Part shown: in pieces, positions 1 through 64,000 of the stretch
Position numbering within the stretch: the stretch's first letter is position 1
Layout of the letters: the number at the start of each line of letters is the position of its first letter
NCBI RefSeq assembly: GCF_004358325.1
Contig: NZ_CP037940.1
Span: 1 to 64,000, forward strand
DNA: 64,000 nt
Reading direction: 5' to 3'
Source: Periweissella cryptocerci
Lineage (GTDB): Bacteria > Bacillota > Bacilli > Lactobacillales > Lactobacillaceae
Position numbers and translations under genes: made by a program
The notes under the pieces: model-generated
Database searches by the model: none
What the model was told of the DNA's origin: nothing
What the model saw: only the letters and a program-made list of their open reading frames with translations

Positions 1-161
1 CCAAGCAATTAGCCACGAATAATGCTCAAACTAGCAAAAAACAGTCCTAAACAAATCAGTTATCGCGGATTTTGTGATGTGCTCATATAAGTACTTAAGG
101 TATTTTCCGTGGTACGTGAGTATTCTTAAACAAGAGTACAGAAATGAGAATCTCACGCTAG
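1..161 (+). repeat. R1: right part of a dispersed palindromic element, cut by window edge
   Basis: This gene-free stretch matches the right flank of the complete element at 4106-4490. Shared blocks, in the same order, are the CTCAAACTAG segment, GATTTTGTGATGTGCTCA, the CTTAAACAA-AGTACAGAAATGAGAATC segment, and an end reading CACGCTAG. The first bases (CAAGCAATTAGCCACG) resemble the 3' arm of the domain helix in that copy. The 5' half therefore lies outside the window. Confidence 0.6.
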
Positions 162-180
162 CATAAATAGAGCCCGTTGA

Positions 181-675
181 TTAAACACTAGAATTTGACG
201 TGTCAGCTTCTTCTTGTTTCACGTAATCAATCGCAACTGTTAAACTCACTATTAGTAATTCTAGTGATTCGTCAGCCACATTAATTTCGTAGGTGTCACC
301 CCAGCTTAACCAGCGCTGATCGACTTGGGCGACTTGTTGGCCATTCCGCAATACGGTAAAATTCATATCCCAAAAATTTCCTTGAATCGTTAGGCCAAAC
401 GCATCGATGTCATAACTTGGGCGAAATAATGAAAATCGCTTGCTGATTACGGCCACATCACGGCCACCTAAACTAACTGTAAATTTTGGTAAGAACTGAA
501 ACATGCGCTGGGTGATTTTACCAACCGCTTGTCCCGCCATGTTGCTAATGACAAATTCTTTGGGAATCTTAAAAAGGCTGCCGGCCACGGCATACTGCGG
601 GCGTTGTTGTGCGTCGGTAACGGTGTATTTGTCACCAATACTGAATACTTTTTGTTTAATGTATAACTGGCTCAT
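181..675 (-). CDS. LURP-one-related / YxjI-like protein
   Basis: This 164-aa protein has no signal peptide or membrane segment. It has the alternating beta-strand pattern of the LURP-one-related (DUF567, tubby-like fold) family: an opening MSQLYIKQKVFSIGDKYTV, a central block around residues 70-95 (SKRFSLFRPSYDIDAFG), and a C-terminal WGDTYEINV block. These proteins are usually small cytosolic or membrane-associated beta-barrel proteins whose biochemical role is unknown. The start is supported by an AGGAGGAG ribosome site a few bases upstream. It stands alone between repeats R1 and R2. The family call is from residue pattern only; function is not inferred. Confidence 0.65.
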   Translation of the reverse strand: MSQLYIKQKVFSIGDKYTVTDAQQRPQYAVAGSLFKIPKEFVISNMAGQAVGKITQRMFQFLPKFTVSLGGRDVAVISKRFSLFRPSYDIDAFGLTIQGNFWDMNFTVLRNGQQVAQVDQRWLSWGDTYEINVADESLELLIVSLTVAIDYVKQEEADTSNSSV

Positions 676-793
676 GGCTCCTCCTAGTCAGTCAGTGATT
701 GACTGTATAATTTATTTTCTTATCTTTCGTTTTCCCTAACTAATGTTATTATATGACCTTGATTAGGAAATGTAAAAGCATTAGGATTCTGTT

Positions 794-947
794 TCGTCTG
801 ACGTGGAATTATTGATTATCGCTAAACCCACAGTGACAAGGATTGTAGCATATTACCAGTTTGGTTGTCTGCTCAAATTAACGAAGAGACTGGTTCCAGC
901 CTCGTAGTGGGGATCAATCTGAGACACATATCCAAATTCCACGCTAG
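794..947 (-). repeat. R2: short-form dispersed palindromic element
   Basis: It is bounded by inverted ends TCGTCTGACGTGGAATT (794-810) and AAATTCCACGCTAG (934-947). Read on the minus strand it matches the 5661-6241 element nearly base for base: ATATGTGTCTCAGATTGAT, then GAGGCTGGAACCAGTCT, then CTTCGTTAATTTG. The roughly 170-nt structured domain present between CCAGTCT and CTTCGTTA in the long copy is missing here. A compact GAGGCTGG/CCAGTCTC hairpin remains. Confidence 0.75.
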
Positions 948-962
948 AAGAAATCTAGCCAT

Positions 963-1000
963 AAAAAAACGATGCCCACTAAATATAGCGAGCACCGTTA
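963..1000 (-). terminator. Rho-independent terminator of the SDR gene
   Basis: On the minus strand a 12-bp stem (AACGGTGCTCGC with GTGGGCATCGTT, one G.T pair) is closed by a loop of 8 bases. It is followed by a run of T, just after the SDR stop codon. Confidence 0.8.
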
Positions 1001-1010
1001 TCAGAATGTA

Positions 1011-1754
1011 TTAGATTAAAAGATTACCGCCATCGCTGACAAACTGTGCACCAGTAATGTTTTTCGCGTCATCACTAACTAAGAATGATGTGATGTTAGC
1101 AATGTCGTCTGGTTCACCAAAGTGACCTGAAGGCTGTTGTTGTTTTTCAGTTGCGCGAATGGCGTCTGGGACAATCGGCGTATTAATCCACCCAGGGTGC
1201 ACCGAATTAACGCGGATACCGAAACTTGCCCCTTCCAAGGCTAATTCTTTTGTTAACATCAGCGTACCACCCTTTGAGCTTGAATATGCCGCAGCCCCGG
1301 GGATTGGTTTTAAACCACCAACACTTGAAACATTAACAATTGCCCCACCAGTACCTTGCTTTTTAAATTGGGTGAAAGCATACTTGGCACCTAAGAAATT
1401 ACCATCAAGATTAATCGACATTAGTTGCCGCCAATCAGCTAAACTGATTTGATCAATGTAACCGTTTGGGCCACCAATCCCTGCATTATTTACCAGGATG
1501 TCTAGCTTACCAAATTTAGTAATTGTTTCTTCAACTACGTGTTTCCAATCAGCTTCGATGGCAACATCTTGAATGACGTAAATCGCGTTGTCCCCACCGT
1601 CGACTTCGGCCAATGCTGTCACGCCTGCTTCCTTGCGTCGTCCCGTTAAAACAACCTGGGCACCCTCTGCCACGAGTTTTTTCGCAATACTCAAGCCAAT
1701 TCCTGAGTTTGCTCCTGAGACAATCGCCACTTTACCAGTTAAAGAATTAGTCAT
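1011..1754 (-). CDS. SDR-family NAD(P)-dependent oxidoreductase
   Basis: This 247-aa protein is a classical short-chain dehydrogenase/reductase, expected to reduce or oxidise a carbonyl/alcohol with NAD(P)H in the cytosol. It shows the nucleotide-binding SGANSGIG loop (residues 13-20), NNAG (89-92), and the catalytic set Ser143/144, Tyr157 and Lys161 (YSSSK). Arg39-Arg40 after the second strand favours NADP(H), by analogy with the family. It resembles the R-specific alcohol dehydrogenase / glucose dehydrogenase-like SDRs of lactobacilli. The substrate cannot be told. The start has a GGGGGC ribosome site. It is monocistronic, with its own terminator. Confidence 0.85.
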   Translation of the reverse strand: MTNSLTGKVAIVSGANSGIGLSIAKKLVAEGAQVVLTGRRKEAGVTALAEVDGGDNAIYVIQDVAIEADWKHVVEETITKFGKLDILVNNAGIGGPNGYIDQISLADWRQLMSINLDGNFLGAKYAFTQFKKQGTGGAIVNVSSVGGLKPIPGAAAYSSSKGGTLMLTKELALEGASFGIRVNSVHPGWINTPIVPDAIRATEKQQQPSGHFGEPDDIANITSFLVSDDAKNITGAQFVSDGGNLLI

Positions 1755-1945
1755 ATTATCAAGCCCCCTATAAACTTATGATGTATGAATTCGTTTACAA
1801 ATAGACAATACCAAATTGTTACATATTTGTCTAACGATATGCTCAGAATTACACAACGAAAATTTATATTGCTAGCTTGGGGATCCAAATCCCACTTTCA
1901 GTGCATAGTGACCGTGAACTAACCAGTCTAAGCAGCGTAAAATAT

Positions 1946-2317
1946 TTACTTGGACAAGACTTTTTTGGCGACCCGTTCATCGCGAATCACGACCGTATCA
2001 TCAATTACACTGCTTTCAGACTTCAACGCAATATCGCCAAATGGCTTGATGTAAAGTTCCATATCTTGATCAAGGTATGCTTTTGAATACCCTTTAACTG
2101 GCCAAGCGCCCATTGTTGTGTCAATGGTGTCATCGAACCATTCCAAATATGGTTGATCCTTATCAATGATAATGATTACCATACTAATCATCATCGCAAT
2201 TTCCCCAACGTGCGAGTATGGCGATACCCCATCTTCATACAAAAACAGGATTCGTGAATTTTCATCTGTGTAGCGGGCAATTTCTTGTTGGACGCCTTCA
2301 TCAATTTTTAATTGCAT
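1946..2317 (-). CDS. HesB/FeS_biosyn-fold small protein, copy 1
   Basis: This 123-aa soluble acidic protein is paralogous to the 2519-2881 product. They share LKIDxGVQ at the start, TDENSRILFxYEDGVSPYS near residue 17, KDQPYLEWFD near 55, and the C-terminal IDDTVVIRDER. The pattern fits the iron-sulfur cluster biosynthesis family seen in lactobacilli, a HesB/IscA-like fold. It has no cysteine at all, so it cannot hold a cluster the way IscA does. Function is unknown. Its start has an AAGGTAGG site. No terminator was found directly after it. Confidence 0.55.
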   Translation of the reverse strand: MQLKIDEGVQQEIARYTDENSRILFLYEDGVSPYSHVGEIAMMISMVIIIIDKDQPYLEWFDDTIDTTMGAWPVKGYSKAYLDQDMELYIKPFGDIALKSESSVIDDTVVIRDERVAKKVLSK

Positions 2318-2474
2318 ATCATTAACCTACCTTCCAAATTTGATGCCGTAATTGTTTGATTCAACACACTAGCGAATCATTGATCATCAAATTTTAACAA
2401 GGTAATTGTAGTTCTTTTACTTACTAAAGTATAGTGCAAATAACCAAGGTGTTACAGTTGTCACATCCTTAGGT

Positions 2475-2511
2475 AAAAAAAGATGACGCAAGTGTTAACT
2501 CACATCATCGT
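2475..2511 (-). terminator. Terminator upstream of copy 1, after copy 2
   Basis: A minus-strand stem (GATGATGTGAGT with ACTTGCGTCATC, including G.T pairs) is followed by seven Ts, directly after the stop of the gene at 2519. Confidence 0.75.
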
Positions 2512-2518
2512 TTGGCTA

Positions 2519-2881
2519 TTACAATGCGGCTGGTTGCCGTTCATCGCGAATCACCACAGTATCATCAATAATACCATTCTCAGACTTTAACACAATGTCC
2601 CCAAATGGCTTAATTTCCAATTCCATCGCTTCATCGAGATAATTCTTCGCATACCCTTTAATTGGCCAAGGCCCCAGGTTAGTGTCCACAGTTTCATCAA
2701 ACCATTCTAGGTATGGCTGATCCTTGTTAATAATCACAATCACAAATGAAATCATCATGGCCCCTGGTCCTGATTTGGAATAAGGTGAAACCCCATCTTC
2801 ATACATGAAGAGAATGCGCGAATTTTCATCCGTCTTGCGCGCAATTGCTTTTTGAACCCCATCGTCAATTTTTAAGTACAT
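2519..2881 (-). CDS. HesB/FeS_biosyn-fold small protein, copy 2
   Basis: This 120-aa protein is the tandem paralogue of the gene at 1946, with more than half of the residues identical by eye. It has the same cysteine-free layout: YLKIDDGVQKAIARKTDEN at the start, ILFMYEDGVSPYS, NKDQPYLEWFDETVDTNLG and IIDDTVVIRDER. The GGAGGGG ribosome site fixes the start. The two genes have separate terminator and promoter space, so they look like a duplication rather than an operon. The family assignment is moderate and no function is proposed. Confidence 0.55.
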   Translation of the reverse strand: MYLKIDDGVQKAIARKTDENSRILFMYEDGVSPYSKSGPGAMMISFVIVIINKDQPYLEWFDETVDTNLGPWPIKGYAKNYLDEAMELEIKPFGDIVLKSENGIIDDTVVIRDERQPAAL

Positions 2882-3035
2882 AGTTGCCCCTCCAGCATTG
2901 TGTTGCGTTCAGGAGGCTCAGACGGCTCCCTGAATGTTAGTTACTTATTACTCTCAGTATAGAATTACTGGCGCCAAAATGAAAGTAAGTTTGTTCACGA
3001 GTTTGTTAATGACAACGCGGGTCTCATTGTGAAAC

Positions 3036-3070
3036 AAAAAACACCTCACTTCAAAAAATGAGATGTTTTA
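3036..3070 (-). terminator. Terminator of ppaC
   Basis: A minus-strand hairpin of ACATCTCA and TGAGGTGT-type arms precedes a TTTTTTG run, just after the ppaC stop codon. Confidence 0.75.
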
Positions 3071-3084
3071 ACTTTAACTATAAA

Positions 3085-4005
3085 TTAGAAGGCAGCTGTC
3101 AATGGTGGCACAACTTGCTTCTTCCGCGAAACAACGCCTGGCAATGCCAAACGGTTGTTAACCAACTTGCCGGCAAAGGCCTTTTCAACTTGTTCAGTCA
3201 CGTCGCCGACAAGCAACAATTCTGAATCAGAAGTAAGAATGTTAGTAACAACAAATAAGAACGCATCGTAACCGTTCTTGGCATTTTCAGCCTTCATAGC
3301 GTCTTCTAATGCTGCTTGGCGTTCAAAGACTTCCGCAATATCAACGGTGTTAACTTGACCAATTCGGAGCGTCTTGCCACCCATTTCAAATGACTTGGCG
3401 TCACCGTCGATGAGTTCAAGTTCTGACTTCGTTGATAAGTTAGTGCCGGCCTTCAACATTTCAAGACCGTATGATTCAAAATCAACGTCAGCAATTTCAG
3501 CCAAAGTCTTAACAGCAATCTTGTCGAATTCAGTTGTGGTTGGTGACTTCAACAACAAAGTATCTGAAATAATTGCTGAAAGCATCAAACCAGCCAACTT
3601 AGCAGGAATTTCGACTTTGTTTTCATCAAACATTTTAACGAGGATTGATGCGGCTGAGCCCAAAGCTTCGGCACGGATGAACAATGGTGTTGAGGTAGTC
3701 AAGCCAAACTTGTGGTGATCAACGATGTTAGTGATTTCGACTTCAGCGAGATCACTAACTGATTGAGCAGCTTCGTTGTGGTCAACTAAAGCAACTTGGT
3801 CCACTTCTGGCTTAGCAGCAGTGATAACCCGTGGTGCTGGTTCGTCAAAGTGACGTAAAGCATATTGGGTTTCTTCGTTTGGGGTGCCAAGAGCAACTGC
3901 TTCAGTATCTTCACCAAGTTGGTTCAAAAGATATGAGTAGGCTTTTGCTGAAACGATGGTATCAGTATCAGGATTTGAGTGTCCAAAAACTAATTTCTTT
4001 GTCAT
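3085..4005 (-). CDS. ppaC: Manganese-dependent inorganic pyrophosphatase
   Basis: This 306-aa cytosolic enzyme hydrolyses pyrophosphate to phosphate and pulls biosynthetic reactions forward. It is a family II (DHH/DHHA2) pyrophosphatase: GHSNPDTDT near residue 8 and VDHNE near 73 are metal ligands, and the signature DHH occurs in NIVDHHK near residue 96. The C-terminal DHHA2 domain ends in a SRKKQVVPPL block that contacts substrate in known members. Length matches the family. The start follows an AAAGGAG site. The gene is monocistronic and ends at a terminator. Confidence 0.95.
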   Translation of the reverse strand: MTKKLVFGHSNPDTDTIVSAKAYSYLLNQLGEDTEAVALGTPNEETQYALRHFDEPAPRVITAAKPEVDQVALVDHNEAAQSVSDLAEVEITNIVDHHKFGLTTSTPLFIRAEALGSAASILVKMFDENKVEIPAKLAGLMLSAIISDTLLLKSPTTTEFDKIAVKTLAEIADVDFESYGLEMLKAGTNLSTKSELELIDGDAKSFEMGGKTLRIGQVNTVDIAEVFERQAALEDAMKAENAKNGYDAFLFVVTNILTSDSELLLVGDVTEQVEKAFAGKLVNNRLALPGVVSRKKQVVPPLTAAF

Positions 4006-4105
4006 AAGAGACTCCTTTGATTTGTGTGATTTATTGCTAAATTCAATTATAAGCTAAAATACCAATTCGTGCACAAATAAATTCATGTTCACCGGTTTTC
4101 GGTAA

Positions 4106-4490
4106 TCCGTCTGACATAGAATTGGATGAAATTGGCCACTGCGTGCCAGTAAATTACTTGGTGCACCACGCTGGAAGCACATTGCCAAGCCGAAGTGCGG
4201 TCTTGGCAAACTCGGATAAGCTGGGAGTCTAAGGAATAAATTCCTAAGACTCCTCATCTCATCCTCAGCGAAAATATGTGCTTCACACATATTCCCCCAG
4301 TCGCGGTGTAAAGGCTGCGCCCGCCAAGTAATTTACCGGCACTCCGTTAGTTAGTAATTATTCTCAAACTAGTAAAAACGGTCGTAGTATGCAGATTCAA
4401 ACTGATTTTGTGATGTGCTCAAACTAGTGCCTAAGGTATAGTGAGTACGCTTAAACAAAAGTACAGAAATGAGAATCCATGTCAGACGGA
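4106..4490 (+). repeat. R3: complete long-form palindromic element with structured domain A
   Basis: Ends are perfect inverted repeats, TCCGTCTGACAT (4106-4117) and ATGTCAGACGGA (4479-4490). Inside lies domain A (4136-4351). It has a long helix GTGCCAGTAAATTACTTGG (4143-4161) with its near complement at 4324-4342, and a helix CACCACGCTGG (4164-4174) with CCAGTCGCGGTG (4297-4308). A small hairpin GCCAAG/CTTGGC (4184-4207) has loop CCGAAGTGCGGT. Two further hairpins are GGAGTCT/AGACTCC and AATATGTG/CACATATT. The right flank matches R1. A 78-codon frame overlapping it is not a gene. Confidence 0.85.
4136..4351 (+). ncRNA. Candidate structured RNA domain A
   Basis: This is the plus-strand structured core of R3. 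Landmarks shared with domain B in the same order are CCACTGCGTG, TGCACC, TGGAAGCACAT, the AAGCC..AG.GCGGTCTT hairpin loop, TCATCT, CCTCAGCGA, CGGTGTAAAG and CACTCCG. Between these landmarks the helices change sequence with compensating changes. Expression and function are unknown. Confidence 0.5.
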
Positions 4491-4503
4491 ATAACGTCCA
4501 AAT

Positions 4504-4537
4504 AAAAAGACAAACTCAGCGTCGAGTTTGTCTTTTT
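4504..4537. terminator. Bidirectional-type terminator after the LysR gene
   Basis: A perfect stem (AAAAAGACAAACTC with GAGTTTGTCTTTTT) lies just past the stop of the gene at 4543, with T-runs possible on both strands. Confidence 0.85.
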
Positions 4538-4542
4538 GGTGG

Positions 4543-5511
4543 TTACTTTTCAGCACTAATGCTTTCTAAACGAGTTAAGTAATCGGCTTCACCTAAGTAA
4601 GCGTCAAATTCGTTTAAGAAACTAATAATCCGTGGAATATCAATCTTATCTTTACGGTAGACGAATGATAAATCGAATTGAATGTTTGGTTCAAACGGAA
4701 CGGCCTTTACCTTGGTTGTAATGCTTTCCTTTTGACTTGAAAGGAATGACATTGGCAAGGCAGTATACGTTTCTGTTTGTTCAGCAAAACGGAAAATTTG
4801 GTTTGGTGTTGAGAAACGCGCCACTGAAGTTGGCACATCAATCAAGTGATTCTTGTATGTTTCGTGAATCGTTTGGTCAATGTAGTAGTTTTCAGGGTAT
4901 GTTACCCACTTAGCACCCAACGTATCCTTCAACTTAATTTTATCTTTATCAGCCAATTCAGGATTGTTGTGCACGAACATCAAATCTTCAGTCATAATCT
5001 TCTTTGATGCGTATGGCTTCCAGTTTTTGATTGATTCGTCAGGCAAGTACATAATTGCCAAATCAATGCGGTTGTTTTCTAAACGTTCCCAGATTTCCTT
5101 ACGGTTTAAAGTGTAGAATGTTACGCGAATATCTGGATGTTCCTTGTAGTATGTGGCAATAAAGTCTTCCAACACACGATCTTCAATTGATGAAAGTAAA
5201 CCAATTGAAATTTCACCTTGCGTAGCAGAAGTTGATTGTTGGATGGCATCGGTTGCTTTGTTCAAAACGGCGTAGATTTCGTGGGTCGCATTCAACATCG
5301 TCAAACCAGCATCAGTCATCCGTAACTTTTTACCGATTGAGTAGAAAAGTGGTGCACCAACTGTCCGTTCCAACTTTTTGATTTGTTGTGTCAAAGCTGG
5401 TTGCGTAATTCCGAGAATTTGTGAAGCTTGCGTGTAGTTCATTGTTTCCGCCAATTGGAGGAAATAGGTTAATGTCTTTGACGAAAAGATACTTTCTTGC
5501 GTCGTTTTCAT
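4543..5511 (-). CDS. LysR-family transcriptional regulator
   Basis: This 322-aa protein has an N-terminal winged helix-turn-helix (LTYFLQLAETMNYTQASQILGITQPALTQQIKKLE, residues about 14-48, quoted here only as landmarks). A periplasmic-binding-protein-like effector domain runs from about residue 95 to 300. It is expected to be a DNA-binding activator or repressor responding to a small metabolite. Neither neighbour (ppaC, parC) gives a clue to the regulon, and no divergent target gene is present. The start has an AAAGGAG site about 11 bases upstream. Confidence 0.85.
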   Translation of the reverse strand: MKTTQESIFSSKTLTYFLQLAETMNYTQASQILGITQPALTQQIKKLERTVGAPLFYSIGKKLRMTDAGLTMLNATHEIYAVLNKATDAIQQSTSATQGEISIGLLSSIEDRVLEDFIATYYKEHPDIRVTFYTLNRKEIWERLENNRIDLAIMYLPDESIKNWKPYASKKIMTEDLMFVHNNPELADKDKIKLKDTLGAKWVTYPENYYIDQTIHETYKNHLIDVPTSVARFSTPNQIFRFAEQTETYTALPMSFLSSQKESITTKVKAVPFEPNIQFDLSFVYRKDKIDIPRIISFLNEFDAYLGEADYLTRLESISAEK

Positions 5512-5705
5512 AATCGATAATGCTCCTTTATTACATTTGCTTATAGAATAATCATAATCATTAGCTAGGCATAATGCAAGAATTTTAACTTATTATTTAT
5601 AAATATTAATACCCTTTGCTAATACATGAGCAAACTTTAGCGTTTTTTGCCTCTACTTGGTCTTACGTGAAATTTGGATATGTGTCTCAGATTGATTCCC
5701 ACTAC

Positions 5706-5893
5706 GAGGCTGGAACCAGTCTGGACACCGTGATGGAAGACAAGCATTTGAAGCCACAGTGCGGTCTTCAAATGTTTGTGAAGCTTGGTTCGCTAACGCG
5801 GTAACCATCTTCACAAATCCATAATCAGTAACGAAACCCGTTACTGATTATGCCATCACGGTGCGAGCTAAAGTCCAGCCCGTTTCCAGCCTC
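5706..5893 (+). ncRNA. Candidate structured RNA domain C
   Basis: It is built like domains A and B: a closing stem, the CACC..TGG/CCA..GGTG helix followed by GGAAG, a hairpin with loop CCACAGTGCGGT (5754-5765), a long hairpin ATAATCAGTAACG/CGTTACTGATTAT, and a TAAAG segment after the second helix strand. Helix sequences differ from A and B but pairing is preserved. No promoter was recognised, so transcription is unproven. Confidence 0.5.
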
Positions 5894-5983
5894 TTCGTTA
5901 ATTTGCGTAGGTATTCTGACTAGTAATATGCCGTAATCCTTGTCGCTGCAAGTTTAGCGGTAATCAACAGTTCAACGCTTATC

Positions 5984-6198
5984 TAGCGGAGTGACTGAAA
6001 ATCACATTGTGGCCATGCTTTACACCGAAATGGGACGAACTTGACACCATGTGTCAGGTTTGTCGCTGAGGGTAGATGAGCAGTCTTTTGGCTTTAGCCA
6101 TTAGACTGCCAGCTATCCCGAATTGCCCAAGACCGCCCTTTGGCTTGGGCATGTGCTTCCATTTCGGTGCACAATGTGATTTTCAGTCACGCAGTGGC
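5984..6198 (-). ncRNA. Candidate structured RNA domain B
   Basis: This is the minus-strand core of R4. It has the same landmark order as domain A but different helix sequences: main arms ACTGAAAATCACATTG/CAATGTGATTTTCAGT, hairpin GCCCAAG/CTTGGGC with loop CCAAAGGGCGGT, GCAGTCT/AGACTGC, and TGACAC/GTGTCA. Expression and function are unknown. Confidence 0.5.
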
Positions 6199-6259
6199 AT
6201 CATACATCTGATCACATTTTATAAATTCCACGTCAGACGGAATAGGACCATTAATACAA

Positions 6260-6292
6260 AAGAGCTTTACCCCAATAATAAAGGTAAAGCTC
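6260..6292 (-). terminator. Terminator of the parE-parC unit
   Basis: A minus-strand stem (GGAGCTTTACC with GGGTAAAGCTC) is followed by TTTTG, a few bases after the parC stop codon. Confidence 0.8.
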
Positions 6293-6307
6293 CAATATCA
6301 AAATCAA

Positions 6308-8755
6308 TTAATTAGTCACAACTTCTAGCAAACGTGCTTCCATTGCAATAGGTACCCCTTCAGTATCAACATCAACGACAAATGAACCATTTGAGTAGCG
6401 TTGTGAATTAGGGTGATCACCAGGAATAATATCGTGGGTTTTACCACGACTGGTAGTGACAGTTAACGCGTGTTGGAGTGAGTCTAACACGACAAAGTCC
6501 ACAATTTCATGTGGTTCAGACTTTAATTCGCGCAAGATTTGGACACCACGGCGCGCCCGTGAAGTTGGGGCAATTTCCCCTACTTGCATGCGTTTGAAGG
6601 CACCACGTTGCGTAATTAGCCCGACATCAGCTTTGTCATCGGTAAGCGCTACATCTACCACGACATCGTCATCACGCAAGTCCATTGATTTTACCCCACT
6701 AGTTCGGGGGCCGTTCGTTGGCACTTCAGCTAAGTCATAACGCAAACCATAACCATTCTGTGACATCAAGAGGACGGCGCCACTAGCGGCCACCGGAACA
6801 TAGGTCACGCTAACCACTTTGGCATCATCAGTCTTGAGTTTAGTGTAAACACTGGCGCGTTTTTTATAGCCGCGACCAGGTGTCAAATCGGTGTAAGCGG
6901 TTTGCTTGATGTAACCGTCAGAAGTGGCAACTAAGAATGTGCCCGCTTCTTCGAGCGTCTTAAAGACAAAGACATTGAGCATTTCTTCGTCTGCATCTAA
7001 GCCGTTAATCGTTTGCGAAACGTGTTCACCGATTTCCTTCCAGCGCACATCACTAACTTCGTGAATTGGTCGGTAAATCAAGTTCCCCTTATTTGTGAAT
7101 ATAAAGAGGTGTGACAACGTATTAACCTTATCAAGGAAGATTGGGTGGTCATCATCGCGCAAGCCATTATCGTCGGTGCCTGAGGCGTTAAATGAACGGA
7201 TAGATGAACGCTTCACATAACCAGCTTTAGAAACCATCAAAATGACATCTTCATCGGCAACCATGACCGTTGTGTCAATTTTTAATTCTTCAACTTGGTC
7301 TTCGATAACTGTTCGGCGATCATCCCCAAAGTCTTTTGCCATTTGCTTCAGATCAGCACGTAAGACTTTGTGGAGTTCCTTTGGTTCCGCCAAGATTAGA
7401 TTATATTGTTCAATGGCAGCGGCTAACTTAGCTGCTTCTTCTTGTAACGCAACCACGTCAGTATTCGTCAAACGGTACAATTGCAAAGTCACGATTGATT
7501 CAGCTTGTTCATCGCTAAAACCATATTCCGCCATAATGTTGTCTTTGGCGTTTTTACGGTTTTCACTAGCGCGAATTGTGGCAACAACTTGATCAAGAAT
7601 CGAAACCATCTTAATCAAACCTTCAACGATGTGTTGGCGCTTCTTCGCCTTTTTCAAATCAAACTGAGTCCGCTTAGTGATAACTTCTTTTTGGAAATTT
7701 AAGTAAGCTACTAGCGCTGTTTTCAAGCCGATGTGTTCAGGGCGTTGATTGTGAATGGCGACCATGTTGAAGTTGTAAGTCACTTGTAAATCAGTTTTCT
7801 TAAACAAGTATGCCAAAATCCCATCGGCATTGGCGTCCTTACTTAATTCAATGACAATTGACAAACCCTCGCGGTCAGATTCATCACGAACTTCAGAAAT
7901 TCCAGCTACATCCTTGTTTAAACGGATTTCATCCATTTTCTTAACAAGTTGGGCTTTGTTAACTTCATAGGGAATTTCGCTTACTTCGATCGCTTGCTTA
8001 CCACCTTTAAGGGGCTTGATTTCCGTCTTAGAACGTAAAATCACGCGACCCTTACCAGTTTGGTAGGCTTTTTTTATGCCATCAATCCCTTGTAAAATAC
8101 CACCGGTTGGAAAATCAGGACCTTTGACAAATTCCATTAAGTCTTCAAGTTCAGCTTTTGGATGCGCTAATAAGTACACCAATGCGTCAATGACTTCACG
8201 TAAGTTGTGTGGTGGAATATCCGTCGCGTAACCGGCTGATATCCCTGTCGCCCCATTCACGAGCAAATTAGGGAAATGGGCTGGCAATACTGTGGGTTCA
8301 TATTCCGTATCATCGAAGTTCAAGACCATATCCACGGTATCTTTTTCCAAATCACGGAGCATTTCACCGGCAATCTTGCTCAAACGGGCTTCCGTGTACC
8401 GCATTGCGGCGGCAGAATCCCCGTCCATTGAACCATTATTCCCGTGCATATCAATCAATGGTGCGCGTAACTTCCAGTCTTGGGACAATCGGACCATTGC
8501 TTCATAAATTGAAGAATCCCCGTGTGGGTGAAAGTTACCCATGATGTTCCCAACGGATTTTGCCGACTTACGGAAGGCTTTATCATATGTGTTACCGTCT
8601 TTGTTCATCGCAAACAAAATTCGGCGTTGAACAGGCTTCAAGCCATCACGAATATCGGGTAAAGCCCGTTCCTGGATGATGTATTTTGAATAACGCGCAA
8701 AGCGGTCACCCATGACATCTTCTAAGGCTAATTCTTGAATATTATCGTCAGCCAT
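6308..8755 (-). CDS. parC: DNA topoisomerase IV subunit A
   Basis: This 815-aa subunit forms the DNA breakage-reunion half of topoisomerase IV, which decatenates daughter chromosomes with ParE. It has the winged-helix domain with HPHGDSSIYEAM (residues 76-87) and active-site Tyr120 in AAMRYTEARLSK. A tower/coiled-coil region and C-terminal pinwheel repeats (e.g. GYIKQT, GYGLRYDL, GAFKRMQVGE) follow. The quinolone-determining positions read Ser81-Ser82 and Glu85, the usual susceptible residues. The ribosome site AAAGGAG supports the start. It lies 41 bp after parE and is very likely co-transcribed with it. It is ParC rather than GyrA because of its pairing and C-terminal pattern. Confidence 0.95.
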   Translation of the reverse strand: MADDNIQELALEDVMGDRFARYSKYIIQERALPDIRDGLKPVQRRILFAMNKDGNTYDKAFRKSAKSVGNIMGNFHPHGDSSIYEAMVRLSQDWKLRAPLIDMHGNNGSMDGDSAAAMRYTEARLSKIAGEMLRDLEKDTVDMVLNFDDTEYEPTVLPAHFPNLLVNGATGISAGYATDIPPHNLREVIDALVYLLAHPKAELEDLMEFVKGPDFPTGGILQGIDGIKKAYQTGKGRVILRSKTEIKPLKGGKQAIEVSEIPYEVNKAQLVKKMDEIRLNKDVAGISEVRDESDREGLSIVIELSKDANADGILAYLFKKTDLQVTYNFNMVAIHNQRPEHIGLKTALVAYLNFQKEVITKRTQFDLKKAKKRQHIVEGLIKMVSILDQVVATIRASENRKNAKDNIMAEYGFSDEQAESIVTLQLYRLTNTDVVALQEEAAKLAAAIEQYNLILAEPKELHKVLRADLKQMAKDFGDDRRTVIEDQVEELKIDTTVMVADEDVILMVSKAGYVKRSSIRSFNASGTDDNGLRDDDHPIFLDKVNTLSHLFIFTNKGNLIYRPIHEVSDVRWKEIGEHVSQTINGLDADEEMLNVFVFKTLEEAGTFLVATSDGYIKQTAYTDLTPGRGYKKRASVYTKLKTDDAKVVSVTYVPVAASGAVLLMSQNGYGLRYDLAEVPTNGPRTSGVKSMDLRDDDVVVDVALTDDKADVGLITQRGAFKRMQVGEIAPTSRARRGVQILRELKSEPHEIVDFVVLDSLQHALTVTTSRGKTHDIIPGDHPNSQRYSNGSFVVDVDTEGVPIAMEARLLEVVTN

Positions 8756-8796
8756 CTCAATCTCCTTTGATTAAATTTTAAATGCTAGTTAATTAA

Positions 8797-10905
8797 TTAG
8801 AATAACTTAATATCTGGATCTGTTTTAGTTTCATTGTCGGCAGTTGTGCGCCAATCAGTAATCACTGGTTCAGCAGTGGGTAATTCATCAACCGCTGTAT
8901 CGGTTGTTACGACTGCGACAGCTGCATCTTCAGCCAAATTCGATTCATCATTGAGCACGCTCGCCGTGTCCAAAATCGAGTCTGATTCTTCTAACGTGAA
9001 GGCGACGTTGTCTTCAATCCACTTCCGGCGTGGTTCGACTTTATCACCCATCAGCGTGGTAACACGTTTTTCAGCCAGAATGGCATCGTCAATCCGGACC
9101 CGAATTAATGTCCGTGATTCAGGATTCATCGTCGTATCCCATAATTGGTCGGCGTTCATTTCACCCAACCCTTTAAAGCGTTGCAGGCCAAAACCTTTAC
9201 CGAGTTCTTGTTGCTTTTCGGCAAGTTGTTCGTTTGTCCAAGCATAGACGATTTGTTGTTTCTTACCGACACTTTTTTGAAGTTTATACAAAGGTGGCAA
9301 GGCAATATAAACCTTACCAGCTTCAATCAATGGGCGCATGTATTTATAGAAGAAAGTGAGGAGCAAGGTTTGAATGTGAGCCCCATCATCATCGGCATCG
9401 GTCATGATGATGACTTTACTATAATTAGCGTCTTCTAGGCTAAAATCAGGACCAACTGATGCGCCAATTGTATAAATCATCGTGGCGATTTCTTCATTTT
9501 TCATGATGTCAGCTAATTTGGCTTTTTCGGTGTTCAAGACCTTACCACGTAATGGCAAGATCGCTTGGAACTTCCGATCACGGCCTTGCTTAGCGGAACC
9601 ACCGGCAGAATCCCCTTCGACTAAGAACAATTCATTTTTCTTGGCGTTTTTTGATTGAGCAGGGGTTAACTTACCAGATAGCAACCGTTCTGTCTTGCCC
9701 TTTTTCTTACCGCTACGACTTTCATCACGGGCTTTACGAGCAGCTTCACGGGCTTCGCGGGCCTTCAATGACTTACGGATAAGCATTTGCCCAAAGTCAC
9801 CATTTTCCATCAAATAGTACCCAAGTTGCTCGTTAATAACGGTATCAACAATTGAACGGGCTTCGGGGGTCCCGAGTTTGTCTTTAGTTTGACCTTCAAA
9901 TTGAAGTAATTCTTCAGGCACACGTAAAGAAATGACGGTTGCAAGGCCTTCACGCACGTCGGAACCTTCAAGATTCTTATCTTTTTCTTTTAACAAGCCA
10001 ACCTTACGGGCGTATTCGTTAAAGGCTTTCGTCCAAGCGGAACGGAAACCAGCTTCGTGCGTACCACCATCCGGGGTCCGCACGTTGTTAACAAATGACA
10101 ACGTAGTTTCGGTGTAGCCATCGTTATATTGAGCGGCCACTTCTACCTCAACACCTTGTGAAAAGCCATCGAAATACATGATGTCACCAAGGGTTTCTTT
10201 GTCTTCATTCAAGTAGGCGGCAAATTCTTTGATACCTTCTTGATAGAAGAATTCTTCGTGGCGTTCTTGGTTGGCGCGTTCATCAGTCAACGTAATCTTG
10301 ATATTCTTTAATAAGAAAGCTGATTCACGTAAACGTTCTGAGAGCGTACCAAAATTGTACACAGTCGTTGAAAAAATTTTGGGATCTGGTTTAAAGGTCA
10401 CCTTAGTACCATTGTGTTCCTTAGTCTTACCTAAGTTTTCCAAGGTACCAACTGGTGTCCCACCATTCGCAAAGTGTTCTTCATATTTAAAGCCATCACG
10501 GACAATCGTGACGGTTAATGCTTCACTTAACGCGTTAACAACGGATGAACCAACCCCGTGTAAACCACCAGAAGTTTTATAACCACCTTGACCGAATTTA
10601 CCACCGGCGTGGAGGACAGTTAGGATAACTTCAGGTGTTGGCTTACCTGAGGCGTGCATCCCCACGGGCATCCCCCGACCATGATCGACAACCGTGATTG
10701 CGTTATCGGCGTGAATGGTCACGTTGATTTCGTCACCATAGCCAGCAAGGGCTTCATCGACCGCATTATCAACAATTTCGTATACTAAGTGGTGCAAGCC
10801 GCGGCCGTCAGTTGACCCGATATACATACCAGGTCGCTTACGTACGGCTTCAAGTCCTTCAAGGACCGTAATGGAATCATCTGAATATTCAGGTTTTTTC
10901 GCCAT
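8797..10905 (-). CDS. parE: DNA topoisomerase IV subunit B
   Basis: This 702-aa ATPase subunit of topoisomerase IV has a GHKL ATP-binding domain: EIVDNAVDEALAG near residue 43, DHGRGMPVG near 74 and GGLHGVGSSVVNAL near 113. The transducer domain follows. The TOPRIM domain has EGDSAGGSAKQGRDR near residue 430 and DADDDGAHI near 505. It ends in the standard RFKGLGEMN block plus an acidic, variable C-terminal tail of about 50 residues. It is first in the parE-parC pair. The start follows GAGGGAAT. A gap of over 200 bp upstream must hold its promoter, though none was recognised with confidence. Confidence 0.95.
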   Translation of the reverse strand: MAKKPEYSDDSITVLEGLEAVRKRPGMYIGSTDGRGLHHLVYEIVDNAVDEALAGYGDEINVTIHADNAITVVDHGRGMPVGMHASGKPTPEVILTVLHAGGKFGQGGYKTSGGLHGVGSSVVNALSEALTVTIVRDGFKYEEHFANGGTPVGTLENLGKTKEHNGTKVTFKPDPKIFSTTVYNFGTLSERLRESAFLLKNIKITLTDERANQERHEEFFYQEGIKEFAAYLNEDKETLGDIMYFDGFSQGVEVEVAAQYNDGYTETTLSFVNNVRTPDGGTHEAGFRSAWTKAFNEYARKVGLLKEKDKNLEGSDVREGLATVISLRVPEELLQFEGQTKDKLGTPEARSIVDTVINEQLGYYLMENGDFGQMLIRKSLKAREAREAARKARDESRSGKKKGKTERLLSGKLTPAQSKNAKKNELFLVEGDSAGGSAKQGRDRKFQAILPLRGKVLNTEKAKLADIMKNEEIATMIYTIGASVGPDFSLEDANYSKVIIMTDADDDGAHIQTLLLTFFYKYMRPLIEAGKVYIALPPLYKLQKSVGKKQQIVYAWTNEQLAEKQQELGKGFGLQRFKGLGEMNADQLWDTTMNPESRTLIRVRIDDAILAEKRVTTLMGDKVEPRRKWIEDNVAFTLEESDSILDTASVLNDESNLAEDAAVAVVTTDTAVDELPTAEPVITDWRTTADNETKTDPDIKLF

Positions 10906-11194
10906 CTAAAGGATTCCCTCTTTCATTAAAAATCTTAATTGTTTTATTTAAACTAATTACAGCACGCTAATACCCTGGATGGACTAATTTTTAAATGATA
11001 ACCCGCTGGTTAATCACTTACTGGGTATTGGCGATAACTTAATTAGTTTATTTTATTTCGCTAGTCACGACAAGGAAAAAATAACTTTGCGCAATCGTGC
11101 ACTTTCTAGCTTACTACCTTCAGCGGGCGTTGTATAGCATTTTCAACGGGATTATGCGTAAAAAAGGAAGTGCATTAACGCACGATTTGCGGTA

Positions 11195-11465
11195 GCCGTG
11201 GGATTGAGTAACATTGACCACTCCGTGCCAGTAAATTACTTGGCGCACCACGCTGGAAGCAACCGACCAAGCCAGTCTGTGCTTATGCCTGCGAATCGGC
11301 AACGCAAAACATCCCAGCATTTTGTTTCACAAAATACTGAATCTAATCCTAACGCGATTAGATTAGCCTTGCAGGCTGGATGTCTGTCTCAGATTGATTC
11401 CCACAACGTGTGTGGAACCAGTCTCTTCGTTAGTTTGAGCAAGTAATATGCCGTAATCCTTTTAG
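11195..11465 (+). repeat. R5: chimeric palindromic element
   Basis: The left part reads like domain A (CCACTCCGTGCCAGTAAATT, then CTTGGCGCACCACGCTGGAAGC). It continues into unrelated hairpins (CATTTTGT/ACAAAATA, ATCTAATC/GATTAGAT). It then switches to the R2/R4 type (TCTCAGATTGATTCCCAC, GTGTGGAACCAGTCTCTTCG, TAATATGCCGTAATCC) in its short form. The GCGGT loop is lost, so this copy looks recombined or decaying. The rest of the gap between parE and the next gene (10906-11564) shows no coding potential; two small frames there are repeat by-products. Confidence 0.65.
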
Positions 11466-11472
11466 CGCACGT

Positions 11473-11524
11473 TAAAAAGCCTGAATTCGCCCCTCTTACT
11501 ACAATCGGGAGACATCAGGCTTTG
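11473..11524 (-). terminator. Terminator of the DUF2325 gene
   Basis: A minus-strand stem AAAGCCTGA/TCAGGCTTT has an inner CTCCC/GAGGG stem and is followed by T residues, about 40 bp after the stop codon. Confidence 0.75.
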
Positions 11525-11564
11525 TTTTACGGGCGCTTAGCCGAGTTATGTGCTAGCGCTTTAA

Positions 11565-12284
11565 TTATTGTGTAATTTCATCGCTATGGGCATCGGCATA
11601 ATCGGTGAGGGCTTTTTTGATGGAGCGGAAGACAATCCCCGTGCCGTAACCACGGAATTCCTCAAATGGGACGTGGTGTTTCTTGGCGAGATCATGGCCA
11701 TCCCAGCTAAGTTGGTGGCTGATTTGTTCGAGGACAAACAAAACTACATCGGCTTTGGCAATCTTAGCCTCGAGGATTGCGGTATTAATGGGGTGCGCAT
11801 CGTAATAATCAAACAACCCGTTGTACTGCTGAATACTAGCACTACATTGACTAGTAAATGATTTCCCGCCTAAAAGTAAGATACGCTTACCCTGCAAGTC
11901 GAATGCATAGGCATCACTCCCCTTGCTAGCATCACGATTGTCATTTTTCACATATTTCTTTTTGTCGCGCTTAAAGTACTGGCCCCCATTATCATTAGGG
12001 TGCTTGGTGAACTTGGTTTGCTCTTTTTCAGCCAATACCGCTACTTCACTTAAATCAACGCGCTTTTGGAACTTGGGCAGTGCTTCAACTGACACTTCAG
12101 TTTTGACGTTATCAGTATCGTCACTAGCCCATAGATCTTCTAACGACATAAACGTCGCATTTTGTTTGATACCATTCTTACTCGTATTATGTGCGGTATC
12201 TAGGTCGGCCATGGTTTCTTGTGACCGGTTCTTTGGAATACCATTTTTATTGAGATTCTTGTATGGATTTTTTCGGCTACACAT
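11565..12284 (-). CDS. DUF2325 domain protein
   Basis: This 239-aa cytosolic protein has a charged, low-complexity N-terminal half (residues 1-125, rich in Lys, Asn and Asp). Its C-terminal domain (about 130-230) looks like DUF2325: a strand KRILLLGGKSF, then ADVVLFVLEQISHQLSWD, then a final GTGIVFRSIKKAL helix. DUF2325 folds like a small Rossmann-type domain of unknown role. The start has a strong AAGGAGG site. It is convergent with nothing and has its own terminator. Confidence 0.6.
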   Translation of the reverse strand: MCSRKNPYKNLNKNGIPKNRSQETMADLDTAHNTSKNGIKQNATFMSLEDLWASDDTDNVKTEVSVEALPKFQKRVDLSEVAVLAEKEQTKFTKHPNDNGGQYFKRDKKKYVKNDNRDASKGSDAYAFDLQGKRILLLGGKSFTSQCSASIQQYNGLFDYYDAHPINTAILEAKIAKADVVLFVLEQISHQLSWDGHDLAKKHHVPFEEFRGYGTGIVFRSIKKALTDYADAHSDEITQ

Positions 12285-12530
12285 CGGATTAACCTCCTTG
12301 ATTTTTTTAATTAAATAAATTATACCGTATCAGCGCGTAAATAAAACACTTTCTAGCTTATCTTCTTAATACCCTGTCGCTTATGACGTAACTTGGTCGT
12401 AACTTTCGACATCAAATCAGCGGCTTTTTTGACCCAGTTTTGTAATAGTGGACGGCTACAATGACGTGTGTCATAAATTAATTCAAATGATACAATATAA
12501 AATTTTATAAAATAAGAAGGCTATTAAACC

Positions 12531-13004
12531 ATGCATATAAAAAAGATAATCCTCGCGTTATTACTTACAGTGACGGTGTTCACCGCTATCAATTCAGTTG
12601 CACCAACGACTGCTGATGCCGCCGTCACCGTTCACCGGATGAAGGTTGTCCACTATGCCGAAAAGTTTATTGGGACACCTTACGTGTTAGGTGGCATGTC
12701 ACGACGGTCATTTGATTGCTCAGGACTTGTTGCGTACACCTTCGAGCATGCTGCTCACATTTACTTACCACATAAAGCAGCCCGCCAAGCTCGGATGGTT
12801 AAACATATCAAGCGTAGCAACGTAAAAGCAGGCGATTTACTCTTCTGGTCACATTACGGTTATGTCTATCACGTCGCGATTGCGATTAGTCACGCCCAGT
12901 TCATTCAAGCTCCCGAACCAGGCGGACGGGTTGAAATCTCAACAATTAGCCAGTGGCACCCTTCGTTTGTTGGCCGAGTACGCCACCATGCCTACGTATA
13001 TTAA
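12531..13004 (+). CDS. Secreted NlpC/P60 peptidoglycan hydrolase
   Basis: This 157-aa protein begins with a signal peptide (positively charged MHIKK, hydrophobic stretch, cleavage likely after the TADA-A region near residue 31). The rest is a bare NlpC/P60 (C40) domain: catalytic Cys63 in FDCSGLVAY, His114 in YHVAIA, and GTPYVLGG at 48-55. Such enzymes cut D-Glu-diamino-acid bonds in cell-wall peptides. It has no binding repeats (no LysM or SH3), so it is a minimal form. It is the only plus-strand gene among its neighbours and has its own terminator. Confidence 0.9.
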   Translation: MHIKKIILALLLTVTVFTAINSVAPTTADAAVTVHRMKVVHYAEKFIGTPYVLGGMSRRSFDCSGLVAYTFEHAAHIYLPHKAARQARMVKHIKRSNVKAGDLLFWSHYGYVYHVAIAISHAQFIQAPEPGGRVEISTISQWHPSFVGRVRHHAYVY

Positions 13005-13016
13005 TTAAATCCAAAC

Positions 13017-13060
13017 AAAAGACCTTGAAACTACCGGTAGCCGGCTTTCAAGGTCTTTTA
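13017..13060. terminator. Terminator of the NlpC/P60 gene
   Basis: A long stem AAAAGACCTTGAAA/TTTCAAGGTCTTTT surrounds an inner CCGGTAGCCGG loop, just after the stop codon. It could act on both strands. Confidence 0.85.
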
Positions 13061-13162
13061 ATGTTGTAATGCGTTATTCAAGTCGCTGTCTAACAGTGTA
13101 GTGTGCTATGAAGCGGTGCTAAACGTGCTAATTTTTAAATGCCGGCAAATCTATCAACAGAT

Positions 13163-15679
13163 TTACTTGGCAAAAACGTTCACGCCAATTCCTGGTACGG
13201 TGGCGTCCTTTGTAGCAATGTTAGCACCAGTTGTTTGGGTACTATCGTTAGTAAGAACCAACTTGTAACCGGTCATATCGGTCGCTTTGAAATCAAGTGG
13301 TGTATTGTTTACGTTTAATACAACGACGTATTGCTTTGTCGCACCTTGAAGATGGTAAGCTACAACATTATCGCTAAGTTGGAGTTGCGCAGTGGCTTTG
13401 TCGATAGCTGCGTAATCATTTAAGCGGAACGCTGGTTCACTCTTACGTAATGCTAATAATTGCTTGAAGTAGTTCACTACATCGCGATTTTTGATAGCTA
13501 AGTTGTAGTCTAATGAGTTTTCACTATCAGGCTTGTTATAACTATTGTTATCGCCATTCTTAGTCCGCATAAATTCTTGCCCAGAATGCACAAATGGCGT
13601 CCCATCAGCTAGTACCGGAATCGTTGTTGCGAGCATGTCACGTTTTTGCGCTTGTGCTGGTGTATCTTTTTGAGTCGTTAAGGCATTGGCATTAATTGTG
13701 GCGAGTTTATCGGCTAAGGTCAAGTTATCATGCACCGCAATGTAGTTGATGCTTTGACTAGGTGTCAAAAATGTTTTTTCATTCAAATTATGACTACCAG
13801 TCATTAATTTATAGATGGTATTTTCGTTATTTGGTGTCCCACCGATAAAGCCTAAATCGTCACTCTTAAAGACATTACCCGTTGTCGTATCGCGCATATC
13901 GTTATTAAATGCACTGACACCAGGCATTTTGTTCATGTTAGGTAAGGCTGCCCGTTGGCTCGCAGGAATTGCAGAGGGACTGTTCCAACCTTCACCAAGC
14001 ATGATGATTGATGGATCAATCTTATTTAAGGCTTGGCGGACTTGATTAATCGTTGTAACGTCAATTAATCCTAAATAGTCAAAACGGAAACCGTCAATAT
14101 GATAGTTTTTTGCCCAGTAAGTAACACTGTCAACGATGTATTTACGCATCATTGGACGTTCGGTCGCTAAATCATTACCGACACCGGATGTTTTTTCCAG
14201 TGAACCATCCGCATTTTTACGGAAGTAGTAACCAGGGACAGTTTTTTCAAAGAATGAAGCGTCGTAGGTACCGTTCTTACCGCCATTCCCTAACACGTGG
14301 TTATACACGACATCTTGAATAACCCGTAAACCATTTTTATGGTAGGTATTAATCATGTTCTTCATTTCGATGATGCGCGCGCTTGGGTCTTGGGGATGAG
14401 TGCTGTAACTACCTTCTGGTACGTTGTAGTTTTTTGGTTCGTAGCCCCAGTTATATGGTGCTGGTTTTTGCGCTTCGTTATTATTAAAGTCATTAAATGG
14501 CAGGAATTCAACGTGAGTGACACCTAATGATTTAATGTAATCTAACCCGGTGATTTGGCCTTGGCTAGTCTTACCACTTTCGGCTGCTCCCTTGTATGTT
14601 CCCTTATCAGCAATGCCAGAATCCTTGTTCATTGACAAGTCGCGCACACTAGCTTCATAGATAACAGCATCAGTTGGTTGGCTAAATTTGCCCATCCGGT
14701 CAAAGTTCTTCACTTGCGTAGCTGCGGGTGCTAGGACTACTGAGCGATCCCCATTTTCAGTAACTGCCGTTGAATATGGATCTTGGGTCACAGTTTGCTT
14801 ACCGTTTGGGAAGGTCAATTGAAACGCGTAAGCCGTATTAGTTTGATTGCCGGTGAGTTGTACTGACCAAACGTTGTGCGCAATTTTCATCGCTGTGGTT
14901 TTCTTCACCGCTGCGTTAGGTGCAGTCGTTTGATACGTAATTAAGTTAACTGACTTTGCGGTTGGTGCCCACAACTTAAAGCTCGTTGCATTGGTGGCGT
15001 ATTGGTAACCCAATGTCCCATTGTAATCATAACGTTGATCAAAGTTTTTATCATTTACGTTACCAATATTGGTGTTTATCACACCTGCGGGGATAAACTT
15101 GGCAACGGTAATTTTGGCCGTCGTTGCAACATAGGTTATTTTTTTCGTCCGTTTAGCGGTGGACACAAGCTTGAGGTTATGACCGACGGCAAATTTGTGT
15201 TGAAAATTAAGTTGCCCATTCTTAACCGTAATCCGCTTAACGTAAGTATTGTTATCGTAGATTTTGACAGTTGCATGCAGATTTGTTTTAGCCGTTAATT
15301 TACCTGATTGTGAATTATAAGCTACATGCTGTAAATAACTAACAGCGCCGGCATTAGTCGTCTTGACCGCTTTACGGTACTTAACTGCCTTGGTGCTACG
15401 CGTCAATGAAACGACTTTAATCGCATGACCAGCGTTGAAATTATGCTGTAACGTCACTTTCCCGTTGCGAACAATAAAAGTTTTAACGCGTTTGCCGTTA
15501 TCGTAAATGCGGACAGTCGCCTTTTTCCCGGTGCGCGCCGTCAACTTATGAGTGCGTGGATTATATACGACATGTTGTAAGCGGCTTGAGCGAACTTGAT
15601 TCGCTGATGCCAAACTTGGTGCTGCTACCCCAAAGGCAGTTACTGCCAACAAGGTAATTCCCAATTGTGCTTTGTTCAT
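13163..15679 (-). CDS. pulA: Secreted type I pullulanase
   Basis: This 838-aa extracellular enzyme should cut alpha-1,6 branches in pullulan, starch or glycogen. It has an N-terminal signal peptide (cleavage near SLASA, about residue 26). Two copies of a 65-residue beta-rich repeat follow (about 28-92 and 110-180; both LQHV.YN...KLTA.T...A.V.IYDN), probably for surface or polysaccharide attachment. A CBM48-like segment (SFKLWAPTAKSVNLITYQ, about 235) precedes the GH13 barrel. The barrel shows YNWGYEPKNYNVPEGSYST, VIQDVVYNHV, DGFRFDYLG (nucleophile Asp), IMLGEGWN (acid/base Glu) and AVHDNLTL. The start uses an AGGGAGAG site. No neighbouring sugar genes are present. Confidence 0.92.
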   Translation of the reverse strand: MNKAQLGITLLAVTAFGVAAPSLASANQVRSSRLQHVVYNPRTHKLTARTGKKATVRIYDNGKRVKTFIVRNGKVTLQHNFNAGHAIKVVSLTRSTKAVKYRKAVKTTNAGAVSYLQHVAYNSQSGKLTAKTNLHATVKIYDNNTYVKRITVKNGQLNFQHKFAVGHNLKLVSTAKRTKKITYVATTAKITVAKFIPAGVINTNIGNVNDKNFDQRYDYNGTLGYQYATNATSFKLWAPTAKSVNLITYQTTAPNAAVKKTTAMKIAHNVWSVQLTGNQTNTAYAFQLTFPNGKQTVTQDPYSTAVTENGDRSVVLAPAATQVKNFDRMGKFSQPTDAVIYEASVRDLSMNKDSGIADKGTYKGAAESGKTSQGQITGLDYIKSLGVTHVEFLPFNDFNNNEAQKPAPYNWGYEPKNYNVPEGSYSTHPQDPSARIIEMKNMINTYHKNGLRVIQDVVYNHVLGNGGKNGTYDASFFEKTVPGYYFRKNADGSLEKTSGVGNDLATERPMMRKYIVDSVTYWAKNYHIDGFRFDYLGLIDVTTINQVRQALNKIDPSIIMLGEGWNSPSAIPASQRAALPNMNKMPGVSAFNNDMRDTTTGNVFKSDDLGFIGGTPNNENTIYKLMTGSHNLNEKTFLTPSQSINYIAVHDNLTLADKLATINANALTTQKDTPAQAQKRDMLATTIPVLADGTPFVHSGQEFMRTKNGDNNSYNKPDSENSLDYNLAIKNRDVVNYFKQLLALRKSEPAFRLNDYAAIDKATAQLQLSDNVVAYHLQGATKQYVVVLNVNNTPLDFKATDMTGYKLVLTNDSTQTTGANIATKDATVPGIGVNVFAK

Positions 15680-15914
15680 TTTAACTTGACTCTCCCTATC
15701 CTACAAACTATTAAATTAGTGGCACTTATTATCCCTAATTAGCGCTCTTTTTAGTATGTTACCATAAGTAAAATAATAAGAATGCGGCAACTTCGCATTT
15801 TTAACTAATAACTTATTGTTAATTAAGGGTGTTTTGTAGATTGCTCATGCCGCAAGTTAACGGCGTGACTGCCAAGAACGCCGTGGTTAAGGCGTTTCAA
15901 CGGGTACTAGCCAT
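15680..15914. other. Gap upstream of pulA with no gene
   Basis: Only a small GAATGCG/CGCATT hairpin with T-run (15780-15802) and AT-rich promoter-like sequence are visible here. No coding frame with a ribosome site was found. Confidence 0.4.
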
Positions 15915-15958
15915 AAAAAAAGCCCCACCCCAGTTAGCAAACTAACCGTGCTGGAACT
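15915..15958 (-). terminator. Terminator of the GNAT-like gene pair
   Basis: On the minus strand AGTTCCA pairs with TGGGGCT and GGTTAG with CTAACT. The stem ends in seven Ts, about 20 bp after the last stop codon. Confidence 0.7.
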
Positions 15959-15980
15959 CCCCATCCACTACTTATTTAAT

Positions 15981-16214
15981 TTATTCTCGCTGCTTATCCC
16001 GTTCAGCCGCTTCACGATACAAAGGTTCCATGTCTTCATCCGTTAACGGGCGCCCTAGTTTTTTAATCAACAGGTCGGCCTTGCGCATATTGAATGGCCG
16101 ATCTTCAGCTGGTATTGCCCAGACACCATCGGTCATGTTGTTTTCCATCTCGTCTGCTGCCCTTAGGTAAGGATCTGTTAAGTAACTGTCTTTATTCATT
16201 ATAATTCCCTCCAA
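15981..16214 (-). CDS. Small charged protein partnered with GNAT-like gene
   Basis: This 77-aa protein is rich in Asp, Glu, Lys and Arg, with no cysteine or membrane segment (MEGIIMNKDSYLTDPYLRAADEMENN start; the true start may be Met6 at MNKDS, which is closer to the GGAGGGA site). It overlaps the 3' end of the gene at 16192 by about 20 bases, so the two are translated together. A tiny acidic protein coupled to an acetyltransferase-like protein resembles a toxin-antitoxin layout, but no antitoxin DNA-binding motif is visible. I do not recognise its family. Confidence 0.6.
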   Translation of the reverse strand: MEGIIMNKDSYLTDPYLRAADEMENNMTDGVWAIPAEDRPFNMRKADLLIKKLGRPLTDEDMEPLYREAAERDKQRE

Positions 16215-16680
16215 TATATTTATGAATTAAATGTGCACTCTGACTAGCCGTAAACCGCACCATTCCATTTACGAACATTTCGGCACCGTACGTATCAATA
16301 TACAAATCATACAATTTAGTCTTAGGTTTTAATGTCATGTACCCATCAAATCCAGCCTCAAACGCGTCCTGTGCTACTGTTCCTAACAATACCCCCGGCA
16401 CAAAACGATACTTCTTCTTGTGCCCAATGTTCGCCGGCGCCGACTCCAGCAAATGAATGAACGTATAGTAGTCCTCAGGGTGTCGCGTAAAGCCAATCAA
16501 CCCCTGAATCCCACCGAACGTTTTCAACGCCAATACAGTTTGCGCCGGGTTGGCCGGATAACTCCAATCAAAGCGCCACCCCTCAATTTGCATCCCACGG
16601 GCATCGCTTTGCGAAATACTGACCGACTCAACGTGCGCGTCAACCATTTCCCCAGTCACAATATGTTGTATTTTAACCAT
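16192..16680 (-). CDS. GNAT-like protein (possible toxin-type acetyltransferase)
   Basis: This 162-aa soluble protein ends in a pattern typical of a GNAT-superfamily subgroup often found beside tiny genes: NIGHKKKYRFVPGVLLGTVAQ, then EAGFDGYMTLKPKT, then a Tyr-rich LYDLYIDTYGAEMF, then a final helix QSAHLIHKYIGG. In relatives this block binds acetyl-CoA and follows N.GK..KY..V...L. Here the expected Gly-Lys is GH-KK, which may alter cofactor binding. The N-terminal 60 residues are a divergent beta region. The start is fixed by GAAGGAG. It is first in a two-gene operon. Confidence 0.6.
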   Translation of the reverse strand: MVKIQHIVTGEMVDAHVESVSISQSDARGMQIEGWRFDWSYPANPAQTVLALKTFGGIQGLIGFTRHPEDYYTFIHLLESAPANIGHKKKYRFVPGVLLGTVAQDAFEAGFDGYMTLKPKTKLYDLYIDTYGAEMFVNGMVRFTASQSAHLIHKYIGGNYNE

Positions 16681-16800
16681 AATTATACTCCTTCAAATTA
16701 TTTGAGTAAAATTCCCTCTATAGTTAAAATACGTAAAAAAGCCCTTCCCCCGCGAAAAAATAACCCAAGTTAGAAAAAAACTCCGACCAACTGGATGTAG

Positions 16801-17081
16801 CAACAACGTGATGAATCCCTCACCGAAATGATTGAAATCGTTAATGATTGGCAAATCACTAAGCTCAACTAAACGAGGTCATTCTGATGATGGAATGCTT
16901 TATTAAGAATAGCCGTAAAAACTACTATTTGTTTTTATGCTATATTTTTTCTAGTGTGGAATTGTCGTTTCTGCACTGTTCAATCATCGAATTACTGGGG
17001 TTCCATTGTCAGTGGTTTTCCATACTACTGTGGCCTATGGTTGGTACTATTTTTGCTAGTTTGAAAATTATTCCTAACTAA
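16801..17081 (+). pseudogene. Gene remnant and doubtful 64-aa membrane frame
   Basis: A short open stretch reading QQRDESLTEMIEIVNDWQIT (16801-16860) lacks a start and looks like the tail of a lost gene. It is followed by ACGAGG and an ATG opening a 64-aa, Cys- and Phe-rich frame with one hydrophobic segment. The 3' third of that frame runs into repeat R6, so I treat the whole as decayed sequence rather than a live gene. Confidence 0.35.
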
Positions 17082-17124
17082 CGGAGTGGCGGTAATTTAC
17101 TGGCACGGAGTGGTCAAATTTATT
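17039..17124 (-). repeat. R6: short-form remnant of the palindromic element
   Basis: Read on the minus strand it gives GACCACTCCGTGCCAGTAAA, then CACTCCGTTAGTTAG and a CAAACTAGCAAAAA segment. This is the closing arms and right flank of the R3 type with the whole inner domain missing. It is the last member before the sequence changes character beyond dnaG. Confidence 0.65.
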
Positions 17125-17130
17125 CAAACC

Positions 17131-17160
17131 AAAAAGTGGAACCCACGAATGAGTTCCACT
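17131..17160 (-). terminator. Terminator of the dnaG-rpoD unit
   Basis: Minus-strand stem AGTGGAAC/GTTCCACT with a 9-base loop and TTTTT, just after the rpoD stop. Confidence 0.85.
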
Positions 17161-17172
17161 TAAATATCGTTA

Positions 17173-18294
17173 TTAATCTAGGAAATCTTTTAATTGCTTT
17201 GAACGTGATGGGTGGCGTAACTTCCGCAATGCCTTGGCTTCGATTTGACGAATCCGTTCACGCGTAACGCCGAAGACTTTACCAACTTCTTCCAAAGTCC
17301 GTGTCCGACCATCTTCAAGACCAAAACGTAAACGCAACACGTTTTCTTCACGATCAGTCAACGTATCCAAGACGTTTTCCAATTGTTCTTTCAACATTTG
17401 GTATGCGGCTGAATCAGCTGGTGAAGTGGCATCTTGGTCTTCGATGAAATCACCCAAGTGTGAGTCATCTTCTTCACCAATTGGTGTTTCCAATGAAACT
17501 GGTTCTTGCGCAATCTTCAAGATTTCACGGACCTTTTCAGTTGGCATATCCATTTCGGCACCAATTTCTTCAGGGGTAGGTTCACGGCCTAAATCTTGGA
17601 GCAATTGACGTTGGATCCGGATCAACTTGTTGATTGTTTCAACCATGTGAACTGGAATCCGGATAGTCCGCGCTTGGTCAGCAATCGCACGAGTAATCGC
17701 TTGACGAATCCACCAAGTGGCATAAGTTGAGAACTTAAATCCCTTACGGTAATCAAACTTTTCAACGGCCTTCATCAAACCCATGTTACCTTCTTGAATC
17801 AAATCAAGGAATTGCATTCCCCGACCAACGTAACGCTTAGCGATAGAAACCACCAAACGCAAGTTAGCTTCAGCCAATTCTTGTTTAGCTAATTCGTCGC
17901 CTTGTTCAATCCGGAGTGCCAAACCAACTTCTTGGTCACCAGTCAACAGTGAAACACGACCGATTTCCTTCAAGTACATCCGCACGGGATCATTGATTTT
18001 AACCCCAGTTGGAGCAGTATCTGCAGCTGCCAATTCTTTCTTGGTAGGCATGTTTTGCTTTGACTTTAAGGCGTGTTCTGATGGGTTACCATTTTCATCA
18101 ACAATTGAAATACCGGCATCTTCAACCTTTTCAATCAATGTGTCGATTTGTTCAGCATCCAATTCAAATTTTTGGGCTACTTTACTTTCAAGATCATCAT
18201 AATTGATTTCCTTGAGGTTTTTGTATTCCTTGATTAAAGCTTTGACGTCTTTGTCATAAGCTTTTTGGTCAAAATCTTTCTTTTCTGCAGCCAT
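17173..18294 (-). CDS. rpoD: RNA polymerase primary sigma factor
   Basis: This 373-aa housekeeping sigma factor directs RNA polymerase to standard promoters. Region 1.1 fills about residues 1-85. Region 1.2-2.4 includes [37 protein letters not shown] and [17 protein letters not shown]. Region 3 has HMVETINKL. Region 4.2 carries the -35-binding helix [20 protein letters not shown] at the end. The length and the short region between 1.2 and 2 are typical of Firmicutes SigA. It lies 29 bp after dnaG with its own AAAAGGAGG site, the conserved dnaG-rpoD pairing. Confidence 0.97.
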
Positions 18295-18323
18295 GTTGAA
18301 TTGGCCTCCTTTTGGTTTTTAAA

Positions 18324-20198
18324 TTATCGTTTTGCTTGGCGTTGCCGCAACAATTCGATATATTCATTCGTTAATTGGATTTGTAACTGAGCGTTGCCTA
18401 ATTGCTTAGCCTCGCTAATTTGTTGGGCTTTGCTCGTGATCAGTTCCTCGAGCGGACTATCTTGCATAATCAGTGTGACATAGTCGTTAACCGCCCGCAT
18501 ATTGGGTTCGGGGACAAAGTCATCATTCTCAATATCAGTCAGCAAGCGCTGTAACTTGTCGTCGCCGATGAAGTCTAGGAAACCACCAACATCATACTCC
18601 AAGTGCGTCGCTTTGTAACCCTGCGCCATTAAGAACAAGGCTTCATAGTCTGAATGCGCAAAATGGAACCCTTGAATTGCCGTCACTTCTTGCCAAATGT
18701 TGTGATTATGCAACATCCACAGTAGCAAAGTACGTTCAGCGCGCTCAACTTTTGTCCGTGGGCGTTTTTGCACTTGCAAAGTTACTTGCACGGGTTCAAC
18801 CATGTCAAAAGGCGCATTCTGATTACTAAAATCTTGATACGGCGCCTCTTGTTGCTGCGCTTGCGCCCGATTAGTTAAAATCAGTTGCTGTAATTGCCCT
18901 TGCAAACTCTCACGTGAAATCCCAAATTCGGCGACTAATTGATTCAATTGCAAGTCGCGTTCGACCGGATTTTGACCGGTCGCAATTACGGCTAACACAT
19001 CATCAATATAGGCCAGTTTTTCGGATTCATTGGCAAGATTGCGATTCTTTTTCAAGTACCGCATGGCAAAAGTCACTGGTGACTCAAGCGCATGACTGAA
19101 TACATTTACGAATTCATCAGCACCGTATTTACGCAGGTACTCATCTGGATCTAATCCTTCAGGTAAATGAACCACTTGCACTTGAATGTTGGGCGCATAT
19201 TGTCCCAGCAAACTAATTGCGCGTTTCGTGGCTTCTTGCCCAGGATTATCACCATCATAAGCAATTAAAACTTTATCGGTGACCCGGTCAAGTAAACGGA
19301 CTTGATCCTGCGTCAGGGATGTCCCCATGGATGCGACACCGTTTTGTAAACCAGATGAGTACGCCGCTATCACGTCCATAAAACCTTCAAACAAGATGAC
19401 GGTTTTGGCCCGGCGAATGTGTTGCCGCGCTAAATCGAAGTTGAATAACTCCTTACTCTTATTGAAAATTTTACTTTCAGGTGAGTTGATATACTTGGCT
19501 TGCTCATTTGGTTCAAGCGAACGCCCAGAAAAGGCGATTACCTGTCCTTGGGCATTGCGAATGGTAAACAAAACCCGGTTAACAAACCGATCACGGAGCG
19601 TACCATCATCGTTTACAATGAACAGCTCACTTTGCCGCAATAGTTGATAGTCCGTACCCTTTTCCTGGAAATACGGTAACAATAACGGTGTCTTCGGGGC
19701 ATAACCGAGAGCAAATAAATCAATCGTTTGCTCATCTAAGCCCCGTTTTTGCAGATATTCCAACGACGGCTCACCTTGGGCGGTGTTCACCAACATGTGG
19801 TGATATAACTTCGCAGCTTCGGTATATAGTTCATACAATTGGCCGTTTTCGCTCGTCACCGGTGTTGCTGCCTGCGTTTGTGTGTAAGCAGCGTCCAACG
19901 GTACGTGCGCAATTTCGGCAACTTTCACGACCGCTTCGGGGAAACTTAAGTTTTGTAACTCAATTAAGAATTGAAAAACGTTGCCCCCACGACCGCAAGA
20001 AAAACAGTGAAAAATTTGCTTGTCTTCATTAACTGAAAATGAAGGTGTCCGTTCATCATGCCACGGACACTTTCCAAACAAATTACGTCCTTGTTTATGC
20101 AACTGGACATATTCACTGACAACATCAGTAATATTTACTGACGTCCGTACCTGATCAATTACTGCTTCCGGAATCCGACTGGCCAATAATTTCACCAA
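18324..20198 (-). CDS. dnaG: DNA primase
   Basis: This 624-aa enzyme makes RNA primers at the replication fork together with DnaB. The N-terminal zinc finger (Cys-Pro-Trp-His...Cys-Phe-Ser-Cys, about residues 44-70) is intact. The catalytic TOPRIM core has EGFMDVIAAY near 275 and DGDNPGQEA near 320. The C-terminal helicase-binding region is divergent and Gln-rich. The start is unusual: no ATG is in frame, and TTG at 20198 or GTG at 20195 must be used, with only a weak upstream purine stretch. That implies low translation, as often seen for primase. Confidence 0.95.
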   Translation of the reverse strand: MVKLLASRIPEAVIDQVRTSVNITDVVSEYVQLHKQGRNLFGKCPWHDERTPSFSVNEDKQIFHCFSCGRGGNVFQFLIELQNLSFPEAVVKVAEIAHVPLDAAYTQTQAATPVTSENGQLYELYTEAAKLYHHMLVNTAQGEPSLEYLQKRGLDEQTIDLFALGYAPKTPLLLPYFQEKGTDYQLLRQSELFIVNDDGTLRDRFVNRVLFTIRNAQGQVIAFSGRSLEPNEQAKYINSPESKIFNKSKELFNFDLARQHIRRAKTVILFEGFMDVIAAYSSGLQNGVASMGTSLTQDQVRLLDRVTDKVLIAYDGDNPGQEATKRAISLLGQYAPNIQVQVVHLPEGLDPDEYLRKYGADEFVNVFSHALESPVTFAMRYLKKNRNLANESEKLAYIDDVLAVIATGQNPVERDLQLNQLVAEFGISRESLQGQLQQLILTNRAQAQQQEAPYQDFSNQNAPFDMVEPVQVTLQVQKRPRTKVERAERTLLLWMLHNHNIWQEVTAIQGFHFAHSDYEALFLMAQGYKATHLEYDVGGFLDFIGDDKLQRLLTDIENDDFVPEPNMRAVNDYVTLIMQDSPLEELITSKAQQISEAKQLGNAQLQIQLTNEYIELLRQRQAKR

Positions 20199-20274
20199 CT
20201 TTCATTGAGCCCAGAAAAGCCGCACTCAAATGCATCGAGCACGACTTCTTACATTATTATCAATATAGTTATTA

Positions 20275-20302
20275 ATTATACCACGAAAAAAATTTGTGTC
20301 TA
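20275..20302 (-). promoter_or_regulatory. Candidate dnaG-rpoD promoter
   Basis: The minus strand reads TAGACA (-35, at 20297-20302), 16 bases, then TATAAT (-10, at 20275-20280), about 75 bp before the dnaG start. A second TTGACA-like box lies just upstream. The remaining gap up to 20588 has no gene; it holds a TAGAAATG/CATTTCTA hairpin at about 20449-20491. Confidence 0.6.
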
Positions 20303-20588
20303 CCCTTTTGTCAACCCCTTGACAAAATGTTGAAATGCCGTTTTGACGGGGTGTTGCATATGGCAAGGTGTTTTCGGGTTCGATATTATGTAAACCTCGT
20401 TTTTGTCGGTGGATGTCAATAGATAGTGCATAAGCTTTTTTTACGAAATTTAGAAATGTCTTATTTTTGGCTTTAAATAGGCATTTCTAGAGCTATCGTC
20501 AAATATTACATTTATGTAACATTCCCTTTTCCTTGTGTCTAAAGCCTCCTAATTCCTTGGTGCACACTTTCAGGGAACTTAAATTCCA

Positions 20589-21596
20589 TCATTTTTTTGC
20601 TTTGAGCATTGCCTTTCTAGCTTTCTCAAATTGGTGTTGTGGACTTTTCCAACCTAATACTCCCATTGGTGCATTATTCATCCGTCTCACACCATAACTG
20701 ACAATATTTTGGGTCACCTTTCTTTGAACTTTTCGCTTTGGTACATAACGTCTTAAACGACCATTCCGATTCTCGTTTGTTCCCCGTTCCTGTGGTGAAT
20801 AGGCATGTGAATACCAAATTTTGACGTTATATTCGTGTTTTAGTAGCCTAATAAATGCGTAACTAGTGAATTCAGAGCCACGATCTGTTGTTATCGACTT
20901 CACTGAGTCTTCGTATTGGGACATAAATGTATCAACTGCTAGTTTGACTGATGAAAAAGTTTTGTCAGGAACTAATACCGCCGCAAATAATCGTGTTTTT
21001 CGTTCCACAAATGTATAAATAATCTTCTTTGAGTTGATTACTTCCACTCCATCAGCTTCCCAGTGTCCAAACTGTTGCCGACTATTGACTAGTGCTGGCC
21101 GATTGTCAATTGAGTGCGTAACAAAAAGACTCTTATCCGGCCGAGCCTTAGGCATGTATTTTACTTTTCGCGGACGTCTACCGAAATATAAATCATTTTC
21201 GGTGAAGTTTTCAAAGCGTCCTTGATAAATCCAACTGTATATTGTGACCGTACTAACCCCAATATTTTTAACACCCATCGTTATTTGTTGGGGCGACCAA
21301 TCTTTCATCAGGTAATTTTCGATCTTCTTGACTCTTGCTTTAGTTGCCTTAGTCTTTACACCTCGTAATCGTTTGTTTTCAACTGCAACTCGATCCGCGT
21401 AACTCGCATCATACGGAAATAAATTTAAATCAAAGTGCACATCTTGACGACGGTAACTACGATGTACTTCCCGTGAGATTGTTGATTGGTTCCTTCTTAA
21501 CTTTCGTGCAATTTCTGATTGGGTATACCCTTCTTTCAAAAGTACCTCAATTTCGACCCGTTCATATGAACTTAACGTTTGGTATTTCATTAACAT
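20589..21596 (-). CDS. IS30-family transposase
   Basis: This 335-aa DDE transposase begins with an IS30-type helix-turn-helix (SSYERVEIEVLLKEGYTQSE, then LRRNQSTISREVHRSYR). It carries the catalytic triad in GHWEADGVEV, TDRGSEFT and the NENRNGRLRRYVPK block. Length and domain order are intact, so the copy may be active. I could not define terminal inverted repeats with confidence, so element ends are not given. It marks the junction between dnaG-side backbone and a plasmid-like region. The nearest start is MLMKYQT with an AAGGAG site. Confidence 0.92.
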   Translation of the reverse strand: MLMKYQTLSSYERVEIEVLLKEGYTQSEIARKLRRNQSTISREVHRSYRRQDVHFDLNLFPYDASYADRVAVENKRLRGVKTKATKARVKKIENYLMKDWSPQQITMGVKNIGVSTVTIYSWIYQGRFENFTENDLYFGRRPRKVKYMPKARPDKSLFVTHSIDNRPALVNSRQQFGHWEADGVEVINSKKIIYTFVERKTRLFAAVLVPDKTFSSVKLAVDTFMSQYEDSVKSITTDRGSEFTSYAFIRLLKHEYNVKIWYSHAYSPQERGTNENRNGRLRRYVPKRKVQRKVTQNIVSYGVRRMNNAPMGVLGWKSPQHQFEKARKAMLKAKK

Positions 21597-21779
21597 TTTT
21601 CTCCTTTGTATCTTTTATCCTTGCGGACAAGTTTTATTTTGACACTCTTGACGTCTTTGTTAAGGAAATACTAAATGATTTGTGCGTTTATTTTTTTGCA
21701 CGTTAACCGCCATGCTTTTAGCTTTTATTATCTACGCCCTAGTAATAGTAATAACTAGTAGTAGTAACGTGCGCATATT

Positions 21780-21836
21780 TTAGACTAGTGAAGACTGCAA
21801 ATCTTAGACCGTTGTAAAACTCATATCTTAGACTGG
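21780..21836. repeat. Three iteron-like direct repeats
   Basis: TTAGAC occurs at 21780, 21804 and 21828, exactly 24 bp apart. Each sits inside a longer AT(C/T)TTAGAC(T/C) unit. Regular spacing near a partition locus is typical of plasmid replication iterons, but no Rep gene is in view. The unit is also a half of the palindromic operators at 22253 and 22279. Confidence 0.5.
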
Positions 21837-21972
21837 TCAAATATCTGCATATCACCCTCGGTAAAGCAGGAAGAATTACTTTCCCAACCAATACAAGCGT
21901 GATACCATTATTGATATTGAAATGACTTTTTGATGTACATATCTTATTTTAAACTTCGGAGGTTTTGAAAAA

Positions 21973-22212
21973 ATGGCAACGAGTAAATGGACATCAGCAC
22001 AACAAAAAGCTGACAAAAACTATTTAGCTGATGAAGCACACGCACGACGTAAAAAATTAAACAGTTATAAATCGGCTGCGAAAAGATATATTGAACTTAG
22101 TGATAATGTACAAGAATTAACTGAATACATGGAAATTCAACAAGCTCTGTTTGAAAAACGATTAAAAGAACTAACAGTTACGGATACAGAACAATTGGAT
22201 AACGACAAATAA
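21973..22212 (+). CDS. Small coiled-coil protein of the partition region
   Basis: This 79-aa, highly charged helical protein (Lys/Glu/Gln-rich, coiled coil likely over residues 35-70) has no cysteine or membrane segment. I do not recognise its family. It starts with a good GGAGG site, sits just after the iteron-like repeats and is followed by a terminator before the parA promoter. A plasmid maintenance or copy-control role is possible from position only. Confidence 0.65.
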   Translation: MATSKWTSAQQKADKNYLADEAHARRKKLNSYKSAAKRYIELSDNVQELTEYMEIQQALFEKRLKELTVTDTEQLDNDK

Positions 22213-22238
22213 ACCGCTGCTTAAGTGCAACGGTTTTT
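22211..22238 (+). terminator. Terminator after the 79-aa gene
   Basis: AAACCG..TGC pairs with GCA..CGGTTT and is followed by TTTCTTTT, overlapping the stop codon region. Confidence 0.75.
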
Positions 22239-22252
22239 CTTTTCGATTTTTC

Positions 22253-22295
22253 TAGTCTTAGACTATTGACTTCTTTTGTAGTCTAAGACTATACT
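22253..22295 (+). promoter_or_regulatory. parA promoter with paired palindromic operators
   Basis: TTGACT (22266-22271), an 18-bp spacer and TATACT (22290-22295) form a good promoter. The palindrome TAGTCTTAGACTA (22253-22265) abuts the -35 and TAGTCTAAGACTA (22279-22291) covers spacer and -10. A regulator binding both would block the promoter. The obvious candidates are ParA or the RHH protein (autoregulation), or whatever binds the iteron-like repeats. Confidence 0.65.
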
Positions 22296-22299
22296 GTGA

Positions 22300-22440
22300 C
22301 TACAAGTTAATTTGTAGACGAATCACAAAGCTGTGAATTAACAAATTAACTTGTAATACATTAACTAATCAATTTGTAACAAGTTAACTAAACAACTAAT
22401 TAATTAGTGATTAGTCTACTTGTTAATTTAATAACGGGGT
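22300..22440. repeat. Candidate parS cluster upstream of parA
   Basis: It starts with the palindrome CTACAAGTTAATTTGTAG (22300-22317) and continues with several degenerate partial copies (AACAAATTAACTTGTAA, ATCAATTTGTAACAAG, CTACTTGTTAATTTAA) up to the parA ribosome site. The same palindrome family recurs at 23612, 23651, 53553 and 53592. Confidence 0.6.
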
Positions 22441-22446
22441 GAACAT

Positions 22447-23292
22447 ATGAGCAATTCAACTGAAACATTCGGCCTAACTGTTGGTACTGATAAAGGTGGC
22501 ACAGGCAAGACAACTAATACCATGCACTTTAGCTATTGGGTTTCACGACACTATTCAAACGTCGTTAACCGTAACCTTCGTGTCTTACTACTTGACCTAG
22601 ATTACCAAACTAATTTGTCACAGCGCTTCAACGTGTACGCAACTGAGCATACCGCAGCTGGCATCTTTAATCCCCACTATGGTGACGTTAAAATTGTCAA
22701 AGTCCGTGAACATATTGACCTGGTACCTGGTTCAGTATTCATGTCGGCAATCAACAAAGAAATTGATAGTGAGCCCAACAAACTCTGGTTAATTTACAAC
22801 TGGATTAAAGAGAACGTTAATCCTGATGCGTATGATTTTATTATCTATGATACGCACCCAGATTTTGAAAATACCATTCAGGCGGCATTACTCGCTTCGG
22901 ATAACATTTTGATCCCAATAGAACAGGATGAAGATAGCCAAGGTGGTGCCGACACAATCTTGATAAACATCAAGAATCTAAAACAAAAAATGTATAACCA
23001 CAAGTACGGTGTTTCAGAAGTTACGGTTAAACCAATTCTATTAGCTAATAAAATGCACCATAATACGAAGCTTTCGCGTGAACTCAAAGCAAAGATTGGC
23101 GAAGTAGAAAATCTTCTAGCATACGTGCCTTTCCGTACCGTCTTCGATACCGCGCAGAAAATGAAAATGACGGTTTGGGAATACTATGAGGCCTACCCTA
23201 AGCTGCTGGATAGTTCCGCCAAGAAGTTCTTACAAGAACTTGATACCGCCTACCAAACTGTATTTGACGCAATTACTGACGGTCAATTGTAA
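22447..23292 (+). CDS. parA: ParA-family partition ATPase
   Basis: This 281-aa P-loop ATPase belongs to the ParA/Soj/MinD group that segregates plasmids and some ICEs. It has the deviant Walker A TDKGGTGKTTNTM (residues about 14-26), a second motif LLLDLDYQTNLSQRF near 52 and a YDTHPDFENT motif near 138 (Walker A' and B region). No N-terminal HTH is present, so it is the small (type Ib) class that relies on a separate DNA-binding partner, here the next gene, 9 bp downstream. The ribosome site GGGGTG supports the start. Confidence 0.9.
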   Translation: MSNSTETFGLTVGTDKGGTGKTTNTMHFSYWVSRHYSNVVNRNLRVLLLDLDYQTNLSQRFNVYATEHTAAGIFNPHYGDVKIVKVREHIDLVPGSVFMSAINKEIDSEPNKLWLIYNWIKENVNPDAYDFIIYDTHPDFENTIQAALLASDNILIPIEQDEDSQGGADTILINIKNLKQKMYNHKYGVSEVTVKPILLANKMHHNTKLSRELKAKIGEVENLLAYVPFRTVFDTAQKMKMTVWEYYEAYPKLLDSSAKKFLQELDTAYQTVFDAITDGQL

Positions 23293-23301
23293 GAAAGGAC
23301 A

Positions 23302-23583
23302 ATGAAGATGAATTTTGATAAACAAGTAGATAACAAACCACTCGCAACCAATGGCCAACAAATACATGAACAACTGGCCAATAGTGTCCAGCCAATGCAA
23401 AAAATTAAGGTACCAGCTACTACTATTCGAGTTAAAACATCAACTCGGGATACCCTCCAATTACTTAAAACAGTAATTGATAGCAAAACAATGTTAGAAA
23501 TTGTTGATGAAGCCGTGACTGATTGGGTGCTTAAAAATGGTTATGAAGAAAAGGTTCAGCAATTACGTGACCTTACTCAGTAA
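23302..23583 (+). CDS. Ribbon-helix-helix-like partition partner (ParB-type)
   Basis: This 93-aa protein has a disordered N-terminal half and a C-terminal half (about 44-80) fitting a ribbon-helix-helix fold: strand TTIRVKTST followed by two helices (DTLQLLKTVID, MLEIVDEAVTDWVL). Short RHH proteins after small ParA ATPases bind the centromere and autoregulate. Palindromic repeats flank it on both sides. I infer it is the parS-binding protein; the fold is read from pattern only. AAAGGAC precedes the start. Confidence 0.7.
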   Translation: MKMNFDKQVDNKPLATNGQQIHEQLANSVQPMQKIKVPATTIRVKTSTRDTLQLLKTVIDSKTMLEIVDEAVTDWVLKNGYEEKVQQLRDLTQ

Positions 23584-23611
23584 TTTGTTAACTCGTAGAT
23601 TTGTAATTTGT

Positions 23612-23682
23612 CTACAAATTAACATGTATATTAATTATGCGTTTGCAAGTCTACAAGTTAATTAGTAGACTTGTAGACAAAT
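23612..23682. repeat. Candidate parS sites downstream of the RHH gene
   Basis: Two palindromes of the CTACAA..TTAA..TTGTAG type lie at 23612-23629 (CTACAAATTAACATGTAT) and 23651-23668 (CTACAAGTTAATTAGTAG). An extra GTAGAC half-site follows. Confidence 0.6.
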
Positions 23683-23703
23683 AACATTAAGGAACTTATC
23701 AAT

Positions 23704-23910
23704 ATGGTTGACCGAATTTTATATGTAGTAACAATGGTGGCACTTGTTGTACTGTTCATTAGCATATACATGCTCTATATCTCGCCGTACAGTGGCATGA
23801 CAGCTCTCCAAGTTATATTCCAATATCATGACAAGGCCGGTATCACAGGCGTTGTCAGCGTGCTGGTACTGATTGCTTCTACAGTCTGGCGAAAATTTTT
23901 TATCAAATAA
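23704..23910 (+). CDS. Small two-helix membrane protein
   Basis: This 68-aa protein has two hydrophobic segments (about residues 5-28 and 46-64) joined by a polar loop, with a basic C-terminal end (WRKFFIK). No family was recognised. It is preceded by the parS-like repeats and followed by a strong terminator, so it is probably the last gene of the partition transcript. A weak AAGGAAC-type site is upstream. Confidence 0.55.
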   Translation: MVDRILYVVTMVALVVLFISIYMLYISPYSGMTALQVIFQYHDKAGITGVVSVLVLIASTVWRKFFIK

Positions 23911-23954
23911 AAGAGACTGTCACTCATCCATAGGGATATTGTGGCAGTCTCTTT
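23910..23954. terminator. Terminator between converging genes
   Basis: AAAGAGACTG.CA pairs with TG.CAGTCTCTTT, with T-rich flanks on both sides. It can stop transcription from either direction. Confidence 0.85.
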
Positions 23955-23968
23955 CATTTTTTATCTAC

Positions 23969-24250
23969 CTAAACAGAGGCCCTTTCGTGAGCAAATAATA
24001 TATACATAAATAAATGAACAGAATCATTGACAAGCCCACCATTAATAAAAAGAATGCCTGCCTTTTTAAAAAGCTCTTTGTCCCTCACTTTCATATAATT
24101 GTAGACAGTGCCTGTCCAAAATCCTAATAATACAAGAGCAATACTTACCCAAGAAATTACAAAGTTAAAGTAACTCCAAAGTTCAAATTGAAGAAACAAC
24201 AATATAATAAGTTCCGATATTGCTATAATTCCCCATCTAAAATTCTTCAT
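23969..24250 (-). CDS. Small membrane protein
   Basis: This 93-aa protein has about three hydrophobic segments (residues 7-24, 28-50 and 70-87). No family was recognised. It is the last gene of a three-gene run of small membrane proteins (25476 down to 23969), 18 bp after the previous one, with no clear ribosome site of its own. Confidence 0.5.
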   Translation of the reverse strand: MKNFRWGIIAISELIILLFLQFELWSYFNFVISWVSIALVLLGFWTGTVYNYMKVRDKELFKKAGILFINGGLVNDSVHLFMYILFAHERASV

Positions 24251-24268
24251 CGTACACGTAGTTCATTT

Positions 24269-24850
24269 TTAGTCTACTTTTATTTTTTTCGTAGCCCGCA
24301 CAATTCTAAAAATCAAAATGCTGTGGATACAAATTTCAAATGGTAACATTATTACAATCACCAGAATCCACATTTTTCTGCCCGGTGCTGAAACCCATAA
24401 ACCATAGTCGGCTAAGACTGACAAAATAAAGAGCGGTATTAAAAACAGACATTCATAAATGTGTATTCTTTTGCGCGTTGCGTATTCGCTAATATTAATA
24501 ACCGCACTATTATCTAATGCTGAATATATTTTTTCACTTTTACTAGCATCGTAGGTTATTTCCACAATTTCTGAACGACTTGAAACATCCGCAACATCTA
24601 CATAAAGAAGTCTTCCAAATCCGCTGCTATCTTCCGTGAAAAAACCTACAATCACAAATAAAATATAAAGTAAATATCCCACCAAGGTCGTTGACCCGTT
24701 ACTTATTTCAATTCTAAATGAGTCAGCGCTGAGTTCAAAAATCTCGCGCTTACTTATATTTTTTTTAATCACAACTTTTTCGTCTACATAAATTAAAAGT
24801 CTTTTGGGTACCTGTGATCCATAATTCTTATCATTTAAAACTAGTCTCAT
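24269..24850 (-). CDS. Membrane protein with N-terminal beta domain
   Basis: This 193-aa protein opens with a roughly 50-residue beta-rich cytosolic or surface domain (KRLLIYVDEKVVIKKN...IEISNGSTT). One hydrophobic segment follows (about 55-72), then a polar stretch and two more membrane segments (about 132-152 and 160-182). The segments up to FGRLLYVDVADVSS match the broken gene next door, so the two are tandem paralogues. An AAAGGA site precedes the start. The function is unknown. Confidence 0.6.
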   Translation of the reverse strand: MRLVLNDKNYGSQVPKRLLIYVDEKVVIKKNISKREIFELSADSFRIEISNGSTTLVGYLLYILFVIVGFFTEDSSGFGRLLYVDVADVSSRSEIVEITYDASKSEKIYSALDNSAVINISEYATRKRIHIYECLFLIPLFILSVLADYGLWVSAPGRKMWILVIVIMLPFEICIHSILIFRIVRATKKIKVD

Positions 24851-24883
24851 TTAACTATCCTTTTGTAAAATAAATGAGGCACC

Positions 24884-25476
24884 TTATTTTATTGCTTTCT
24901 TTGCATCACGGACAGCATACCAAGCTGGTATAAAAAAAAGACTCTCAAATGCCAGAATTCCTAACGTAGTCCATAATCCTGATTCAAAACTACTACTTGT
25001 TAAACCAAAAAATAGCGCTACTGAAGCAAAAACAAATACTACAGGTGCCAGGAAAAAAATTTTCCACATCATAATTCGATGCTTGGTAGAAATCTTTTCA
25101 TACCTAATTCTCGCTGAATTATCTGGTGAGTTAAAAATTGCCCAAGTATTTTGAGAGTCATAATCAATGTTTACTATATCTGATGTTGCTTCACATGAGC
25201 AACATCGTTGAAGAGAAAATACAATCTGCCTCTGCCAGCAGCAGACATATGCCCCGTATTCACCAATATAAACGAGAATATAAAACCTATTAATGAGCTA
25301 AAGTTTGTATATCCTTCCCTAATATTGATTGTAAATTCTTTTTCCTCAATTTCGACTTTTTCAGTTGTCGTCAAAACTTTATTTAAAATAACTTTGTGAT
25401 TAGCAACTACCGTAACCACATCTTGAACGTCACTGTTGCCGCTTTTGAGACTAATGTTTAATTCCACATTTTCCAC
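24884..25476 (-). pseudogene. Frameshifted paralogue of the 24269 membrane protein
   Basis: The first 100 codons (from a GTG at 25476) match the start and first membrane segment of the 24269 protein, then stop at 25174. Reading on in another frame from about 25190 gives SDIVNIDYDSQNTWAIFN...ARIRYEKIS..HRIMMWKIFF. This aligns with the paralogue's DVSSRSEIVEITYD...RKRIHIYECLF. A separate 62-aa frame at 24884-25072 is the tail of this same gene. One frameshift therefore breaks it, at a perfect hairpin (25185-25208). It may be a real lesion or a sequencing error. Confidence 0.65.
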
Positions 25477-25499
25477 CCCATTTTGAAGTCAAACCAATC

Positions 25500-25541
25500 A
25501 AAAAGCGCGATGGCAATCATTCTCGATTCCAATCACGCTTT
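25500..25541 (-). terminator. Terminator of the 25546 gene
   Basis: Minus-strand stem AAAGCG.GAT / ATCGCGCTTT with inner GGAATC/GATTGCC pairing and a T-run, immediately after the stop codon. Confidence 0.75.
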
Positions 25542-25545
25542 CATA

Positions 25546-26259
25546 TTAATCACTCACTGTATTTTTAAGTACAACAAATGCGGCTTTACCACCAACTGTG
25601 TAATTAGCCACTTTAATATAACCGACTACACCATTCGCACCATCGGTTTGGTTAATTTTTTGAATCTTTCCCGCTTTAATAGTTAAACGGTAAGCGTTCT
25701 TCAACTTAACATTCTTCAAACCCTTAACATTTTTCTTGTAGTACACGTACGTCTTCTTACCAGCTTGCTTGAACTTGGTAATTTTAACGGCTTTTTGACC
25801 ATTATATTCGAGATAATTGTCCGAAGTTAATACAAGATTTTTGTAAGGACCGGCAACTTTACCAATTTTGATTTGCTTGCCAGAAACCTTCGATGGCGCC
25901 TTAACTAATTTAAAGTTACTTTTGGCCAACGCAACCTTGCTTGCGTTCACATAAGTAGTCCCTTTATTTTTAGTTACTTTAGTGCTGAGGACATCAGTGT
26001 TGAGATATGCGTAAACCTTACCCTTAGATTTGCTTACCTTACTAATCGCAAGTACAGTTCCCTTTTTGACAAAGAAGGTTTTATTTGGCTTCTTTGCATA
26101 AGTGGTAAAGCCAACTGCTGTTTTTTTCGTAGCTTTAACAAAGCTCGTCTTTTTAGCGCTAGTCAAGTAATTGCTACTTGCGGCGTGTACACCAATTGTT
26201 GGTACCGTAGCAATTAAAGTACCAGCCGCAACTAATCCCAATAATACGTTGTTTTTCAT
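25546..26259 (-). CDS. Secreted Lys/Val-rich protein, paralogue of 34139
   Basis: This 237-aa protein has a signal peptide (cleavage near HAASS, about residue 27). A basic, beta-rich mature part follows. Its start (YLTSAKKTSFVKATKKTAVGFT...KTFFVKKGTVLAI) parallels the 34139 product (YITSEPTYVKAKQKIAVGYT...KKVYVKKGTVLRV). It lacks an anchor motif, so it may stick to the wall by charge. No catalytic motif was seen. A perfect TTATTGGAAT/ATTCCAATAA inverted repeat lies in its leader (26282-26323), before the AAAGAGAG site. Confidence 0.65.
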   Translation of the reverse strand: MKNNVLLGLVAAGTLIATVPTIGVHAASSNYLTSAKKTSFVKATKKTAVGFTTYAKKPNKTFFVKKGTVLAISKVSKSKGKVYAYLNTDVLSTKVTKNKGTTYVNASKVALAKSNFKLVKAPSKVSGKQIKIGKVAGPYKNLVLTSDNYLEYNGQKAVKITKFKQAGKKTYVYYKKNVKGLKNVKLKNAYRLTIKAGKIQKINQTDGANGVVGYIKVANYTVGGKAAFVVLKNTVSD

Positions 26260-26281
26260 GATAATTAGTATCTCTCTTTCT

Positions 26282-26323
26282 TTATTGGAATAGAATACAC
26301 CTAACTGACTTGCATTCCAATAA
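26282..26323 (-). promoter_or_regulatory. Leader inverted repeat of the 25546 gene
   Basis: Perfect 10-bp arms TTATTGGAAT and ATTCCAATAA, 22 bp apart, lie about 25 bp before the start codon. They could be an operator or an mRNA hairpin near the ribosome site. The rest of the gap to 26560 is AT-rich with no gene. Confidence 0.45.
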
Positions 26324-26560
26324 TAAAGCCTTAGTTATTTTTTGATTAGATATCATCCTAATAGAGACTATCATTATCCACTAATCACATGAGCAAATGT
26401 TAATATGTAATCCTAATAAAATTAGCATATTTTTGTAAAATATTAAAAAAAGCAAATGACCATCGCATTGACCTTTTACTAAAATAAATTAATTAAGCAA
26501 GAGCACTCTTTGGAATACGCTCTGCTGCACTACCTTTTTCACAAATAAAAATGCTAAACA

Positions 26561-26602
26561 AAAAAGCCCAATAAGTCGAAAATTCCGACTTATTGGACTT
26601 AA
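26561..26602 (-). terminator. Terminator of the acyltransferase gene
   Basis: Long perfect stem CCAATAAGTCG/CGACTTATTGG with TTTTTTG on the minus strand, 10 bp after the stop. Confidence 0.85.
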
Positions 26603-26611
26603 CATTAATTT

Positions 26612-27754
26612 TTACTGACCTCTAGATTTAAAGTGCGCCGTAATCTTATCAATTGTACCAATAACGAACCGATCAACGATAACGTTCACTGGTCGTAACA
26701 CTAAATAGACCAACGTTCCTACAAGATAGATTGCAACGACAACAAATATTCCATACAAAATAATATGCATTGATGAGTAACTTGCTGCCCCATGGAACAC
26801 TCGTTGGTACATGAACCGTGAGCCTAAAGCTGGTGTACTTTGCAGTAAATAAACGCCAATGCTTGCTTTACCTAAAACACTAATCACTACATTATTTTTC
26901 ATCGTGAATTTCGAGAATAGAATAAACAGTGCCACCGCTAATAACAACATCATACTGGAAGAATTCCGCCCAACGAAGGTGTCGGCCTTCCACTCTAAGA
27001 CATTTGTAATGACAAAATGTAGCGATGAACCAGGCATCGTTTTAGCCTTTAAAATCAGAACCGTTAATCCAGTTGTAACCGCGACAATTCCGAAAATTGC
27101 GGCGAGAATTTGCTTGATTTTGAAACGCTTGTAATCTTCTGGGAACATTCGCAGATACCCACCAACCAAGTAAACGAACATGAACCACACAATATGCGAG
27201 TAGCTCATACCTGCTCGACTGTAAAAAATTGGCCAAATAACGATTGGTAAGGCACTAATAGCCAGCATAACCCGATAACGCTGCTTTGACAGTCCTTGTA
27301 CGGCATGATTAAGCAGCGGAATCAACATATAAAGCATTGAATATACTGAGATAAACCACCAATTTCGATAAATCACTGGGAATAAGGCATGGATAAATTT
27401 CAAAATATCGAATTCACTACCGCGAATATGGAATGGGACCACCACGCCTAAATACATCACTAACGACATAATCGTGACTTCCATCCACAACTTCACCAGA
27501 CTCTGCCATTTCGCATGCGACTTAATCATGAAATACCCAGTAATCATAACAAACAGATTGACCCCGGTTTTTCCACCCATTCCAATGACAAGTGTTGTAA
27601 TCCGATTCAGTCCTAACAAATTATGAAAGTGCCAACCTGAGTAGATTGTATAGTGATATAACACAATCATCGAAATCGCTAGTACACGTAGCCATTCAAA
27701 ATTTGCCAGCCTGACCTTCCTAGTACTAGCCGCCTGTATCGTTTGATTTTCCAT
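26612..27754 (-). CDS. Acyltransferase family 3 membrane protein
   Basis: This 380-aa integral membrane protein has about ten helices. It shows the acyltransferase-3 (OafA/YrhL) opening: FEWLRVLAISMIVLYHYTIYSG near residue 19, with the conserved His and the R-x10-H spacing, then GKTGVNLFVMITGYFM. These enzymes O-acetylate surface sugars or wall polymers from cytosolic acetyl-CoA. It stands near the YfhO-type gene, so both may modify cell-surface glycopolymers. The GGGGAAAG site fits the start. The exact acceptor is unknown. Confidence 0.88.
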   Translation of the reverse strand: MENQTIQAASTRKVRLANFEWLRVLAISMIVLYHYTIYSGWHFHNLLGLNRITTLVIGMGGKTGVNLFVMITGYFMIKSHAKWQSLVKLWMEVTIMSLVMYLGVVVPFHIRGSEFDILKFIHALFPVIYRNWWFISVYSMLYMLIPLLNHAVQGLSKQRYRVMLAISALPIVIWPIFYSRAGMSYSHIVWFMFVYLVGGYLRMFPEDYKRFKIKQILAAIFGIVAVTTGLTVLILKAKTMPGSSLHFVITNVLEWKADTFVGRNSSSMMLLLAVALFILFSKFTMKNNVVISVLGKASIGVYLLQSTPALGSRFMYQRVFHGAASYSSMHIILYGIFVVVAIYLVGTLVYLVLRPVNVIVDRFVIGTIDKITAHFKSRGQ

Positions 27755-27910
27755 TTAAACTTTCCCCATTCCGTACTTCCTCATTAACTTTAAAATTTAG
27801 TATATCATCTCAAATTACACTTTATTATGAAGTAACAGATTAATCTAACTTTCTTCACACGAACATCAAGTTCAATAGTGACTATTACGCTACTTAATTA
27901 ATATCGTGTT

Positions 27911-30760
27911 TTACTTTTTCCGACGTTTAATTCCAACTAATACAATTACAAGTGCTACTAATAGTGAAAGCAAGCTCGTTATTATCCCCAGCTTCAATCC
28001 TGGTGTTTGATATTTGAGCTTAATCTTATTTGCTCCAGAAGCAACTTTTAAGCCAATAAAATCATTATTAACTCGTTCAATTTTTGTTGCATGATCATTC
28101 ACAGTTGCCCGCCAACCATTTGAATATGGAATGTTTGTAACTAGGTACCCCGCCTTGGGTTTATTCACCATTCCTGTCATGCCCGAATAATCTGCGCGTG
28201 TAACTGTCATTGCATTTTGTTGATTTGTCTTAATATCTTGTAGAACATGTTGGTTTAAATTGCAGCGTACGATTCGTAATTTAAACGTATACGTCCCATC
28301 ACGGTTGAAGCGGAACCGAATATAATCTAAAGTTTTATTAGTGATACCTAGGTTAAACGTAGCTTTATCACGTTTTTCATACATGGCCCCTTTGGAGGGT
28401 TCTGCTTGCTCTAGGTGTGCAACTCGCTTAGAGTTATTTGCCTCAACTTGCATTCCAAAAGTTTTATGAAAGTCTAATAGCACGTGACGGGTAGCAATGT
28501 ATTTACCTTGCCAGTGTTTGACAGATAAACGTCTAGCATCTAACTTAGCTTGCGCAATATTTGATAGCGCTTTAAACTGTAAGTCATCAATGTAGACATG
28601 TGTTTCACCTAAGCCAGCAGTAATTGTTGCCGGTAACTGCACTTTTGTGCCCTTACGATACTTAATCATGACTTGTGCGGTATCGTTATTAATTGGTTTT
28701 ACCATGACTTTTGTGCCATTTGGACGTTGCGTTTTGTAACCTACTGGCTTGGCAGTACTTACATTTGCCATTTTAATCATTTGCGCAGCGTTCTTAGCTA
28801 CCTTTTTATCATTTACACCAACGTTAGTCAGTAATAATGTATCCGAGTACTTACTAAGGGCATCCGGTGCTTCATATGCTTTATCAGCAGCCATCCAGTA
28901 CGCAACTGGCTGCGCCATAGTATTCTTCAATAAGATAGACTTACCTGCAATATTCTTATCAACCTGAACATACTGCTTTATCTTACTCAATGAAGTTTTA
29001 CGATTGGCAAGAATATAATCGGCCCCTAAATAGCTTGCGACTACAAACCGATTATCGGCGCTCCCAATTGGTGCAACTTCCCGATAATTCGGTAATCGTA
29101 GTTGATTTTTCCCAAAATCAACCATAGAGGCGGGTACCGTTGAATAATAATCATTCACCAGATACATATCACCAGGAAAAATGTTCAACATGCTGTTACG
29201 CGAGCGCGGCAAGAGATAACCGACCGCTTGTGTAACTTTGATTAACTGATTAGTCCCAGTTTTACGCTGAGCTGGTGTGGCTAAATTCGCAAAGAACTTA
29301 TTATATCCCGTCGGATCACTAGTTCGTTGTTTAACGGTCTGTGTGCGTAATAGACTCACGGAACTATATGTCAGTGGATCGTATAGTTGCGACCCAACCG
29401 TTAGCACAAGCATTCCAACAAAAAAACCGGCAAACAACGTTTCATGCTTAATCCATTTGCCTTTACCTGGGTTAAAAATCAGCAATGTGAAAATTACTAA
29501 TCCAATTAGTTGGGTATATACCGAATAATTGTTAATCGGGAAGAATATATTACTTACTGCCAATACAATCAAATAACCAGCCAGTATTTTGACAAAGGTA
29601 CCCTTCTCACTCGCCGTAACAGACTTTCGATTAGTTAATAAATGCATGGCGCCAAATGACGTTAGAATATTCACAAAGAACATCCAGCGGTTTGTTGCCA
29701 AGTTACCCAATGACATCAGCACACTGGTTATTGGAAAGAGCAGTAACCCATACACGATGAACATCATCCGGGCTTGAACTTTCAGTTGTTTGCGTTGGAC
29801 AATTAACCAGATTGTTCCGATTAATGATAACGCACTTACACTACCTTGAATCCAGTAGATACTTGGTGAAATTGTATTTTTTAAACCCAGTGGCATTGAT
29901 AATAGTTGCACATAATAACGTAATGGATAAAATGCTGTCAGATTCTCAAAACCAGTTCCCACACGTGATGATTGACTCATCATTGTCATCGTTGGCCATA
30001 ATAGTACCGCGGATAATCCAACCCCTAGTACGATGTAACCAATCAATTGTGCCCAGTCGAAAAGCCATTTAGTATTGCGATAATTTATTAGATACGTTGT
30101 TAAGGCATAAATACCAACAATAATTGCTAGAATAATCGCCCAATAAAAATTACTTGTGAACGCTAGCGCAATGACAACGCTCAACCATAGTCCTTTCTTA
30201 GTCGCAAAATAACGTTCAACTAAGACCAGCAACAACGGTAAAATAATCATTGCATTCATAAATAACGGTTGGACTAAAGTAGCGTAAACGCCAAACGCTG
30301 AAAAAACATATAATGTACTCCCAAGCGCCGCAATTTTTGGTGAAAATTTAAACTTTGCTGCCATGTAATTGAAAGCAAACGCTGCCGCTACAAAACGCAA
30401 CAACACAATAATTTCATAGCCTAATAACGTATGTGCCCGATTAAAAAACAACATGAGATAGCCAAACGGATCACCCACAATATAATATGAAAACGTATTG
30501 AACCAATCACTCCCATTAGCAATCCGCCAATCCCATGTCCCGAACGCTTTTGGATGCTGTAAGAACTCTACTAGATACTGATGGAATTGAGCATAGACGT
30601 TAATATGCTGATTGAATGAATCACCTTGCGCAACCAGTGACGTGCCACTTAGAAGCAGCAATCCAAACGTCAATCCCATTGTTACAACTAGCATAATGGT
30701 TAACCATACCCCATGCTGTTTCGTATATTTATTTAATTCCCCATACTTCAACAAATCCAT
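27911..30760 (-). CDS. YfhO-family membrane protein
   Basis: This is a very large multi-spanning protein (about 949 aa from the start chosen here, 964 from an upstream ATG at 30805). An N-terminal block of about 12 membrane helices is followed by an extracytoplasmic domain (about residues 480-910) and a last helix near the Lys/Arg-rich end (KRRKK). Motifs fitting YfhO include DPFGYLMLFF, PNYREVAPIGS and the late YLVTNIPYSNGWRATVNDH block. YfhO relatives act in glycosylation of lipoteichoic acid. I prefer MDLLKYG as the start because of a GAAGGAG just upstream, though spacing is short. Confidence 0.85.
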   Translation of the reverse strand: MDLLKYGELNKYTKQHGVWLTIMLVVTMGLTFGLLLLSGTSLVAQGDSFNQHINVYAQFHQYLVEFLQHPKAFGTWDWRIANGSDWFNTFSYYIVGDPFGYLMLFFNRAHTLLGYEIIVLLRFVAAAFAFNYMAAKFKFSPKIAALGSTLYVFSAFGVYATLVQPLFMNAMIILPLLLVLVERYFATKKGLWLSVVIALAFTSNFYWAIILAIIVGIYALTTYLINYRNTKWLFDWAQLIGYIVLGVGLSAVLLWPTMTMMSQSSRVGTGFENLTAFYPLRYYVQLLSMPLGLKNTISPSIYWIQGSVSALSLIGTIWLIVQRKQLKVQARMMFIVYGLLLFPITSVLMSLGNLATNRWMFFVNILTSFGAMHLLTNRKSVTASEKGTFVKILAGYLIVLAVSNIFFPINNYSVYTQLIGLVIFTLLIFNPGKGKWIKHETLFAGFFVGMLVLTVGSQLYDPLTYSSVSLLRTQTVKQRTSDPTGYNKFFANLATPAQRKTGTNQLIKVTQAVGYLLPRSRNSMLNIFPGDMYLVNDYYSTVPASMVDFGKNQLRLPNYREVAPIGSADNRFVVASYLGADYILANRKTSLSKIKQYVQVDKNIAGKSILLKNTMAQPVAYWMAADKAYEAPDALSKYSDTLLLTNVGVNDKKVAKNAAQMIKMANVSTAKPVGYKTQRPNGTKVMVKPINNDTAQVMIKYRKGTKVQLPATITAGLGETHVYIDDLQFKALSNIAQAKLDARRLSVKHWQGKYIATRHVLLDFHKTFGMQVEANNSKRVAHLEQAEPSKGAMYEKRDKATFNLGITNKTLDYIRFRFNRDGTYTFKLRIVRCNLNQHVLQDIKTNQQNAMTVTRADYSGMTGMVNKPKAGYLVTNIPYSNGWRATVNDHATKIERVNNDFIGLKVASGANKIKLKYQTPGLKLGIITSLLSLLVALVIVLVGIKRRKK

Positions 30761-31016
30761 ATCTCCTTCACTACTAACTAAATACCCATTTCGAGTCACT
30801 TGCATTCAATATATTCGCCCATCGCACACATTGTCAATAATTTCGGTTATATTTTCGATTCTTAATGTAATAATAACTATCGTTACGTCATAAAACCAAG
30901 AATAGCATACGAGGGCGTTTTTAGCGCCCTATTTGTTTCAAAATCGCTCACAAATTACCAGATTTTTTTGGAATAGTGTTTTCGGCATTTTTGTAATATT
31001 CATTGCACAAATATTG

Positions 31017-31060
31017 AAAAATAGCTTCACAAATCTGCATTAGATTCATGAAGCTATTTA
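31017..31060 (-). terminator. Terminator of the first helveticin-like gene
   Basis: Minus-strand stem AATAGCTTCA/TGAAGCTATT-type arms with T-run, 10 bp after the stop. Farther up, to 30905, only a GAGGGCG/GCGCCCT hairpin and AT-rich promoter sequence are seen. Confidence 0.8.
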
Positions 31061-31070
31061 TTAATTATGA

Positions 31071-32066
31071 TTAAAAATCAGAGCTTGGGAATGACCATAT
31101 ATGGAATCGTTCGTCAATGGGATTATCTGAATCTGTGATACCAAAGTAAACTCGATTATCTTTAATCTGTATACCCTCTGTCTCAGATTTATGATCCTTA
31201 AATTCCGGATTTTGAGCTTCAACACTTGTCTGTGAACCACCAGTGTGACTCATTCGTCCAAATTCTGGAAAATCAGCAGAACCGCCTCCACAGACATAAA
31301 TACTATCCGCATTTGTTAATTCAACACCTTGACATGATCCATGAGGTAAAAAGAAATCTTTAGTTTCTGAATATTCATGATAGACCACTGCGGCTCGGAC
31401 TTCGGCATCATCACATGCAATTGTTTTTCGACCAGCAATTTCCGCAGCATCTAATGCTACATTGATGGCATTGAAATCATAAATTGTATACCGAATCGTT
31501 CGCGTTTCAGATGGATACATTTTATAGTTATTCTCTGCCCATACTAACATATGTCCATTATCTGATGATAATGCTGAATCAGCTCTATACAAGTGACCAA
31601 ACGAAGACCCATCTTGTGAGGCGCGCGCCAACGTTATCAAACGACTAACATCAGTATAGTTGATAGTTTTTCCAGCCACGTATTCTACACGGCCTAGTTG
31701 ATCTGCCCAATCTTCATGCTTTTCTTCATCCGGTACATTGGTATTGAAATTTGTTCCCACCCAGAAATAATCATGTCCGTTATGTTGATACCATGAGAGC
31801 GTTTGTGTATGACCAACATTATTCATGCGCATACTATCTTGATATGTTGCAGTCGCCGGTGATGTTGAATCGTCAATTAATAACCGGTGAATATAGTTCA
31901 CATCAACATGTGTATCCGGATCATCTGGGTTTTCATCATGTTTTTGTAATGCATATACATAAGTCGAACCCACATAATAACGTTGAATTGTGTTAGTCCA
32001 GTGCATACCATGGATTTGAAATTCTAACCGCGCTGAAATTACTTTTGGATCTGGAAAGTCTGCCAT
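31071..32066 (-). CDS. Helveticin J-family (class III bacteriocin-like) protein, copy 1
   Basis: This 331-aa protein fits the helveticin J family of large heat-labile bacteriocins. Shared landmarks are VGSTYVYALQKH near residue 28, GHTQTLSWY near 79, DQLGRVEYV, a Ser-Asp rich HMLVWAENNYK region, TIYDFNAIN, CQGVELTNADSIYVCGG and the late TEGIQIKDNRVYF. There is no signal peptide, as in some helveticins. The frame is open further upstream, but Met at 32066 has AAAGGAG and gives the same start as copy 2, so it is used. It is about 80% similar by eye to copy 2. No immunity gene was recognised. Confidence 0.72.
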   Translation of the reverse strand: MADFPDPKVISARLEFQIHGMHWTNTIQRYYVGSTYVYALQKHDENPDDPDTHVDVNYIHRLLIDDSTSPATATYQDSMRMNNVGHTQTLSWYQHNGHDYFWVGTNFNTNVPDEEKHEDWADQLGRVEYVAGKTINYTDVSRLITLARASQDGSSFGHLYRADSALSSDNGHMLVWAENNYKMYPSETRTIRYTIYDFNAINVALDAAEIAGRKTIACDDAEVRAAVVYHEYSETKDFFLPHGSCQGVELTNADSIYVCGGGSADFPEFGRMSHTGGSQTSVEAQNPEFKDHKSETEGIQIKDNRVYFGITDSDNPIDERFHIWSFPSSDF

Positions 32067-32162
32067 AAAATTTTCTCCTTTGCCTAAACAGAATTGTATA
32101 AGAACAACATTGAAATAATCTGGAAACATTAATACTATTAACAAGGTATTAACATACTTAAC

Positions 32163-32203
32163 TTTACACTTTGAGTGTGAAGTATTTGCACTTAATGTGT
32201 AAT
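32163..32203 (-). promoter_or_regulatory. Tandem palindromic repeats upstream of helveticin-like copy 1
   Basis: Two similar units, TTACACTTTGAGTGTGAA (from 32164) and TTGCACTTAATGTGTAA (from 32186), are 22 bp apart, and each is an imperfect palindrome. They lie about 100 bp before the start codon, where a regulator site would be expected. No such pair is seen before copy 2. Confidence 0.5.
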
Positions 32204-32294
32204 AAAAGAGTATGTTCTGTGTGTTACCCGGCCTATAAGCTGAAATAAGGCGTTACTGGTAACACCATAATTTCATTTGACCAACTGAACCTAG

Positions 32295-32322
32295 AAAAAG
32301 ACACCCAATAATTTGAGTGTCT
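32295..32322 (-). terminator. Terminator of the second helveticin-like gene
   Basis: Minus-strand GACACTC/GGGTGTC stem with TTTTT, about 15 bp after the stop. Confidence 0.8.
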
Positions 32323-32337
32323 ACTATTTTTAATTAT

Positions 32338-33309
32338 TTAGAAATCGGATGTTGGGAATGTCCAAATTGTAAATCGGCCATCATCAATGTCCTTATCGGA
32401 ATCTGTAATTCCAAAGTAAACCAAATCTGATTTAATTTGAATTCCTTCAGTTTCAGACTTTGCATCAAAATTAGAGTTATGTGCCTCAACACTAACACGT
32501 GAACCACCAGTATCACTCATACGACCAAATTCTGGATAATCATCTGATGCACCACCACATACATAAATGTTATTTGCATTTGTCAATTCTACACCTTGAC
32601 ATGAATTATGTGGTAAAAAGAAATCAGATGTTTCTGAATATTGAGAGTACCAAGCATCTTTTACTGCGGCATCATCACAAGCAAGTGTTTTACCACCGGA
32701 CGCTTCAACATTATCTAATGCTTTATTGATTGCATTGAAGTCATAAATTGTATAACGAATTGTCCGTGTTTCCGAAGGATATACTTTGTAATTATTTTCA
32801 GTCCATGCAAGCATATGTGCATTATCAGTTGACAGCGCTGAATCTACCCGATAAATGTGCCCAATTGACGAACCATCTTTTGACGCACGGGCTAAAGTAA
32901 TCAATCGTGTAATGTCGGTATAATTGATTGTTTTACCTGCAACGTATTCGATACGCCCAAGTTGATCCGACCAATTATCATGTTCTTCACCGGCTGGCAT
33001 ATCTGTGTTAAAGTTTGCCCCGACCCAAAAGTAATCATGACCATTGTGTTGATACCACGACAGAGTTTGCGTATGCCCGACGTTATTCAATCGCATACTG
33101 TCTTGGAATGTAGCCGTCGATGGCGTTGTGGAATTATCAATCAATAAACGGTGAATATAATTCACATCAGTATCACCATCGTCATGCTTTTGCAACGCAT
33201 ACACATATGTTGTGCCTACGTAATACCGTTGAATAGTGTTCGTCCAGTGCATACCCTTAATGTTAAACTCGTGGTGTGCAGTAATATGTTTCGGTGTTGG
33301 AAATGCCAT
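32338..33309 (-). CDS. Helveticin J-family (class III bacteriocin-like) protein, copy 2
   Basis: This 323-aa protein shares the layout of copy 1: YYVGTTYVYALQKHDD near residue 27, GHTQTLSWYQHNGHDYFWVG, DQLGRIEYVAGKTINYTD, ENNYKVYPSETRTIRYTIYDFNAIN, CQGVELTNANNIYVCGGAS, and TEGIQIKSDLVYFGITDSD near the end. Copies differ mostly in acidic loops. It has a TTTCTCCTTT-complement ribosome site at the same distance as copy 1, and each copy has its own terminator, so they are two units born by duplication. The action could be bacteriolytic or adhesive; activity is not shown. Confidence 0.72.
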   Translation of the reverse strand: MAFPTPKHITAHHEFNIKGMHWTNTIQRYYVGTTYVYALQKHDDGDTDVNYIHRLLIDNSTTPSTATFQDSMRLNNVGHTQTLSWYQHNGHDYFWVGANFNTDMPAGEEHDNWSDQLGRIEYVAGKTINYTDITRLITLARASKDGSSIGHIYRVDSALSTDNAHMLAWTENNYKVYPSETRTIRYTIYDFNAINKALDNVEASGGKTLACDDAAVKDAWYSQYSETSDFFLPHNSCQGVELTNANNIYVCGGASDDYPEFGRMSDTGGSRVSVEAHNSNFDAKSETEGIQIKSDLVYFGITDSDKDIDDGRFTIWTFPTSDF

Positions 33310-33646
33310 AAATTTTCTCCTTTGTCTAAAAAACAGAAACAGAAACAGAAATTGATCATAACAACATTGAAATAAATTGTTGGCACGGCATAATTATTTT
33401 TCGGTCAATCACATCGTATCAACAGCCCCAACTCTATAGGAACAATGTGAATTATCAGTGAATTTAATGTAACTTTTCAGCAAAATTCCCATCACACATA
33501 AATCCCAACTATGTATATTTAACCGTTTCTCCTAGGCATAAGCTGTAGTGAATTGATTGTGCTTAGATTCTATATCCAATGCATTCATTTTTAAGTTTTT
33601 TCAATGTAGTAGTTGCCTTCACCCCTTTCGTTTACTTCATCAAATT

Positions 33647-33673
33647 AAAAAAGTCACAACATTAATTGTGACT
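33647..33673 (-). terminator. Terminator of the 58-aa gene
   Basis: Minus-strand AGTCACAA/TTGTGACT with six Ts. The gap from 33310 to 33646 shows no other gene, only AT-rich sequence. Confidence 0.75.
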
Positions 33674-33681
33674 TCGTACAT

Positions 33682-33858
33682 CTATTCATTCCCCGGTTTA
33701 CGAATAATGTGTAACGGTTCCGGAATATTTAAGTCACCACCATTTTTATATCCAGATTTGCTATCTGTCTCGAGCGAATTAACCCACTGAACTGCGTCCG
33801 ATTTTGTTTTTCCTTCGAAATAGATTTTATCGCTGTTTATTCCAATTACTTGATACAT
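33682..33858 (-). CDS. Small hypothetical protein (58 aa)
   Basis: It is a short acidic soluble protein starting MYQVIGINSDKIYFEGKTKS and ending RKPGNE. It follows a GAGAGGAT ribosome site and is closed by a good terminator. Those flanking signals make it a likely real gene although it is very short. The opening resembles the small single-domain proteins often carried by LAB phages and plasmids (a beta hairpin then DAVQWVNS helix). No function is inferred. Confidence 0.5.
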   Translation of the reverse strand: MYQVIGINSDKIYFEGKTKSDAVQWVNSLETDSKSGYKNGGDLNIPEPLHIIRKPGNE

Positions 33859-33957
33859 TTAATTTGTTATCCTCTCTGTTTCTTTTATGTATTGTACTGC
33901 TAATACCTGATTCAAAAAAGGAGAAAAAACCACAATAATGGTCTTACTTCTTAACAG

Positions 33958-33999
33958 CTAAGCATCCTTCAATGCCTTACCTGGCTTAAATGCAAGAAT
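33958..33999 (-). pseudogene. 3' fragment of a second HU gene
   Basis: The minus strand reads [14 protein letters not shown] and a stop. This matches the last turn of HU ([15 protein letters not shown] in the intact gene at 36510). A stop lies in frame just upstream, so only the tail survives. It suggests a past duplication or exchange of the HU region. Confidence 0.6.
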
Positions 34000-34060
34000 A
34001 CTTTGTTTTCAATCACAATAGATCTGGATTCGAGGAGTTCGACAAAATTCACAATAACAC

Positions 34061-34098
34061 AAAAATCAGATAACCAAATATTACTAAGTTACCTGATT
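34061..34098 (-). terminator. Terminator of the beta-helix/secreted-protein operon
   Basis: Minus-strand AATCAGGTAAC/GTTATCTGATT with TTTTT, about 40 bp after the stop. Confidence 0.8.
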
Positions 34099-34138
34099 TT
34101 TTATTTATTCGTGTGTTATTTCTCCGCTCACAATTTTT

Positions 34139-34939
34139 CTAAACAAACTGTCCATATTGTGGTAGGCCACGTCTCGAAAAGAGAGTCTTATCGTTAATTT
34201 TATACTGATAAATCACAACTTTTTTATCTTCATTACTAATTGAATAACCGGCATCCTGAATTTGTGCTAAATGAACTGCACTAATATTCTTAAATGGATA
34301 AGCTTTTTTAAATTTATTTTGTATTGTGAGTTTGTACGTTCCCTTATTTTTTGAGTTCTTCTTATTTTTAAACCCTGGTAATTTCCGTTCATAGATAACC
34401 GTATATTTAGATCCTTTTTTCGTCATCTTAGTAATTTTGTGTTCAGACATTTCACCATAGTCATTATATTTCAATGATTTACCGTCAGTTGTAATCGAAA
34501 AAGTTGGGGTTTGGAGTGACTCTTCAAAATCACTCAAAGTGACGGTTGCACCGGTGTTCCGGAACTGCCAACCATTTATACTATTTGTCTTGGGCTTAAC
34601 GATTGAAAAATATTTTTTCTTAGCCGTTACAATAGTTGTCGCGTTAATCTTTTTCTTATTCAACTGTTTCGAACTTAGTGTATTAGCATCAAAACTAAAC
34701 GTAGGAATTCCCTTCACATTTTCGCTTGGTATTACTCGAAGAACAGTTCCTTTTTTCACGTAAACTTTCTTCTTACCGTTTTTTCCAGTGTACCCCACTG
34801 CAATTTTTTGTTTTGCTTTCACATATGTTGGCTCAGATGTAATATAGCTTTTAGCACTTGTCGCGGCGGAAGCACTACTAACAAAAGACACACTAGCAAT
34901 AACTGTTAACAATCCCAAAAATGCATTCTTCTTATTCAT
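34139..34939 (-). CDS. Secreted Lys-rich protein, paralogue of 25546
   Basis: This 266-aa protein has a signal peptide (cleavage near SSASAATS, about residue 26) and a basic beta-rich mature part. Its first 60 mature residues match the 25546 protein (SEPTYVKAKQKIAVGYTGKN then VYVKKGTVLRV). It is translationally coupled to the beta-helix gene upstream: that gene's stop lies inside this gene's AAGGAG site, 3 bases before ATG. No anchor or enzyme motif was seen. A joint role with the beta-helix protein at the cell surface is inferred. Confidence 0.6.
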   Translation of the reverse strand: MNKKNAFLGLLTVIASVSFVSSASAATSAKSYITSEPTYVKAKQKIAVGYTGKNGKKKVYVKKGTVLRVIPSENVKGIPTFSFDANTLSSKQLNKKKINATTIVTAKKKYFSIVKPKTNSINGWQFRNTGATVTLSDFEESLQTPTFSITTDGKSLKYNDYGEMSEHKITKMTKKGSKYTVIYERKLPGFKNKKNSKNKGTYKLTIQNKFKKAYPFKNISAVHLAQIQDAGYSISNEDKKVVIYQYKINDKTLFSRRGLPQYGQFV

Positions 34940-34942
34940 AAT

Positions 34943-36280
34943 TTACTCCTTAATCATTTGGGCACTATCAAACCCATCTGGAATTGCACCACCATCATAG
35001 GTTACACCACTATCTTTGTTGTACGATCCAAAATTATTACCTACAATGGAAACGTGCATCGTACTACCACTTTTATTAAAGAATCCAATCCCACCTCCCT
35101 TGGCACCATCACTTGATTTATTTTCGTAAACCCGAATTTTTGTCATATCAACTTTCTCAGTATGCGTTTTCTTAACCCAAGTTGAAATAGCGATACTCTT
35201 GTCTACCTTGTAGTCTGCATAGTTATAACGGAAATAATTTCCAGCAAATGTGCTATCCCAAATTTTTGGAAAGTGCACAGGTGCGAGTAATGAATTAGAC
35301 ATATCACTTCCTATCGATAAGCCACCTGTTGGAACCGGGTTATAGACATAATTGTAATTGAATTTAATTCCACTGATTTTTTTGCCCGTAACCTTATAGT
35401 GCTGCCCAATAGGAAATTGTGCGTAAGAATCGCTACGAGGAACCCACCGATTTCTGCGTACATCGATATTTGTAGTTGGTGTATCGTCGAAATCTCCCTT
35501 GGCTACGTGCTTTTCACCAAATCCGCCCGCACCTTCATCTGAGGCATAATCTACGTCAATAGATTCATTATATAGACCTTTATATTTATGTGTAGGGTTT
35601 TTCTTTTCATCATCCGTATCTCGGAGTTTCCCACGGTCCTTAGTAGCCCCATAGCCATTAAAATCACAATTCTTTATATTAATATTTTTACAACCCATTA
35701 AATCCACAAAGTGGGTGTTCGCCGCGTGAAAATTGATGGTTAGGTTATCCAGTGTCAATCCATCAACTTTGAAAAGACGAAATGAATGAGAACCTGATGT
35801 AGCACCTTTTGTTGCAAATGTACCGTTTTTCCAAGTCAAATTTTTGGCTTGTTTAACGGAATAAAAATATCCCGATCCGGTAAAGGTTGCACCGCTTGCA
35901 TCAATAGTAACACCACTAGCAGCCGGCAGTTTAACTTCCGTACCAATTTTAAATGTGCCTTGGAGATTAACTTTACCATTAGCACTAACTGCGGCAAAAG
36001 CTTTATTTAAAGTTGCACTATCTCCACCGTTAAGTTCGTTTACTGTAGCAGCTCGGAGATATTTTGCATTTCCAATAATAGCGTCAATTTCATTTTCATC
36101 TAAATACGATTTTAATTCCGCACCCCCATCTTTGGTGACAACAAGCGTATCTTCACCTTCAGTATACGTATCTTGAAGCACATCAGCACGTCCAATACCC
36201 AATCCAATCGAAAATAGCAACTCGTTAACAATTCCCACGGTTGCTATCATCACCCCTACATTTTTTAAAACTTTGTTCAT
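34943..36280 (-). CDS. Secreted right-handed beta-helix protein
   Basis: This is a 445-aa protein from MNKVLKN (36280, GGGGGA site 8 bases upstream); a TTG five codons earlier is less likely. The N-terminal hydrophobic segment (about 7-27) looks like a signal anchor. From about residue 85 on there are repeated short-turn strands (VNLQGTFKIG, VTIDASGATFTG, LTWKNGTFATKG, LTLDNLTINF, INIKNCDFNG). This is the pattern of pectate-lyase-like parallel beta helices that bind or cut polysaccharide. Catalytic residues cannot be assigned. Confidence 0.7.
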   Translation of the reverse strand: MNKVLKNVGVMIATVGIVNELLFSIGLGIGRADVLQDTYTEGEDTLVVTKDGGAELKSYLDENEIDAIIGNAKYLRAATVNELNGGDSATLNKAFAAVSANGKVNLQGTFKIGTEVKLPAASGVTIDASGATFTGSGYFYSVKQAKNLTWKNGTFATKGATSGSHSFRLFKVDGLTLDNLTINFHAANTHFVDLMGCKNINIKNCDFNGYGATKDRGKLRDTDDEKKNPTHKYKGLYNESIDVDYASDEGAGGFGEKHVAKGDFDDTPTTNIDVRRNRWVPRSDSYAQFPIGQHYKVTGKKISGIKFNYNYVYNPVPTGGLSIGSDMSNSLLAPVHFPKIWDSTFAGNYFRYNYADYKVDKSIAISTWVKKTHTEKVDMTKIRVYENKSSDGAKGGGIGFFNKSGSTMHVSIVGNNFGSYNKDSGVTYDGGAIPDGFDSAQMIKE

Positions 36281-36458
36281 AAAATATTCCCCCAAAAATA
36301 TAATAATTAACTATGTATATTCATTAAAGCTTATGCATTTGAATTATTTGTGAATTTTTTGAGATTTTATTGTTAACTGCACCAATTGTAGTTTCAGCAA
36401 CGTTACATAATTAACACCTTTCGCAATTTTCATATGTACGAGATGTAATAATTCAAAC

Positions 36459-36507
36459 AAAAAATGACGATGTATTATCCAACTTAATGGACATACCTCG
36501 TCATTTA
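36459..36507 (-). terminator. Terminator of the HU gene
   Basis: Minus-strand AATGACGAGGTAT.TCCA stem with its complement and TTTTTTG, just after the stop. Confidence 0.8.
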
Positions 36508-36509
36508 TG

Positions 36510-36791
36510 TTATTTCTTAGCGACTGCTTCCTTCAATGCCTTACCAGGCTTGAATACAGGCACAACAGAGGCAGCGATTTCAATTTCGGCACCAGTTCGT
36601 GGGTTACGGCCTTTACGAGCGGCACGGTCACGAACTTCAAAGTTACCAAAGCCGACCAATTGAACGTTTTCGCCCTTAGCTAAGTATTCTTGAATTACGT
36701 TGAAAAGTGCATCAACGGCAGCTCCAGCATCTTTCTTAGTTAAGTCAGTAGCAACTGCTACTTGGTCAGTAAGTTCTTTTTTGTTAGCCAT
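36510..36791 (-). CDS. hup: HU-family DNA-binding protein
   Basis: This 93-aa nucleoid protein bends and compacts DNA as a dimer. The start is [12 protein letters not shown] at 36791, after a GGAG site; a longer upstream frame is not needed. The DNA-binding arm [21 protein letters not shown] (landmarks only) and the end [14 protein letters not shown] are standard. HU is normally chromosomal, so its place here between a surface protein and a pilus operon, with a broken copy at 33958, is odd. It may be an accessory copy carried by the element. Confidence 0.95.
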
Positions 36792-37012
36792 GTTAGTTCT
36801 CCATTTCAAATTTATAGTCTTGAGTTTAGCATATCTTCGTAGTCATGTGACATCAATTTTTTTACATATATTCCGGCTAAGCCGTAACAAATTGACATCA
36901 TTAACTTCATTTGGAAAATTTATTCTTTAAGTTGTTACATTGACTTGCCATTAGACGACATTTCTAGAATTAGGGGCTTTCACCCTAATTTGTTATTTAC
37001 TTGATGCTCTAG

Positions 37013-37261
37013 TTATTCATGAGATGTTACGTTACTATTTCCAACAGAATCAGAGACTAATATCGAGACGCAAACAACAATTAAATCTGCAAAAAACAAT
37101 GCCTTCCTAGGCAGAGCTACATTGAACACGTTTGCGTATAAATTGTATACCGCAAAATCTGACACAAAAGCCATTGTAACCACCATCGTTAAACACCCAA
37201 TTATTAATTTAATGGTTTGTTTGGTAATAACAATTTCCTCCACAATGTTATATCTACTCAT
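37013..37261 (-). CDS. Small membrane protein at the end of the pilus operon
   Basis: This 82-aa protein has two hydrophobic segments (about 18-38 and 50-72). It overlaps the matrixin gene upstream by 8 bases and has no ribosome site of its own, so it is translated by coupling. No family was recognised. It might be an immunity or anchor partner for the protease, by position only. A hairpin AATTAGGG/CCCTAATT follows at about 36970-36995. Confidence 0.5.
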   Translation of the reverse strand: MSRYNIVEEIVITKQTIKLIIGCLTMVVTMAFVSDFAVYNLYANVFNVALPRKALFFADLIVVCVSILVSDSVGNSNVTSHE

Positions 37262-37823
37262 GATAAATTTGCTTTACAGCATTTAGATTTTGAGTAGTGA
37301 TATAGTAATCGTACTTTCCATCAATAAAGAACTGATTCATAACGCTGTGTCGATTCTTGTCATGTTTCAATCCAAGAGCGTGTCCAAGTTCATGTGCATC
37401 ATTTAGGTACTTCCCTTCTGCTGAAAGATGCCAATCTTTAGCTGCCTGGGTATATAAACTAATGACTTCGTGATCAATCATGTTTCCACGTGTCCAAATC
37501 TTAGTGGCTCCAGTTGCATTAGTCGTCTCTTTAGCACTTTTATTTTGCCAACGTACAACAATGGTTGCCTTCGTTTTAACTTGTTCGAAGTGTACGAGTT
37601 TTGTCCCATTCCATTTCTTTACTGCTTTTTGAAAAATCCGCTTATTTGCTTTTGTACCATTTTGAAATCGATACGTTATATGCTGGGGATTGTCCAACTT
37701 AAATGGATTAATTGGTGAATAACTTTTAGTGCTTGCACTAGCAATCCCAGGTACAGATGTCCCACCAATAACGATCATTAGTAGTAGCAACACTTTTAAT
37801 AGTCCTTTTTGTGTTTTAATCAA
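37254..37823 (-). CDS. Secreted matrixin-like zinc metalloprotease
   Basis: This 189-aa protein has a signal peptide (cleavage near GIASA, about residue 30) and a compact metalloprotease domain. HELGHALGLKHD (residues 144-155) is the full HExxHxxGxxHD zinc motif of M10/matrixin enzymes, and Met162 gives the Met-turn. There is no clear propeptide cysteine switch. The start is TTG, overlapping the stop TGA of the adhesin gene, with GAGGAG upstream. It is in the pilus operon, so processing of pilus or host matrix proteins is a fair inference. Confidence 0.85.
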   Translation of the reverse strand: MIKTQKGLLKVLLLLMIVIGGTSVPGIASASTKSYSPINPFKLDNPQHITYRFQNGTKANKRIFQKAVKKWNGTKLVHFEQVKTKATIVVRWQNKSAKETTNATGATKIWTRGNMIDHEVISLYTQAAKDWHLSAEGKYLNDAHELGHALGLKHDKNRHSVMNQFFIDGKYDYYITTQNLNAVKQIYHE

Positions 37824-40345
37824 TTTCCTAACTCCTCTGTTTTTCGCATTTTGACTGACAGCAACATACCACCAATTGCTAATAAAATTGTAAATAGACC
37901 TTGGGACGCCAACAAAATCCTTGAATTGGTACCAGTATCAGGTAGCTCTGTTTTTGCATCATCGACAAACGAAACTGTTTGTTGTTTAGAAGCCACTACT
38001 GTAAAGTCAACTGGCTTTTTATTCATAATGTTGTATCCATCTGGCGCACCCGTTTCAGTTAATGAATAGTCACCTGCCAACAAATCCTTGAAGATATGTT
38101 CACCATTTGCATCAGTTTTACCTATTGATACAAGGTTTCCAGCCTTATCTTTTAACGAGAATTCAGTACCAGCAAGCACCTCACCACCTACTCCATGTTT
38201 AGTAACTAATACATCACCTTTGGGTGCCTTATCGTAAACCAACGTCACTTCTTTATCTTTCATCAAAACGGCCTTATCATCGTTCAAATAGTCCATTCCA
38301 AGTGCAACATCGGCTGTATCTGGATTTTGTAATACATATCCATCAATGTCTTTATTTACGTTGTAAAATAATTTTGAATTTTTCATCAACATGTAATTCG
38401 ATGATGAAACCGGTAATGAATAGTTCCTAGTTGATTCTCTGCTGTTATCGAAATCTGAGGTTCCATAAAATCCCAAAATTGGATACCAACTATTGGTTAT
38501 ATCGTTTGCAATTGACTTACCATCAGAATCAACGTAGTGCACCGTAAGCTTTTGTGCTTTCCGATATACTTCATTAATGGCTAAGGGGACGATGTTTACT
38601 AAATCGTTCCAATCTGGAATTGGTAACGATTGATTATTCACAGATGAACTTGGTGAGCTCCAATTAAAATTCAAACTATTATTTTTCAATTTTGTTAACA
38701 TACTTGAAATCTGCATTGGTTCCTGAATAGATGAATCATCCGTTTTATCTAAATACCCATTAAACATAGCGGTATTTGTCCTATCACTGGTATTCGCTCG
38801 ATACCAATCAACTGTATAACTGTTGAAATCAATACCTAATGAAGCCCAGTTGGCATTACCTTGTTTTGGAAAATATTCAGTGCCATCTTGGTCAAAATAA
38901 TGGACTTTAGATGGCTTTTTGTAGACTAATGTAATTTCTTTATCCCTGGCCAAAGTTGCGTCACCATAACCTGGTATTCCATAATTATTTACATCATCAA
39001 CTTCATTCCTATTCTTATACATTGGAATATTTTCCATATAAGCCGCGCTAACTCCATTAACTCTTATATTGCTTGTAAACTGATTACGGGGAGGATAATC
39101 AATAAATGAACTATCTGGTAAAAACTTATATCCAGCTAGCGCTTGACCCGCGGCAGTACGAGCACTCGTAACCCGTAAATATGGACTTGATTCCGTCCAC
39201 GTTTTCTGTCCATCCTGCGAAGGAATCCAAATATCCGTATAATTTAAGCCTGTACCATTAACTGCACCGTCCCTTTCATTGCCTTTTGAAGTCGAATAAT
39301 CACTGTTTAATTGAGCAAATATTTCACTAGAATCACTTTCATCAAAATTGAATGTAACCTGACCTGCACCACCACCTTGCCAGGCCATCGCAACCGGAAC
39401 AACATCAGCCAATATTTTCTCTCCAAACTGATTTACAAAATGTACGGTCAATTTTTGAGGTCGCCTATAAACATACGTTAATTCCGTAGTCTTGGGCCCA
39501 ATTACTGGATAGCTTCCCGATGAGAATGTTAAATCTGAAAAACTCTGAATCCTAAAATTGCTATTATTAATATAGGTTAATTCCGAATCGTAATAATAAT
39601 TAACAATCCCTTTTTGAATGACCGCATCACGTGGCCCACTAAATGGCGCTGTTTCATTTCGCCAAAAGTCAGTTGACTTTGATGTAGGGTCTTTAATTAC
39701 CACATCATCTTTAATCTTGTTTCCATCTTGATCAATATAATGAATCAGTGTCATTCCCGGTATAAGTGTTGTGGCTTCATTTGATGAGAAATCATATTCG
39801 TCTGTATCATTTTTAAAATATGCTGTCCCACTTACTTTTAGCAAGTCATCTTTTGTGTTAGTTTGTGATGCATGAAAGTAATTTTGAATTACATAAGAGT
39901 GTCCATAAAAATCACTTGAACTGATAAATGATTTATCCGGTGTATACGTCACTGTCGTAGTTCCATCACCGGCATTTGTGCTAGTCACTTTAAACTTTTT
40001 AGTTACATCAGCTGTGCCATCTTGATAAATATCAACTGAACTTGTATAGAAGTACGCATTATCATTCTTTGGAATTGAAATTTGAAAATTCACATCACTC
40101 CAATACGATGCTGAATCAGTTGTTGGCACGTATTCAATATATTTGCTTGTCCACTTTTCGCTATTATCACTTAATTTATTATCCTGTACGTTTTCTTCGT
40201 CCGTATCGGTATTTACCATTGTTGGTTTGTTCTTTTGAAAATCACTTGCGACGTCTGCATGAGCGTCCTTAATTACAAAATTTGTGCCAATTGCGATACT
40301 AAATAGTAAAATCGCAATACATAAAAATTTATACTTAACTGCCAT
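37820..40345 (-). CDS. LPxTG-anchored adhesin with MucBP-like and SpaA domains
   Basis: This 841-aa surface protein has a signal peptide (about 1-30) and several MucBP-type repeats (LIHYIDQDGNKI, VHFVNQFGEKIL, VHYFDQDG and VHYVDSDGKSI). A SpaA/prealbumin-like domain follows near residue 740 (GDVLVTKHG...GDYSLTETGAPDGYN). The C-terminal sortase signal is LPDTG, a hydrophobic helix and KMRKTEE. MucBP repeats bind mucin in lactobacilli. It lies 56 bp after the minor pilin and overlaps the protease, so it is part of the pilus operon and may be the tip or a wall-anchored partner. Confidence 0.85.
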   Translation of the reverse strand: MAVKYKFLCIAILLFSIAIGTNFVIKDAHADVASDFQKNKPTMVNTDTDEENVQDNKLSDNSEKWTSKYIEYVPTTDSASYWSDVNFQISIPKNDNAYFYTSSVDIYQDGTADVTKKFKVTSTNAGDGTTTVTYTPDKSFISSSDFYGHSYVIQNYFHASQTNTKDDLLKVSGTAYFKNDTDEYDFSSNEATTLIPGMTLIHYIDQDGNKIKDDVVIKDPTSKSTDFWRNETAPFSGPRDAVIQKGIVNYYYDSELTYINNSNFRIQSFSDLTFSSGSYPVIGPKTTELTYVYRRPQKLTVHFVNQFGEKILADVVPVAMAWQGGGAGQVTFNFDESDSSEIFAQLNSDYSTSKGNERDGAVNGTGLNYTDIWIPSQDGQKTWTESSPYLRVTSARTAAGQALAGYKFLPDSSFIDYPPRNQFTSNIRVNGVSAAYMENIPMYKNRNEVDDVNNYGIPGYGDATLARDKEITLVYKKPSKVHYFDQDGTEYFPKQGNANWASLGIDFNSYTVDWYRANTSDRTNTAMFNGYLDKTDDSSIQEPMQISSMLTKLKNNSLNFNWSSPSSSVNNQSLPIPDWNDLVNIVPLAINEVYRKAQKLTVHYVDSDGKSIANDITNSWYPILGFYGTSDFDNSRESTRNYSLPVSSSNYMLMKNSKLFYNVNKDIDGYVLQNPDTADVALGMDYLNDDKAVLMKDKEVTLVYDKAPKGDVLVTKHGVGGEVLAGTEFSLKDKAGNLVSIGKTDANGEHIFKDLLAGDYSLTETGAPDGYNIMNKKPVDFTVVASKQQTVSFVDDAKTELPDTGTNSRILLASQGLFTILLAIGGMLLSVKMRKTEELGN

Positions 40346-40401
40346 AAATTCTCAAACTCCTTCTTTTAACTTTGAAATTAATAAGTTTGCCAATAATCAT
40401 G

Positions 40402-41325
40402 TTAAATTTCCTCTCGCTTTCTATTCAGAAATAACATGACCATTCCAAGAACCATGCCAATAGCTCCAATGGTTAAAAGCACTGGATTACGTTTCATATC
40501 AAAGCCAGTTTGTGCAAGTTTTCGAAGTGTTTGTTCTTTAGCGCTATAAACTTTTACAGTTTTTGAAGTAATGTCAAAGGATGTATAGACCGTTGACGCC
40601 TTAGTTAACAGCCTGTAGCCATTGACACCTTTACTCTCAACCAACCAGTACTTGGCCTTACTCAAACCTTGAAATGTGGCAAACCCTTGTCTATCCGCCG
40701 TAACAGTGTAATCACGGCCATTGCGTTGAACGAAAACACCATTCATTGCATCCTTTTTTGATAACGCGAGTTTCAATTTAATGCCAGACAGTGGTTTATT
40801 TGTCCCTTTTATCAAACTTTGGATTTTAATTTGTCCTAACTTTTGAATCGGTTTTTCCAATGGTACTGAACGAATCAATCCACTTTTAGGAATTAATTCA
40901 ACATGATATGAACTTTTGCCATTTACCTTCAAAGGCAAGGAAACTAAGACCGGTTCCATCGGCGCCTTAACTAATTTCGATTTGTTTTCAAATACTACGT
41001 ATGTGCCAGGTGTCATGCCATCACGATCAGTTAGTTCCGCATGACCATGTACGTCAGTCGTTATCACCTTTGTAAATCCAGTAAAGGAAAACGATTTTGA
41101 ATCTTTCAAAACAATTTGATGGTTATTCGTGGCCACAACTTGCTTGATTGTGTATCGTTCATGATTTAATGGTATAAATGTATTGCTTCTACCAGTACGA
41201 ACATCTTTTTGAATCGCAATGCTTACCGAGGGATTTTGACTTGCTTCTACCCTAAACGTGAATAGAACACTAGCTAGTATCATTCCCGTCAAAACCAAAG
41301 ATATTTTCGGTTTATTGATTTTCAT
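40402..41325 (-). CDS. Minor (basal-type) pilin with LAQTG motif
   Basis: This 307-aa protein has a signal peptide (about 1-28) and two prealbumin/SpaA-like domains: residues about 33-150 ending ELIPKS, and about 165-255 with YWLVESKGVNGY, whose Glu fits an isopeptide E-box. The variant sortase signal LAQTGF is followed by a membrane helix and basic tail. Small two-domain pilins of this type often anchor the pilus base. It overlaps the sortase gene upstream by 14 bases and has a GAAAGGA site. Confidence 0.8.
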   Translation of the reverse strand: MKINKPKISLVLTGMILASVLFTFRVEASQNPSVSIAIQKDVRTGRSNTFIPLNHERYTIKQVVATNNHQIVLKDSKSFSFTGFTKVITTDVHGHAELTDRDGMTPGTYVVFENKSKLVKAPMEPVLVSLPLKVNGKSSYHVELIPKSGLIRSVPLEKPIQKLGQIKIQSLIKGTNKPLSGIKLKLALSKKDAMNGVFVQRNGRDYTVTADRQGFATFQGLSKAKYWLVESKGVNGYRLLTKASTVYTSFDITSKTVKVYSAKEQTLRKLAQTGFDMKRNPVLLTIGAIGMVLGMVMLFLNRKREEI

Positions 41326-42247
41326 AATTTGATGTTCCTTTCACCAAAAGTGTTTTTCTCTTGTGTTTCTTTCTTAGTGCTAACACGCCAATTACTAACA
41401 TCACAACTATCAAAAATGCAGGAATCACATATTGATACGCAAACCAATTTCGAACTTGTGTGGGAACTTTCTCGGCCACTTTTATTGGCACCCGTTCTCC
41501 CATTACTAAAATCCGATACGTGTTAATTCCAGTTGGCCAACACGTCAATAGCGTTACAATATCTTGATTCTTACGAATTAATGTTTTATCAACTTGACTG
41601 GGCTTTACCTTTTCAATTTCAAACACTTTGTAAGCAAACGTCTTGCCAAGGCTATGAACATAGAAAACGTCCCCTTTTTTCATTGTTTGTACATCAGAAA
41701 AAAGTCGTTCCGTCTTAACTCCTGAATGCCCCGACAAAACTGAATGTGTGTTATCACTTCCGGTTGGGAGTGAAGATGTATCAAATTGCCCAACTCCACG
41801 ATCTAAAGTATTTAAATCAGTGTGCTTATATATTGGTAGGTTCTTCATATTGATGTCAGGAATCTCTACATAGCCTAGCAAGGTTTGATTGTTATATGTT
41901 TTGCTGTACCATGACTTCATGTATTTGTCTTGTGTGCCACCAGAGTCACTAGCTTGACGTTTGAAGAGTTCAATATTATAGGACCGCGCATCGGTCAATT
42001 GCCGTGCTAACGTTGCTTTTGAGGCACGACTGATAGAATCGTCATACTTCTGAACTACATAGCTGTTGGAGTGATTATTGATGAAATATCCGACAACAGG
42101 GTACATTCCAACTATTACCGCGGTAATCAACATTAGCGTCGCCACTAATGATTTCCTTTTCTTTTTAAGTATTAATTTTTTTGCATATTCTCTTTTTTCC
42201 TCTGGTGTCATTAAAGCAATATTTTGTTTAACCACGTTTACACCCAC
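41312..42247 (-). CDS. Pilus-specific class C sortase
   Basis: This 311-aa transpeptidase polymerises pilins. It has an N-terminal basic segment and membrane helix (about 33-55) and a C-terminal helix (about 275-295). The catalytic set is His174 (LSGHSG), Cys236 (TLLTCWPTG) and Arg245 (YRILVMG). TLLTCxPxG and the two membrane helices are class C features. The start is doubtful: GTG at 42247 or GTG four codons later, with weak ribosome sites, after a structured gap. Confidence 0.9.
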   Translation of the reverse strand: MGVNVVKQNIALMTPEEKREYAKKLILKKKRKSLVATLMLITAVIVGMYPVVGYFINNHSNSYVVQKYDDSISRASKATLARQLTDARSYNIELFKRQASDSGGTQDKYMKSWYSKTYNNQTLLGYVEIPDINMKNLPIYKHTDLNTLDRGVGQFDTSSLPTGSDNTHSVLSGHSGVKTERLFSDVQTMKKGDVFYVHSLGKTFAYKVFEIEKVKPSQVDKTLIRKNQDIVTLLTCWPTGINTYRILVMGERVPIKVAEKVPTQVRNWFAYQYVIPAFLIVVMLVIGVLALRKKHKRKTLLVKGTSNYENQ

Positions 42248-42283
42248 TATTTCGCATAAATATCTTTGTTTCTAAATTGAAGC

Positions 42284-42400
42284 GAACAACCAATTGAAAA
42301 TGATTGTTCGTCAAAAGTACCAATCGGGAATCGAACCCGAATTGTAGAATTAAAAAACCACAAGCCCCTGGCTGATCCCCAAGCCTACATTGACTGAGAT
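42284..42400 (-). other. Structured gap with a tRNA-like T-arm between pilin and sortase genes
   Basis: The minus strand reads CGGGTTCGATTCCCG with flanks AATT/GATT (42322-42342), exactly like a tRNA T-arm. It follows CTTGGGGATCAGCCAGGGGC and precedes a GAACAATCA/TGGTTGTTC hairpin (42284-42309). No matching acceptor or anticodon stem forms a full tRNA. It may be a tRNA remnant from a recombination event or an mRNA structure that tunes sortase level. Confidence 0.4.
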
Positions 42401-42458
42401 AAATGGATTATTTTCTAAATTAATATAGCTTGATACTGCTTGATATGAATTACCTGAA

Positions 42459-44183
42459 TTAATCTGTTAATTCATCCAAGGCAGCGTCAATTGACTTATT
42501 GTTTTTATTCAAAATAAATGCACCACCAGCGCCGACAATAGCGACAAGTGCTAATCCAGCTAACGCGAGGTTAGTACCAGTCATTGGTAAAATTGTTTGC
42601 TTAGCGTCCAAGAATTCTTGGTCAACTTTGCCATCAAGCGTCGCAATCGTTACATGAACTTTCACAGGATCACTAATACGGTCATAGCCTTTTGGTGCAT
42701 GTGTTTCAACAACGAAATAGTCAGTTCCTAATTTGCCATCAACAGACAACCCACCCAGTGAAAATTCACCATCGGCATTCGAAGTTAATTCAATATCAGT
42801 CCCAGCAGCGTATCCTGAGTCCTTAGGTGTCAAAATAGTTTCATCTGTTGCTGATTTATATCGTAAATAATTGCCAGCAGTGGCATCTGCTTGTGATGCC
42901 GCAATTTTAAATTTGGCACCCGCAATCGGTTCTTTAGATTTTTCATCTTCCTTAACCCCATCAAATCCACCTAAAGCAATTTCTGGAACGTTTTCGGTTA
43001 CAGTTGTTTTTGGATACAAAGGATCTGGAACTGGAGTGTCTTGCGTAAACGTTGGAGTACCTGGAACAGTCGTTTTGTCCATTTCAACACCGTTAGCGTT
43101 GGTATAGTCCACAGTTAAGTAGTTAGCAATTAACCCTGTCAATTTTGAATCGGCCTTAACAGTCGTATCAAATGAAGTTAACAACTTAGCATCTTCACCG
43201 GTCGTAGCCACTGCGTTCGCTACTTTTGTCATTCCGGCAGAAGTAAAGTCAATCTTCAAAACACCACCAAACCCTGTTGGCGCGGCAATTGTGTAGTCAG
43301 TTCCTGCGTTTAAAGAAATCGGCGTTGCAGTCGATAATTCAGTATCACCATCAGACACCTTACCTACTGCAAATTTTAAGTTGCCGGCATATGATAAGTT
43401 CGCATTAAGTGCATCCAACAATTCAAATTTCTTAGCAGTTACAATTGATCCGTTAATGGAATCAGATAAACCTGCCGGTGCATTGGCAGCAAATGTATAG
43501 GTTTTAGTTGATCCAGCGTATGCGCCCTCTAATTTTGAGTTCTCAATGAACTTATTAACTGATAAATCGTTGACAATATCATTCTTTGGATTGAGTTGGA
43601 CATCATAAACCAGCTTGTCGTCAATCGTCCGTGGTAAGGCCACAAGTGTTGGTGCGTGAGGTGCTTTAACTGATTTAGAAGCAAGTTCTGAAGTGATGTA
43701 GTACCCATCAGCCGCTTTACCTGTCCCTAGTTCAAACTTATAAGAACCATCTTCGTCTGTTTTACCCGTGTAATTTGTTGAAGCACCAACAACGGTATAG
43801 TTCCCTGCTGTTTCGCCAGCAGTAATCGCTGCCAAGTCAGCGCCCGATTCTAACTTAGATAAATCAATATCGGAACCTGTCTTGCCTGTGGCGGGGGCAA
43901 TCTTCACAGTAACGAATGGTACATTTGCCAATGGCTTAGCACCATCAATTCCTTTTTCATTACCGATTCCGGCAGTCGTTTCACCATCGGTAGTTGCAGT
44001 TGTGCCTCGTTGGTACTTATGAACAGTAATTGAACGTTCTGACGTGTCATCTCGTACATCAGAAGCAGCGCTTGCAGTAGTTGTTCCGAAGAACGGAACC
44101 GCAATTGGTGCGGTTGATGATGCGAATACGCCTAACACCGCCGCTGAAACTAAAAATCGTGCTGCAATCTTTTTGGGTTGCAT
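42459..44183 (-). CDS. Major pilin (LPxTG, isopeptide D1/D2/SpaA)
   Basis: This 574-aa pilus shaft protein has a signal peptide (about 1-38). The D1 domain starts ERSITVHKYQRGT and ends YDVQLNPKN. The D2 isopeptide domain starts SVNKFIENS near 205. A pilin-motif-like DPLYPKT near 385 offers the Lys used for polymerisation. The SpaA/D3 domain (about 405-535) has the E-box FVVETHAPKGY. The sorting signal LPMTG is near 542, then a helix and tail. Length and order fit SpaA/FimA-type shafts. It is first in the pilus operon, with a GGGAG site and the shared promoter element just upstream. Confidence 0.92.
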   Translation of the reverse strand: MQPKKIAARFLVSAAVLGVFASSTAPIAVPFFGTTTASAASDVRDDTSERSITVHKYQRGTTATTDGETTAGIGNEKGIDGAKPLANVPFVTVKIAPATGKTGSDIDLSKLESGADLAAITAGETAGNYTVVGASTNYTGKTDEDGSYKFELGTGKAADGYYITSELASKSVKAPHAPTLVALPRTIDDKLVYDVQLNPKNDIVNDLSVNKFIENSKLEGAYAGSTKTYTFAANAPAGLSDSINGSIVTAKKFELLDALNANLSYAGNLKFAVGKVSDGDTELSTATPISLNAGTDYTIAAPTGFGGVLKIDFTSAGMTKVANAVATTGEDAKLLTSFDTTVKADSKLTGLIANYLTVDYTNANGVEMDKTTVPGTPTFTQDTPVPDPLYPKTTVTENVPEIALGGFDGVKEDEKSKEPIAGAKFKIAASQADATAGNYLRYKSATDETILTPKDSGYAAGTDIELTSNADGEFSLGGLSVDGKLGTDYFVVETHAPKGYDRISDPVKVHVTIATLDGKVDQEFLDAKQTILPMTGTNLALAGLALVAIVGAGGAFILNKNNKSIDAALDELTD

Positions 44184-44252
44184 GTTGAAATCTCCCTATG
44201 CTCTTTTTGTTGGTATGCTGTCAATTCAGCTACCACAGCTCGCACAGTGTAC

Positions 44253-44302
44253 ATTAAAAAAATACATTGACATAATATATGAAAAATTTTGGGACAAAAA
44301 AG
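44253..44302 (-). promoter_or_regulatory. Shared promoter/operator element, pilin copy
   Basis: Minus-strand core GTCCCAAAATTTTTCAT, then ATTATGTCAA and a T-run, about 70 bp before the pilin start. About 47 positions match the element at 56430-56478, with around five differences. TTGTCC and TATGTC are 17 bp apart and could be the -35 and -10. Confidence 0.65.
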
Positions 44303-44333
44303 GAGTTCCTCATCACCGTGAGAAACCCCTTTT
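44296..44333 (-). terminator. Terminator of the 59-aa gene
   Basis: Minus-strand AAAGGGGTTTCTC with GATGAGGAACTCCTTT-type complement and TTTTTT, directly after the stop. Confidence 0.75.
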
Positions 44334-44339
44334 GTCGAA

Positions 44340-44519
44340 TTACTTATTTGTGTCATTACCAGACCAATGAACCTTGAGTGAAAATGTACCATCATCATGC
44401 AGTGTCCATTGCATAGCTGAGCTACCATAATATGAAGCATTATTTTCTATCAACCACTTGTCCATTCGTTCAAGAATTTTGTATCTGTCTGTACCGTTAA
44501 ATGTTTTTGTATCGTCCAT
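44340..44519 (-). CDS. Small hypothetical protein (59 aa)
   Basis: It is a soluble protein read from MDDTKTF at 44519, chosen because AAAGG lies 8 bases upstream; a frame seven codons longer lacks one. The sequence ends WTLHDDGTFSLKVHWSGND. It sits alone between the giant adhesin and the pilin promoter, with its own terminator. I do not recognise the family. Because its terminator overlaps the shared promoter element, read-through into the pilin operon is prevented. Confidence 0.55.
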   Translation of the reverse strand: MDDTKTFNGTDRYKILERMDKWLIENNASYYGSSAMQWTLHDDGTFSLKVHWSGNDTNK

Positions 44520-44662
44520 TCTGAAAGCCTTTCTATTCATTTTTCATGTGATATGTTTGTTTCTTCTTTGTATTATTCAAATACATTATGTACAGTGTAA
44601 ACGTTTACAGCTTATTAAACCATATTAAATTTAATATTAGTAATCAAAATCGTAAATCACAG

Positions 44663-44690
44663 AAAAAAGGATTGCCTAAGCAATCCTTTA
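44663..44690 (-). terminator. Terminator of the giant adhesin gene
   Basis: Perfect AAAGGATTGC/GCAATCCTTT with TTTTTT on the minus strand, about 45 bp after the stop. Confidence 0.88.
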
Positions 44691-44734
44691 ACGTTTTTTA
44701 ATTCTCCCACTATCAAACCTTGCTTGTTTCTCAC

Positions 44735-47700
44735 CTAAATCTTTCGTTCCTTGTAAAGCTTGAATCCAATATAACCGGCACCTGCCATCATAACTGCTGA
44801 AATCAACAACAGTGTCATACTAGTAGTTGCCATGAATCCAGTATTTGAAAGCTTGCGACCACCAGGAATTGGTTGCTTATCAGTCAAGTGAACCACTACC
44901 TTGTTTGATAATAAGTCATGATTCCCCTTGCCGTCTGCATTGGCCTTGGCATCAGAGCGTAAATCTTGTGAGTTGAACTTCAAGTGCCCCACGTTTGGAA
45001 TCGTGTAGCCCTTGCCGTCCTTATCACGGTACTTCTTAGCGGTGTAGTTTGAGTTAACCTTGGCATCAAAGTACACGTAAATGTCTTTACCAGCCCATTT
45101 TTGTGAGTTCTTAGCCTTAACAACCGCTAATCCACCGGCTTTTTGTTGAATACTTGGTGTAAATTGCTTGGTAACATCTTTACCATCAACCGTTACCTTG
45201 TACTTACCAGTTGGAGTGAAAGCATCTTCAAATGGATCAGTGATTTGTAAGTTCTTCAAATCAGATACAGATGGAACATGCCCAATAATCAATGCTTTCT
45301 CAACAGAACCAAGCTTGGCATTCAATTCTTTGGACTTCTTACCACCAGTTACCCAGTATTTTTCAACTGAGGCTTTAGGTTGCTTGAAGTGTACTGTTAC
45401 ATTAGGAGTTACCAAGTCAGTTGGTGCACCTGGCTTACCTGGTGTACGAGTTTTAGCATTTGAATCTAAATCCTTGTCATCGTAAGTCATGTGGCCTGCG
45501 TTAGGAATGACAAATTCTTGCTTCTTAGCGTCCCAGTACTTCTTATCAGTAGAGTGGGCACCAAGTTTAGCAGTGAAGTAAAGTCGAACGTGTGCGCCAG
45601 ACCAAGCAGAAGAATTCTTAGCTGCTGCTTTAACTAATCCAGCTTCCTTCTTCTCGATTGATAATTTCCATTGCTTCGTCACATCAGTTTCTTTACCCTT
45701 CGCATCAACAGAAACGACCTTAACAATCTTTTCGGGGATTAATGCGTCAACAACCTTGTCGTAAATGGTTACATTACGCATGTTGTGTGAGTATGGGTAG
45801 TAAGCGTCAATTACATATGGAACAGTAGCCGAGTTCTTGACTGCTTCATCCTTGAGTAACTTGTTGTTCTTACCAACAATGTTCTTATCAACACCAGGCT
45901 TCTTAACGAGAACGTGAACTGGTGGTGTTGGTAAATCAGTATCAGGTGTAGTGGTTGTTCGAGTCTTTGCGTCAGAATTCAAATCAAAGCCGTTAAACAA
46001 CAAGTGAGCCACGTTTGGAACAACGTATTCATCAGTATTCTTGTCATAGTACTTCTTTGAAAGTGCCTTTGAATTTACAGCAACATCTAAGTGCATTTCA
46101 AGTTTATGATCGTTCAATGAAGCTGAGTCATTGGCGAACCATTGGACAAGGCCACCAAATGAACCAGTTTTAGGTGTAACTAAGCGACCAGCTTTAGTGA
46201 TGTCCTTGTTACCGGCTGTCACGTCGATAATCTTAACTGCCTTGTAAGTGAATCCTTCTTCAAGTGTATCTTTCAATGAAACCTTAGTTAAATCTTTGGC
46301 AGCATCGAGTAATGGCAATTGACCAGGGATTACGAACTTAACAGTTTGATCAACATCGTCCTTGTCATCCTTCACGTGTCCCGCTTGAGTATCGATATAC
46401 TTTTCAACACCTGGCTTTGGCATGTTTGGAAGAACGGGGTCTTTAACAGTGAACGCTGATTCAACCGCGAGTGCGTCCGCTACTGATGTTTCAGCTTCAT
46501 CAACCTTAACGTCATCATTAACTTCTGAGTCGGCTTTATCAGTTGGTGTGGTGTCTTTTTCGTCAGCCGCTTTATCACTTGTAGTGTCAACCGATGCTTC
46601 TGAATCAGTATCAACACCATCTACGGCAGTCTTAATAGCAGCGTCAGTCAATACAGCGTTATCAGCAACAGCTTTCGTAACCTTTGGAAGTTGTTCATCT
46701 TCATAGGCTTTTTCAAGTTTAGTGTTGTCAATAGTACCGACAGTCTTACCGTCAGCAACAATCGTAGTTTTGTCCTTTGCGACAGTAATAACGTATTCAG
46801 TTGGGTTTAGTGCGTGCGTCAAATCAGAAGCCTTAGTTTCCTTCATTGAGTAAACACCAACCGCTAACTTAGACCAAGTACCCTTTCCGTTTACAGTAGA
46901 AATAGTTTGAATAACTTTGCCTTGGGCGTCTTTAAGTTCAAATTCCGCACCAGTGGCAGGAACATACTTATCAGTACCAGCGTAAAGGTCATCACCAATT
47001 ACTTGGTTATCTTTTTCAAATGGAACATCAGCAAGAAACAAGTTATTCATGATGTTTTCAGGTTTGAATTCACCATCTTTAGCCGCGTCCTTTTCATCAA
47101 AGTTAACATCTGTATTAGCGATTTCAGTAGTTGAAACTACCTTGTCGCTATCGGCGTCTGCATCTTCGGAGTCGGCCGCAGCATCGTCATCAGATTCAGA
47201 ACCCTTATCTTGTTGGGCACCGTTTGAATAAATTTGAATACCTTGTGTGTCATCATTGTTCTTAGCTTTGTAAGTGAAGTAATACTTGTTCTTGTTGAGG
47301 ACGTGCGAGTTACCAGCGTCTACTTCTTGAGCGTAGTATTTACCTTCTGGCAGATAAGTATCAAATTCAAACTTACCATTCTTCACTTTGGCAAGTGCTA
47401 ATGTCGTATCCGCTTTCACATCTGCATCCAAGATTTTAAAGTCGTCAGCATTACGCAATGCGAATACTTGACCATCTTGGGCATCTTGAATATCAATTTG
47501 TGGTTGGTTATCTTTGTAGCCTTTTAATACTTGTTCTGATTTGTGACCAATGATGTTCAATAATTGCAGTTGGTCATTAACAGTTGTGTCATATGAAGTT
47601 GCCTTGACCGTTTCACCGGCATAAGTAACGTCAAAGTTGTATGGCTTGGCAACCGTCACGCCGGCTGGTGCCTTTGTTTCATCAAGTTCATATGAACCGA

Positions 47701-50700
47701 TGTATAAGATAGCATCTCCAGTGGTTGTCTTACCGTCTTTGTCAGTCGTCATTACAAGTGCTTTTGCCTTGTCATCAGTACCAAGACCCTTAGCATCAAT
47801 GTATTGACCTTCTTTAACACGAACAGTGCCGTCTGGTGTAACTACGTCCTTCGTTGCTTTAAGCATGAATTGGTAGCCTTCACCTGGGCGCTTGTCATAA
47901 GTAAGACCCATGTACTTACCAAGGTCAGACTTTTGTTCGCCAATGCCTTGCATTGTTTGAACAATCTTAGAGACCGTCAACTTACCCTTTTGGTTTTCGT
48001 CAGGGAAGTTAAATTCCATGTATTGCTTACCAGTATCGTCTTGCTTATCGACTGAGATAGTCATTGGTTGAGAAGCAAGTACATAACCATTAGGTGCATG
48101 GACTTCTTCAAGTTGATAACGGTTAACACCAAAATCAAGTGAATCTGTCGTGAAAAAGTACCCTTCATCGTTAGTTTTGAAGATGTCTGTCTTATCAGTC
48201 TTGTTTGGCACATTCATTTCAAGGTACTTACCAGTAACTAAGTCTTTGATTTTGAATTGGGTATCAGCAAATGGAATTACCTTACCAGTTTCAGAATCAA
48301 CCTTAGTCACCTTGATTGGCCATGAAATTTGGTCATCATCTTCGTCAAATGTGTAGCCTTTTGGACGAGTAGACTTACCATCGTTATCAATGACTCCGTT
48401 CTTGGCGTCTTCGGTAACTTTGATGTGCAATGGTTGAATAGCCTTTAATCCGTCAGGAAAGTTTTGGGTTCCATCTTGCTTAGTTTTTTCTTCGGTGATT
48501 GTGTAGTGTCCATAGGGTAAATCATGGAATACTGCATTACCATTGTCATCTGATAAGTCTGAGTAAAAGACATTACCATCAGCCGGAATCTTAGTAGCTA
48601 CACCATCCTTCTTGTTGTAGCCAGTACCGTCAGTCAACGTCGCTTTAAACTCGATGCCCTTCAATGGTTGTTGAAGTGATTTGTTTGAATAATCTTCATC
48701 AAGTCCGGCAATTGCAGTTTGGCCGGCAACTAAGGCTTTAGAACTATCCGCATCTTTGTGAATTGTTACATTGTTACGAATGATTTGTTCTGAGTCCTTA
48801 ACTGGCACATCAGCAGCTACTTTGGCATCTTGGCCAGCATATTTCACGGAGAAGTTAGTCGCTGTTGAATCAACCAGGTACCCAATTGATGCCTTTGTTT
48901 CCTTAATGCTGTAATCAGCAATTTGGAAGTGGGAGCTATTGAATGCCCCTAAGTCCTTAGAAGTAATCTTCCCGCCATCGTGAGTTGTCGCAGTCCAAGT
49001 CTTACCATCGTAAAGACGAGTAATCGTATATTGTGCGCCATCAAGTGAACCGGCACCGGCTGGTGAGGTTGCATCTTTATCACGGTCATACTTTTGGAAG
49101 CTGAATGAACCATATTGTTCCTGATTCTTTTCCGCTACCTTGGTTGTGCCGACATTTTGAGCCGTCGGGTTTGCTGAGTCAAAACTTGCCTTAACTGAGG
49201 CAGAACCAACCCAATCTTTATTCAAGATGTAACCATGGTCAGTTGAAACTTCACGAATATCGTAGTCGCCCAGGGCAATCTTTTGTGAAGTTGACTTACC
49301 AAGTGCATCAACAGCAAATGGTACACCAACTTTAATCATTGATCCTTTTTGGTAAAGCTGGAACATTGTACCAGTAAGTGCGTAGAAACTACTTGGCATG
49401 TTTGTTCCGAAATCAACACCGGACTTGTCAACTTCGACATAGCCGTATTGTTCTTTATCTTGAACTGTTTCTGTGTAAGTTCCACCAGCAGCAATTGCGT
49501 TAGTATCACCCTTCGCAATTAAAGTACCCCAGTCACCGGCGCTTTGGGCTGCCGGAATGTTATAACCTTTACCAGACGCAGTTTCAACTAAGTCCATCCG
49601 TACACCAGCTGGAATACCAGTAAACGTGTAGGTATTATCTGAACCCAATTGGGCTTCACCAAGCTTCTTACCTAGGGCGTAGTCGGTACTTGTACCGCCA
49701 TGGGCATTATCAGTTCCGTCATCGGCGGCCTTGTACAGTGCATACTTAGCAGCACTTAAATCATAGGCCGAATTTGGCTCTTTACGAACAGTTGAATTGT
49801 CTTCAAATGATAAACCTTGTTTTGATACTTTGACGTTAATCAATGGAATCAATGTTTTAGTCGTACCAGTGTACTTGGTTTGTAAGTTACCAGACGAATC
49901 ATCTGAATTGGTGTCACCGTCAGCAGCACCATCGTAATTCAAGTAAAGTGAACCTTGATTGTAGACTTGAACGTTATTACCTGATTTGTAGCTCGCACCA
50001 GAAGAAGCTACATCTGTGTAACCTGAGTGCCTATATGTTTCACCTTTATCGCCCATGTGAGCCAAGATGTAATCAGTGTTTGGAGTAACATAAACTCGAA
50101 GTGTGTAAGTACGGTCTGCAAAACCAAGACCACTCTTACCATTCAAGATGTCACTTAACGCTGATGCTGAAACAGAGGTTGAGCCATCAGCATTCTTTTT
50201 AATAGTTGCTGCATCAAACATTTGGTTCCCAGAAGAAGCTCCATCGTCACCTCGGAACGGTGAATCATCATCGTGATTACCCTTGTGACTTACGTATACT
50301 CGGGCATCCGTTACATTCCACATAGGATCAATCGTATCTTGTAATCGGTAAGAGTCCAATAACTTAGGATTCTCAGGAACATCATTCGCAATGTCGTAAT
50401 GTTGTTTTTCATTTACATTAGGTAAAGTATTGTTCTTAACTTCATCTTCGTCATCATCGGTTACGTTTTTGTATGGCGCAGTAAATGGTTGTGGCTTTTC
50501 GGAAATAGCCCAAGCGGATGCTGCCGTGAACCCTAAATATTCTTGACCAGTTCGTTTGTTTCCAGGAGCACCATCAATAATATCTTGTTGAGTTTTAATT
50601 GTTGCTGCATCATATGGCTTACCACGATCATACGTTGTGTACGATTTAGCAAAATGACCTGCAATAGTAGATGTACCTGGTTTGAAAATAACGAGCCAAT

Positions 50701-51517
50701 TATTTTCAGTATTTTCTACACCTTCATCATAATCAATACCTGCAAGTGCATATGGATTTCCATTAGAATCTACACCAGCTTTAATACCACCGTCTGCATC
50801 GAGGATATACATACCATCAACATTAGCGGCTGTTTTTGAGCTTAACCCAACTCCTTGATTAGCATCAATATCATTAAATGAAATCCAAACTTGTTTATCA
50901 CCTAAATTTGCCGAATCGTTAGTTCCGTGCTTAACAATTTTGTAGCTATATGTTGTATCATCGTATCCAGTTGTTGTATATCCGATACTTTCTTTATTGA
51001 AGGCAATAATTCCTCCGTTAAACGATGAATTATGTTTAGCACCAGTGATGGATAAGATAACATCAACTTTATCACCGTCATCATCTTTTTGGTTAATAGC
51101 ATATCTGACTGATGGTAATTCACTTTCGGTATTGGCCGAATTACCTAGTTTAAAAGCAAGGGACGGTTGATTCTGTTCCATTGCACCAGCTACCGCCGAT
51201 TGATAGGTTGTTGCATTGTATGAAGTTCCCACATCATTTTCAATTTTTACGCTAGTAATATTTAGTGCGCTGATATGGAATGGTTGATTTTCTAATTCAA
51301 CCTTATCATTTTTGGATAGTTTGGTTGCTCCAAGCTTGCCCCAAGTTGTTGAATCCACACCAGAAATATCCGCAGCTGCCTTAACATTTAAGATGTTTGG
51401 AGATAAGTAGGTGGTTGCTACAACCGCCGTACCGGCGACACTAGTTGCAATTGCTGAAGCTACCATTGCACGTTGTAGCTTCCTTACCCATTTCTTTTTG
51501 TTCTTATGATTTCCCAT
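44735..51517 (-). CDS. Giant sortase-anchored adhesin / pilus tip protein
   Basis: This is a 2260-aa protein from MGNHKNKKKW (51517, AGGGAAAA site); a 39-codon longer frame is unlikely. An N-terminal signal/YSIRK-like basic region (about 1-45) is followed by a roughly 550-aa adhesive head. A long chain of SpaA/Cna_B-like domains follows (ETASGKGYN, EVHAPNGYV, ETKAPAGV, ETKASDLTH E-box-like turns). Three D2-type isopeptide repeats near the C-terminus start KPGVEKYI, KPGVDKNI and KASVEKYW. It ends in LSNTGF, a helix and KERKI. It should be an extended stalk with a head, fixed to the wall or pilus. Confidence 0.88.
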   Translation of the reverse strand: MGNHKNKKKWVRKLQRAMVASAIATSVAGTAVVATTYLSPNILNVKAAADISGVDSTTWGKLGATKLSKNDKVELENQPFHISALNITSVKIENDVGTSYNATTYQSAVAGAMEQNQPSLAFKLGNSANTESELPSVRYAINQKDDDGDKVDVILSITGAKHNSSFNGGIIAFNKESIGYTTTGYDDTTYSYKIVKHGTNDSANLGDKQVWISFNDIDANQGVGLSSKTAANVDGMYILDADGGIKAGVDSNGNPYALAGIDYDEGVENTENNWLVIFKPGTSTIAGHFAKSYTTYDRGKPYDAATIKTQQDIIDGAPGNKRTGQEYLGFTAASAWAISEKPQPFTAPYKNVTDDDEDEVKNNTLPNVNEKQHYDIANDVPENPKLLDSYRLQDTIDPMWNVTDARVYVSHKGNHDDDSPFRGDDGASSGNQMFDAATIKKNADGSTSVSASALSDILNGKSGLGFADRTYTLRVYVTPNTDYILAHMGDKGETYRHSGYTDVASSGASYKSGNNVQVYNQGSLYLNYDGAADGDTNSDDSSGNLQTKYTGTTKTLIPLINVKVSKQGLSFEDNSTVRKEPNSAYDLSAAKYALYKAADDGTDNAHGGTSTDYALGKKLGEAQLGSDNTYTFTGIPAGVRMDLVETASGKGYNIPAAQSAGDWGTLIAKGDTNAIAAGGTYTETVQDKEQYGYVEVDKSGVDFGTNMPSSFYALTGTMFQLYQKGSMIKVGVPFAVDALGKSTSQKIALGDYDIREVSTDHGYILNKDWVGSASVKASFDSANPTAQNVGTTKVAEKNQEQYGSFSFQKYDRDKDATSPAGAGSLDGAQYTITRLYDGKTWTATTHDGGKITSKDLGAFNSSHFQIADYSIKETKASIGYLVDSTATNFSVKYAGQDAKVAADVPVKDSEQIIRNNVTIHKDADSSKALVAGQTAIAGLDEDYSNKSLQQPLKGIEFKATLTDGTGYNKKDGVATKIPADGNVFYSDLSDDNGNAVFHDLPYGHYTITEEKTKQDGTQNFPDGLKAIQPLHIKVTEDAKNGVIDNDGKSTRPKGYTFDEDDDQISWPIKVTKVDSETGKVIPFADTQFKIKDLVTGKYLEMNVPNKTDKTDIFKTNDEGYFFTTDSLDFGVNRYQLEEVHAPNGYVLASQPMTISVDKQDDTGKQYMEFNFPDENQKGKLTVSKIVQTMQGIGEQKSDLGKYMGLTYDKRPGEGYQFMLKATKDVVTPDGTVRVKEGQYIDAKGLGTDDKAKALVMTTDKDGKTTTGDAILYIGSYELDETKAPAGVTVAKPYNFDVTYAGETVKATSYDTTVNDQLQLLNIIGHKSEQVLKGYKDNQPQIDIQDAQDGQVFALRNADDFKILDADVKADTTLALAKVKNGKFEFDTYLPEGKYYAQEVDAGNSHVLNKNKYYFTYKAKNNDDTQGIQIYSNGAQQDKGSESDDDAAADSEDADADSDKVVSTTEIANTDVNFDEKDAAKDGEFKPENIMNNLFLADVPFEKDNQVIGDDLYAGTDKYVPATGAEFELKDAQGKVIQTISTVNGKGTWSKLAVGVYSMKETKASDLTHALNPTEYVITVAKDKTTIVADGKTVGTIDNTKLEKAYEDEQLPKVTKAVADNAVLTDAAIKTAVDGVDTDSEASVDTTSDKAADEKDTTPTDKADSEVNDDVKVDEAETSVADALAVESAFTVKDPVLPNMPKPGVEKYIDTQAGHVKDDKDDVDQTVKFVIPGQLPLLDAAKDLTKVSLKDTLEEGFTYKAVKIIDVTAGNKDITKAGRLVTPKTGSFGGLVQWFANDSASLNDHKLEMHLDVAVNSKALSKKYYDKNTDEYVVPNVAHLLFNGFDLNSDAKTRTTTTPDTDLPTPPVHVLVKKPGVDKNIVGKNNKLLKDEAVKNSATVPYVIDAYYPYSHNMRNVTIYDKVVDALIPEKIVKVVSVDAKGKETDVTKQWKLSIEKKEAGLVKAAAKNSSAWSGAHVRLYFTAKLGAHSTDKKYWDAKKQEFVIPNAGHMTYDDKDLDSNAKTRTPGKPGAPTDLVTPNVTVHFKQPKASVEKYWVTGGKKSKELNAKLGSVEKALIIGHVPSVSDLKNLQITDPFEDAFTPTGKYKVTVDGKDVTKQFTPSIQQKAGGLAVVKAKNSQKWAGKDIYVYFDAKVNSNYTAKKYRDKDGKGYTIPNVGHLKFNSQDLRSDAKANADGKGNHDLLSNKVVVHLTDKQPIPGGRKLSNTGFMATTSMTLLLISAVMMAGAGYIGFKLYKERKI

Positions 51518-51580
51518 TATTTTCCCTATTCCTTTTTTGGTAAATTCAATATTTTTAAAACGACGAAACGTTGTTCTATA

Positions 51581-51608
51581 AAAGGTTATTGACAATAACC
51601 TTTTTTTT
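51581..51608. terminator. Hairpin with T-runs in the leader between divergent genes
   Basis: Perfect AAAGGTTATTG/CAATAACCTTT followed by eight Ts on the plus strand and TTTTAT on the minus strand. It sits upstream of both the adhesin (minus) and the 51655 gene (plus). It may therefore act as an attenuator rather than a gene-end terminator. Confidence 0.6.
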
Positions 51609-51654
51609 GCGATACTAGAGCTTATAAACACGTGCAACAGAGGGAGTTTTGATC

Positions 51655-52707
51655 ATGAAATACACCAAATTAATTGCTACAACTTTAGTCGCTGCAACCC
51701 TTTTCGGGGGCTTACTTAATTCAGTAAGTCAAGCAGACGCAGCTACTAAACATACACACATTTCAAAAATTACCAAATATAAGAAAGCCCGTTCTTACCA
51801 TGTTAAGAAATCATCCGGGTACATTTACAAGCTCAAAGGCAAGCATGTAAGAAAGTCCGTTAAACTTGTTAAAAAATACAAGGTGTCAAAATTCAAGAAA
51901 GTTAACCTTTCTTCAAAGAAACGAATTACCATTAAGTATTCAACTGGTAAGAAAACAACCTATTTTTTAATCAAGAAAGGTACCAAAACACTTGGATACA
52001 TTGCTTCTACTAAAATAAAAACTGGCAAATATTCGTCAACTTCTAAAACAAAAGCCGTAACTACATTTAAACCTGTAACGGCTTATCAAAATAAATTTGG
52101 TGACCTTACAAAACTAAAAGCATCTGATGTTGTTGCGGCTGATAAAGCCTATGGATTTAATAAAGATGCTCATGAATTGATGTTGAATATAGAACGCGCA
52201 GCAAGAAGTAAGGATAAGTTAGTTACTCCAGGTATGAGACCTGTACTTGGTACTATTGGACTTACCTTGAAGTCTTATACAATCAATACTGCAACTGTTA
52301 AAGCAACAGGTCACTACTACATTCAAGCTGAGTCAGATTTCAAATTAACTACTGGAACCGATATTTTTACCGGTAAAACAACCAGCTCATATCTTGCCGG
52401 CAGTCTCGTAGCTGGCCCATATCTTAAAAACGCGAACGCCGGTTTTGCATATCAAAAAGTAGGGAATGATTCGAATTTTTCATTATCTAAATCAATCTCA
52501 CTTAAAGACATGAAAATTTATGATTTTTCGAAAAAAGCGCGTTTTGTAACGCCTGATGGAAAAACTCAAATTTATTACTATGCTCAAATTACCCCTATGC
52601 AAACCGGTACACCACAAGAATACTTTGATAAATACGGTAATTATGGAGATACAACTTATTGGGGGTGGATTAGCTCACAATATCTTCGTATAAAAAAATA
52701 TCAATAA
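51655..52707 (+). CDS. Secreted basic protein of unknown family
   Basis: This 350-aa protein has a signal peptide (cleavage near SQADAAT, about residue 30). A very basic Lys/Ser/Tyr-rich region follows (about 31-120), perhaps for binding wall polymers. A globular C-terminal part (about 150-350) ends GWISSQYLRIKKYQ, which recalls bacterial SH3-like wall-binding ends. No catalytic motif was recognised. The start ATG at 51655 fits an AGAGGGAG site. It is the only plus-strand gene in this part and diverges from the giant adhesin. Confidence 0.6.
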   Translation: MKYTKLIATTLVAATLFGGLLNSVSQADAATKHTHISKITKYKKARSYHVKKSSGYIYKLKGKHVRKSVKLVKKYKVSKFKKVNLSSKKRITIKYSTGKKTTYFLIKKGTKTLGYIASTKIKTGKYSSTSKTKAVTTFKPVTAYQNKFGDLTKLKASDVVAADKAYGFNKDAHELMLNIERAARSKDKLVTPGMRPVLGTIGLTLKSYTINTATVKATGHYYIQAESDFKLTTGTDIFTGKTTSSYLAGSLVAGPYLKNANAGFAYQKVGNDSNFSLSKSISLKDMKIYDFSKKARFVTPDGKTQIYYYAQITPMQTGTPQEYFDKYGNYGDTTYWGWISSQYLRIKKYQ

Positions 52708-52714
52708 TCATTTC

Positions 52715-52745
52715 CAAACACTTCGCAAATCGTGAGGTGTTTTTA
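52715..52745. terminator. Shared terminator between converging genes
   Basis: AAACACTTCG/CGTGAGGTGTTT with TTTTATTT. It serves the plus-strand secreted protein, and the minus-strand sortase ends beside it. Confidence 0.8.
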
Positions 52746-53540
52746 TTTACTCTCAATTTGCTTTGGCGGCATCATTTCGAACAATTGCTTAGCCAACTTT
52801 CCAGTCAATGCTTGTTCTCCTACATAGTCTCCACGAATAATAATTCGTTTTGTGGCGTGATAGTAATACGGTGGCTGTTCAAAACATGTTGTGAGTGTAA
52901 TTATTGGTGAATTATCAGTCTTAGAAGTATTTCGTAGCCATTCAGAAGCCGCATCAGTGTTATCAATAATATGCTTTAACGTTTGCTTATACTGATAAAC
53001 CTTGCGCCCATCAGTTACATAAATCTTAAATCCAGCTAATGACGTCCCACTAATGTTCCTTTGTAGTGGTGAGAAGTATGTTCGGTAGTCAGCCATGTTG
53101 TGCGCTGATAACGCATAGTTTGACTTCCCCATTACATCGGCTTCTTTTAGGAATCCATCATTTACCCCTTTGGGTGTTCCAGCCCCCGACGCTAAAGCGA
53201 CGTTTGATGTACCTTCATAGATTGGTAGCTCAATACCAAGTTCTGGAACTGACACATAACCTCGTAGCGTTTCCATTCTTACCACTTTTTGTAGCTTATT
53301 CATTGCTGACCAAGATGGAATATCATCTCCTAAACCATAATCAGCCTTAACTTGCTGATGCTTGATTTTAGAAGATGCCGCGATACGGTCTGCATTATGC
53401 TGTCCAAGACGACCTTGCCACCAAACTGGATTAACAGCTAATACCAAAGTAGTAATCGACATGGTGATCAATGTAATGCAAATCCCCATCTGCGCTTTGT
53501 GATGCTTCCGTTTCTTTGTTCGTGTTGTTTTAATTGTCAT
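52743..53540 (-). CDS. Sortase (class A-like)
   Basis: This 265-aa membrane-anchored transpeptidase has a basic start and one N-terminal helix (about 20-38). The catalytic set is His147 (LSAHNM), Cys219 (TLTTCF) and Arg232 (KRIIIRG). There is only one membrane segment and no C-terminal one, fitting a housekeeping or class A-type anchor enzyme rather than a pilin polymerase. The His motif is AHNM rather than the usual GH. It probably anchors the LPxTG proteins of this region. Two parS-like palindromes lie directly upstream. Confidence 0.85.
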   Translation of the reverse strand: MTIKTTRTKKRKHHKAQMGICITLITMSITTLVLAVNPVWWQGRLGQHNADRIAASSKIKHQQVKADYGLGDDIPSWSAMNKLQKVVRMETLRGYVSVPELGIELPIYEGTSNVALASGAGTPKGVNDGFLKEADVMGKSNYALSAHNMADYRTYFSPLQRNISGTSLAGFKIYVTDGRKVYQYKQTLKHIIDNTDAASEWLRNTSKTDNSPIITLTTCFEQPPYYYHATKRIIIRGDYVGEQALTGKLAKQLFEMMPPKQIESK

Positions 53541-53552
53541 GCCTGTATACCT

Positions 53553-53609
53553 CTACTAATTAATTTGTAGCCAAATCAACTTGTTATAGCTCTACAAATT
53601 AACTTGTAG
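53553..53609. repeat. parS-like palindromes upstream of the sortase gene
   Basis: CTACTAATTAATTTGTAG (53553-53570) and CTACAAATTAACTTGTAG (53592-53609), 39 bp apart, match the palindromes around parA and the RHH gene. They occupy the short gap between the 787-aa conjugation protein and the sortase gene. Confidence 0.7.
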
Positions 53610-53614
53610 ACTTG

Positions 53615-55978
53615 TTATGAATTAACTTTTGCGCTTGATTGGTCTTCATAGTCTGCAATAGCGTAAGCAAGTCGTGTGTTATGCCCCTTGTTCGTTGCAA
53701 GAACATTTTTTGCTGATGCCAGGTCGTCAATCTTCAAGAAGTTGGCACCAATCGCGTAAGTTCGGTCATCAGTAACTAAGTCCTTGTTGGCAAAGCTATC
53801 CTCATAAATCTTGGTAATACTATAACCATCTTTAGATGTAATAGCGTCATCAAGTTTAGAAAAACTATCGTTGGATGAACTTTGAGCTGTACTTGTTTTT
53901 GGTGGCATTGATGGTTGCATGAACGTTGCGTCTCCATCAGTATTATCAGTCTGTTTAGTTACTTCTTTACTTGATGCTTCCTTGGACGGTGAATTCTTCT
54001 CCAATTGTTTAGAATAACTGCTTGCGGTTGCCGACTGATCCTTTTGTAACTGCTCAATTCGTGTGTCATAAGATTTAGACATGGCACTACGTTGGCTATT
54101 AGAGAACAGTAGCGTGCCAGAAATACCAACAATCATCAATACTCCTAATGCACTACCAACCATAGCCATTGGTTTCCACGATTGCGTGTTCTGTTGCGTA
54201 GGTTGCTTATGTTTAGAAGATTCATCATTTGTGATTTGTTTAAGCATTGCTAATTCAGTTTGTTTCTCAATCAATTGTTCTAATTTACTAGGCTTTTCAG
54301 ATTGAGAAGTTGGTTGCGGGACTTGTTGAGCCACGTTAGCGAAAGATTGTACCTGCATTTGAAGACTTGTGTTTTGCTTTTCAAGTTCCGTAATAGTTGT
54401 TTCAAGAATGCTTGCTTGACGATTGTTTTCAGCCAATTCCCGGTCACGAGTTGCTACTTGTTGTCGTAGTTCTTCAACGTTTGACCCGGCCTGTTTAGTA
54501 TTTTCCAAGACGGCCTGGTGTTGAATTGCATTGTCCTGTTCAATTAGCCAAGCATTAGCATCACTATCAATCGTTGAAGCCATATCATTGAAGATTTGAG
54601 CGAGTAAATGTTCATTCTTAGCTACTTCTTTATTCAAGTTGGCTTGAACACGTAATGTACGTTCTTTTCGTTCATCACGTTCTAACCGCTCAACTTTCTT
54701 CATATGGTCTTGATCCAACGGCTCAATGATTTCCGCATACTTATCAGCTGCCAGATTTTTGTACTTAGCGGCTGACACAGTTCGCAGATTCATTTCATCA
54801 TTTTTGCGTTTAGAAGCTAACAGTTCTAAATTTGATTCATATTCACGTTTCGCATCAGCTTGTGCTTGTTCGTGTGCATCATCGAGTTCTAATATTTCGG
54901 CTCTTAATTCTTCACGTTGTAATGCTAGTAAGCCATCTACAACTTGTTTGTGGGTCACATCACGGTACGAATAATCTGATTCAATTTCATTTACCGTGTT
55001 TGCTACTGCTGCCTGAATGTTTGCAAATTGTTCATTTTGCACCGCATCCATTTTGTGGTTTAATTCATCAACCACTTTTTGAATGTACTTGTTAGCGTTC
55101 TTGTGTGCCTCGTTAACTCGATATGCAACATAATCAGGGCTAGCGGGTTCAACCTGAACAAGCGTGTCGTCAATATCAAATAACTGTGGTTGTACTTGAT
55201 ATTGATTTAGTAGTACCGGTTGAGAAGAAACATGCTTGGTGTGCTCTGGAGATTTTACACGTTCAACATCAGCTCGTACTGAATTACCCTGTGCGGGCTG
55301 ATATTCACCAGAATGATTACTAACATCCTCGCCCACTTCTATTGAAGGTTCATTCGAAGTAACCACCGGGATCCCGGAGTGCACTTCTTCTGGTTGCCGA
55401 TACGATTCTGATTGTTGCATCGTATCAATGTCTTTTTTTACACTGACGCCTTGAGATTGAATCTTAATTGGTGTTTGCTTCTGAACCGCCGTGAAGTATT
55501 CGGCTTCGCTCGGAATTTGTGGCAACATTGCGTGCGGTATTTTAGTATTAGCTAATACCGCTTTAATTACGTCATTTGAATAGCTACTAATATCCCCATA
55601 TGTCAAATCGTCATTATCGCGATTTTCTTTATTATTGAAAAAATCATCCACGTAGGAATGAGCAATATTAACAAAATTCAAATCTACTACAAACGGCTGA
55701 ATTGCCAAATTTGTTGACTCCGGCTTATTCTTATTATCAAGTTGATATAATTCAATCCCGAAAGTGAATACTAAATTTGTTTGAGTGGCTAAGTGACGTA
55801 GTTGTTCAAATAACCGCTCTGCGTTTCCTAAACTTACATATGGTAAGCCATCCGAAAATCCTTCAATTTCCTGACCCAGTTCAAGGATTGTGTTCTTTTC
55901 TTCCTTGTTTTTTGGGTATGCAAGTTTCAGAAACAAACTATCATTCATGAACTCTGATGTTTTGTTCCTTGTGAACAT
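53615..55978 (-). CDS. Large coiled-coil membrane protein of the conjugation operon
   Basis: This 787-aa protein has an N-terminal globular region (about 1-170), a Pro/Gln/Ser-rich linker and long coiled coils (about 285-560, rich in Glu, Gln and Lys). One membrane helix lies near 612-630 (VGSALGVLMIVGISGTLLF). The C-terminal extracytoplasmic part has a helical-repeat look (IGANFLKIDDLASAKNVLATNKG). No family was recognised. It follows the small two-TM protein by 23 bp with an AAAGGGGA site, so it is part of the transfer operon and may be an assembly scaffold. Confidence 0.55.
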   Translation of the reverse strand: MFTRNKTSEFMNDSLFLKLAYPKNKEEKNTILELGQEIEGFSDGLPYVSLGNAERLFEQLRHLATQTNLVFTFGIELYQLDNKNKPESTNLAIQPFVVDLNFVNIAHSYVDDFFNNKENRDNDDLTYGDISSYSNDVIKAVLANTKIPHAMLPQIPSEAEYFTAVQKQTPIKIQSQGVSVKKDIDTMQQSESYRQPEEVHSGIPVVTSNEPSIEVGEDVSNHSGEYQPAQGNSVRADVERVKSPEHTKHVSSQPVLLNQYQVQPQLFDIDDTLVQVEPASPDYVAYRVNEAHKNANKYIQKVVDELNHKMDAVQNEQFANIQAAVANTVNEIESDYSYRDVTHKQVVDGLLALQREELRAEILELDDAHEQAQADAKREYESNLELLASKRKNDEMNLRTVSAAKYKNLAADKYAEIIEPLDQDHMKKVERLERDERKERTLRVQANLNKEVAKNEHLLAQIFNDMASTIDSDANAWLIEQDNAIQHQAVLENTKQAGSNVEELRQQVATRDRELAENNRQASILETTITELEKQNTSLQMQVQSFANVAQQVPQPTSQSEKPSKLEQLIEKQTELAMLKQITNDESSKHKQPTQQNTQSWKPMAMVGSALGVLMIVGISGTLLFSNSQRSAMSKSYDTRIEQLQKDQSATASSYSKQLEKNSPSKEASSKEVTKQTDNTDGDATFMQPSMPPKTSTAQSSSNDSFSKLDDAITSKDGYSITKIYEDSFANKDLVTDDRTYAIGANFLKIDDLASAKNVLATNKGHNTRLAYAIADYEDQSSAKVNS

Positions 55979-56001
55979 AAGTTTCCCCTTTCCCTAATTT
56001 A

Positions 56002-56373
56002 TTATTTTGGTACATATGTTGGCTTAACTGATCCCCCAGCACCTTGACCGGCCTGAACTGCCCAACCAATAATCACACCGAGTAATGTAAAGACAATGAT
56101 GATAATAATGTCTTTTTGAACATTTTCAGTTAATTCTGCGATACCAGCACCCTGACGTTTCTTAAAAGCTCCGACCAAATCAATCGTGCTATAAATCAAC
56201 GCAACTAAGAAAAAAATTGGCCCCATAATAAGCATTGCTTTCCCTTGTAAGCCGTTGATTGATGATGCCAGGTCAAACATGCGTAAGATGTTTCCTGAGT
56301 GTTCAGCAGAACGTTGTGCCTGTTTAAATACCCCCAAGTAGGGTTGAGAAAAGCTAACTAAGCTATTAAACAT
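56002..56373 (-). CDS. Two-TM conjugation pore/pilin-like protein (VirB2/TrsC-like)
   Basis: This 123-aa protein is read from MFNSLVSF at 56373, where AAAGGAGT fixes the start; ten upstream codons are dropped. Two hydrophobic segments (about 46-68 and 86-110) flank a basic loop (KKRQGAG), and the end is Gly-rich. This is the size and layout of VirB2-like or TrsC/PrgI-like subunits of Gram-positive transfer systems. The shared promoter element lies about 60 bp upstream. Confidence 0.55.
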   Translation of the reverse strand: MFNSLVSFSQPYLGVFKQAQRSAEHSGNILRMFDLASSINGLQGKAMLIMGPIFFLVALIYSTIDLVGAFKKRQGAGIAELTENVQKDIIIIIVFTLLGVIIGWAVQAGQGAGGSVKPTYVPK

Positions 56374-56429
56374 GTGTCGTACTCCTTTTGTATTTTTTGT
56401 CACTTTCTCGTGAACGTGGATAGAATACC

Positions 56430-56478
56430 GTAAAAAAATTATTTGACATAATTAATGAAAAATTTTGGGACAAAAAAT
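56430..56478 (-). promoter_or_regulatory. Shared promoter/operator element, conjugation copy
   Basis: Minus-strand core GTCCCAAAATTTTTCAT, then AATTATGTCAA and a T-run, matching the element at 44253-44302 with about five differences. Both are followed by a good ribosome site and an operon for a surface or transfer structure. Confidence 0.65.
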
Positions 56479-56489
56479 TTTTGTATGCG

Positions 56490-56527
56490 AAAAAAAGCCA
56501 ATGAACTTTGAAATTCATTGACTCTTT
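56490..56527 (-). terminator. Terminator upstream of the shared promoter
   Basis: Minus-strand AGTCAATGAA/TTCATTGGCT with seven Ts. It ends the dead toxin module's transcript just before the promoter of the next operon. Confidence 0.8.
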
Positions 56528-56599
56528 TGAGTAAAATGTTCAGTTTTTCATAACATGTGTAAATAATACCAATGTGAACTCCTGCGATACGTGTTCACA

Positions 56600-56985
56600 T
56601 TATCGTAAAATATTTTCAACGTATTCACTTTGATGCAAAATTCGTGAAATAACAACTCGGTTGTCATGAATAACATAAACTACCTCATAATTATTTGCAA
56701 ACACGCGGCGGTAGTTGATCCGCTGCATCTCAGTGAGAATCTCACCATTAATGAGTGCCTTCTGCCTGTAACTTTTTAAAACGATTACGTACTTCTATTT
56801 GACTTACAGTATGATTATTATTCACTTCAACAATTTCACGTTAAATCCCAGTCTGGATGTCATCAGACAATTCCTCAAAAGAAACAAACATATCACCCTC
56901 TAGTGTAACTTGCTTGCTCTTTTAATTTTGAATCAACTTTAACATTCAACGTTGTTTTCTTAGGAATTTCTTACATAATATCATT
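56600..56985 (-). pseudogene. Decayed RelBE/DinJ-YafQ-type toxin-antitoxin module
   Basis: On the minus strand the antitoxin start is TLNVKVDSKLKEQAS, typical of RelB/DinJ. It breaks off and shifts frame. A later piece (FVSFEELSDDIQTGI, stop, REIVEVNNNHTVSQIEV) ends RFKKLQAEGTH. The toxin survives only as its C-terminal half (INGEILTEMQRINYRRVF, then EVVYVIHDNRVVISRILHQ), the RelE/ParE core end, without an intact start. Several lesions make loss of function near certain. Confidence 0.65.
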
Positions 56986-57040
56986 CCCCATTATTTCTTT
57001 AAGTGCGTGTGAATAGAGCATCCTGAAAATATTGTGTATT

Positions 57041-57079
57041 AAAAAAATCAATGAATTTTAAAGTTCATGGATTTTTTTA
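57041..57079 (-). terminator. Terminator of the ImmA/IrrE-FRG pair
   Basis: Minus-strand AAATCCATGAAC/TTCATTGATTT with seven Ts, about 50 bp after the FRG gene's stop. Confidence 0.8.
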
Positions 57080-57128
57080 ATATAATTTGCACGTATTGCT
57101 TTTTAACTCTCGATTCAGTGTAACCTGC

Positions 57129-58277
57129 TTAATTCCAAGATGGCAGATATTCATCAGAAGTCTCGTCCACTTTATATTGAGTCTTAATTGCATCAGCATA
57201 ATTAGCTAAATCAGGAAAAATTCTTTTATCAGTATATTCAAATTCTTTTAGTTTTTGCAATAGATCCTTTTTCAACCCCTCAAAAAGGTCCTTCTTAACC
57301 TGGTCTGAATACTCTACATCATCAAGCTTCGATATTATTTTTCCCAAATCATTGAGAGCAAGGTTCTGAATACCTGGACGGTTCTCATTTTTCACCAAAT
57401 CCTTTATTTCATTAATTGTGGTATTAATCGCTGAAACGTAAGCTTTTTGATCATATACAAACCGAATAACAATTCGAGGAACCTTCTTAATTTCCTTAGT
57501 TTGCGTTTGCGTTTGTGGTAACAACTTTTCAAAATTAATAAATGCACCACTTTGTGCTTTCAATCGAATATTATCGTGTGTTTTTTCGACTTTTTGAAAA
57601 ATAGAATCATCATCCGCTTTTTCTAAAAGAATATCGAAAACAGGAATTTCTAAATTATCATCATATGCCATAAAAAACATACCAACATAAGGACTAGTCG
57701 ATATATCAATTAAAGGTGTCATCAGTCCATAATGTTGTAATTTTGCAATTTGTTTTGTTCGTTTTTCAAAATTTTCTCCATTGTCCTTCAATGGAAAATA
57801 TTCAATTTCCTCGTACTCAAAAGAAAATTCTTTGTATACATCATCAAACTTGTTCGCATAATCCTCTGAAACATTAGTTCGAAGTGCTCCAGGAAGTACA
57901 TCCCAATCGTGGGATTGCCCTCGAAAATACAACGTATTATCCTCAAAAGTTTTCCGTATTTGTTGCACGATTTCTTTAATGAGATAAAACGCTGACCAAG
58001 TACTGTGCATCGCGGAGGCATCCTTGTTTAACAGCTCAGTATTTTTATTAAGTCTACTAATGAGCTGCCTAGTTTTGAGATCAAACGAAACATTTTTTGT
58101 AGTACTATTTTTGCTTACAGATATTTTTTCAATGTAATAACTGCGTGTATCCGCTTTGCTAAATGCTTCGGCACTAGGGTTTTTAGGTAATATATTGACA
58201 TCGATATAAATAGCATCGAAAATGTCATCTTCTTTGTCTCTCAGTGAACTTAAATTATATCCAACATTACTTGACAT
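57129..58277 (-). CDS. FRG-domain protein
   Basis: This 382-aa soluble protein carries the FRG domain: LYFRGQSHDWDVLPGALR (residues 116-133; the FRGQ box is at 118-121) and the later QHYGLMTPLIDISTSPYVGMFFMAY (about 183-207) are its two conserved blocks. FRG proteins occur in defence islands and toxin-like settings; their activity is not settled. The C-terminal 130 residues are helical and charged. It starts 1 base after the ImmA/IrrE gene, so the two are made together. An effector role is inferred. Confidence 0.8.
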   Translation of the reverse strand: MSSNVGYNLSSLRDKEDDIFDAIYIDVNILPKNPSAEAFSKADTRSYYIEKISVSKNSTTKNVSFDLKTRQLISRLNKNTELLNKDASAMHSTWSAFYLIKEIVQQIRKTFEDNTLYFRGQSHDWDVLPGALRTNVSEDYANKFDDVYKEFSFEYEEIEYFPLKDNGENFEKRTKQIAKLQHYGLMTPLIDISTSPYVGMFFMAYDDNLEIPVFDILLEKADDDSIFQKVEKTHDNIRLKAQSGAFINFEKLLPQTQTQTKEIKKVPRIVIRFVYDQKAYVSAINTTINEIKDLVKNENRPGIQNLALNDLGKIISKLDDVEYSDQVKKDLFEGLKKDLLQKLKEFEYTDKRIFPDLANYADAIKTQYKVDETSDEYLPSWN

Positions 58278-58278
58278 T

Positions 58279-58848
58279 TTAAGCTTTTACCACCAAATTC
58301 TTAGTTTTGAATTGAATTTTCAATGCCTCCACGGAAACTTGCATTTTTTTGGCAATTTCTGTTTGCATAGCTAATAACTGAATTGTAGAAAAAGGCTTAT
58401 TAACAAGGTTATTTTCTTCTAACCAAGTAATCATTAACTTTTTTACAAGTTCCATTGGCATTAATAAATCCGCCGCAAAACTATTGGCAATGATTTCATG
58501 TTCACGCTGTGTTGAATCGTATGAACTTAAATCAGGTGTGCGATTTGTTTTCTCTTTAAGTTCTTCCATTAAGAAATAATGACCTAATTCATGAGCTATG
58601 GTAAATCTTTGTCTTACAGGAGCTTCTGAACTGTTTACCTCAATAACGGGTGTACCATTGCCTTTAGGAGTAATCGAACCCGATTCAAATATATCATCTT
58701 TTTTTTCTACTGGAATCTTTAGCACACCAGCAATTTTCTCAACATCAATTACCGGTTCTTCTATATTAATTTCGATATCCTCAAATAATCGACTTTCATT
58801 TTTAAAAATTTCTAACATGGAATCATCATAAATTTCTGAGTATTTCAT
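58279..58848 (-). CDS. ImmA/IrrE-family metallopeptidase
   Basis: This 189-aa protein has the COG2856 core: FTIAHELGHYFLME with HELGH at 86-90, and the third-ligand block REHEIIANSFAADLLMP near 116-132. ImmA and IrrE cut repressors such as ImmR or DdrO after a signal. There is no N-terminal HTH fused and no XRE-type repressor nearby, so its target is probably elsewhere, or it acts with the FRG protein. The strong GGAGGTG site and a palindrome in the leader suggest regulated expression. Confidence 0.88.
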   Translation of the reverse strand: MKYSEIYDDSMLEIFKNESRLFEDIEINIEEPVIDVEKIAGVLKIPVEKKDDIFESGSITPKGNGTPVIEVNSSEAPVRQRFTIAHELGHYFLMEELKEKTNRTPDLSSYDSTQREHEIIANSFAADLLMPMELVKKLMITWLEENNLVNKPFSTIQLLAMQTEIAKKMQVSVEALKIQFKTKNLVVKA

Positions 58849-58868
58849 AAATTTTCACCTCCAATTTA

Positions 58869-58937
58869 TCAAATATCAATTATTAGTATTTGATTATTCA
58901 CCTAGCTTATTATACCGTGATTTACTTTTTTTGACTA
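58869..58937 (-). promoter_or_regulatory. Promoter and palindromic operator of the ImmA/IrrE-FRG pair
   Basis: Minus-strand TAGTCA, 17 bp, TATAAT (58909-58914), then an inverted repeat TCAAATA/TATTTGA (58869-58875 and 58887-58893) between -10 and the ribosome site. A repressor bound there would block initiation or elongation. From here to 59049 there is no gene. Confidence 0.55.
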
Positions 58938-59049
58938 TCAATATAAAATATCAAGTCAACATAAAAACGTATTTAGCCGTTTATAATAAACAAATTGCGT
59001 CTTAGGACGATACAATTACTTTAATTGCAAAAAAGTATGCCCTGTAAAT

Positions 59050-59104
59050 AAAAAGAAAGGCTCACATCAGAAGATAATCTTGGCCGATTGTCTGACGCGA
59101 GCTA
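59050..59104 (-). terminator. Terminator of the upstream conjugation segment
   Basis: Minus-strand AGCTCGCGTCAGA/TCTGATGTGAGCC with TTTCTTTTT, about 65 bp after the CPBP stop. It separates the transfer genes from the ImmA/IrrE-FRG unit. Confidence 0.75.
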
Positions 59105-59169
59105 CTCATATGACTGTTGCTTCTATTCTACCATCTTTGTCTCCTAAGCGTTAATGACAAAACTAACTA

Positions 59170-59793
59170 TCAAAAATATTGTAATGCGCAAAGTGAAACC
59201 AAATTCAATAAAACGTGAAGTGTTATTGAACCTCGCACCCCACCCTTTGCATACACGTACGACAATACAGCATTGACCAAGAAGTAAATCGGTAAACCAA
59301 CAAAGTCAAAATGGCTGAGCCCCCAAATGATTCCTATTGTGGTTGCTACAACTACTATTTTCCATTTTTGATTATCACTCTTGAGAAAGTAGCCGAATAA
59401 GAAATGACGATAAACCACTTCTTCAAATATAGGCGAGCAAAAACATCCGATAAATATTAACCAAGCCAAATTAATATCATCTAGGCTACCTGAAATATTT
59501 TGAGTTGAGACAAGTGAATATACAATCTGGATAATCTCAATTAACATTACAAACCCAGCAATCAGCTTCAAGCTTCTAAAATAAACTTTGTTGAAGATAC
59601 TTTTCACATTTTTCAAGGTGATTAACATTATGATTACTGCGACCATTAGTGTAATCATCAGTCTTAGTGACCCAATTAATCCAGTGGAACTGTTTGGAAA
59701 GAATGGCAAAGCAGCCAGTATTATTCCAATTAGAAATTTCACTTTCGAATCATGCCCACCACCTAACTTGAATGTGCTTAATGGTTCACTCAT
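59170..59793 (-). CDS. CPBP-family intramembrane protease
   Basis: This 207-aa protein has about six membrane helices. CPBP/Abi (CAAX-protease-like) motifs are EEVVYRHFLFGYF near 125-137 (Glu-Glu and Arg of motif 1), GLSHFDFVG near 162-170 (His of motif 2) and a last NLVSLCALQ block. In LAB such proteins are often tied to bacteriocin immunity or exclusion. It begins 2 bases after the VirB8-like gene, with its GGAG site inside that gene. It is thus co-made with the transfer proteins. Confidence 0.85.
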   Translation of the reverse strand: MSEPLSTFKLGGGHDSKVKFLIGIILAALPFFPNSSTGLIGSLRLMITLMVAVIIMLITLKNVKSIFNKVYFRSLKLIAGFVMLIEIIQIVYSLVSTQNISGSLDDINLAWLIFIGCFCSPIFEEVVYRHFLFGYFLKSDNQKWKIVVVATTIGIIWGLSHFDFVGLPIYFLVNAVLSYVYAKGGVRGSITLHVLLNLVSLCALQYF

Positions 59794-59795
59794 GC

Positions 59796-60416
59796 TTACG
59801 GATTCTCCAATGAATTCACAGCGCCTAATGCTAGGTTTTCATTCTTCACAATCATGTGCGACTTAGTGTCATAAGTGATTTCAAATACCTGTTCGAGTGT
59901 CCGAGGTTTTCCCTGGTTAATCGAAACCTGATACTTAATATGCACCAAGACGTTCCAAGCATTTCCTTGCTTTGTCTGATTATAGACACGTACCCATTTG
60001 AGCTTATTAGCTACTGTAAATCCGTTGTCATTGTTATTTACGTCATTACCCCCAGGCCCGCGTAAAATGTCTACAACTCGTTTTGTGCCAAATTTCTCTG
60101 CTTCATCAAAGCGTTTACCCCGGTCACTGGTATTGAAGTTATATAACGTAGTAATAAACGACGTAACATCATCACTAACTCTAACGGCAGCAGTATTTTG
60201 GACTGAGTTGTTTTGAAGGTATTCAACTTTACTCGTCAACTTTTTAATTTCTGTTGAATCCGATTGCTTACTGTTCCTAATTGTTTGTAAGCTTGTTTGA
60301 GCCTGAGATAAATCATTTCGGACAGAACTATACCGGGATAAACTAATCCCGGTAATTGCTCCCATTCCGATAACGAACGTGGTAATCCCAATAACTACAC
60401 CTTTAGGCACCTGCAT
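59796..60416 (-). CDS. VirB8/TcpC-like conjugation protein
   Basis: This 206-aa protein has one N-terminal membrane helix (about 7-25) and a short coiled coil (about 30-72). An NTF2-like extracytoplasmic domain follows (about 80-200: FITTLYNFN, KWVRVYNQTKQGNAWNVLVHIKYQVS, EQVFEITYDTKSHMIVKN). Helix plus NTF2-fold is the build of VirB8-class scaffold subunits in Gram-positive transfer systems. The AGGGAGGAG site fixes the start. It follows the hydrolase gene by about 70 bp. Confidence 0.65.
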   Translation of the reverse strand: MQVPKGVVIGITTFVIGMGAITGISLSRYSSVRNDLSQAQTSLQTIRNSKQSDSTEIKKLTSKVEYLQNNSVQNTAAVRVSDDVTSFITTLYNFNTSDRGKRFDEAEKFGTKRVVDILRGPGGNDVNNNDNGFTVANKLKWVRVYNQTKQGNAWNVLVHIKYQVSINQGKPRTLEQVFEITYDTKSHMIVKNENLALGAVNSLENP

Positions 60417-60486
60417 TATTAATCTCCTCCCTTTGCGTGAACGGATCGTTCATTTTTACGGTATTAATCATATTAATAGTTTGCAT

Positions 60487-61539
60487 CTATTTAACCCTTC
60501 CGTACCCTACAAAGTGTTGTTTCCAATATGAATCAGTTAAACTTGCCAATTGTGTTGCTGACCCTTGGGCACCAATGAACTTATCGCCACCCATGGACAT
60601 TGCTACGTGCGTGATATATGAACTTTTCGAGGTAGTTCCTTCAAAAAACAATAAATCTCCGGCCTTATGTTCAGAATCTGCGATACGTTGTGTAGCATCG
60701 TATTGTTCTTGAGCTGTGCGCGGTAACGAAATACCTTGCCGTCCTAACATCCAACTAACGAGGCCCGAACAATCAAATCCAACGGGATTATTATCTGTCA
60801 GTGGTGGTAGATTACCCCACATATACGGTTTACCAATTTGTTTAAGTCCATCAGCAATCGCATTATCATAGTATGACGTCTTCTCACCGGTGACAGTCAC
60901 AGTATTTGTCCCAGAACCATTCACACCAATTAAGCCTGACATTTCATCACTTAATTGACCTCCAGTAAAGAAGGTATACCATGCCTGGGCATGAGCCTTA
61001 ATCTGTTCTGGCTTAGTTTGTGGATCTGTTAGTGAAACCCCTTCATACAACTTAGACCAATCAAGTGCTGCTTGCCCTGGGTCAGTGGCTTTTCCGACGA
61101 CTTCTTTTGTTTCTTTATAACCGGAGTTTAATTCTGTACTCATTAAGTCCATTTGCGCATCCATTGTACGTGGTGTGTCATGGTAACGATTACCATTCAC
61201 GCCGCCATTAGACCACTGCATAACGCCGACCACATTTCCACCAGCGTTGTAGGCTAATGGATCAATACCACTTTCACGTTCAGCTACCGCAACTCCACCA
61301 GCGGCACCGGCAGGAGTGAAGTTTTCTTGCTGAGTTAGGCGGTCATATACTACCTTTGCGCGTCCAGCAATTTCACTATTTATATCGAGTGATATATCAC
61401 TTGTTGTCGTTGTATCATTTTGAGGTTGCATTAAGCTAAACAGCACCATTACTAAGGCGAATATCAAAACTATACCTACCACAATCAGTCCTAAAATAAT
61501 TTTGTATTTAGAGATAAAGAAATCAATAATTGTCTGCAT
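60487..61539 (-). CDS. VirB1/TrsG-type wall hydrolase (lysozyme-like + NlpC/P60)
   Basis: This 350-aa protein opens the wall for the transfer channel. It has an N-terminal membrane helix (about 12-36). A phage-tail-lysozyme-like domain follows (about 60-195; candidate catalytic Glu in VAERESG, then VVGVMQWSNGG). The NlpC/P60 domain (about 222-350) has Cys257 in GFDCSGLVS and His311 in YITHVAMS. The two-enzyme build is typical of TrsG/TraG/CwlT-like transfer hydrolases. It follows the 76-aa gene closely. Confidence 0.9.
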   Translation of the reverse strand: MQTIIDFFISKYKIILGLIVVGIVLIFALVMVLFSLMQPQNDTTTTSDISLDINSEIAGRAKVVYDRLTQQENFTPAGAAGGVAVAERESGIDPLAYNAGGNVVGVMQWSNGGVNGNRYHDTPRTMDAQMDLMSTELNSGYKETKEVVGKATDPGQAALDWSKLYEGVSLTDPQTKPEQIKAHAQAWYTFFTGGQLSDEMSGLIGVNGSGTNTVTVTGEKTSYYDNAIADGLKQIGKPYMWGNLPPLTDNNPVGFDCSGLVSWMLGRQGISLPRTAQEQYDATQRIADSEHKAGDLLFFEGTTSKSSYITHVAMSMGGDKFIGAQGSATQLASLTDSYWKQHFVGYGRVK

Positions 61540-61545
61540 ATCTGA

Positions 61546-61776
61546 TTACCCGAATAGCTTAGTCAAAATAACTAATACCAATGTAACAACCGCAACAATT
61601 GCCATAACGTTATATGCGGTATTACGCTTTCTTTCATCAACATGGTACTCACCATCTTGAACAGCTTGTAAGTCACGCTTAGCTTTTTCCCGACTTGTTT
61701 CAGCTAAGCGGGAGAATGATTTCCCTGGGTGCATTAAAGGGTCAAGTGATTTGAAATCTTCATCGTTAAATGCCAT
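61546..61776 (-). CDS. Small single-TM conjugation protein (TrsF position)
   Basis: This 76-aa protein has a charged N-terminal half and one C-terminal membrane helix (about 51-73). It sits between the VirB4 ATPase and the wall hydrolase, where trs/tra operons have a small membrane gene. The spacing is 2 bp to the ATPase gene and 6 bp to the hydrolase gene. A GGGAGGAA site fixes the start. Naming is by position only. Confidence 0.6.
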   Translation of the reverse strand: MAFNDEDFKSLDPLMHPGKSFSRLAETSREKAKRDLQAVQDGEYHVDERKRNTAYNVMAIVAVVTLVLVILTKLFG

Positions 61777-61778
61777 AA

Positions 61779-63728
61779 CTAAATTCCTCCCGCAAATTGG
61801 CGTTCTTCGTAGTCCAACAATGAAACTGTAAAGAATAACGCTCTATCACCCACAAAATTAAGCATCACTTCACCTTTTTTAAATGTTGTCGTTTGTCGCA
61901 ACTGTGACGTTGTGACTGAACTAGTTAATGCACGCCGTAGCGTCTGTACCTGATCGTCACTAGTCAATTGCGTAATGAAGTGAATCCGAAACAACCCGAA
62001 GAAATCTTGTGCCTCTGAAAATTCACCTTCTGCCGGAATTACGTTACTCATACGTGGAAATACGAATATTGATCCAAACATATTTTTCCCCATCTGACTA
62101 ATTAATTTTGTGACAGTTTTTATTCCAAGTGGATTCTCCTTATTGATGATTTCGTCAGCCTCATCTTGAATTAAATTGAAATATTTTGCTTCATCTTTTT
62201 GAATCAACCCTTGGCTTAACAATGTTCTTTGTTTTCGCCCATGGTTAATCACATATGAAGACATTAATGAATACACTGCATAGTTTTGCGCACGAAATAT
62301 TTCCCCACCCTTAGAAGCAAGTTTAGAAGTATCAAAACGAACTAATATTTCATCACGTAAGTCTGGAATAGTTGTATAGCCATCAAAAATGTCCGCACTA
62401 TCCCCTTGTAGGAGCTCACGGAAGACTAACAAAATATTTTGTATTGCGAGTTGTTCTTCGTGTGTTTTACGACGACTTGTGACAATTTCTGTTTCAACGA
62501 AATCAACAAATGTTTCTAGCGTTGGATAATCACTGTTACTTTTCAAGAAAATTTTTATATTTTGTGGATTATCCCGTGGACTCGGATCCCACATACCCTG
62601 TTGAATGTAGAAGTTTGTTAATAATTCACGCATCATTGCTAAATCATAAGCAGTCGCTTGTGTCCGTCCTTCTGCATCAACCCATAAAACGGAAAAAATC
62701 GTTGTTATTTTGGCCACATGTTCTGAAAACGAGCCGATTTCGTCTGGTATCGAACCCGTCTCATCGGTAACAGTTGGATAAATTTGAAACAGGTTAATTC
62801 GATTTTCACCACCACCCATATCAATATTTAATCCATTTTCATCATCAACTAGCCCCTTGTATTCATTACTTTTATCAAAAACCCACTGTGTATGGCCTGC
62901 GGCGAAGTTTTGCTTCATCATCTTCTTTGCAACTGTTGACTTGGAAGTCCGGGGTGCCCCAATAATTAACACTTGTGGCGAAGAACGGTGACGGCCATCG
63001 TTGTAAAACTGATCAAACATTACTTCTCCACCGTTAAACGTTTGTCCCATATACGCACCGTGTGGGTCTGCTTGAAACGTTTGATTTAGATGATATGAGC
63101 CCGCTAAATTGTGCATCGTCACTGGAATACCCTTGTTGGGCATTCCTAAGCCATCATGTAGTTCCGGTGGTGTAAAAAGTGACTTAACTTCGTTGTCCTG
63201 TTCGTCAAAGAGTAATGAAATACCAAAACCATGAAGACTCTTTTTAATTTCACGAATACGAGTACGTAAAGCGGGCACACTATCAGCAAACACCCGAATA
63301 CGTACATACACTCGCATCATTATGTCATTCCCATTAACCAAGGCATCTAGTTGTTCCTGGTTAAGCTGCCAATTGGTTAATGCCATCGTTTGGTCACTCG
63401 GACTTGCATTCTTACTATTACCGATAGCAACGTCTCTGTCGATGTTAACTGCCCGTTCAACGGCATCTTGAGCTTTACGCTGATTTTCTGGGGCTACTGA
63501 AAGCCAACTCATTGTATCTGGCAATTCTGCAACCTTACGTAGCCAACCACGCCCTAACCGCTGTTTAGGAAGCCCTGTCACTTCAAGTGTCACTGAATAT
63601 CCATCTGAACCTTGGACAAAATCACTATGCACGATTAATCCACCTTCTGGCTGAGTTTCAGTTATTAAATTCAAGTCAGTTCCATTACCGATTAATTTTC
63701 TAGTGTTCTTCTTAGTTAAAACTGCCAT
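61779..63728 (-). CDS. VirB4/TrsE-type conjugation ATPase
   Basis: This 649-aa motor energises the transfer channel. An N-terminal VirB4 domain (about 30-185) is followed by a RecA-like domain. Walker A reads GAPRTSKST (257-265), deviating from GxxGxGKS by Arg-Thr in place of Gly-x-Gly, as in some TrsE/TraE proteins. The Walker B-like block is LIQDEADEI near 525. An FDKSNEYKGL block and a late FRIHFITQLTSDDQ are also typical. It starts 1 base after the upstream gene, with a GAGAGG site. Confidence 0.9.
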   Translation of the reverse strand: MAVLTKKNTRKLIGNGTDLNLITETQPEGGLIVHSDFVQGSDGYSVTLEVTGLPKQRLGRGWLRKVAELPDTMSWLSVAPENQRKAQDAVERAVNIDRDVAIGNSKNASPSDQTMALTNWQLNQEQLDALVNGNDIMMRVYVRIRVFADSVPALRTRIREIKKSLHGFGISLLFDEQDNEVKSLFTPPELHDGLGMPNKGIPVTMHNLAGSYHLNQTFQADPHGAYMGQTFNGGEVMFDQFYNDGRHRSSPQVLIIGAPRTSKSTVAKKMMKQNFAAGHTQWVFDKSNEYKGLVDDENGLNIDMGGGENRINLFQIYPTVTDETGSIPDEIGSFSEHVAKITTIFSVLWVDAEGRTQATAYDLAMMRELLTNFYIQQGMWDPSPRDNPQNIKIFLKSNSDYPTLETFVDFVETEIVTSRRKTHEEQLAIQNILLVFRELLQGDSADIFDGYTTIPDLRDEILVRFDTSKLASKGGEIFRAQNYAVYSLMSSYVINHGRKQRTLLSQGLIQKDEAKYFNLIQDEADEIINKENPLGIKTVTKLISQMGKNMFGSIFVFPRMSNVIPAEGEFSEAQDFFGLFRIHFITQLTSDDQVQTLRRALTSSVTTSQLRQTTTFKKGEVMLNFVGDRALFFTVSLLDYEERQFAGGI

Positions 63729-63729
63729 G

Positions 63730-64000
63730 TTAATTGCCTCTCGTTAGCATATTGTTAGGATTGTTGAATTGCTTTAAAATTCGTATCTTGTCTTCGACCG
63801 ATAGCTCTTGGAGCTGTACTGCAACTCCACCATTTTTTAAAGCATTCTCCCGTAATTCTTTAAGTTGTGACTGTGAATCAGCGAACATGATAAAAGTGAA
63901 TTGTAAATGATCAACGTGCTCAACAACCCGACGAGCTAATTGCAATTCTTCAAGCGCAGTTTGTTGCCGTGCTAGCAGTTGGGCTTGCTTACGTTCATTT
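63730..64000 (-). CDS. TrsD-like conjugation protein, 3' part (cut by window edge)
   Basis: The frame is open to the window end; reading upstream from the obvious Met gives NERKQAQLLARQQTALEELQ in the same frame. At least 90 residues are seen: helical, charged, with VDHLQFTFIMFADSQSQLKEL and the end NPNNMLTRGN. Position just before TrsE/VirB4, and the FTFIMFAD strand, fit TrsD/TraD-type proteins, which are a split N-terminal VirB4-like piece. Its true start is outside the window. Confidence 0.55.
   Translation of the reverse strand, partial: NERKQAQLLARQQTALEELQLARRVVEHVDHLQFTFIMFADSQSQLKELRENALKNGGVAVQLQELSVEDKIRILKQFNNPNNMLTRGN

What the first reader, a model, noticed from the sequence alone, without database searches (positions are those of the whole stretch)
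4136..6198. Covarying, ornate structured domains in dispersed repeats: candidate new large structured RNA
Three domain copies (A 4136-4351 plus, C 5706-5893 plus, B 5984-6198 minus) share the same order of short conserved blocks but differ in helix sequence while keeping pairing. Main arm: CAGTAAATTACTTGG with its partner in A, ACTGAAAATCACATTG with CAATGTGATTTTCAGT in B. Second helix: CACCACGCTGG/CCAGTCGCGGTG in A, CACCGAAATGG/CCATTTCGGTG in B, CACCGTGATGG/CCATCACGGTG in C. Small hairpin: GCCAAG, CATTTGAAG or GCCCAAG arms, always enclosing a loop CC(G/A)(A/C)AG(T/G)GCGGT. Two more hairpins in A and B (GGAGTCT versus GCAGTCT; AATATGTG versus TGACAC) also covary. Conserved unpaired blocks are GGAAGCACAT, TCATCT, CCTCAGCGA and GTGTAAAG. 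Compensating changes with fixed loops are the mark of selection on structure. The copies are seen directly; an RNA role is inferred. I could not match it to a known family by eye.
Basis: partly seen in the sequence, partly recalled or inferred. Interest (0 to 1): 0.92.

Follow-up and report, generated by a model that had tools for sequence, protein, structure and literature searches.

The report
Transposon-borne, covarying folded module of lactobacilli
The three domains are copies of an intricately folded module, with no match in the RNA family library searched, that is scattered through many lactobacillus genomes and in this bacterium is carried by small parasitic DNA elements; what it does is not yet known.

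Summary
A, B and C fold far better than shuffles and share one plan, with changing arms and fixed loops. They lie inside two high-copy elements whose ends (GGCT…AGCC, 8-bp target duplications) match a 1.53-kb ISL3 insertion sequence in the same chromosome: ISL3-type MITEs by anatomy. The module is not part of that IS and occurs in many other genera. A hairpin pattern, then a covariance model (R2) built only from other genera, found it in 80 of 301 Lactobacillaceae genomes (own included; 12 of 40 genera) and, in a class-wide sample of 299, only in the own genome. Two genomes taken to be Levilactobacillus gave 142 and at least 150 matches. R2 also finds A, C and B in the window (E 1e-5 to 2e-4, rough). 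In 32 loci of other genera 32 of 46 pairs changed on both sides. The Rfam 15 scans gave no match to the module. No promoter enrichment was found and no transcript data were available, so RNA rather than single-stranded DNA, and any function, remain inferred.

The parts
4098..4499 (.). Element I (ends approximate): degenerate copy of an ISL3-type MITE carrying module A; both ends look like the IS right end (CCGTCTGACATAG ... CATGTCAGACGGAAT)
   Evidence: sequence, terminal inverted repeat I13, family ends; no target duplication seen at this copy
4136..4352 (-). R2 core match 4302-4168, E 1.4e-5
5649..6249 (.).
   Evidence: 8-bp target duplications at other copies (L043, L040, L048, L033, L038), not at this one
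5695..5905 (-). Module C. R2 core match 5863-5725, E 1.8e-5
5981..6205 (+). Module B. R2 core match 6070-6165, E 1.8e-4
4187..4204 (+). Conserved hairpin of A, AAGCCGAAGTGCGGTCTT as read on plus (AAGACCGCACTTCGGCTT on minus)
5751..5768 (+). Conserved hairpin of C, AAGCCACAGTGCGGTCTT as read on plus
11218..11287 (+).
785..960 (.). Small element (176 bp) with ends of the same family and no module match

Best explanation
The region holds two non-autonomous ISL3-type elements (MITEs) that carry copies of a 130-220-nt folded module of a Lactobacillaceae-wide family. Shown by the calls: the carrier's right end is identical to, and its left end similar to, the ends of an ISL3 insertion sequence in the same genome, with 8-bp target duplications; the module has a conserved multibranch fold with compensating changes; the family is widespread, high-copy in some genomes and without a match in the Rfam 15 scans made. 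Indicated, with moderate strength: selection on the fold differs between the strands and favours the complement of the strand first described. Inferred: the ISL3 transposase moves the elements in trans; the module acts as a folded single strand, most likely RNA made by read-through from neighbouring genes (as reported for some pneumococcal BOX repeats). In element II the two modules face outward on the inferred strand, so a transcript crossing it in either direction would contain one module in the functional orientation; this is my guess for the paired layout.
For: Carrier: 22 PF01610 matches; the 6 distinct IS copies whose ends were checked are 1530-1537 bp, each with a perfect 8-bp duplication, and the BLAST lines shown (list cut at 40) lie only in 18-33 bp at the IS ends; of 46 end-bounded units in 864 kb, 3 of them the IS, 13 have identical 8-bp flanks and 8 more agree in 7 of 8. 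Fold. Family: hairpin pattern in 9 of 395 Lactobacillales genomes, reversed control 0 in all; 114 stretches among 84,980 named genomes, of the 80 listed 79 bear lactobacillus names; R2 in 80 of 301 family genomes, own included, and in a class sample of 299 only in the own one; 142, 150 (the number scored) and 14 matches in three genomes. Layout: in the places listed for G560 and G529, 10 of 10 neighbours under 600 bp are divergent on that strand.
Against: No sigma-70-type promoter enrichment upstream on the inferred strand (4 of 92 against 14% in shuffles). No transcript data. Strand evidence is uneven: composition explains 3.0 of 4.9 kcal/mol of the folding difference in other genera and all of it in own C; a symmetric mismatch count gave p 0.11; counted by pair the alpha and beta sets are not significant (25:16, p 0.21; 20:13, p 0.30); tree counts have p 0.049 and 0.097 there; in own C unpaired sites lean the same way (14:11); outgoing changes on internal branches of own A were 9 A-C and 11 G-U. 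G-T is also milder than A-C in DNA (recalled), so single-stranded DNA is not excluded. Divergent pairing is not universal: tandem pairs occur in L222, L258 and L273 and in G589 and G545, and one convergent pair lies within 1000 bp in G560.
Confidence: 0.65

Rival explanations
1. The fold acts as single-stranded DNA, for example a hairpin recognised by an HuH (Y1) or other recombinase during replication or transposition, as in REP/REPIN elements.
For: Strand-specific selection would be expected too; L. brevis copies end sharply at the foot of the stem; Y1 transposase genes are present in the four g67 genomes tested, G529, G560, G275 and G353.
Against: No PF01797 match in the own genome, with 158 exact hairpin hits, nor in G558, with 14 model matches; here ISL3 ends explain the movement. 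By eye no constant tetranucleotide stands at the stem foot.
Confidence: 0.22
2. No function: DNA palindromes whose arms are kept matching by templated correction at hairpins or cruciforms while the elements spread.
For: Two-sided Watson-Crick changes occur in single own A copies (15 singleton types, beside 18 two-sided singleton types that are not Watson-Crick), as correction could give.
Against: Correction should treat both strands alike, but A-C and G-U counts differ by strand (with the weaknesses listed above); the plan and an 18-nt hairpin with fixed loop are kept in 12 genera; 25 of 32 rows have G-U at pair 116-122 and the other 7 G-C.
Confidence: 0.1
3. A member of a known large RNA family (ROOL, GOLLD, HEARO, OLE) or another Rfam family.
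For: Size and ornate look only.
Against: No match at gathering score in the window, none relevant at E up to 10 over 4050-6300, none to the module at E up to 1 in 20 loci of other genera or 20 loci of G560.
Confidence: 0.01

Closest known systems
ISL3-family insertion sequences and their MITEs
   Same: GGCT...AGCC ends, 8-bp target duplications, no own transposase, candidate mover in the same chromosome
   Different: carries a conserved folded module that, in other genera, occurs outside these ends
BOX, RUP and SPRITE repeats of pneumococcus (PMC3049150; abstract and passages seen)
   Same: dispersed, intergenic, predicted to fold as RNA; some BOX copies shown to be co-transcribed
   Different: this module is multibranched with a fixed hairpin loop and covaries across genera of another family; no transcript has been shown
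REP / REPIN elements (recalled; of PMC3733652 only the abstract start in a listing was seen)
   Same: single and inverted-pair copies of a stem-forming unit
   Different: about 190 nt with several helices; no Y1 transposase match in the own genome
Ornate large RNAs ROOL, GOLLD, OLE (PMC12286853, abstract start in a listing) and HEARO (recalled)
   Same: many helices with conserved loops
   Different: no Rfam match; shorter, far higher copy number, transposon-borne here

Membership tests
ISL3-type MITE (elements I and II) | Ends shared with an autonomous ISL3 element | tested here: met
   right end 100% over 22-23 bp, left end 82% over 33 bp in the best copies;
ISL3-type MITE (elements I and II) | 8-bp target duplication | tested here: met
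   13 of 46 end-bounded units exact, 8 more with 7 of 8; IS copies 6 of 6; not seen at the two window copies
ISL3-type MITE (elements I and II) | Mobilised in trans by that transposase | not testable with these tools
   needs a transposition assay
Known Rfam families, including ROOL, GOLLD, HEARO, OLE | Match to the family's covariance model | tested here: not met
BOX-like structured repeat | Dispersed, mostly intergenic copies with a conserved fold | tested here: met
   (2 of 83 groups inside a long ORF)
BOX-like structured repeat | boxA/boxB/boxC sequence | not tested
   no BOX sequence was compared
BOX-like structured repeat | Copies transcribed | not testable with these tools
   no RNA data available
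REP / REPIN with RAYT | Y1 (PF01797) transposase in the genome | tested here: not met
   0 in the own genome and in G558; present in the four g67 genomes tested
New structured RNA family | Covariation beyond chance in diverse species | tested here: met
   with shuffle and slide controls; no R-scape run
New structured RNA family | Strand preference expected of RNA | tested here: inconclusive
   favours the complement, moderate and uneven; single-stranded DNA would fit too
New structured RNA family | Own promoter or known transcript | tested here: not met
   no promoter-like enrichment; transcripts not testable

The most novel reading that the evidence does not exclude
A previously undescribed, Lactobacillaceae-specific class of ornate RNA that spreads as a mobile unit with exact ends, binds a host protein or RNA through its near-invariant hairpin (AAGACCGCMCUKYGGCUU on the inferred strand), and is picked up by unrelated transposons (ISL3-type here, another terminal repeat in L. 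brevis), often paired outward so that one functional copy is made whichever way the element is transcribed.
Probability: 0.33. Interest if true: 0.9.

Novelty: new variant of a known kind. Interest (0 to 1): 0.76.

Why it matters
Some lactobacilli, very probably including the food and beer species L. brevis, carry well over a hundred copies per genome of a highly folded, strongly covarying sequence for which the RNA library searched has no model. It links mobile DNA with structured nucleic acid, offers unusually deep natural covariation data for one fold, and its function can be tested in tractable food bacteria.

Tried and rejected
Rfam on the window, on 20 loci of other genera and on 20 loci of G560 gave no family for the module. 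Viral contigs gave 7 exact hairpin matches and the genome scan one 'Dinoroseobacter' match; by eye none sits in a module, and about that many viral matches are expected by my own rough estimate, which no tool computed. Two plasmid searches found nothing. The P4-like hairpin hits in G064 and G238 cover model positions 59-95 only and were not counted as family members. That the orientation bias comes from the module was dropped: 5 of the 6 checked IS copies share it in the frame of their ends, and the listed places in G560 and G529 show no two-arc bias (58 of 99, 352 of 400 shuffles as high; 34 of 51, 161 of 400). An own sigma-70 promoter was not supported. A constant GTAG-like tag at the stem foot was looked for by eye and not found. 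Ten paper searches were made, eight on such repeats or RNAs, one on orientation bias and one on the host genus; the listings show nothing that describes this module, and the library lacks most subscription papers. Lacto-int, a Lactobacillales/phage motif without an Rfam number in PMC2864571 (table passage seen), could not be compared because no sequence was in the passages.

Rows dropped before counts: near-identical copies were removed for the non-redundant counts and (43 alpha to 38, 45 beta to 33; six loci of neither subtype left out); A4 holds the 32 of 38 alpha rows with a core of 115-150 nt; one search used 70 of 73 full-length A copies (205 nt or more); A1 holds 36 of 37 own A and 7 of 10 own B copies, A3 20 A and 6 B of those; one search left out repeated flanks.

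Full report
Check of the observation. The repeat scan pairs A with B as a 125-nt inverted match of 77% and finds the main arms within A, B and C. Each folds far better than its 200 shuffles. Rfam 15 gives nothing in the 64-kb window at gathering score and two irrelevant matches at E up to 10 over 4050-6300.

What carries them. Searching the own genome (3.02 Mb, one contig) gave many copies of both surrounding elements; 40 candidates per query were scored, of 331 and 271. Oriented copies show ends near GGCTCTATTCCGTCTGACGTGGGATT or GGCTAAATTTTTTCTAGCGTGGAATT, several with 8-bp target duplications. PF01610 (DDE_Tnp_ISL3) has 22 matches. Seven loci with both ends were read, two of them the same copy: the 6 distinct copies are 1530-1537 bp with perfect 8-bp duplications. 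Their right end is identical to that of the elements over 22-23 bp, the left end is similar (82% over 33 bp), and the BLAST lines shown touch nothing else of the IS. Elements I and II are therefore MITEs of that IS by anatomy; movement in trans is inferred. In 864 kb, 46 end-bounded units were found, 3 of them the IS, with A alone, C alone, C plus B, B alone or no module match; 13 of 46 have identical 8-bp flanks. In 80 stretches (1.644 Mb, window included) there are 114 A-type, 48 B-type and 46 C-type matches, 73, 9 and 37 of full length; many B copies carry an insertion and fall out of the full-length count. The four other genomes of the genus have none by BLAST with A or by model R2.

Orientation. 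GC skew changes sign between 1.585 and 1.640 Mb, so the origin is placed near 1.6 Mb. Because A/B and C sit at opposite ends, this is one bias in the frame of the IS ends; 5 of the 6 checked IS copies share it. Of 75 grouped elements with genes on both sides 65 follow it (83 groups in all, 8 lacked a neighbour). An orientation bias tied to the sliding clamp is in print (title of Gomez et al. 2014 in the reference list of PMC4549789; that paper is not held). The places listed for G560 and G529 show no two-arc bias beyond shuffles, so the bias seems to belong to the carrier here, not to the module.

Covariation. In 70 own A copies the shared pair types changed on both sides are Watson-Crick in 32 cases and not in 3; among singletons 15 are and 18 are not, many of the latter from one degenerate copy. 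On A3 (20 A, 6 B; 25 distinct) 15 of 51 pairs change on both sides, against 3-7 when slid; the number of further pair types did not exceed shuffles. Model R1 from A3, which contains no C, finds most full-length C copies at about 46-57 bits; weaker matches on the opposite strand of A copies also appear, as expected of stem-rich sequence.

Other genera. R1 found only weak matches elsewhere among 246 Lactobacillales genomes: one over the whole model in G221 and hairpin-only ones in G064 and G238. The G221 locus has the same hairpin in a multibranch fold, which led to the pattern AAGCCRMAGKGCGGTCTT: 9 of 395 genomes, 158 hits in the own genome, reversed control 0 in all. A stricter pattern over 84,980 named genomes gave 114 stretches; of the 80 listed most are Levilactobacillus (brevis, parabrevis, hammesii, yonginensis, tongjiangensis and others), with Secundilactobacillus odoratitofui, Lactiplantibacillus fabifermentans, unnamed lactobacilli and one chance match in a MAG. 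In 32 non-redundant loci (A4) the core has 94.0% of cells paired, 32 of 46 pairs changed on both sides and a covariation score of 0.504, against 0.180 in shuffles and at most 0.101 when slid. Model R2 from A4 finds A (minus, E 1.4e-5), C (minus, 1.8e-5) and B (plus, 1.8e-4) in the window; 26 matches at E up to 1 in 20 own sources, calibration being short and E-values rough. R2 rings in 80 of 301 Lactobacillaceae genomes, own included, 12 of 40 genera, and in a class-wide sample of 299 only in the own genome; both searches used stricter filters that lose weak matches. Two g67 genomes gave 142 and 150 matches (150 is the number scored), a g6 genome 14. G560's contig length equals that of the record CP032931.1, L. 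brevis CD0817, so I take G560 to be that strain and g67 to be Levilactobacillus. In 23 modules from 20 G560 loci identity per 20 columns is 0.74-0.86 inside and 0.38-0.66 outside, with edges at the foot of P1. Some other L. brevis copies lie in composite elements: of 11 loci, a terminal repeat like ACTAAAGGTTGCAAG was found on both sides in three and on one side in some others.

Which strand. Composition explains part: elsewhere 3.0 of 4.9 kcal/mol, leaving an excess in 41 of 59 (p 0.006); own A 7.2 of 16.8; own C all of it. A symmetric mismatch count elsewhere was weak (A-C 52.5, G-U 35, p 0.11), strong in the related own copies. Tree-based counts give A-C over G-U in four sets (101:74, p 0.049; 55:38, p 0.097; 111:45; 23:7, p 0.005); unpaired sites lean the other way per base in three sets and the same way in own C. 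An earlier count in own A gave 9 A-C and 11 G-U outgoing changes on internal branches. On A4, oriented to the complement, 43 pairs that fold from either strand have 61 G-U and 14 A-C cells; rows 25 to 4; pairs 18 to 5 (p 0.011); pair 116-122, G-U in 25 of 32, is not among them. I conclude, with moderate confidence, that a single strand is selected, on the complement.

Function. Among the listed G560 and G529 places, neighbours under 600 bp are divergent on that strand in 10 of 10, and one convergent pair lies within 1000 bp; element II has the same layout. Tandem pairs occur elsewhere (L222, L258, L273; G589, G545). No promoter-like enrichment upstream was found (the window scan is at chance). 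I therefore favour read-through RNA, as in pneumococcal BOX repeats, some of which are co-transcribed with operons (PMC3049150, abstract and passages), with single-stranded DNA as the main rival. PF01797 is absent from the own genome and G558 and present in the four g67 genomes tested.

Literature. The eight searches on such repeats and RNAs list no description of the module. PMC2864571 (passages) names Lactobacillales motifs; those with Rfam numbers should be covered by the Rfam scans. PMC2267715 (passages) lists one family in L. johnsonii, Lac-1, located in genes. The host is probably Periweissella cryptocerci: five species in the genus (passage of PMC10745875), a chromosome record for that species (passage of PMC10758620), and five genomes held of which the window's is the single-contig one; this is inference.

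Noticed in passing
own genome, MITEs as in window 4098-4499 and 5649-6249, and IS copies: Strong orientation bias of the MITEs (A 91 of 114, B 46 of 48, C 45 of 46 in the sampled half; 5 of 6 checked IS copies) with respect to replication.
   Followed up: partly
L074, L076, L077, L079, L082, L085: 1.53-kb ISL3 copies with two unlike ends and perfect 8-bp duplications.
   Followed up: partly
L173, L174 (G238, G064): A hairpin CTCTAAGGGATGAATCCCTAAGAG (G238) very like the P4 arm of A, in what looks like another stem-rich unit; four matches in each genome of another family.
   Followed up: no
L375:42-270: T-box leader match (below gathering score, E 1.3e-12) about 130 bp from a module in the genome taken to be L. 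brevis.
   Followed up: no
window 1946-2317 and 2519-2881: Tandem paralogous small ORFs (75-79% identical DNA) of about 120 aa.
   Followed up: no
own genome against G001-G004: This genome (3.0 Mb) is about 1 Mb larger than the four others of its genus, in which the element was not found.
   Followed up: no
L219, L254, L271 (both sides); L238, L242, L245 (one side): L. brevis modules flanked by terminal repeats like ACTAAAGGTTGCAAGTTTAAAAG; mover unknown.
   Followed up: partly
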